Position numbers and translations under genes: made by a program
Notes under the pieces: model-generated
Databases searched by the model: none
What the model saw: only the letters and a program-made list of their open reading frames with translations
What the model was told of the DNA's origin: nothing
Source: a virus
IMG/VR virus record: IMGVR_UViG_3300032116_001468
Coordinates: 1-21,871 of that record
Reading direction: 5' to 3' (one strand)
Length of the DNA: 21,871 nucleotides
Shown: positions 1 to 21,871 of the stretch, in pieces
Layout of the letters: each line of letters starts with the position of its first letter
Numbering within the stretch: the first letter of the stretch is position 1

Positions 1-230
1 CATCTCAAGATGTAGTAACACTAGGTGCAGCCTACAAGTTACTATCCTTTGTGGATTCAGGAAGAATATCTTTAACCTCAGCAGAGTCAGATCTTGCAGA
101 TTCTAAGATCCCTTCAGGAGCTGGCGCTAATAATTCTCGTTATATCTACGCTTTGTATCAACAAAGACTTAACGAGGAAGCACTTAAACTGCAAGACAAA
201 TATCCTATTAGGCTACACTACGTACGATGA
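1..230 (+). CDS. 3' end of a structural-region protein (partial)
   Basis: An open frame enters from the left edge (first full codon at 3) and ends at TGA 228-230, giving 75 C-terminal residues. The segment is soluble and mixed helical, with a Ser/Ala-rich middle and a C-terminus ending in HYVR. I do not recognise a family. The stop overlaps the ATG of the following HNH gene (ATGA, 227-230). Its place upstream of tail-fibre genes suggests a virion or tail-assembly protein, but that is inference from position. The frame is open throughout and codon use matches the neighbours, so it is very likely a real gene end. Confidence 0.7.
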   Translation, partial: SQDVVTLGAAYKLLSFVDSGRISLTSAESDLADSKIPSGAGANNSRYIYALYQQRLNEEALKLQDKYPIRLHYVR

Positions 231-655
231 ACAAACGGTTACCTAATAAGAAATGTAGTACTTGTAAAAAGAAAAAATATCTTAAAGATTTTTCTAAAAA
301 TAAAAATAGACCAGATGGTAGACATAGTCAATGTAGAGTATGTAGAAGTAAGTACAAACCATCACCAGAAAGTTTAAAGAAAAATAGAGAAAGATTAAGA
401 GTCTGGAACAGGTTTAAAATATCTGGATTTACTCAAGAAGATTTTGACAGTAAGTTAAAAGAACAGAACTATAGATGTGCTATATGTGGCACTACTGATT
501 CTGGTAGATCTGATTGGTGCGCTGATCACGATCACAAAACAAAACAAAAACGAGGAGTCCTATGTCACAAATGCAATACAGGCTTAGGACTGCTACAAGA
601 TGATATAGATATCTTGTGTTCAGCAATAGACTATCTAAAACACTACACCAAATAG
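227..655 (+). CDS. HNH homing-type endonuclease, endonuclease VII family
   Basis: A 142-residue DNA endonuclease. The N-terminus has a zinc knuckle (C10-x2-C13 and C36-x2-C39) in a Lys-rich segment likely to bind DNA. The C-terminal half carries the endonuclease VII/HNH core: C84-x2-C87, the catalytic DHDH at 100-103, then C113-x2-C116-N117. The T4 endonuclease VII family resolves branched DNA, but free-standing phage members of this size are usually mobile nucleases that spread by cutting alleles lacking them. The ATG overlaps the upstream stop, so translation is coupled. It is more AT- and Lys-rich than the surrounding tail genes, which fits insertion of a mobile gene. A second, divergent member lies at 4400-4846. 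Family call firm; homing role inferred. Confidence 0.9.
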   Translation: MNKRLPNKKCSTCKKKKYLKDFSKNKNRPDGRHSQCRVCRSKYKPSPESLKKNRERLRVWNRFKISGFTQEDFDSKLKEQNYRCAICGTTDSGRSDWCADHDHKTKQKRGVLCHKCNTGLGLLQDDIDILCSAIDYLKHYTK

Positions 656-668
656 AGTAAGGAAAGAA

Positions 669-1046
669 ATGACCCGCAAGTTCTCGTCTATCAGCGTTGA
701 GTCAACGCTTGCATCTGGTATATCAAATAGCCAGACAACTTTAACTGTTGCTAGTGGTACGGGTTCAGCACTACTTGGTGGTGTAACCCTCGCTGCTGGT
801 AACGTAGATCAGTTCACATTAGCACTTGATCCCGATACTACCAACGAAGAGATTGTATTTGCTACTGCAGTAACATCAGATACTTTTACAATTGTTAGAG
901 GTGGCGCTGGATCTAGTGCAGTAACACATTCTGCAGGAGCAACAGTACGCCACGTTCTAACATCAGATGATCTAAACGCTTTTGAAGCAGGATTAGATGG
1001 TGGATCAGGAGATCCAGTATCTGGTCTTATGCTAATGGGCGGCTAA
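669..1046 (+). CDS. small virion/tail protein, Ser/Thr/Gly-rich
   Basis: A 125-residue protein preceded by AAGGAAAG with good spacing. It is rich in Ser, Thr, Ala and Gly, has alternating beta-like patterns (TLTVASGTG, EEIVFATAVTSDTFTIVRG) and ends in a glycine-rich tail. The central EEIV...V..DTFTIVRG pattern is common in short phage tail or baseplate proteins with a beta-sandwich. It has no catalytic motif, signal peptide or membrane segment. Its position between an HNH gene and the fibre genes supports a structural role; the exact role is unknown. Confidence 0.75.
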   Translation: MTRKFSSISVESTLASGISNSQTTLTVASGTGSALLGGVTLAAGNVDQFTLALDPDTTNEEIVFATAVTSDTFTIVRGGAGSSAVTHSAGATVRHVLTSDDLNAFEAGLDGGSGDPVSGLMLMGG

Positions 1047-1071
1047 CCAAACACTAAGGAGATAAAAAACA

Positions 1072-1401
1072 ATGGCAACAACTTACAAGGTGCTTGGTCA
1101 AAGCAACCCAAGCGCAACAACAGCAACAACTCTATACACAGTACCATCAGCTACACAGACAGTAGTATCAACTGTAACAATCTGTAACCAAGCAGCAACT
1201 GCTGCTACCTATCGCATTGCGATACGAGTTGCAGGAGCAGCATTAGCAACAAGTCAATACATTGCATATGATGTATCACTACCAGCTAACGCTTCAGATA
1301 CTTTAACACTTGGTATCACGCTTAATGCTACAGATGTAATCACAGTTTACTCATCAACAGCCACAATGTCCTTCGGAGCCTTCGGAAGCGAGATTTCTTA
1401 A
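1072..1401 (+). CDS. small beta-rich tail protein
   Basis: A 109-residue protein with an AAGGAG ribosome binding site. It is predicted all-beta, Thr/Ala-rich and without charged clusters. The pattern VSTVTICNQAATAATYRIAI, then SQYIAYDVSLPANA and LTLGITLNATDVITVYSS, resembles the short tail-associated proteins found beside phage fibres, which often form jelly-roll trimers. The next gene begins one base after its stop (TAA 1399-1401, ATG 1403), so the two are probably co-translated. Name given from pattern and context only. Confidence 0.75.
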   Translation: MATTYKVLGQSNPSATTATTLYTVPSATQTVVSTVTICNQAATAATYRIAIRVAGAALATSQYIAYDVSLPANASDTLTLGITLNATDVITVYSSTATMSFGAFGSEIS

Positions 1402-1402
1402 T

Positions 1403-2131
1403 ATGACAACAGGAAGATTACCTTCAGTAGAAGGTGGTATACAACCTACGATTGTAGATGCTAAGGGAGATCTAATTACTGCTACGGCAGCAGATACCCC
1501 TGCTCGTATCGCGGTGGGCGCTAACGACACAGTCCTCACAGCAGACTCAACTACAGCCACAGGATTAAAGTGGGCTGCTGTTGCAAGTGGTGGAATGACT
1601 TTAATTTCTGAAACTGTTGCAAGTGCTTTGAGCAGTTTAAGTTTTTCATCTTTAGGCAGTTATAAGCAATTAGTTTTAATTTATTCTGGAATTAGACATT
1701 CTGATAATGCTACCGTTTTTGCAATGAGATTTAATAATAATTCAGGCGGCATTTATCATAATGCTGGATTTACTGCAACTGGTGGTAATGGTGCAACTGT
1801 AAATATTGCAGGAAATTCACCAACTCATTTAGGTAATAGTTCACCGACCGCAATGTATGCTTTTGGTGAAGGCACAAATAATGCTGCATTATCAACAGAT
1901 GTTAAAGGGTATATTTTGATTGATAATTATACATCAAGCACAAAAGGTAAAAGCGTATTTTGCACTTTTGATTATTATGACAATGCTGCTGGATCATACA
2001 GAGTAAAAAATGGAATGTCATATTTTGATAGCACAACAGCAATAACTTCTTTGGATATAGTCAGATTAAGCGGCACAGGCACTTTTTCTAATACAACAAA
2101 CACAACTATCAGATTATATGGAGTTTCATAA
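1403..2131 (+). CDS. tail fibre / receptor-binding protein 1 (anchor-type)
   Basis: A 242-residue protein. Residues about 20-58 form an anchor segment (KGDLI... VGANDTVLTADS... TGLKWA) shared with the fibres at 2349 and 3481; this motif is widespread in phage tail fibres. Residues 66-242 are all-beta and Asn/Thr/Ser-rich, with no clear similarity to the C-termini of the two other copies, as expected for a receptor-binding tip. Base use shifts to a more AT-rich style after about 1590, where the variable part begins. The stop overlaps the start of the small partner gene (TAATG). Receptor binding is inferred. Confidence 0.8.
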   Translation: MTTGRLPSVEGGIQPTIVDAKGDLITATAADTPARIAVGANDTVLTADSTTATGLKWAAVASGGMTLISETVASALSSLSFSSLGSYKQLVLIYSGIRHSDNATVFAMRFNNNSGGIYHNAGFTATGGNGATVNIAGNSPTHLGNSSPTAMYAFGEGTNNAALSTDVKGYILIDNYTSSTKGKSVFCTFDYYDNAAGSYRVKNGMSYFDSTTAITSLDIVRLSGTGTFSNTTNTTIRLYGVS

Positions 2132-2346
2132 TGAAAAGAATAATAAATTGCGAAACAGGCGAAGTAATAGAACGTGAATTAAATGCTGAAGAAATAGCCC
2201 AACAAGAAATTGATGAGGCTAATATCCAAGCAGCACAGGCTATTAATCAAGCCGAAGCCGTAGCAAAAACAACTGCTCGTCAGGCTCTATTAACTAAACT
2301 TGGTATTACCCAAGAAGAGGCACAACTACTACTAGGAGGTAACTAG
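2131..2346 (+). CDS. small fibre-partner protein 1 (putative assembly chaperone)
   Basis: A 71-residue protein: a short opening (INCETGEVIERELNAEEIAQ), a long Ala/Gln/Glu helix, then a terminal LGITQEEAQLLLGGN. The product at 3260-3481 has the same architecture and similar sequence throughout, and the product at 4085-4327 has a related terminal segment. Each of the three directly follows a fibre-like gene. Small coiled helical proteins downstream of fibres are often assembly chaperones or fibre components; that role is inferred. The last codons for Leu-Gly-Gly contain GGAGGT, the ribosome binding site for the next fibre gene. Confidence 0.75.
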   Translation: MKRIINCETGEVIERELNAEEIAQQEIDEANIQAAQAINQAEAVAKTTARQALLTKLGITQEEAQLLLGGN

Positions 2347-2348
2347 AT

Positions 2349-3260
2349 ATGGCAACTGGCCGAATAGGGGTTACGCCAACCCTTAGAACGAGATGGTCTA
2401 AACAACCTACTGCTGGTACTACCAGCTTAAGTGGTTTAGATGATAACTCTGTTGCTTTGGTTTATGACGTAGGGTATGAGCAGGTATACCGTAACGGTGT
2501 CCTACTATCTCGCGGTAATGATTACACAGCAACTACTGGTACATCTATTACTTTAATTGATGCCACTATTACTGGTGATATTATTGAGGTCTTCGCTCAA
2601 CAGTTAGTTCCATTAGCTGATGCAATCAGTAAGGGACAGTTCACCGCTAAGGGAACGCTGCTCTCAGCTACTGCTGCATCAACACCAGGTGTTCTTGGTG
2701 TTGGCGCTAATGCTACGGTTTTGACTGCTGATAGCACAGAGGCTACTGGATTAAAATGGGCTACGCCTTCTGCGGGTGGTATGACTTTAATTAGCACAAC
2801 CACTTTAACAGGTAATTCGGTGACAATATCATCAATTCCACAAACTTACAATTCATTAAAATTAGTAATGAGAACTCCAGATGTTGCATCAGATAATTGG
2901 ATTTTTGGCCGAGCAAATGGCATTACAACAAATTCTTATCTTTCACATAGAACAGATTCCGATAATAGTGGACAACAAGGTAATGGATGGAATGACAATA
3001 TCTGGTATATAGCAGAACAAGATAGTGCTGCCGCACAAGGTTTAATTTGTTTTGAATTTGATGATTATACAAATGCAACTAGTTGGAAAATTGGGCGCGT
3101 TTGGGGAGTTGCAAATAATAAAACTACCAACACATATTCAAGTCCGTTAAATAAATTATTAGTTGTAAATACAACAAGTGCAATAACAAGTTTAACTTTT
3201 TTTGTGGATAACAGCGCAAATTTTGATGGCGGTTCAATTCTACTATACGGAGTTAAATAA
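2349..3260 (+). CDS. tail fibre / receptor-binding protein 2 (anchor-type)
   Basis: A 303-residue protein preceded by GGAGGT inside the previous gene. Residues 1-90 form an extra domain (QVYRNGVLLSRGNDYTAT... DIIEVFAQ) of a kind common at the base of phage fibres. Residues about 100-139 repeat the anchor segment (KGTLLSAT... VGANATVLTADS... TGLKWA). The C-terminal 160 residues are a distinct beta-rich, Asn/Ser/Thr-rich domain with two Trp-containing strands, plausibly carbohydrate-binding. The stop overlaps the next start (TAATG). It is the longest of the three paralogous fibres, the difference being mainly the N-terminal domain. Confidence 0.8.
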   Translation: MATGRIGVTPTLRTRWSKQPTAGTTSLSGLDDNSVALVYDVGYEQVYRNGVLLSRGNDYTATTGTSITLIDATITGDIIEVFAQQLVPLADAISKGQFTAKGTLLSATAASTPGVLGVGANATVLTADSTEATGLKWATPSAGGMTLISTTTLTGNSVTISSIPQTYNSLKLVMRTPDVASDNWIFGRANGITTNSYLSHRTDSDNSGQQGNGWNDNIWYIAEQDSAAAQGLICFEFDDYTNATSWKIGRVWGVANNKTTNTYSSPLNKLLVVNTTSAITSLTFFVDNSANFDGGSILLYGVK

Positions 3261-3481
3261 TGACTAACACTAAACCACAAATAAAAATTGTAAATTGCGA
3301 AACTGGCGAGGAAATTGTCAGAGATGCTACTGCTGAGGAAATTGCTCAAATGGAAATTGATGCCGCAAATGCAGAGGCAAGAAAACAAGCCGAAGCCCAA
3401 GCAGCAGCACAACGCCAAGCACTACTAACTCGTCTTGGTATCACAGAAGAAGAAGCAAGAATCCTACTAGGAGGTAACTAA
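3260..3481 (+). CDS. small fibre-partner protein 2 (putative assembly chaperone)
   Basis: A 73-residue paralogue of the product at 2131-2346. It opens with KIVNCETGEEIV.DATAEEIAQ, continues as a long Ala/Glu/Gln helix and ends in LGITEEEARILLGGN. Start and stop overlap the flanking fibre genes by one base each (TAATG both times), so the three genes are translationally coupled. The repeated fibre-partner order suggests the pair is a unit that duplicates or moves together. Function inferred from this pairing. Confidence 0.75.
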   Translation: MTNTKPQIKIVNCETGEEIVRDATAEEIAQMEIDAANAEARKQAEAQAAAQRQALLTRLGITEEEARILLGGN

Positions 3482-4083
3482 TGGCTATAACTAAAGCAAC
3501 GGCTAGTTCAATAGCACCAGCAGCCAAGGGAGACCTTGTTGCAGGTAGTGCTACTAACGATGCCGCAATACTAGGAGTAGGTACTAATAACCAGGTATTA
3601 ACTGCTGACAGTAGTACCACTACAGGACTTAAGTGGGCTGCTGCAGGGTCTAGTTTTGTAGGTTGCCTTGCATATACATCTAATCAAAGCATTACCTGGA
3701 CCGCTAATGTTGCCAAAGTAATTACTATGGGCAGTGAGGAATTTGATACTGATGGATTCCACTCCACTTCAACAAATACAAGTAGAATAACAATCCCTTC
3801 GGGTAAAGATGGAAAATATTTATTAACCGCTCAATGGGATATTCAGGCTGCTGGTATAAATAGTTATTATCAAACTTACCTTACAAAAAATGGAACAAAA
3901 ATAGGTAATGGTGTTAATCGTGGTGGTTCAGGAAATATCGGTGATAATGCTTTTTGGGGGAAAAGTTTTACAACGATTGCGGATTTAGTAGCAAATGACT
4001 ATATTGAATTTTATTATCAAACTGACCTTAGCGGTACATCAGAATTTTGGTTACGTTTTGGCGCAATTTATTTAGGAGCATAA
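3481..4083 (+). CDS. tail fibre / receptor-binding protein 3 with C1q-like tip
   Basis: A 200-residue protein. The anchor segment is at residues about 17-55 (KGDLVAGS... LGVGTNNQVLTADS... TGLKWA). The C-terminal 145 residues look like a C1q/TNF-type jelly roll: an early aromatic-rich strand, SRITIPSGKDGKYLLTAQWD, a YQTYLTKNGTKI strand and a closing EFWLRFGAIYLGA. Such trimeric tips occur on phage fibres and bind cell-surface ligands. A small related gene follows after one base. The assignment of the C1q-like fold rests on pattern only. Confidence 0.8.
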   Translation: MAITKATASSIAPAAKGDLVAGSATNDAAILGVGTNNQVLTADSSTTTGLKWAAAGSSFVGCLAYTSNQSITWTANVAKVITMGSEEFDTDGFHSTSTNTSRITIPSGKDGKYLLTAQWDIQAAGINSYYQTYLTKNGTKIGNGVNRGGSGNIGDNAFWGKSFTTIADLVANDYIEFYYQTDLSGTSEFWLRFGAIYLGA

Positions 4084-4084
4084 T

Positions 4085-4327
4085 ATGGAAATAAAAATAT
4101 CTAAACCTACTAAACCGGTTCATTCAACTATTTTTTACAATGAAACTGGATTTAATCTATTTCAAAAAGATGATGATTTTTATTTATCAGGTGAGGCAAC
4201 TGAGCAAGAATTATTAGATGCTTATGCGGCTCACAATCCATTAGCACCAACAGAGCCAACAGTTACAGAAAAATTGGCAAGCGTAGGGTTATCTATTGAT
4301 GACCTTAAAGAGGCTTTAGGTTTATAG
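4085..4327 (+). CDS. small fibre-partner protein 3
   Basis: An 80-residue protein following fibre 3, with AGGAG just upstream. The C-terminal EKLASVGLSIDDLKEALGL matches in design the LGIT.EEA..LLGG ending of the products at 2131 and 3260, but the N-terminal 50 residues differ: they are aromatic, with HSTIFYNETGFNLFQKDDDF. It is a diverged or recombined member of the same partner family. It is the last gene before a terminator at 4363-4385. Function inferred from position. Confidence 0.7.
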   Translation: MEIKISKPTKPVHSTIFYNETGFNLFQKDDDFYLSGEATEQELLDAYAAHNPLAPTEPTVTEKLASVGLSIDDLKEALGL

Positions 4328-4340
4328 CACAATCTTGAGG

Positions 4341-4367
4341 AAATGTTCTACAATCATTAATCACCCC
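4341..4367 (+). promoter_or_regulatory. conserved TACAAT element upstream of a terminator, copy 1
   Basis: A 27-base block (AAATGT-T-CTACAAT-C-ATT, four variable bases, ACCCC) that recurs at 15735-15761 with 21 of 27 identical bases. In both places it ends in the first arm of a terminator hairpin. TACAAT at 4349-4354 resembles a -10 box; no convincing -35 box is visible. Confidence 0.45.
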
Positions 4368-4385
4368 GCTTCGGCGGGGTTTTCT
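4363..4385 (+). terminator. rho-independent terminator
   Basis: ACCCCGC (4363-4369), loop TTCG, GCGGGGT (4374-4380), then TTTTCT. The perfect GC stem with a UUCG-type tetraloop ends the fibre gene block, just before the second HNH gene. Confidence 0.85.
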
Positions 4386-4399
4386 ATTTAAGGAGATCA

Positions 4400-4846
4400 A
4401 TGGCATACGGCGATGATATGCAATGTAATAAATGCAAGGTAACTAAGCCGAAGTCTGAGTTCTTTAAAGAGTCAAAATTTACTCGTGGTTATAGATACTC
4501 CTGTAAAGATTGCGAAAAACCTATGCGAGAAATTTATAAGAGTAAACCAGAAAATAAGATACGAGCTACTAAAACTCGTAGAAGTTGGGTAAGAAAAACT
4601 AAGTATAATTTTCCTCAAGAATTGTATGACGAAAGATTAAACGATCAAGGTGGAGTCTGTGCAATATGTGGCACAGATAATCCTGGTGGGCGTGGACAAT
4701 TCCACGCTGATCATAACCACAGTACTAATGAACCAAGAGGTGTGCTTTGCCACAATTGCAATGTAGCACTTGGTAATTTTAAAGATAATCCAGAGTTACT
4801 AGAAAAAGCAATTGTGTATCTCAATAAATATTCGGAGGTTGAATAG
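4400..4846 (+). CDS. HNH homing-type endonuclease 2, endonuclease VII family
   Basis: A 148-residue DNA endonuclease of the same family as the product at 227-655. It has a zinc knuckle (C9-x2-C12, C35-x2-C38), the HNH core (C87-x2-C90, catalytic DHNH at 104-107) and C117-x2-C120-N121. AAGGAG precedes the ATG, and the stop overlaps the GTG start of the tail gene by one base. The first seven residues, MAYGDDM, mirror the first seven of that downstream tail protein, MAYSDDI, and most nucleotide differences there are at third positions. This suggests the nuclease acquired its start region from the gene it now precedes. Family firm; mobile origin inferred. Confidence 0.9.
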   Translation: MAYGDDMQCNKCKVTKPKSEFFKESKFTRGYRYSCKDCEKPMREIYKSKPENKIRATKTRRSWVRKTKYNFPQELYDERLNDQGGVCAICGTDNPGGRGQFHADHNHSTNEPRGVLCHNCNVALGNFKDNPELLEKAIVYLNKYSEVE

Positions 4847-7056
4847 TGGCTTATAGTGACGATATCACCGAACGCATACCCGTACCATTATCTAACCCAG
4901 CAGGTGCTACATCTTATGCCTTAACTGGCGTTGCCTATGATATGGCTATTGCAGGACTACCATTCTTCGTTAATGCCTCCGATGATACACCTTATCGTAG
5001 AGTTACAGCACAGTATCGTAAGCAACAGATTGACCAAACTAGAGAAGCTGGTGAGCAGACACTTACTGGTTGGTGGTTAAGAAGTCAGTCATCATTTCAT
5101 CAAGGACAAGGTATTAACTTCTTTGAACCTATCCAAGATGAGTCATTAAGATTTCAATATACAGAATCTAAAGGTTGTGATATCTGGACTAGAGGACAGG
5201 TAACATTACTTAACTCTGTATCTAATGTACATACAGTTACTGGTCCAGTAAGAGATGACCTACGACCTAATCAATATGCTAGATCTATTCAGTGGACAAA
5301 GAACAGTAATCTATATGATGGTATCTTATTAGCAGATGAATATGATATAGACAAAGTATTCCCTCGCATTACTGTATCTATTAACAACAAGGCTTTAACC
5401 TCTAACGTAGCAACACTCACTACTACATCAGCTCACGGGCTATCTGTAGGTATGCAGATCACCATCTCTGGTGTAGATGCCACCTTTAATGGTGAGTACC
5501 GCATCACTGGTGTACCTACAACTACTACCTTTACCTATGCTAAGACAGCAACTGATGTTGTATCTACTCCAGTATCACCAGTAGGAACTGGTACTGCTGA
5601 GGTAATCCACTTTATAGATTACAACTCTGGTACAGATTATCCAGTATTTGGTATCTGTGATGATGGTGTATATGCCTATTGGGTAACTAACGTACTCAAC
5701 ACTGGAACACCAAGGTTTAGAATGTATAAGAAGTTACTATCAGATGATAGTTCAGTATCACCTACTCTAATGATTAGTGATAATAGTGTTACTATAACTA
5801 ATGCAGTTCTAGAGTTTACTAAAGAGCGTATCGTTGCTTGTATCAATAACAAGGTTTATGAGATATCAACTACTGCTACATCTTTACCTACTGCTGTATA
5901 CACCCATCCAACAGATGATTTTGTTTATACCAGTATTACCTCAAGCGGTGCAGCTATATATGTAACTGGCTTTAGTGGTATCCAATCTACTATTCAAAAG
6001 TTTACCTTATCTACTGCTGGAGCTATGCCTACTTTGACCAGCGCTATTACTGCTGCTGAACTACCAGTAGGTGAGAGATGCTACAGAATATTTTATTACC
6101 TGGGCTATATGGCTATTGGTACTAACACAGGTATCCGCGTAGCAGTTGTATCAGATGATGGCTCTATTAATTACGGTCCTTTAGTAGTAGAGACTACTCA
6201 GTGCGTATACGATTTTGCTGCAAGAGATTCATACATCTGGTGTGCATCTGGTGTAGATGGTGAACCTGGTGTAATCAGAGTTAACCTAGGCTTACGCTTT
6301 GGTAATGATCTACTATTTGCTTATACAAATGATTTATATAAGCCAGGAGTATCTGGCTTTACCACTACTGCCTGTGCTTTTATGGGCGATACCAATCAAC
6401 TAGCATTTGTTACTGCTGATAATGGAACCACTGATGGTGCTATCTATATTGAGAATCTTAACGAGAAGATATCTGAAGGATATCTACAGACAGGCTTTAT
6501 CCGCTATAACACATTAGAGTTAAAGGTATTTAAGTTATTACAGGCTAGAGTTGATAACTCTACTGGTGGATTAAATATAGATACCGTAACCTATGATGGA
6601 GATGAATACCGTATTGGTACCTTTGCACAGCAAAGTTCTGTACCAGAGGTAACTGTTTCATATCCAACAGGAGCGCAAGAGTATCTAGGATTTAAGTTTA
6701 CCCTTACTAGATCTACTACTAATACCTCACAAGGACCAGTGTTTAATGGCTATAACTTAAAGTCATTACCTGCAGTACCTCGTCAGCGTTTAATCCAATA
6801 TCCATTATTTTGCTATGACCACGAGGCAGATAAGTTTGGTGTTGAAGAAGGATACGAAGGATCTGCGTATGATCGTATGTCTGCATTAGAACAAGTAGAA
6901 AATGTGGGAGATACAGTTAGAGTTCAAGACTTCAGAACAGGTGAGTCATACCTTGGCCTTATTGAAGAACTTGATTTTATAAACAAGACACCATCAGGAC
7001 CTCGTTTCTCTGGCTACGGAGGAACACTGGTCGTAACAATTAGATCTATTTCATAG
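4846..7056 (+). CDS. large tail protein (minor tail / receptor-associated)
   Basis: A 736-residue protein starting at GTG 4846 within the upstream stop codon. The N-terminal 110 residues contain ITERIPVPLSNPAG and a Trp-rich WWLRSQSSFHQGQGINF stretch. Residues about 175-255 form a short Ig-like tail domain (ALTSNVATLTTTSAHGLSVG...TFNGEYRITG.PTTTTFTYA), common in phage tail proteins. The middle, about 260-540, has repeated beta-strand blocks with WVT, YIWCAS and GIC motifs, suggestive of a beta-propeller. The C-terminal 190 residues end in a beta-rich domain. A virion tail or adsorption role is well supported by composition and neighbours; the exact position in the tail is not. Confidence 0.8.
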   Translation: MAYSDDITERIPVPLSNPAGATSYALTGVAYDMAIAGLPFFVNASDDTPYRRVTAQYRKQQIDQTREAGEQTLTGWWLRSQSSFHQGQGINFFEPIQDESLRFQYTESKGCDIWTRGQVTLLNSVSNVHTVTGPVRDDLRPNQYARSIQWTKNSNLYDGILLADEYDIDKVFPRITVSINNKALTSNVATLTTTSAHGLSVGMQITISGVDATFNGEYRITGVPTTTTFTYAKTATDVVSTPVSPVGTGTAEVIHFIDYNSGTDYPVFGICDDGVYAYWVTNVLNTGTPRFRMYKKLLSDDSSVSPTLMISDNSVTITNAVLEFTKERIVACINNKVYEISTTATSLPTAVYTHPTDDFVYTSITSSGAAIYVTGFSGIQSTIQKFTLSTAGAMPTLTSAITAAELPVGERCYRIFYYLGYMAIGTNTGIRVAVVSDDGSINYGPLVVETTQCVYDFAARDSYIWCASGVDGEPGVIRVNLGLRFGNDLLFAYTNDLYKPGVSGFTTTACAFMGDTNQLAFVTADNGTTDGAIYIENLNEKISEGYLQTGFIRYNTLELKVFKLLQARVDNSTGGLNIDTVTYDGDEYRIGTFAQQSSVPEVTVSYPTGAQEYLGFKFTLTRSTTNTSQGPVFNGYNLKSLPAVPRQRLIQYPLFCYDHEADKFGVEEGYEGSAYDRMSALEQVENVGDTVRVQDFRTGESYLGLIEELDFINKTPSGPRFSGYGGTLVVTIRSIS

Positions 7057-7064
7057 GAGCCATA

Positions 7065-7265
7065 ATGACCCCTTCTGACTGGGCTGCACTAGCAGTCTCT
7101 ATAACCACTCTAATAGGCGCAATAGCGATGGGTGTAAGACACCTTGTGAAGCACTACTTATCAGAGCTTCGCCCGAATGGTGGATCAAGTTTAAAAGATT
7201 CCGTCAGTAGGTTAGAAAGACAAGTGGAGGAAATAATAAGTATACTTATCAACAAAAATAAATAA
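7065..7265 (+). CDS. small membrane protein, holin-like
   Basis: A 66-residue protein with AGGAG upstream. Residues about 6-29 form one hydrophobic segment (WAALAVSITTLIGAIAMGV), followed by basic residues and a C-terminal amphipathic coiled coil (VSRLERQVEEIISILI). Similar one-helix proteins lie next to endolysins in many actinophages and are annotated as holins or holin-associated. It precedes nrdH, the M15 peptidase and a second membrane protein, so a role in lysis is reasonable but unproven. Confidence 0.75.
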   Translation: MTPSDWAALAVSITTLIGAIAMGVRHLVKHYLSELRPNGGSSLKDSVSRLERQVEEIISILINKNK

Positions 7266-7274
7266 GGGGGAATA

Positions 7275-7520
7275 ATGGTTACGGTTTACACATTACCAGA
7301 TTGTGTGCAATGTGATATGACTAAGAAGTTATTAGATAGAAGTAAAGTAAAATACGAAGTTGTAGATATAAGCCAAGACCAAACTGCTAAAGAAACTGTA
7401 GAAGCATTAGGATATAAGCAGGCACCCGTAGTTGTTTATGATAAGTTCCACTGGTCAGGATTTAGACCAGATAAGATTAACGCATTACATTTGGCACTAC
7501 TAGAAAAAGGCGTAGCATAA
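7275..7520 (+). CDS. nrdH: NrdH-like redoxin
   Basis: An 81-residue thioredoxin-fold protein with the redox motif C10-V-Q-C13, cis-Pro in APVVVY (P51) and the NrdH signature WSGFRPD at 60-66. NrdH proteins are glutaredoxin-sized but take electrons from thioredoxin reductase and reduce class Ib ribonucleotide reductase. No nrdE or nrdF is visible here, so it would serve the host enzyme or one encoded outside the window. AAGGGGGAAT precedes the ATG. Its location between holin-like and endolysin genes, rather than with the replication genes, is unexpected. Confidence 0.92.
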   Translation: MVTVYTLPDCVQCDMTKKLLDRSKVKYEVVDISQDQTAKETVEALGYKQAPVVVYDKFHWSGFRPDKINALHLALLEKGVA

Positions 7521-7540
7521 TATGGAAAAGGAAACAAAGA

Positions 7541-7987
7541 ATGAAACCTGTTGTAAAGAGAGCGACACCTGCTGCAATAGCAGTGCTACGACAAGCAACA
7601 GCATTGTGGCCCAAGCGCAAGAAAGCCTCAGACGGACTCTTGCCTTCATCGGCACACATTAAACAAAGTCCTAACTCAGACCACAATACAGGACTAGCTG
7701 TAGATCTAACCCACGATCCAGATAATGGAGTAGATTGTAAAGACATCTATAAGAGATTACAGTCAGATGCAAGAGTAAAGTACTTAATATTTAAAGGTAG
7801 AATCTGGAATCAAGTAGATGGTGAAAGAGTTTATAGCGGAAAGAATCCCCACAATAAACACTTGCATATTTCCATAAAGGATCAGTATGCTAAAGATGAT
7901 TCCAACTGGTTTGGTTGGATGGGTGAGGTGCCTAAGAAGTTTACACTTCCTAAGCCATTACCTAAAAAGAAACAGGAGAAACAATGA
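7541..7987 (+). CDS. endolysin, M15-type peptidoglycan peptidase
   Basis: A 148-residue protein with the M15/D-Ala-D-Ala carboxypeptidase-like zinc site: S46-D-H48-x2-G-x-A-x-D55 and H107-L-H109. H48, D55 and H109 are the expected metal ligands. Phage members cleave peptide cross-links or stem peptides in peptidoglycan at lysis. There is no signal peptide, so holin-dependent release is expected; membrane proteins are encoded on both sides. The C-terminus is a short Lys/Pro-rich tail with no cell-wall-binding domain. The stop overlaps the next start (ATGA). Confidence 0.88.
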   Translation: MKPVVKRATPAAIAVLRQATALWPKRKKASDGLLPSSAHIKQSPNSDHNTGLAVDLTHDPDNGVDCKDIYKRLQSDARVKYLIFKGRIWNQVDGERVYSGKNPHNKHLHISIKDQYAKDDSNWFGWMGEVPKKFTLPKPLPKKKQEKQ

Positions 7988-8196
7988 AGGATCTACTAAA
8001 GAAGTTAAAGAGCAAGAAGACTAAGGCAGCATTTAAGTCTTACCTACGAGCTGTACTTGCTTCAGCAGTAACAATGGGATTAGCACTAGCGGCTGATCTT
8101 GCACCAGAATATGCAATCTTAATCGGATCTATCGCAGGTCCACTTGCTAAGTGGGCAGATAAAACTGAAAGAGAATATGGTCTAGGATCTAAATAG
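7984..8196 (+). CDS. putative holin
   Basis: A 70-residue protein. A very basic N-terminus (KDLLKKLKSKKTKAAFK) is followed by two hydrophobic stretches, about 20-40 (YLRAVLASAVTMGLALAADL) and 44-58 (AILIGSIAGPLAKW), and a charged tail. Start overlaps the endolysin stop by four bases. Two short membrane segments, small size and location directly after the endolysin fit a holin. The strong terminator at 8222-8251 follows, making this the last gene of the late block. Confidence 0.78.
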   Translation: MKDLLKKLKSKKTKAAFKSYLRAVLASAVTMGLALAADLAPEYAILIGSIAGPLAKWADKTEREYGLGSK

Positions 8197-8221
8197 TTTT
8201 AACACCGCGAGGCAATACAGG

Positions 8222-8251
8222 GAGGGCGCTGAAAAGCGCCCTTCTTTTTTT
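8222..8251 (+). terminator. rho-independent terminator ending the lysis cassette
   Basis: AGGGCGCT (8223-8230), loop GAAA, AGCGCCCT (8235-8242), then TCTTTTTTT. The stem is perfect and the T-run follows on the plus strand. The reverse orientation lacks a T-run, so it serves the plus-strand genes rather than the opposing gene. Confidence 0.92.
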
Positions 8252-8259
8252 ATGCCCTT

Positions 8260-8499
8260 TTACTCTTGGATGTAATCTGGTTTATCTATTGGTGTGGGTA
8301 CGATAACAAGATTGCCACAGTTAGAACACTCACCGTCTAGGTGATACCAAGATAGTTGATAATCATAGAAGGATGCCATAATCGTAAAGGTCATAGAACC
8401 ACAAGGACAGGCGTGAAGAGGACCGAGATCTCTAAGATCTGAACCGAACTTCGGTGGGAGTTTCTCCCTGTTTTTAAACAGCCTTGGTAGACGGAACAT
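8260..8499 (-). CDS. zinc-ribbon protein, unknown function
   Basis: A 79-residue protein on the minus strand, isolated between two plus-strand units. C31-x-C33 and C58-x2-C61 form a zinc-ribbon-like site in two beta hairpins (HACPCGSMTF and ECSNCGNLVIV). The N-terminus is basic. AAGGG five bases before the ATG is a good ribosome binding site, but it lies in the 3' arm of a hairpin (8505-8530). The cysteine pattern argues against a chance frame. Its lone reversed orientation resembles a moron-type gene. Function unknown; zinc binding likely. Confidence 0.72.
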   Translation of the reverse strand: MFRLPRLFKNREKLPPKFGSDLRDLGPLHACPCGSMTFTIMASFYDYQLSWYHLDGECSNCGNLVIVPTPIDKPDYIQE

Positions 8500-8504
8500 A
8501 TAAT

Positions 8505-8530
8505 CCCTTGTCTACGCAACCCGACAAGGG
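8505..8530 (-). promoter_or_regulatory. ribosome-binding-site hairpin before the zinc-ribbon gene
   Basis: On the minus strand CCCTTGTC (8530-8523), a 10-base loop and GACAAGGG (8512-8505) form a perfect 8-bp stem. The AAGGG in its 3' arm is the ribosome binding site for the ATG at 8499, so folding would block translation. The same dyad could instead be a DNA operator. Confidence 0.5.
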
Positions 8531-8639
8531 TTGCCGTTAATTCGCCTTTGGCTCATATTGTACACATTCCGAACCCACTATTGATGTTATTACGGCCCTT
8601 GGCGTGTCGCAAGTACATCCCACACTTTTATTGTAGTAG

Positions 8640-8648
8640 TGGTATTAT
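8640..8648 (+). promoter_or_regulatory. extended -10 promoter for the replication module
   Basis: TGG-TATTAT matches an extended -10 (TGn plus TATnAT-like) and is followed after about 24 bases by the TTG start at 8673 with AGGAG at 8663-8667. No clear -35 box is seen at the expected distance, which is tolerated with an extended -10. Confidence 0.45.
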
Positions 8649-8672
8649 TTACCTTAAGAGATAGGAGTTGAA

Positions 8673-9242
8673 TTGACCGCGATAATTGGTATCCAGGGCA
8701 AAGGCTGGGCAGTATTAGCCTCAGATACTATGACTACCTATACTGACAAACCTTACATTGCCAAAGGCTATGACAAAATAGTTAAGGTTAATGAATATCT
8801 AATAGCTGTAGCAGGTGATGCTACTGCTGGAGATATTTTAAATAACTTATGGCAACCACCAAAGGTAATTAAAACTCAAGAGCCTGATCGCTTCTTAATG
8901 ATTAGAGTTCTACCATCTATCAAACAAACATTAACTGATGCAGGGTATGACCCTGCGCCTAAGAATAAGAATGATGATGACTCTGGATGGGATGCTTTAA
9001 TTTGTTTTAATGGAAAGATATATCAGATCAGTGATGACTATGGGTATATGAGAGATGATAGAAACTTATACGGCATAGGCTCAGGTGGATCAATCGCTCT
9101 TGGTGCATTAGCTGCTATGGAGAGTGAGATTAGATCTCATACTAAAGCAGCGAGTGCTGCAAAGAAAGCAATTAACATTGCTATACAGTACAACGTATGG
9201 TGTGGTGGAGTACCAACCATCAAGACACAATTCACAAAGTAA
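8673..9242 (+). CDS. Ntn-hydrolase, proteasome beta/HslV-like peptidase
   Basis: A 189-residue protein starting at TTG 8673 with AGGAG five bases upstream. After loss of Met the N-terminus is Thr (TAIIGIQGKGWAVLASD), as in HslV and proteasome beta subunits, whose Thr1 is the nucleophile. Counting from that Thr, Asp falls at 17, exactly the conserved position, and Lys at 34, one residue off the usual 33. VNEYLIAVAGDATAGD and GIGSGGSIALGALAAMES match the family's core strand and GSGG loop. The whole length fits one domain. No ATPase partner such as HslU or Mpa is in the window. Substrate unknown; candidates are host factors or phage proteins. It begins a new transcription unit. Confidence 0.85.
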   Translation: MTAIIGIQGKGWAVLASDTMTTYTDKPYIAKGYDKIVKVNEYLIAVAGDATAGDILNNLWQPPKVIKTQEPDRFLMIRVLPSIKQTLTDAGYDPAPKNKNDDDSGWDALICFNGKIYQISDDYGYMRDDRNLYGIGSGGSIALGALAAMESEIRSHTKAASAAKKAINIAIQYNVWCGGVPTIKTQFTK

Positions 9243-9250
9243 GGAAGGTT

Positions 9251-9346
9251 ATGAAAGAAATACTTTTACAATTAGAGTGGTATCTATTAGACTTAGAGAT
9301 GTATAAGTTTATTCTAGAATGTTTTATTAAGTGGGGATTAAATTGA
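9251..9346 (+). CDS. 31-residue hydrophobic microprotein
   Basis: An ATG with AAGGAAGG upstream opens 31 codons rich in Leu, Ile, Phe and Trp (EILLQLEWYLLDLEMYKF and so on) with scattered acidic residues. It could be an amphipathic or membrane-associated helix. The stop overlaps the TTG start of the next gene (TTGA, 9343-9346), which supports real translation. No family recognised. Confidence 0.5.
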   Translation: MKEILLQLEWYLLDLEMYKFILECFIKWGLN

Positions 9347-9537
9347 AAAAGAATGAACGGGATTTGCGAGAGCAGATTGCAAAGGAAATAGAATCTAAAG
9401 GCGATGAAATCGTTTGGATATGGACAGCTATAGGTGGCCGTACACCAGAAGCTATTGATTGGTATGTAAAAGATGTTAAGTTTTTTGCAAACATAGTAAG
9501 GGGTGAATATGAGCGATCCAAAGCAGTTATTGATTGA
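9343..9537 (+). CDS. conserved-looking small protein, unknown
   Basis: A 64-residue protein. I chose TTG 9343 because it overlaps the preceding stop and follows GTGGGGA; a GTG at 9331 would add four residues. It has a charged N-terminal helix (KKNERDLREQIAKEIESKGDE), then VWIWTAIGGRTPEAIDWYVKDVKFFANI. No known motif seen. It overlaps the nuclease gene by 29 bases. Confidence 0.65.
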   Translation: MKKNERDLREQIAKEIESKGDEIVWIWTAIGGRTPEAIDWYVKDVKFFANIVRGEYERSKAVID

Positions 9538-10462
9538 TGTTCTACGAGCTAAAGATGCTGGTAGGGCTAGATCTAAACAGACACAGGTAGGTCCATCAGA
9601 GTTAGGTGGTTGCCGTAGAAAAGTTTGGTATCGTCTTAACGATCAACCTGAAACTAATGAGAACGAATTAAAGTTAGCAGCGATTATGGGTACTGCTATC
9701 CACGCTACTATTGAAGAAGCAATACGCAGTATTGATCCAAAGGGTGAGAAGTATTGGGTTGAAACTGCAGTTGAGTATTCTGGGATGAAAGCGCATATAG
9801 ATCTATTCATTCCAGAGACTGGCGATGTTATTGATTGGAAGACTGTTAAGAAACAAAACCTTTCTTACTTTCCAACTAATCAACAACGTTGGCAGGTTCA
9901 AGTCTATGGCTACCTATTAGACAAGTCTGGGAAGGGGAAGCCTAGAACTGTCAACTTGGTAGCCATAGCAAGAGATGGCGATGAGAGAGATGTAGTTGTC
10001 CACTCTGAACCTTATGACCCTACTATTGCTGAAGAAGCTCTTAACTGGTTGAGCGCAGTTAAAGAGTCGCAAGTAGCACCAGATCCTGAGAGAGATCAGA
10101 ATTACTGCAAATCTTATTGCAAGTACTTTGATGAAACAGGAGAGATTGGATGTTACGGATTAAAAAAAGAACGTATCAAGGATGAACTGCCTGTTATAGA
10201 AGACAGTAGTGTTGATCATTCAGCCTTGATGTACTTACAACTTGATCAACAGATAAAAGAGTTGACCGAAAAACGAGACTCATTACGAACCGCGTTTGAC
10301 GGTATAACTGGAGAGACTGCTAGTGGTGTACAGATTACCTGGACAACTGTTAATGGTAGGTCTACAGTTAACACAGCCGAAGTAGAAAAACTACTAGGCT
10401 TTGTACCAAAGGTGGAGGGACAACCTTTCGCTAGATTAAATATAAAAACTGGAGGAAAATAA
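9509..10462 (+). CDS. RecB/Cas4-like PD-(D/E)XK exonuclease
   Basis: A 317-residue nuclease; start ATG 9509 is preferred over GTG 9503 because AAGGGG lies at the right distance. The RecB-family core is visible: H65 in MGTAIHATIEEA, D98 in HIDLF, D109-W-K111 (DWKT) and Q129-x3-Y133 (QVQVY). C35 in GGCRRKVWY together with C200, C204 and C215 is arranged like the Cas4/AddB iron-sulphur cluster ligands. The C-terminal 90 residues add a helical segment. It probably acts as a DNA exonuclease in phage recombination or replication. It heads a set of overlapping replication genes. Confidence 0.88.
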   Translation: MSDPKQLLIDVLRAKDAGRARSKQTQVGPSELGGCRRKVWYRLNDQPETNENELKLAAIMGTAIHATIEEAIRSIDPKGEKYWVETAVEYSGMKAHIDLFIPETGDVIDWKTVKKQNLSYFPTNQQRWQVQVYGYLLDKSGKGKPRTVNLVAIARDGDERDVVVHSEPYDPTIAEEALNWLSAVKESQVAPDPERDQNYCKSYCKYFDETGEIGCYGLKKERIKDELPVIEDSSVDHSALMYLQLDQQIKELTEKRDSLRTAFDGITGETASGVQITWTTVNGRSTVNTAEVEKLLGFVPKVEGQPFARLNIKTGGK

Positions 10463-10834
10463 ATGGCTGCACCTGAATCAACAAAGTTTCAGATCAACTA
10501 CAAGTTAGCTGATGGAACTTTAGTGAATCTATATGCAACAAATCAGGCAGAACTAGAGGCATCTCTTGGTTCAATTGCTGATCTATCAACACTAATTACT
10601 ACAACTGGTAGCGCTCTTGGTGCTACTGCTCAATCAACTAATGGAGCAGTTGCTTATGCTAAGAAAACATTAGGCGCTACAACAGTGTCAGCACCATCAG
10701 GTGATGCACCTGATTGTAAGCACGGCACTATGAGTTTTAGATCTGGACAAGGAACTAAGGGTCCTTGGAAGGGATGGATGTGCGCTGCACCTAAAGGTGC
10801 TACAGATAAGTGCGATACAGTTTGGATTAGATAA
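10463..10834 (+). CDS. small protein with C-terminal Cys motif, possible DNA-binding
   Basis: A 123-residue protein with GGAGG upstream. The N-terminal half is soluble and beta/helix mixed (KFQINYKLADGTLVNLYA). The C-terminal third has a DCKHG...GWMCAAPKG..DKCD arrangement that could bind zinc. Proteins with this Cys/His-rich ending occur next to RecB-like nucleases in actinophages. Single-stranded DNA binding is conceivable from its place between the nuclease and helicase genes, but no OB-fold motif can be claimed. Confidence 0.65.
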   Translation: MAAPESTKFQINYKLADGTLVNLYATNQAELEASLGSIADLSTLITTTGSALGATAQSTNGAVAYAKKTLGATTVSAPSGDAPDCKHGTMSFRSGQGTKGPWKGWMCAAPKGATDKCDTVWIR

Positions 10835-10837
10835 ACA

Positions 10838-11095
10838 ATGCGGGGGCCTCGTAGTTTTGAGAACCCCTCTTGTGCAGAGATCTCAGTAGATCTCTTCTTT
10901 CCCGAAGTAGGAGATTCATTATCTGTTATAAGACAACTTAAAAATGTCTGCAAGTTATGTCCCCACCAGCAAGAATGTGCAGAGTGGGGCATACAAAATG
11001 AGAGATACGGAGTATGGGGCGGTCTATCAGAAAAAGATCGTAGAGCAATCCGTAGACAAAGAAACATTATTATAAGAGAAGAAGAAATTGCTTAA
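10838..11095 (+). CDS. WhiB-family transcriptional regulator
   Basis: An 85-residue protein with the WhiB 4Fe-4S ligands C12, C38-x2-C41-x5-C47, the GVWGG turn at 58-62 and a basic C-terminus (KDRRAIRRQR). WhiB proteins are confined to actinobacteria and their phages; they bind the main sigma factor and can activate or repress transcription. This is the strongest clue to host phylum. Phage copies can act as antagonists of the host WhiB proteins. The ATG lies three bases after the previous stop, with no clear ribosome binding site. Confidence 0.93.
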   Translation: MRGPRSFENPSCAEISVDLFFPEVGDSLSVIRQLKNVCKLCPHQQECAEWGIQNERYGVWGGLSEKDRRAIRRQRNIIIREEEIA

Positions 11096-11936
11096 CTTAA
11101 ACAGAGCTTGGAAGAGTACGACAACAAAGGCTACCCCTTTGCCTATCGTCTGGAATGATTTAAAGTCTAAACAGATAAGGTTTAGAAGAGGTCAAGTCTG
11201 TATGATTGCTGCTGCTCCAAACGCTGGTAAGTCTATGTTTGCTTTGATCTATGCGATCAAGGCTAATGTTCCAACGCTTTTCTTTTCTGCAGATACTGAT
11301 GTTGCTACAGTAATGATGAGAACTGCAGCACATATCTCAGGTCATAATCAAACTCTGGTAGAAGAAAACTTAACCAAGAATAGTAAGTACTATGATGATA
11401 AGTTTGATAAGGTAAAAAATATACAGTGGGTCTTTGACTCATCACCATCACTAGATGATATTGAGTTAGAGATCAAGGCTTATATAGAACTTTATGGTAT
11501 TCCACCAGAGTTAATTATTATAGATAACCTTATGAATGTGGTAGCTGAATCAGACAATGAGTGGGCAGGACTGCGAGCCATTATGGTTGAACTGCACGAT
11601 ATGGCTAGACAGACTGAGGCTTGTGTAATGGTTCTTCATCACGTTAGCGAACAGTCTGAGTATGGCTCTACCACTGAACCACCTGCTCGTAGATCTATTC
11701 ACGGTAAGGTATCTCAACTACCTGCAATGATATTAACACTGGGCTATGAACCTATAGGACAGTTGCTTAGAATTGCTGCAGTTAAGAATCGCTTTGGTAA
11801 GCACAGCGCAGATGGTAAAGACTATGTATCTTTGTTTGCTAGTTATGGTTCTTGTCAGATCAGCGATGCTGATGAGTATGGTCGTATGCTTGGTAGAGAT
11901 GCAAGGTTTGAGAGTATGAGAGACAAGGTAGGCTAA
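11088..11936 (+). CDS. RecA/DnaB-type ATPase (helicase-like)
   Basis: A 282-residue protein; TTG start 11088 overlaps the whiB-like stop and follows AGAGAAGAAG. The Walker A motif is A43-PNAGKS49. LIIIDNL at about residue 140 is Walker B. VMVLHHVSEQ is the sensor-like strand and PARRSIHGKVSQLPAMILTL resembles the DnaB/RecA loop region. It lacks a DnaB N-terminal domain. Together with the split primase downstream it probably supplies replicative helicase or helicase-loading activity; a RecA-like recombination ATPase is the alternative. Confidence 0.85.
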   Translation: MLNLNRAWKSTTTKATPLPIVWNDLKSKQIRFRRGQVCMIAAAPNAGKSMFALIYAIKANVPTLFFSADTDVATVMMRTAAHISGHNQTLVEENLTKNSKYYDDKFDKVKNIQWVFDSSPSLDDIELEIKAYIELYGIPPELIIIDNLMNVVAESDNEWAGLRAIMVELHDMARQTEACVMVLHHVSEQSEYGSTTEPPARRSIHGKVSQLPAMILTLGYEPIGQLLRIAAVKNRFGKHSADGKDYVSLFASYGSCQISDADEYGRMLGRDARFESMRDKVG

Positions 11937-12106
11937 TGGCTAATACGGAGATACAGTATGTCAAAAAGAAAATTAATAAACTGGAAAGTGATTTTGCTGC
12001 TTTTAGTTCTATACTTATTCAGGCAGGAATTATTGAAGTATATGAAGAAGATGGTCAGCAAGCATACAAAGTAAACAAGGTTAAGGTAGATGAGCGCAAA
12101 GAATAA
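11936..12106 (+). CDS. 56-residue charged protein, unknown
   Basis: The ATG overlaps the previous stop (TAATG at 11934). The product is mostly helical: EIQYVKKKINKLESDFAAF and then SILIQAGIIEVYEEDGQQ with a basic end. The frame fills the space between the ATPase and the nuclease and runs 17 bases into the nuclease gene. No family recognised; expression is supported by tight coupling. Confidence 0.65.
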   Translation: MANTEIQYVKKKINKLESDFAAFSSILIQAGIIEVYEEDGQQAYKVNKVKVDERKE

Positions 12107-12449
12107 ACGCAAGGGTGCATCCTTTGAACTAGATGTAATGAAATGGTTTAGATCTAAGGGTGTTAATGCTGAGCGCTTACGCTTATCAGGACAAAAGGAT
12201 GAGGGTGATCTAGTAGTTATTATTGCTGGAGAAACTTTTATCTTGGAGTTAAAGAATACAAAGGTGTTAAACCTACCTCAGTTCTGGAGAGAAGCAGTTG
12301 TTGAAGCTCAGAACTATGCTACTGCTAGAGGTATTAAACCAGCACCACTATCTTATGTAGTAGTTAAAAGAAGAAGTGCAGGGATAGAACAGGCTTGGGT
12401 GGTCCAAGACTTACAGCAATGGTTGGAGGATAAGTATGCCAATACCTAG
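12090..12449 (+). CDS. Hjc-like Holliday-junction resolvase / PD-(D/E)XK nuclease
   Basis: A 119-residue nuclease. E13 in KGASFELDV, D40 in EGDLVV and E53-x-K55 (LELKN) match the Hjc/PD-(D/E)XK catalytic set, with the conserved R29/R31 stretch (ERLRLSGQ). It would cut branched DNA in recombination or before packaging. It overlaps the small gene upstream and lies just before the primase ORFs. A structure-specific nuclease of the VRR type is the nearest alternative. Confidence 0.85.
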   Translation: MSAKNKRKGASFELDVMKWFRSKGVNAERLRLSGQKDEGDLVVIIAGETFILELKNTKVLNLPQFWREAVVEAQNYATARGIKPAPLSYVVVKRRSAGIEQAWVVQDLQQWLEDKYANT

Positions 12450-12584
12450 TGGACAGATAACCACTACTAAGATAATGCAAGGCTTAGATAAGGGAGAGCA
12501 ATGCCAGGACAAGACTGGTCAAGAAGTAAACGAACAAACAGACGAAGCAACGACACCGATGCAAAGTCAATCCCAATCGGAGTA
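12435..12584 (+). CDS. possible 49-residue overlapping ORF
   Basis: ATG 12435 has a strong GGAGGAT ribosome binding site six bases upstream. The frame, low in hydrophobic residues and rich in Gln, Thr and Ser, ends at TAG 12582-12584. It lies inside the end of the nuclease gene and the start of the primase zinc-domain gene. Its composition is unlike a folded protein, so it may only help ribosomes reach ATG 12501. Confidence 0.25.
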
Positions 12585-12878
12585 GTAGTACAGTTTTATG
12601 GTGGAGAAGTAAAAGAGGGTAGAGCAAGTTCAGTTAGGTGTGTGATGCACGATGACTCTCGCAAGTCAGCAGTGATGAACACAGTGGAGAACCTATACTT
12701 TTGTCATACCTGCGGTAAGGGTGGAAACACCATCAATGTTGTAATGGAAAAAGAAAGTTTGGAGTTTAAAGATGCTCTCGCAAGAGCAATTGAAATCTTA
12801 TCTACAAGCGGCCACTCGCTACCAGCAGGGTCTAAACGTAGAAACCGCAACCTTTCTAAAAGAACGTGGCATATCTAA
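12501..12878 (+). CDS. DnaG-type primase, zinc-binding domain (split gene, part 1)
   Basis: A 125-residue product with AAGGGAGAG upstream. The primase zinc finger is clear: C47-x2-H50 (RCVMHDD) and C68-x2-C71 (YFCHTCGKGGN), followed by the typical helix EFKDALARAIEIL. From about 12800 the frame turns into a basic, probably unstructured tail (KRRNRNLSKRTWHI), while the next frame carries the rest of the primase. Known primases join this domain to a TOPRIM core in one chain; here the two parts overlap by 107 bases in different frames. It recognises template during primer synthesis. Confidence 0.85.
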   Translation: MPGQDWSRSKRTNRRSNDTDAKSIPIGVVVQFYGGEVKEGRASSVRCVMHDDSRKSAVMNTVENLYFCHTCGKGGNTINVVMEKESLEFKDALARAIEILSTSGHSLPAGSKRRNRNLSKRTWHI

Positions 12879-13419
12879 AGAGATATCTGAGTCTTTTAGT
12901 TTAGGTACAGTGGTTGATCCGATCCCTGAGCATCAGCTATATCAGGGTTGGTTATCTATACCTTACTTTACTGCTCTTGGTATTTGTGTTGGCTTTAAGT
13001 TTAGAAGATTAGATGATGGCAAACCTAAATATGGTATGGCTACTGGTCAGAAGACCCATCTATTTAATGTTAATGCTTTACTAGAACCTAAAGATACTAT
13101 TGCAGTATGTGAGGGTGAGTTAGATGCCATCATTGCTACTGGTGCTTTAGGTATACCTGCAGTTGGTGTTCCTGGTGTTGCTGCCTGGAAACCACATTAT
13201 GCAAAGCTAATGAATGGGTATGGACAGGTATTAGTTATAGGTGATAATGATATTAAAGAGGATGGTTCTAATCCAGGAGCTGAGTTTTCTAGGAGAGTAG
13301 CATCAGAAGTTATCAATGCAAGTATCTGTGTCCTTCCTGCTGGAATGGATCTAAATGACCTATACTTAGCAAAAGGGATAGAAGAGACAAAACGGATATT
13401 AGGAGCAGTTAATGTATGA
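12772..13419 (+). CDS. DnaG-type primase, TOPRIM domain (split gene, part 2)
   Basis: A 215-residue product starting at ATG 12772, seven bases after GGAG. The order is as in DnaG: TFLKERGISKEISESFSLG (residues 27-45), SIPYF and KFRRLDDGKPKY, then the TOPRIM E114 (VCEGELDA) and D158-N-D160 (VIGDND). A late ILPAGMDLNDLYLA-type motif (CVLPAGMDLNDLYL) also matches. It is the catalytic half of the primase. The own ribosome binding site suggests it is made separately from part 1. Joining the frames needs a +1 or -2 shift, not the common -1 slip. Confidence 0.88.
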   Translation: MLSQEQLKSYLQAATRYQQGLNVETATFLKERGISKEISESFSLGTVVDPIPEHQLYQGWLSIPYFTALGICVGFKFRRLDDGKPKYGMATGQKTHLFNVNALLEPKDTIAVCEGELDAIIATGALGIPAVGVPGVAAWKPHYAKLMNGYGQVLVIGDNDIKEDGSNPGAEFSRRVASEVINASICVLPAGMDLNDLYLAKGIEETKRILGAVNV

Positions 13420-13753
13420 AGAGTTAAGGGAAGATGGTACTACCCGTATTGTCGGAGATCTTGCTGATCTAAAGAATCAGAAGTTTATATCTGATATGTG
13501 GAAAGTATTAGATGATGCAGGTAATTTACTTCTATCTAAACATAAGGATTATGGTCCTGCTAATATCTCTAACGCACCAGGTGGTGCGCTTAATGGATTA
13601 AGAGTGCGTATGCACGATAAGACTGCTCGTATAAACCATCTAATAGATAATGGTGCAACACCTGAGAATGAATCTTTAAGAGATAGTTTTGTAGATTTAC
13701 TTAACTATTCAGCTATTGCAATTATGGTTTTGGAAGGTACTTGGCCTAAGTAA
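13412..13753 (+). CDS. DUF1599/NMAD1-type nucleotide-modification-associated protein
   Basis: A 113-residue helical protein with KHKDYGPANIS (about 44-54), a GLRVRMHDKTARINHLI stretch (about 62-78) and DSFVDLLNYSAIAIMVLEG. This pattern fits DUF1599, called nucleotide modification associated domain 1, which is distantly related to MazG/dUTPase-like nucleotide-binding helical proteins. A role in nucleotide pools is likely. Start overlaps the primase stop by eight bases. Confidence 0.8.
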   Translation: MYEELREDGTTRIVGDLADLKNQKFISDMWKVLDDAGNLLLSKHKDYGPANISNAPGGALNGLRVRMHDKTARINHLIDNGATPENESLRDSFVDLLNYSAIAIMVLEGTWPK

Positions 13754-13791
13754 TTCAGCACACCTAGTAGATAAGAAGCGTAGAAAAGTAG

Positions 13792-14427
13792 ATGACTAAA
13801 GAATTACACCCGATACTGACTGACCTAGTACCAGCAGTGGCTAACTCTATTGCTCGTAGATTTAAAGGTTGGGTAGAACGAGATGATTTAAAGCAAGAGC
13901 TTTATCTTTGGGCTATCGGTAGACAAGGTCAATACTTAGATCAACTTAATGAAGAGAATAAAGAAAAGCGTGAGTATAGTGTAAGTAGAATTGCATATCA
14001 GATGCGTAGAATTGCAGAGAAGTATGCTCGCAAAGAGAAGGCTCGCAAGGCTGGCTATCATACCTCTGATGAGATCTTCTACGATACTGCAACTATCGCT
14101 AGGTTAATGCCATCTATCTTACAATCTGTAATAGAAGGAACTGTACTAGAGCAGGCACAAGATTTAATAAATGATGGACAACCTCGCAAACAACCAGCAC
14201 CTTCTGAGGGTGGCAACCTCCTTGCTATCTTAATAGATGTAAAGAGATCATACTTAAAGTTAGAAGAAGAAGATAAGATCATACTTCGTATGCGCTACTA
14301 CGATAACAATACCCTTCAAGAGATATCACAATACTTAGAGGTAGCAGTATCCACTGCTGATCGCAGATGCACTTCAGCTTTGCGTAGATTGCAAGATAAC
14401 TTGGGCGGGGATTCACCTTGGCAATAA
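13792..14427 (+). CDS. sigma-70-like RNA polymerase factor
   Basis: A 211-residue protein. The N-terminus has a region-2-like ERDDLKQELYLWAIG (about 29-43). The C-terminus has a region 4 helix-turn-helix: KIILRMRYYDNNTLQEISQYL then STADRRCTSALRRLQ (about 162-203). The middle is long and Lys/Gln-rich without a recognised motif. It probably redirects host polymerase to phage promoters, perhaps late ones. A sigma-like regulator without full promoter melting activity is possible, since region 2 is short. Confidence 0.78.
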   Translation: MTKELHPILTDLVPAVANSIARRFKGWVERDDLKQELYLWAIGRQGQYLDQLNEENKEKREYSVSRIAYQMRRIAEKYARKEKARKAGYHTSDEIFYDTATIARLMPSILQSVIEGTVLEQAQDLINDGQPRKQPAPSEGGNLLAILIDVKRSYLKLEEEDKIILRMRYYDNNTLQEISQYLEVAVSTADRRCTSALRRLQDNLGGDSPWQ

Positions 14428-15161
14428 ACATAATTTACAATGAAGATTGTTTAGACACTATGAAATCTATGGATGATAACTCTATAGATTTAACTATTAC
14501 ATCTCCACCTTATGACTCACTTAGAGTTTACAATGGATACTCTTTTGATTTTGAAAATACATCTAAAGAACTGTATCGCATTACTAAACAAGGTGGTGTA
14601 TTGGTATGGATAGTAGGAGATGAAACTGTAAAGGGCAGTGAGACTGGCACATCTTTTAGGCAAGCACTTGGATTAAAGGAAGCAGGCTTTAACTTGCACG
14701 ATACTATGATTTGGCGCAAAACAAATCCAATGCCTAAGTTCAAGCACAAGCGATACTCTTGTGTCTTTGAGTATATGTTTGTCTTATCTAAAGGACAACC
14801 TAAAACTTTTAATCCTTTAATGCAACCTAATAAAAGAGCTGGTGAACTTTATGATTACACAGCTAAACTAAAAACTACAGGTAAAGTAAGACAGAAAAAA
14901 ACATTCAATATAAATAGTGAAAGATACCGAGATAACATATGGGAGATAGCTGTTGCAAGAAATGACACCGATCATCCTGCTGTTTTTCCTGAGGCTTTAG
15001 TATCAGATCACATATTATCTTGGAGCAATGAAGGTGATATTGTTTATGATCCTTTTATGGGATCAGGAACTACTGCTATTGCCGCTAAAAAACTAGGCAG
15101 AAACTACATAGGTAGTGAGATCAGTCAAGAGTACTGTGCCATTGCAGCGAGCAGGATATAA
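14418..15161 (+). CDS. beta-class DNA methyltransferase (N4-cytosine or N6-adenine)
   Basis: A 247-residue enzyme from TTG 14418 (overlapping the sigma-like gene by 10 bases). Motif IV (TSPPYDSL, about 28-35) precedes motif I (DPFMGSGTT, about 217-225), the order of beta-class enzymes with a target-recognition segment between. SPPY is frequent in N4-cytosine enzymes but also occurs in N6-adenine ones. It transfers methyl from S-adenosylmethionine to DNA. The next gene overlaps by one base and looks nuclease-like, so a modification or self-protection role is likely. Confidence 0.9.
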   Translation: MAINIIYNEDCLDTMKSMDDNSIDLTITSPPYDSLRVYNGYSFDFENTSKELYRITKQGGVLVWIVGDETVKGSETGTSFRQALGLKEAGFNLHDTMIWRKTNPMPKFKHKRYSCVFEYMFVLSKGQPKTFNPLMQPNKRAGELYDYTAKLKTTGKVRQKKTFNINSERYRDNIWEIAVARNDTDHPAVFPEALVSDHILSWSNEGDIVYDPFMGSGTTAIAAKKLGRNYIGSEISQEYCAIAASRI

Positions 15162-15553
15162 TGGATATCTTAAGAGAGTCTGAATTATTTGATTACTTAA
15201 GAGAGTTTCACTTCTCTGATCTGAGTAAGAGTGAAGATGAGTTTGATAGTTTTGATTGCGTAAGTATGGAACATAAGATGTTTATTGAATTGAAATCTAG
15301 GAAGACACACTATGACGATCTGTTAATAGAGGAACATAAGTACTCCTCTCTCATAATGGCGGCTGGTATCAGGTCCCTTACTCCCTGGTATATCAACTCC
15401 ACACCTAACGGCATCTGGGGGTTTAATCTCTCCAAACTCCCAATGCCTAAGTGGGAGGACAAGTGGCTACCTATTACTACTGAGTTTGCTAATAAGAAGA
15501 GCAGGTCTAAGCCTGTTGGTTATTTAAATATAAAAGATGGAGAAGAGTTTTGA
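15161..15553 (+). CDS. PD-(D/E)XK-like small protein coupled to the methyltransferase
   Basis: A 130-residue protein; ATG overlaps the methyltransferase stop (TAATG). FDSFDCV followed by MFIELKSRKTHYDDLLIEEHKY gives a D...E-x-K arrangement typical of PD-(D/E)XK nucleases, then an Ile/Leu-rich strand and helices. It is small for a restriction enzyme. It could be a specificity or repair nuclease working with the methylase, or an inactive relative. Catalytic assignment is tentative. Confidence 0.6.
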   Translation: MDILRESELFDYLREFHFSDLSKSEDEFDSFDCVSMEHKMFIELKSRKTHYDDLLIEEHKYSSLIMAAGIRSLTPWYINSTPNGIWGFNLSKLPMPKWEDKWLPITTEFANKKSRSKPVGYLNIKDGEEF

Positions 15554-15717
15554 TCTACGAATATAGATGCAACACCTGTAATCTAATTAAGTCTGTTGAA
15601 AGGTCTATCTATGATGATGAGAATATTCCTCTCTGCTGTGGTGATCTCGCTGTGCGGGTTTATGCTTCTCCTCCTGTAAGTTTTAGAGGTAGTGGCTTCT
15701 ACACCACCGATAAATAA
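15550..15717 (+). CDS. FmdB-like zinc ribbon protein
   Basis: A 55-residue protein from TTG 15550, whose start overlaps the previous stop (TTGA). IYEYRCNTC at residues 2-10 and RGSGFYTTD at 46-54 match the FmdB ribbon family, which usually reads IYEY.C..CG ... CP.CG ... GSGFY.TD. The second metal site here is adjacent cysteines (C29, C30) rather than C-x2-C, so zinc binding may be altered. Function in phages is unknown. It is the last plus-strand gene before the terminators. Confidence 0.75.
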   Translation: MIYEYRCNTCNLIKSVERSIYDDENIPLCCGDLAVRVYASPPVSFRGSGFYTTDK

Positions 15718-15734
15718 TTGTGCTACATTTATAA

Positions 15735-15761
15735 AAATGTGCTACAATTATTTCATACCCC
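15735..15761 (+). promoter_or_regulatory. conserved TACAAT element upstream of a terminator, copy 2
   Basis: The same block as at 4341-4367. Here TGC-TACAAT (15740-15748) is an extended -10-like sequence, and TGTGCTACA is repeated 19 bases upstream (15719-15727 and 15738-15746). It runs into the hairpin arm at 15757. Confidence 0.45.
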
Positions 15762-15788
15762 TTCGGTTCCTATCCCGAAGGGGTTTCT
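15757..15788 (+). terminator. rho-independent terminator, plus-strand unit
   Basis: ACCCCTTCGG (15757-15766), an 8-base loop, CCGAAGGGGT (15775-15784), then TTTCT. A 10-bp perfect stem ends the replication module. Confidence 0.85.
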
Positions 15789-15796
15789 AATTAGAG

Positions 15797-15831
15797 AAGC
15801 CCCGCAGGAAATGAACAAAACTGCGGGGCTT
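15797..15831 (-). terminator. terminator of the leftward operon
   Basis: AAGCCCCGCAG (15797-15807) pairs with CTGCGGGGCTT (15821-15831) over a 13-base loop. Read on the minus strand it follows the methylase stop at 15860 and exits into CTTCTCT. It faces the terminator at 15757, separating the two converging units. Confidence 0.75.
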
Positions 15832-15859
15832 ATTGTCCCTAGGAAGGAAGGGAACTCTA

Positions 15860-16495
15860 TTATATCAGATCTAAAATCTGTGTGCCAATTTCTTTAGTAT
15901 AAATAGGTGGTATAGCTTCAACTAACTCACCCCATATCATCCAATCAATTCCCATTGCTTCTCTTGCTTGTTCAATACTCTTAGCAGTATGACCGCCGTT
16001 AGGTATCTCATCTCTCATAGAACCATAGATACCAACTGGTTTGCCTTGTTCCTTATGATTACAAACAGATCCTTTTAATTGTAGATTGCTCTCAAATAAT
16101 CTGTGCCTTCTAACCTTTAATCCAAAGGATGAACCACACATCTGTATTGGGTTAATAAGTGGTGAGCCTGGTACATTCTCAATAACATAAGGCCTACCAC
16201 TTGCTATCAAAGCCTCTCTAGTTTGCGGTATTAAATCTATCTTATCTGTTGATTTACCTTGAGCATTGCGTAGGTGTTGAGTAATGCTATGCGTTTGGCA
16301 GGGTGGACTAGCAGCTATTACATCAAAGGATTTAAGGAACTCCATATCCTTCATAAGTTCTAAGCAGTCAGCCTGAATAAACTTAAAGGGGTAGCGTTTC
16401 TGTTTCTTGATATCTACCCCTACTACCTCAAAGCCTGCTAACTGGTAGCCTTTACTAGCACCACCAGCTTTGCAGTATAGGTCAAGTAGTTTCAA
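15860..16495 (-). CDS. C5-cytosine DNA methyltransferase, short phage type
   Basis: A 211-residue enzyme from TTG 16495, directly after the preceding stop. Motif I is DLYCKAGGASKGY (5-17), motif IV ASPPCQ with catalytic C66, motif VI E106-N-V and motif VIII VRRHRLFE (128-135). Motif X-like IPPIYTKEIGTQI closes the protein. It is about two-thirds the length of bacterial Dcm enzymes, with a small recognition region. It methylates DNA at carbon 5 of cytosine, probably against host restriction. Last gene of the leftward operon. Confidence 0.9.
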   Translation of the reverse strand: MKLLDLYCKAGGASKGYQLAGFEVVGVDIKKQKRYPFKFIQADCLELMKDMEFLKSFDVIAASPPCQTHSITQHLRNAQGKSTDKIDLIPQTREALIASGRPYVIENVPGSPLINPIQMCGSSFGLKVRRHRLFESNLQLKGSVCNHKEQGKPVGIYGSMRDEIPNGGHTAKSIEQAREAMGIDWMIWGELVEAIPPIYTKEIGTQILDLI

Positions 16496-16918
16496 TTAGT
16501 AGTAGTTGTTTCTAAGGAAGAACTTATACGCCTTGCAAGGAGAGCCGTAGCGAGAGTCAATGTATTTAAGACCTCGTAGGATTTGATATTCGCTTCGGTG
16601 ATCTTTCTCTCTAAGGAGCTGAGCAATTCCGTAAGCACTTGATCCTCTTTGGTTCTTTGCGTAGTTATCAAACCTGCTCTCACGGGTCCAAAGGGACTTA
16701 AGGCAGACCCACTCTCTCCCTCTCCAGTCCCAACCAGCCGAAGCGTACTCTTGTGCGAGCTTTCTATTACGATCCTTTTCATCTTTTGTTGCCTTCCTAT
16801 TCTCTATAACTCCATTTGGTATTTGTTTTACTATTGGTGTTGATAACTTACCTTCTGCGAAAACGACTAGACTTAGTGTTGCCAGCGATATCAAGCCATT
16901 TCTTACCCATATCTTCAT
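16496..16918 (-). CDS. secreted lytic transglycosylase-like (SLT) protein
   Basis: A 140-residue protein with an N-terminal signal or anchor (KIWVRNGLISLATLSLVVFA) and a lysozyme-like transglycosylase domain from about 65: LWTRESRFDNYA with catalytic E80, SSAYGIAQLL at 93-102, and GLKYIDSRYGSPCKAYKF. C72 and C128 could form a disulphide outside the cell. Such enzymes cut peptidoglycan glycan strands. It is far from the lysis cassette and in the presumed early operon. The signal-peptide part overlaps the upstream gene by 71 bases in another frame. Confidence 0.85.
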   Translation of the reverse strand: MKIWVRNGLISLATLSLVVFAEGKLSTPIVKQIPNGVIENRKATKDEKDRNRKLAQEYASAGWDWRGREWVCLKSLWTRESRFDNYAKNQRGSSAYGIAQLLREKDHRSEYQILRGLKYIDSRYGSPCKAYKFFLRNNYY

Positions 16919-17069
16919 CAGAGTTCATCTCCTCCTCTAAGTAGGTGCGATAAACATTTGGGTAATCTCTACTCAAACGAGCCAACGCCCTATCCCTTGC
17001 TCTACGATAGTTTCTTTTACGAACGGCTTGTGCCTTCGCTACTTCTGTTCTTCTCTCTACAGTTCCCAT
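16848..17069 (-). CDS. small basic protein, unknown
   Basis: A 73-residue Arg-rich protein: RKRNYRRARDRALARLSRDY is followed by an acidic EEEMNSDEDMGKKWLDIAG and a basic tail. Start ATG 17069 is preferred because it overlaps the upstream stop (TAATG) and has GGAG close by; ATG 17078 adds three residues. Similar Arg-rich small proteins occur in actinophages; a nucleic-acid contact is plausible. No domain recognised. Confidence 0.7.
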   Translation of the reverse strand: MGTVERRTEVAKAQAVRKRNYRRARDRALARLSRDYPNVYRTYLEEEMNSDEDMGKKWLDIAGNTKSSRFRRR

Positions 17070-17332
17070 TAACTCCATCTATCTACGCAATTAGCAATAG
17101 TAGCAAGGACAATAGGCGTAATCTCTATGAACTCCATAGTTAATTTAGCCTCTTCCTCTGTCGTTTCATACTGTCCCACCCAAACCTTACTGTCTGGAGG
17201 GCTACTACGATACCATTTAATAGCCTCTAGGACATCTTCTCCGCCCCATATAGCTATCCCTTGAGCATCTGATACCTCATAGAATACAACATTAACCTTG
17301 CCCCTTCTGGGCAGTTGTAATACATCTTTCAT
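17069..17332 (-). CDS. 87-residue protein, unknown
   Basis: Start overlaps the upstream stop (ATGA). It is mixed alpha/beta: KVNVVFYEVSDAQGIAIWGG, a helix EDVLEAIKWYRSS, KVWVGQYET, then a C-terminal helix. No family recognised. Retained in the chain of overlapping genes. Confidence 0.65.
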   Translation of the reverse strand: MKDVLQLPRRGKVNVVFYEVSDAQGIAIWGGEDVLEAIKWYRSSPPDSKVWVGQYETTEEEAKLTMEFIEITPIVLATIANCVDRWS

Positions 17333-17499
17333 TTGTTCGCCATCTCTCTCTTTACTCTCTCGTTCTCACAATTTACACAGGTATCTGACTTATACTCTGC
17401 CCTATCAAACTCAACAGCGCAGGTATCGCAGTTAATTAACTCCTCATAGCCTCCATTATAGGCGTAGTCATCTCCGAATAGGTAGCGTGGCTCGCTCAT
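17329..17499 (-). CDS. zinc-ribbon microprotein, 56 residues
   Basis: Start ATG 17499 is chosen: it has AGGAG five bases upstream and overlaps the previous stop (ATGA); a longer frame from 17544 lacks these. Two CxxC pairs (INCDTCAVEF and DTCVNCENERVKR) form a zinc ribbon. The N-terminus is Tyr/Gly-rich. One of six small CxxC or CxC proteins encoded in a row. Confidence 0.75.
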   Translation of the reverse strand: MSEPRYLFGDDYAYNGGYEELINCDTCAVEFDRAEYKSDTCVNCENERVKREMANK

Positions 17500-17654
17500 A
17501 TACTCTCCTCTATAACTACCTTGTTGATTAGACAAGCTCGGCATATAGCGTGGGTTAGATCGCTATACCATTTACCAACTACTTGATTGCAGTAATCGCA
17601 GGTAATGGTGTCGCCCTCTCCCTCAGTGAACTCATACCCTTTCATCTCACTCAT
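17496..17654 (-). CDS. zinc-ribbon microprotein, 52 residues
   Basis: Start and stop overlap both neighbours by four bases (ATGA). C19-x2-C22 (ITCDYCNQVV) and C38-x2-C41 (AICRACLINK) with H35 between resemble a small treble-clef or ribbon finger. The N-terminus is acidic and Gly-rich. Unknown function. Confidence 0.72.
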   Translation of the reverse strand: MSEMKGYEFTEGEGDTITCDYCNQVVGKWYSDLTHAICRACLINKVVIEESI

Positions 17655-17785
17655 ATAGAGTTCTCTTTCTCGCGTTCAGTTGCCTGATCCATCAAGCAAT
17701 TATCGCAGGCATATCCTCCGTCATAGTTGTTATACCAATCAGGGTTTGCAATCTCCCACCCACAAAACTTGCAGATAGATTTCAT
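17651..17785 (-). CDS. zinc-ribbon microprotein, 44 residues
   Basis: Two CxxC pairs: C5-x2-C8 (SICKFCGWEI) and C28-x2-C31 (YACDNCLMDQ), separated by an Asn/Tyr/Gly-rich loop. The tail is charged (ATEREKENSI). Overlaps both neighbours by four bases (ATGA). GGAGG-like AAGGAG lies upstream. No family recognised. Confidence 0.72.
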   Translation of the reverse strand: MKSICKFCGWEIANPDWYNNYDGGYACDNCLMDQATEREKENSI

Positions 17786-17922
17786 TTACTTAACTCCTTC
17801 CTCTCTTTTGTTAGTTGTATTAGTCTTTCAGCTGAACTTGTTATCTCTCTCATATAGCTTAGGCAATCACACTCGCTTATTGGTACTAGGTGATCGCCAC
17901 ATATTGCTGGTGTATAGGCCAT
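17782..17922 (-). CDS. 46-residue Cys-containing microprotein
   Basis: C8, H11, C18 and C20 in the first half could bind one metal (PAICGDHLVPISECDCL). A charged helix follows (MREITSSAERLIQLTKERKE). Start overlaps the upstream stop by one base (TAATG), with GGGGAGAG before it. Unknown function. Confidence 0.65.
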   Translation of the reverse strand: MAYTPAICGDHLVPISECDCLSYMREITSSAERLIQLTKERKELSK

Positions 17923-18005
17923 TACTCTCCCCTTTCATAGCACTTATAGCAGGTATATCCTGATACATCTTGATCTAAGTTATCGCAATTGCAATCTTTA
18001 CTCAT
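17922..18005 (-). CDS. 27-residue Cys-rich microprotein
   Basis: C5-x-C7 and C19-x2-C22 in only 27 residues (SKDCNCDNLDQ and YTCYKCYERGE) make a minimal zinc-binding unit. Start overlaps the upstream stop (TAATG) and the stop overlaps the next start in the same way. Chance frames rarely show both features. Confidence 0.62.
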   Translation of the reverse strand: MSKDCNCDNLDQDVSGYTCYKCYERGE

Positions 18006-18271
18006 TACTTTCCCTCCCAAGTGAGGTCATCAAGGTACCATTGAAAACTCATACCGCCGTATTCATCTTGGTTCCAATTTACTACCCAATCAGGTGTTTT
18101 ATTAGGCACCTGCCAGTAGATTTCATAGCCATTAAACTCATCCCAAAATAGAGTGAGTTCATAACTGTTGCCCTCATACTCAAAGCGGATATATCTTTTC
18201 CAAGCGGTATCCTCGTGGCTTGAACCCTTAATCACTATCTCACTTTCTAAGTGTTGCTTCATCTTACTCAT
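18005..18271 (-). CDS. 88-residue acidic, Trp-rich protein
   Basis: Start ATG 18271 is chosen over 18319 because it overlaps the upstream stop (ATGA) and follows GGAGAGGGAG. It is beta-rich with seven Trp (KRYIRFEYEGNSYELTLFWD, then YEIYWQVPNKTPDWVVNWN). No family recognised. It may be a small binding protein. Confidence 0.68.
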   Translation of the reverse strand: MSKMKQHLESEIVIKGSSHEDTAWKRYIRFEYEGNSYELTLFWDEFNGYEIYWQVPNKTPDWVVNWNQDEYGGMSFQWYLDDLTWEGK

Positions 18272-18402
18272 TTCGCTAACTCCCTCTCCATTAGTTGTTG
18301 ATAGTGGTCGTTCCACCATAACTTAGCGTTATCACTTATCTCAGCACTCCACCACAAGTTAGTGAGGGCTTCGTTTATCTCTTTTAATTCTTTACTCGCC
18401 AT
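18268..18402 (-). CDS. 44-residue Trp-rich microprotein
   Basis: Starts at ATG 18402 (a second ATG at 18405 is in frame), preceded by GAGGAGGAG. Two WW pairs (TNLWWSAE and AKLWWNDHY) lie in a likely amphipathic helix. It overlaps the upstream gene by 11 bases and the next by four. Unknown. Confidence 0.6.
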   Translation of the reverse strand: MASKELKEINEALTNLWWSAEISDNAKLWWNDHYQQLMERELAK

Positions 18403-18466
18403 CATTCTCCTCCTCGTGTTCGTAGTATTCTCCGCAAAAATCACATTGGATTAACAGATCATTCAT
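18392..18466 (-). CDS. 24-residue CxxC microprotein
   Basis: A minimal frame with C8-x2-C11 (IQCDFCGEYYEHEEE) and H17. Start overlaps the upstream stop (TAATG), and AAGGAGG lies upstream. It could bind one metal with H17 and acidic residues or act as a dimer. Its GAGGAGGAG also serves as ribosome binding site of the next gene. Confidence 0.5.
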   Translation of the reverse strand: MNDLLIQCDFCGEYYEHEEENDGE

Positions 18467-18561
18467 TACTCTTCCTCCTTATCGTGCTCTAAACTATGGG
18501 TAAGAGCTTCACTCAGAGTTGCAAAGTATTCAAAACAGATATCGCACACTCTTGTAGTCAT
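18466..18561 (-). CDS. single C2H2 zinc-finger microprotein, 31 residues
   Basis: C6-x2-C9-x12-H22-x3-H26 is exactly the spacing of a classical C2H2 finger, with Phe13 at the conserved hydrophobic position and Leu20 near the second. The tail is acidic (EHDKEEE). Such fingers are common in eukaryotes and rare in bacteria and phages. Start overlaps the upstream stop (TAATG) and GGGAG lies upstream. It could bind nucleic acid or protein. Confidence 0.62.
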   Translation of the reverse strand: MTTRVCDICFEYFATLSEALTHSLEHDKEEE

Positions 18562-19013
18562 TACTCTCCCTCCTTTTCATCTTTAAGATCTTCCTTTACT
18601 ATTTGCCAATTCCCTGCCTCGTGCCATAACTCATCAAGGGATAAAGTAAAGGCATATTTGAACCACTTATCCGCCCCCAATTTATTGATTAGATCTTGCT
18701 CTTCCTGTTCCATCTCATCATAAAGATCCCAAAATCTCATCACTAGATCTTTATAGTCATTTAGAATTGAATTAGTTTTTTCTATAACTTCATTTCTTAT
18801 ATTGTTTTTTTCTTCAAAGCGCATTGACTCAAGGCTCTTGATGTTGAAATTTAATTCTTCACCATCAAACTTAAGTAAGGCGTAAGAGATTGCGTTCTCT
18901 GCAGTATCAAAATCACCCTGAAAGAAATCGCCCCCTCTCTCCTGTATTTCCCACTTATCAATGCCACCAGGTGAGCAGGAATACTCAACCTCGTAGATGT
19001 CTAGATCTTTCAT
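18561..19013 (-). CDS. 150-residue acidic helical protein, unknown
   Basis: AGGAGA precedes ATG 19013. The N-terminus is beta-like (YEVEYSCSPGGIDKWEIQER), then an acidic helical part with FWDLYDEMEQEEQDLINKLG and a C-terminal Trp helix. Strongly acidic overall. First gene of the continuous overlapping chain; the promoter should lie between 19014 and 19158. No family recognised. Confidence 0.7.
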   Translation of the reverse strand: MKDLDIYEVEYSCSPGGIDKWEIQERGGDFFQGDFDTAENAISYALLKFDGEELNFNIKSLESMRFEEKNNIRNEVIEKTNSILNDYKDLVMRFWDLYDEMEQEEQDLINKLGADKWFKYAFTLSLDELWHEAGNWQIVKEDLKDEKEGE

Positions 19014-19083
19014 TTATTCTCCTATCAGTAATTAAGGTAGAGCGTTCGCTCTCCCTCTCTCCCACTTGTAAGTAGGATACCAC

Positions 19084-19112
19084 GCCATCATCCCCCATAT
19101 GCAGATGATGGC
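19084..19112. repeat. 9-bp inverted repeat, candidate operator
   Basis: GCCATCATC (19084-19092) and GATGATGGC (19104-19112) are a perfect dyad with an 11-base spacer, in the leader of the microprotein operon. No T-run follows on either strand, so a terminator is unlikely. Confidence 0.5.
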
Positions 19113-19144
19113 ATAGAAAACCACTTAAAAATAGCTGACCGATA

Positions 19145-19151
19145 TGTCCGA
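19145..19151 (+). promoter_or_regulatory. TGTCCGA half-site
   Basis: One copy of the motif repeated in the control region at 20242-20572, here upstream of the microprotein operon and close to the 19084 dyad. It may be a site for the same regulator. Confidence 0.35.
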
Positions 19152-19158
19152 TTTTTTT

Positions 19159-19305
19159 CTATCCGCAAACCTCCAAACTTCCTATGCAATACCCGCCTCC
19201 ATTCCACCATAAGCGGGAGCTAATTAAGTAAAGGGCGACAAGTGTGGAGATCCAGAAGACAATTCTCACGCCTCTCCTTACCTTGTAATAAGTCTTAGAT
19301 CTCAT
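19159..19305 (-). CDS. 48-residue single-pass membrane protein
   Basis: From ATG 19305: a basic N-terminus (RSKTYYKVRRGVR), one membrane segment (IVFWISTLVALYLISS), then WW and a Gly/Cys-containing tail. It overlaps the upstream gene by 11 bases. No clear ribosome binding site, so coupling is assumed. Longer in-frame starts would overlap the neighbour fully. Confidence 0.5.
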   Translation of the reverse strand: MRSKTYYKVRRGVRIVFWISTLVALYLISSRLWWNGGGYCIGSLEVCG

Positions 19306-19507
19306 CATCTGTATAAACCACCTTTCCATTCTCATCCAATAATTGAGCAGTTGAGATGAAGATTTCCTCGCCATCAGTAAGGCCCTCTTCATCAAAATCT
19401 GAGCCGCTCATCTTGGAGGCAATTAACATTGCCTCTGCTTTGCTATCTGCCTCAATCTCAGATTGCACATCAATCTTCACAATCCCGTGAACTAAATACC
19501 TTGCCAT
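19295..19507 (-). CDS. 70-residue acidic protein, unknown
   Basis: Start ATG 19507 is preferred, with AAGGATAGGAAG upstream. A beta strand (ARYLVHGIVKIDVQSEIEAD) followed by SKAEAMLIASKM resembles the small phage fold with an EAdskeEA helix (DpnD/PcfM-like), then an acidic end. Function unknown. Confidence 0.65.
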   Translation of the reverse strand: MARYLVHGIVKIDVQSEIEADSKAEAMLIASKMSGSDFDEEGLTDGEEIFISTAQLLDENGKVVYTDDEI

Positions 19508-19553
19508 CTTCCTATCCTTCCCACTCTTCCCGATTTGAGAGAGTGCCACCGCC

Positions 19554-19567
19554 CACCCGTAAGGGTG
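19554..19567. repeat. short hairpin between genes
   Basis: CACCC, loop GTAA, GGGTG. It lies in the 82-base gap between the ArdA-like stop and the next start on the minus strand. No T-run; it may pause polymerase or stabilise RNA ends. Confidence 0.35.
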
Positions 19568-19589
19568 AGCGATAGCCCGCCATCAAGCC

Positions 19590-19967
19590 TTATAAATTGC
19601 GGAATACATATCCATTACTGGACCAGTAATCGGTCATAAATAGATCACGGGCGAACTTGTTGTAGTCAAAATAGATCTGACCCATTTCTGGGAGATCTGG
19701 GATGATAGTTTCATCTGCCAAATTATCGGCAAACTCTTGCTCACTATTCCATTCACCGCAGTAGGAGTCTTGAAAGTCTGAAATCCAATTCTCCCATTCT
19801 TCCCACTTGTAATAAGTGGGAGAGTTATCCACCCACGCGGATAAAGCGGCGTAATAAGTATCTGGGCAGTGTGTCCAATTATTCAGTACTACGATCTCGT
19901 TCATATAATCATTTTTTAGACAAGTATCGCATCCACTTGTCCGATCTCCTAAGTGAACTGTGGTCAT
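19590..19967 (-). CDS. ArdA-like antirestriction protein, shortened
   Basis: A 125-residue, strongly acidic protein. The C-terminal two thirds match the ArdA pattern: WVDNSPTYYKWEEWENWI, then DFQDSYCGEWNSEQEFADNL, then YFDYNKFARDLFMTDYW with final GYVF. ArdA proteins mimic DNA and block type I restriction. Typical ArdA is about 165 residues, so one N-terminal part seems reduced; instead there is an H/C-rich start (HLGDRTSGCDTC). Second gene of the leftward unit, where an early antirestriction protein would be expected. Start overlaps the upstream stop (TAATG). Confidence 0.78.
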   Translation of the reverse strand: MTTVHLGDRTSGCDTCLKNDYMNEIVVLNNWTHCPDTYYAALSAWVDNSPTYYKWEEWENWISDFQDSYCGEWNSEQEFADNLADETIIPDLPEMGQIYFDYNKFARDLFMTDYWSSNGYVFRNL

Positions 19968-20143
19968 TATTTGATCCTTTCAATTTTGTAGGTTGCATCT
20001 TTTGTTGTATAAGTTTCTGGTTCATTATTTTGATCATATGGCTCATCTATTTGTAGTAATAGATGCCCCTCCAAATTACTTATTTCTTCATTAGATAGAT
20101 CTTTATCTGTTGAGAATGTGATCTCTATTCTGTAGTCGGTCAT
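19967..20143 (-). CDS. 58-residue protein, first gene of leftward operon
   Basis: ATG 20143 follows AGGAG. A beta strand (TDYRIEITFSTDKDL), a helix and an acidic loop, then YKIERIK at the end. The stop overlaps the ArdA-like start (TAATG). No family recognised. First gene downstream of the leftward promoter. Confidence 0.65.
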   Translation of the reverse strand: MTDYRIEITFSTDKDLSNEEISNLEGHLLLQIDEPYDQNNEPETYTTKDATYKIERIK

Positions 20144-20241
20144 TTGTATCTCCTATCAATATGAGGGCGGGATTGCTCTCATTGGTGTAATGGTAAGGGA
20201 TGATCCCCCATCTATGCAACTACATTTTGAGAGTGTCCCAA

Positions 20242-20309
20242 AGCTCGGACATATGGTATATAGCTGACATTTACTATCAAATGGAACAGCTCGGACAAAT
20301 CGGACAGCT
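20242..20309. promoter_or_regulatory. left operator cluster (AGCTCGGACA repeats)
   Basis: AGCTCGGACA occurs identically at 20242-20251 and 20288-20297, and TCGGACA again at 20300-20306, nine bases after the previous one. The two AGCT-flanked sites straddle the leftward promoter. Confidence 0.6.
20253..20280 (-). promoter_or_regulatory. leftward promoter
   Basis: On the minus strand TTGATA (20280-20275), 16 bases, TACCAT (20258-20253). It faces the operon starting at 20143 and lies between two TCGGACA sites. Confidence 0.45.
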
Positions 20310-20451
20310 GAAATTGAATTAGATTTGGATCGGATCGGGATCTAAATCTGCAATTCAAAACAGTTTATTAAATTAGATAGGGCTGAGAGTGTGCCCGATG
20401 GGGAGCAAGCCTTCACACCTTTACCAATACAGCACAGAGCGGGCAGGGGGT

Positions 20452-20486
20452 GGGGGTCAGCACAAAATAGGACAAAACGGACCCCC
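20452..20486. repeat. GC-rich inverted repeat
   Basis: GGGGGTC (20452-20458) and GACCCCC (20480-20486), 21-base spacer, next to a G-rich run. The spacer includes AGGACAAAACGGAC, a degenerate relative of the TCGGACA site. Confidence 0.4.
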
Positions 20487-20556
20487 GTATGTTTAATCCG
20501 CGCTTGTTATATGTTATGTACCCCAAATAAATATATTTCCTAAAGTGTAATCAGCT

Positions 20557-20572
20557 AGTCCGTAATGTCCGA
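20557..20572. promoter_or_regulatory. right operator (AGTCCG and TGTCCGA)
   Basis: AGTCCG at 20557-20562 and TGTCCGA at 20566-20572, nearly the same paired spacing as at 20291-20306 but inverted, and also preceded by AGCT. It abuts the rightward -35 box. Confidence 0.55.
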
Positions 20573-20573
20573 T

Positions 20574-20601
20574 TTGATATACTTTATTTGTGAGTTATAC
20601 C
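20574..20601 (+). promoter_or_regulatory. rightward promoter
   Basis: TTGATA (20574-20579), 16 bases, TATACC (20596-20601). The -35 box is identical to that of the leftward promoter and lies one base from a TGTCCGA site. Confidence 0.4.
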
Positions 20602-20671
20602 ACATTTATAAAGATTTTTTGTGTAAAAACGGGAAATCACCTATTTTTCTCGGCTTATATATAGTAGGGGA

Positions 20672-20697
20672 GTAAAACGGGGTGTGATGAGTTTTAC
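20672..20697. repeat. hairpin GTAAAAC/GTTTTAC
   Basis: GTAAAAC (20672-20678) pairs with GTTTTAC (20691-20697) over a 12-base loop. First element of a hairpin-dense block. Confidence 0.5.
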
Positions 20698-20715
20698 GAC
20701 CAACATCGCTACGGC

Positions 20716-20754
20716 AAAGCCTCCGCGATGCCCCCTAAGGGCGAGCGAGGCTTT
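20716..20754. repeat. compound hairpin AAAGCCTC/GAGGCTTT
   Basis: AAAGCCTC (20716-20723) pairs with GAGGCTTT (20747-20754), enclosing GC/GC and GCCC/GGGC pairs around CCTAA. Strong enough to be a structured RNA or a recognition site for replication or packaging proteins; not followed by a T-run. Confidence 0.55.
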
Positions 20755-20880
20755 ACCCCTCACTTCGCTGTAGCTCGTTCGGGAGCGTAACGTTCTAGTG
20801 AAGCGAACCGAACAGCACACACACACTTCGCGGCAGGTGTAATAGATTGATCGCTCCACTATCAATTTTCCTCCCCACTA

Positions 20881-20889
20881 TGATATAGT
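20881..20889 (+). promoter_or_regulatory. extended -10 promoter for the terminase unit
   Basis: TGA-TATAGT is a TGn-extended -10 box. It lies 34 bases before the ATG at 20924, which has AAGGAG upstream. No good -35 box. Confidence 0.45.
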
Positions 20890-20902
20890 TTTTACGGCGC
20901 AC

Positions 20903-20911
20903 TTATCCACA
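20903..20911 (+). other. DnaA-box-like sequence
   Basis: TTATCCACA matches the classical DnaA box TTATnCACA exactly. Only one exact copy was noticed in the region, so an origin is not established. Confidence 0.3.
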
Positions 20912-20923
20912 AGGAGTTAAACA

Positions 20924-21382
20924 ATGGCAGTACCATTAGTACCAATAGCAATAACTATAGGTAGACTAGCAGCTACGCAACTTGGAAAGAAACAAGCTGC
21001 TAAGGTAGGAATTAAGACAGCCCAAAACGTGGCAAAGAATATTGGAACTAAAACACCTACAGGTAAGGGTGCTTACAAGTCAGTCAAGGCTCAAGGTCCT
21101 TCAATTGTAACTAGCAAAACTGGATCTAAAGTAGTTACCCCACAAACTGCCAAAATTACTTTTAAGAAAGCAGACCTTACTCCAGGCCAACTTAAATCTA
21201 TTAAGGCTGCTATAGAGGGTAAAAACTATAGAACAATTAAAGAAGCAGAGGTGGCAGCTATTAAAGCTGCAGCACCTATCATTGGTAAGGCAAAAGCAAA
21301 AGCAGCATTAGTAACAGGTGGCGCAGCAGCAGTAGCTTATAAAGCTGGACAGAAGAATCCTTCTAAGCCTAAGAAGAAATAA
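20924..21382 (+). CDS. basic Lys/Ala-rich protein upstream of terL
   Basis: A 152-residue protein with AAGGAG upstream. A hydrophobic N-terminus (VPLVPIAITIGRLAATQLG) leads into a Lys/Ala/Thr-rich body with histone-like basic repeats, a Gly/Ala stretch (ALVTGGAAAVAYKAG) and a Lys-rich end (KPKKK). No domain recognised. Its stop overlaps the terL start (TAATG). A DNA-binding role in packaging, small-terminase-like in place, or an internal virion protein is possible; the sequence does not decide. Confidence 0.7.
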   Translation: MAVPLVPIAITIGRLAATQLGKKQAAKVGIKTAQNVAKNIGTKTPTGKGAYKSVKAQGPSIVTSKTGSKVVTPQTAKITFKKADLTPGQLKSIKAAIEGKNYRTIKEAEVAAIKAAAPIIGKAKAKAALVTGGAAAVAYKAGQKNPSKPKKK

Positions 21383-21871
21383 TGGCTGAAAACTCCGCAG
21401 ACATAGCGAAGCGGATTATCCTGAATTGCGTGGCTGAGGCTTTTACTATAGAGCAGGCTTGTGCCTCCGCAGGTAAATCTATGAAGACCTACGAGTACTA
21501 TCGTAGAACTGATAAAGTCTTCGCTGACAAGATAGACAGAACTAGGCTAGGTCTTAAGGACAAGCAGTTCGCATCAGGGGATGCTCACGATCTATCCTTC
21601 GCAGATTTCAGGCAACGCTTCCTCCATAATAGAACCTTTCCCCACCAACAAAATTTAGTAGATGTCATAGAGGGCAATGAGCCTTCCTGGTTACATCCTT
21701 CAATGAAGTACGAAAAGGGTATTGGCAATAACCGTATCCTTATTAACATCCCACCAAACCACGCCAAGTCAATCACCATCACAGTTGATTATGTAACCTG
21801 GCAAGTTTGTCGCAACCCTAACTTTAGAATCCTAATAGTCTCCCAAACCCAGCGCTTAGCAGCAGACTTTC
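21382..21871 (+). CDS. terL: terminase large subunit, N-terminal part (partial)
   Basis: The open frame runs off the right edge after 163 codons. A helix-turn-helix-like N-terminus (AFTIEQACASAGKSMKTYEY) is followed by the ATPase domain: ILINIPPNHAKS is the Walker A strand and loop, and FRILIVSQTQRLAADF is the next strand. Terminase large subunits package DNA into proheads with an ATPase and a nuclease domain; the nuclease part lies beyond the window. Start overlaps the previous stop. Confidence 0.9.
   Translation, partial: MAENSADIAKRIILNCVAEAFTIEQACASAGKSMKTYEYYRRTDKVFADKIDRTRLGLKDKQFASGDAHDLSFADFRQRFLHNRTFPHQQNLVDVIEGNEPSWLHPSMKYEKGIGNNRILINIPPNHAKSITITVDYVTWQVCRNPNFRILIVSQTQRLAADF

Follow-up and report, generated by a model that had tools for sequence, protein, structure and literature searches.

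The window analysed here, the whole stretch of 21,871 nucleotides, is a 21.9-kb IMG/VR phage genome fragment. Structural and replication genes are on the plus strand, up to about 15.55 kb, and a minus-strand block running in the opposite direction spans 20143 to 15860. Within this block, nine overlapping genes of 24-88 codons occupy 17329-18561 on the minus strand. A first-pass annotation had listed eight genes of 24-88 residues; their size, strand and region are as it described, and their number is nine. Its overlaps of 1, 4 or 11 bases hold for all ten junctions. In order the overlaps are 1, 1, 11, 4, 1, 1, 4, 4, 4 and 4 bases, counting the joins to a 150-aa gene upstream and an 87-aa gene downstream that are part of the same coupled chain. 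A purine-rich, Shine-Dalgarno-like stretch precedes the starts and lies within the 3' end of the preceding gene. The features, from the upstream end, are:

19159-19305, minus strand: 48-aa microprotein just upstream of the leader, predicted from its sequence to be a single-pass membrane protein
19013-19134, minus strand: structured RNA leader; long two-part hairpin, short hairpin and Shine-Dalgarno, reaching to the first gene's start codon
18561-19013, minus strand: 150-aa first operon gene; relatives in loci L037 and L038
18466-18561, minus strand: 31-aa single C2H2-type zinc finger, C-x2-C-x12-H-x3-H
18392-18466, minus strand: 24-aa CxxC microprotein; three distinct sequences, both Cys kept
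18268-18402, minus strand: 44-aa microprotein without zinc motif; 9 distinct sequences
18005-18271, minus strand: 88-aa acidic, aromatic-rich protein without zinc motif; 38 distinct sequences
17922-18005, minus strand: 27-aa microprotein with CxC and CxxC; 6 distinct sequences, 4 of 4 Cys invariant
17782-17922, minus strand: 46-aa zinc-knuckle and helix protein; ligands C8, H11, C18 and C20; 66 distinct sequences
17651-17785, minus strand: 44-aa two-CxxC microprotein, treble-clef-like in its structural model; 74 distinct sequences, four Cys invariant
17496-17654, minus strand: 52-aa two-CxxC microprotein with an invariant His; C, C, H, C and C unchanged across 16 distinct sequences
17329-17499, minus strand: 56-aa two-CxxC microprotein; 61 distinct sequences, conserved N-terminal MSEPRYL.GD motif
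17069-17332, minus strand: 87-aa conserved downstream anchor gene; 37 viral contigs
16848-17069, minus strand: 73-aa basic protein, second anchor gene; adjoins the 87-aa gene in 30 loci
16496-16918, minus strand: 140-aa lytic transglycosylase-like protein (NCBIfam AggPromo_Cterm, E 1e-15); downstream limit of the conserved part

The 48-aa microprotein, MRSKTYY...WWNGGGYCIGSLEVCG, has homologues in 71 loci by tblastn and is absent both from the calls of the custom gene finder and from the first-pass list. The 150-aa gene also stands directly behind the leader in the related loci L037 and L176. The 73-aa and 140-aa genes overlap by 71 bases (16848-16918), which is unusually long within this operon, and the true start of the 140-aa gene may be further in than annotated. 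A 96-aa open frame lies within the transglycosylase gene in a different frame (16492-16782, minus strand). Its C-terminal end resembles a zinc-knuckle-fused ORF in locus L018 (9426-9578), and it is a possible overlapping gene. The 780 bases that separate the minus-strand block from the following plus-strand gene (20144-20923) contain no convincing genes and probably hold the operon promoter; a consensus promoter scan gave fewer sites than in shuffles and no clear consensus site in this interval. Two HNH-type endonuclease-like genes, recognized by inspection among the structural genes (227-655 and 4400-4846, plus strand), are possibly homing genes.

Selection on the nine frames

Relatives were collected by a search with the 87-aa gene, which returned 37 viral contigs, and profiles of the 46-, 44- and 56-aa families added more to give a total of 106 non-redundant related viral loci. 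The loci were fetched partly with the zinc families themselves, and IMG/VR contigs are fragments. The gene finder was custom-made and favours short overlaps; overlap counts in relatives are biased because it rewards 1- and 4-base overlaps, and family counts depend on the linkage threshold. Phage records gave no match in a DNA-level search or in tblastn with the 87-aa and one 44-aa protein, and the 87-aa family had no match in GTDB (one genome per bacterial or archaeal species). A lone GTDB match for the 44-aa family covered 13 residues and was rejected as chance.

In the annotated frame, pN/pS was 0.11 for the 27-aa gene (6 distinct sequences), 0.18 for the 31-aa gene (codon alignment of 3 sequences), 0.20 for the 44-aa gene at 18268-18402 (9 distinct sequences), 0.23 for the 24-aa gene (codon alignment of 3 distinct sequences), 0.30 for the 52-aa gene (16 distinct sequences), 0.35 for the 46-aa gene, 0.38 for both the 44-aa gene at 17651-17785 (74 distinct sequences) and the 56-aa gene (61 distinct sequences), and 0.40 for the 88-aa gene (38 distinct sequences). 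Controls used the same sites shifted by one or two bases, and 17 of the 18 gave values of 0.9-2.1, with most at about 1.1. The remaining control was one shifted frame of the 24-aa gene, with a pN/pS of 0.5. The conservation of Cys ligands in the two largest C4 families (61-74 distinct sequences) was 1.0 (invariant), and 0.98 in one column, compared with a mean of 0.63-0.69 for the non-ligand columns. The first-pass annotation had looked to related phages for the same frames and to each frame for purifying selection. Homologues are present among the 106 related viral loci, purifying selection acts on every frame (pN/pS 0.11-0.40), and conservation is highest at the Cys positions, so neither outcome that would have counted against the genes was obtained. 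These results establish that all nine frames are real genes under purifying selection in the annotated frame. The 24-aa ORF is the weakest case among the nine and, with three sequences, retains some residual doubt.

The genes are very short, and none has a database family match at curated cut-offs, as expected if the frames were chance ORFs or translated leaders without a functional protein. Codon-level selection in the annotated frame and Cys positions that are essentially invariant over many sequences leave this reading with a negligible probability, and each frame is conserved across loci with different neighbours.

Metal sites and folds

CxxC or CxC motifs occur in seven of the nine genes and are missing from the 44-aa (18268-18402) and 88-aa genes. 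The nine proteins hold 11 C-x(1,2)-C pairs; shuffling residues inside each protein gave 2.75 on average, and none of 5000 shuffles reached the observed number. The first-pass annotation had counted six genes with such motifs; the varied spacing that it described is present, in seven genes. Its picture of a whole operon of zinc proteins fails on two of the nine genes and on the flanking 150-, 87- and 73-aa genes, all of which lack the motifs. A complete and conserved four-ligand site within fewer than 70 aa is found in the 31-, 27-, 46-, 44- (17651-17785), 52- and 56-aa proteins. The 24-aa protein has two certain Cys and falls short of a complete four-ligand site.

The 46-aa family follows the pattern C-x2-[H/C]-x(4-7)-C-x-[C/H]. 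At its two variable ligand positions, 50 of the 66 distinct sequences have H..C, 16 have C..H and 0 are mixed. This swap of His and Cys in step is expected of ligands sharing one metal ion and argues for a metal site in the family. We infer that the metal bound by the microproteins is zinc. Among purified Haloferax CxxC microproteins, zinc was present in only 9 of 14 (PMC11241148), so some operon microproteins may bind another metal or none.

The AlphaFold2 model of the 46-aa protein predicts a knuckle followed by a 25-residue helix (mean pLDDT 89), and a fold search with it gave no PDB match. For the 44-aa protein at 17651-17785 the model, of moderate confidence (pLDDT 70), predicts a treble-clef-like order of knuckle, hairpin and then a helix from the second CxxC. 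It had no significant structural match; insignificant ones were to zinc domains, including YacG and the ClpX zinc-binding domain. All 5 homologues of the 31-aa finger keep its Cys and His ligands; two carry the finger fused to another domain, and in one the His spacing changes from x3 to x4. Its profile matches PRDM9 fingers with an E of 1e-5 that is summed over repeated fingers, and the protein scores 16.8 bits against Pfam zf-C2H2_4, below the cut-off of 27. The 31-aa protein thus appears C2H2-like by pattern and lies outside Pfam membership. The first-pass annotation had stated that the proteins are not copies of one protein, and this stands for most pairs. The exception is weak profile similarity among the 44-, 52- and 56-aa proteins (hhalign probability 54-68% for two of three pairs), which may share a remote fold; hhalign of the 46-aa family against these three families detected no similarity. 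A single linkage family uniting the 44- and 56-aa proteins was discarded as a chaining artefact, and profile assignment was used instead. Searches of PHROGs, Pfam and NCBIfam with the microproteins gave sub-threshold matches only, none to a protein of known function. The best weak leads linked the 24-aa protein to Lar restriction alleviation (E 0.05), the 52-aa protein to Yippee and BIR, and the 52-aa profile to ZFAT.

The RNA leader and the variable cassette

The leader was detected through a motif common to gaps within the cassettes, and 19 copies were aligned. Its fold consists of a 21-pair hairpin with an internal loop and a 5-pair hairpin, followed by the Shine-Dalgarno. The 122-nt copy at 19013-19134 has a fold z-score of -6.0 against shuffles and a covariance model score of 112.9 bits (E about 1e-22), being itself among the 19 model-building copies. 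The unfitted alignment has two-sided changes in 16 of 26 pairs and 48 double-change cells, compared with 12 in shuffled and 3-12 in slid alignments. When 50 distinct copies were fitted, compensatory changes appeared in 20 of 26 pairs, 97.3% of cells were paired, and there were 164 double changes compared with 53 shuffled and 10-29 slid, in cells that count sequences, not events. Rfam contained no match to the leader at gathering score, nor at E up to 5. These results show that the leader is a structured RNA with a fold supported by covariation, and that it is a structured RNA family absent from Rfam.

The covariance model places the leader in about 73 of 105 loci (E up to 1e-5). A leader-derived DNA pattern retrieved only members of this phage group from IMG/VR, and in relatives of about 40 kb the matches are inside the cassette only. 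The 3' end is at most 8 nt from the start codon of a coupled run in 48 of the 50 copies examined, and the 5' end is usually at the stop codon of the preceding gene. Runs behind the leader have a median of about 8 genes and begin with 26 different first-gene families. In 107 locus pairs the leader is at least 85% identical and the first gene is different; the leader is constant while the gene behind it changes. In phage T7 early mRNA, intercistronic processing hairpins are RNase III sites. The leader resembles them in form, placing a long hairpin with an internal loop between small-gene blocks, followed by an open Shine-Dalgarno. An integron gene cassette, in contrast to these multi-gene runs, has just one gene or two for each folded attC site, together with core sites and an integrase.

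By pattern, 451 of 1526 small genes in the 106 loci are zinc-type and fall into 79 small families, a prevalence biased towards families that served as search queries. Among the 36-37 loci fetched via the non-zinc 87-aa gene only, 159 of 414 upstream genes within 3.5 kb are zinc-type (42 families); 105 of these have two knuckles and 54 have one knuckle with further Cys/His. The C2H2 finger is fused in relatives to a domain of roughly 75 aa, and the CGDxL module is joined there either to helical domains or to a second zinc module. The nine families form 20 presence patterns in the 62 loci with enough upstream sequence, and all nine are together in 1 of the 62, a contig near-identical to the window. 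Gene order, for which relatives were to be searched according to the first-pass annotation, is conserved across these loci in 607 of 638 pairwise comparisons. The members of several gene pairs tend not to occur together (for 88 aa and 46 aa the odds ratio is 0.10), and the 46- and 44-aa genes co-occur in 47 of the 62 loci. The 46-, 44- and 56-aa families are the three most widespread and are present in most relatives, a prevalence as compatible with an essential role in common as with an accessory one. In the relatives of about 40 kb, the cassette is the only substantial opposite-strand small-gene block, one relative also having a single opposite-strand gene, and it holds 3-5 zinc genes compared with 0-3 per block elsewhere. 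Median gene lengths in four fetched cassette blocks are 52-73 aa. These data identify the nine genes as part of a variable microgene cassette.

Host and possible role of the operon

Among phage records, OX376640 and OX376641 come closest for the DnaB-like helicase and the tail protein (43-44% identity); they are LanE43-AprE7 (L217) and LanE43-AprF5 (L218). These are cultured 'Ca. Planktophila' phages on strain LanE-43, and the small-gene block goes without discussion in the part of the isolation report that was consulted (PMC10202952). Both have the genome layout of the window and an opposite-strand block of small genes, and positions 25578-25718 of LanE43-AprF5 encode a protein homologous to the 56-aa one (E 3e-9). 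They differ in that one of six searched zinc families is present at a significant E-value, and a covariance model search of the two genomes found no leader copy. The two records are without gene annotation, and several unlisted zinc-type microgenes are present, in L218 for example at 24032-24163, 25372-25479 and 25578-25718. A WhiB-like reading made by inspection at 10838-11095 of the window recurs in 8 of 13 related contigs and, again by inspection, inside the equivalent block of LanE43-AprF5; NCBIfam gave no match for it at E 0.01. Because of this reading, and because the nearest records are Planktophila phages with the same layout, the host is likely a member of Ca. Nanopelagicales.

The host-takeover module of Bacillus phage SPO1 has 26 mostly small early genes, and known takeover regions of this sort are characterized by clusters of small genes whose products are directed at the host (PMC6873191). 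The operon likewise packs small, mostly orphan genes densely into one region, and its many genes of unassigned family lie outside the structural and replication modules. We place it with the takeover modules as a kind and not in any named protein family. By analogy, each operon product may act on a different host process. The SPO1 module differs in having several operons, known early promoters and measured host effects, its genes are not described as zinc proteins, and no homology to the operon was found, as judged by the 87-aa and one 44-aa protein, which had no phage-record match. One-domain zinc-finger mu-proteins are found in haloarchaea (PMC6562870, PMC10716476, PMC11241148), and the haloviruses His2 and HF1-like viruses encode many small CxxC proteins (PMC7221443, PMC7230728). 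In His2, the products of the earliest genes are small proteins that are basic, have CxxC features, or both (PMC7221443). The haloarchaeal and haloviral proteins are like those of the operon in being shorter than 70 aa with one CxxC-type metal site and in being numerous in viruses. They belong to archaea and their viruses and have mostly C(P)xCG motifs, whereas the operon combines a bacterial host, overlapping coupled genes and mixed ligand patterns (C4, C3H, C2H2 and CxC).

We consider the operon to be probably a toolkit for host takeover or counter-defence in a lytic freshwater actinophage, with a constant expression platform and exchangeable cargo. This reading is favoured because the nine frames are conserved and selected with essentially invariant ligand Cys, because His and Cys swap in step in the 46-aa family, and because zinc-type genes are abundant in related cassettes and relatives carry zinc modules joined to different domains. 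It is favoured further because gene content varies freely at conserved order, the leader is constant before differing first genes, the GTDB searches with the 87-aa and 44-aa families gave no homologue apart from the chance match, and the operon resembles the SPO1 takeover region and the earliest genes of His2. In the proposed mechanism, the structured leader would supply a folded 5' region and a stable, open ribosome-binding site, and start-stop overlaps would couple translation from gene to gene and carry ribosomes through the run. Bound zinc would replace a hydrophobic core and allow chains of 24-56 aa to fold, in treble-clef-like, C2H2 and knuckle-plus-helix types. Each microprotein would most likely bind a host protein or nucleic acid alone. 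Phages would exchange microproteins by recombination and keep the leader and the downstream anchor genes. Expression time, metal, leader action and host targets are what we infer in this scheme; early expression is compatible with the operon's placement on a strand of its own, apart from structural and replication genes, and with the WhiB-type reading in the cultured relative's operon.

A classical C2H2 finger is most often a nucleic-acid binder, and a WhiB-like reading lies in the equivalent block of LanE43-AprF5 (by inspection). The microproteins could on these grounds mainly regulate the phage's own genes, as small zinc proteins that bind DNA or RNA and act in transcription timing, packaging or replication, in the manner of the Ogr/Delta or AFV1p06 type. 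This is possible but unlikely, as core regulators are seldom gained and lost so freely among close relatives, the proteins are acidic and not basic (by inspection), and 79 zinc-type families exceed the needs of one regulatory circuit. Zinc itself could be the object if the operon buffered or sequestered it, or shielded the phage from metal stress, with proteins that have no specific partners. The very many unrelated zinc sites in one operon fit this, as does the rise of host znuABC zinc uptake during His2 infection (PMC7221443). Strongly conserved non-ligand residues such as the 56-aa N-terminal motif are unnecessary for buffering, however, two of the nine genes have no site, and the sites are typical one-zinc sites, not metallothionein-like Cys clusters, which makes buffering very improbable.

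The first-pass annotation had suggested a set of host-directed binders or a multi-subunit complex. Coupled translation would give matched amounts of subunits, and both the conserved order and the frequent pairing of the 46- and 44-aa genes are as expected of one complex. The genes are nevertheless gained and lost independently, with all nine united in a single near-identical contig, 20 presence patterns and pairs that avoid each other, so an obligate nine-part complex is unlikely, and we assign a low probability to any reading of the proteins as subunits of one complex. A smaller complex of the 46-, 44- and 56-aa proteins may exist. What survives of the suggestion is a selected, mostly zinc-type set in one coupled operon, for which host-directed binding appears the likeliest role.

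Ca. Nanopelagicales are among the most abundant lake bacteria, and the ways in which their phages gain control of the host are, to our knowledge, poorly understood. The operon provides a defined, selected microprotein set, many members of which are below the length limits of usual gene finding, and the cultured LanE43-AprE7 and LanE43-AprF5 on LanE-43 are a bridge to experiments on the idea of a takeover or counter-defence toolkit. Bulk reliance on metal-folded microproteins, noted in haloviruses, is now seen in a bacterial system, and about 80 small families become candidate host binders. Tentatively, the leader might serve both as a constant translation platform and as a recombination landing site, so that zinc microproteins from a large common pool could be exchanged precisely at its 3' edge. 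If so, it would be a new structured RNA class with one to a few copies per cassette, and the phage would keep an evolvable array of single-domain, metal-folded host effectors.
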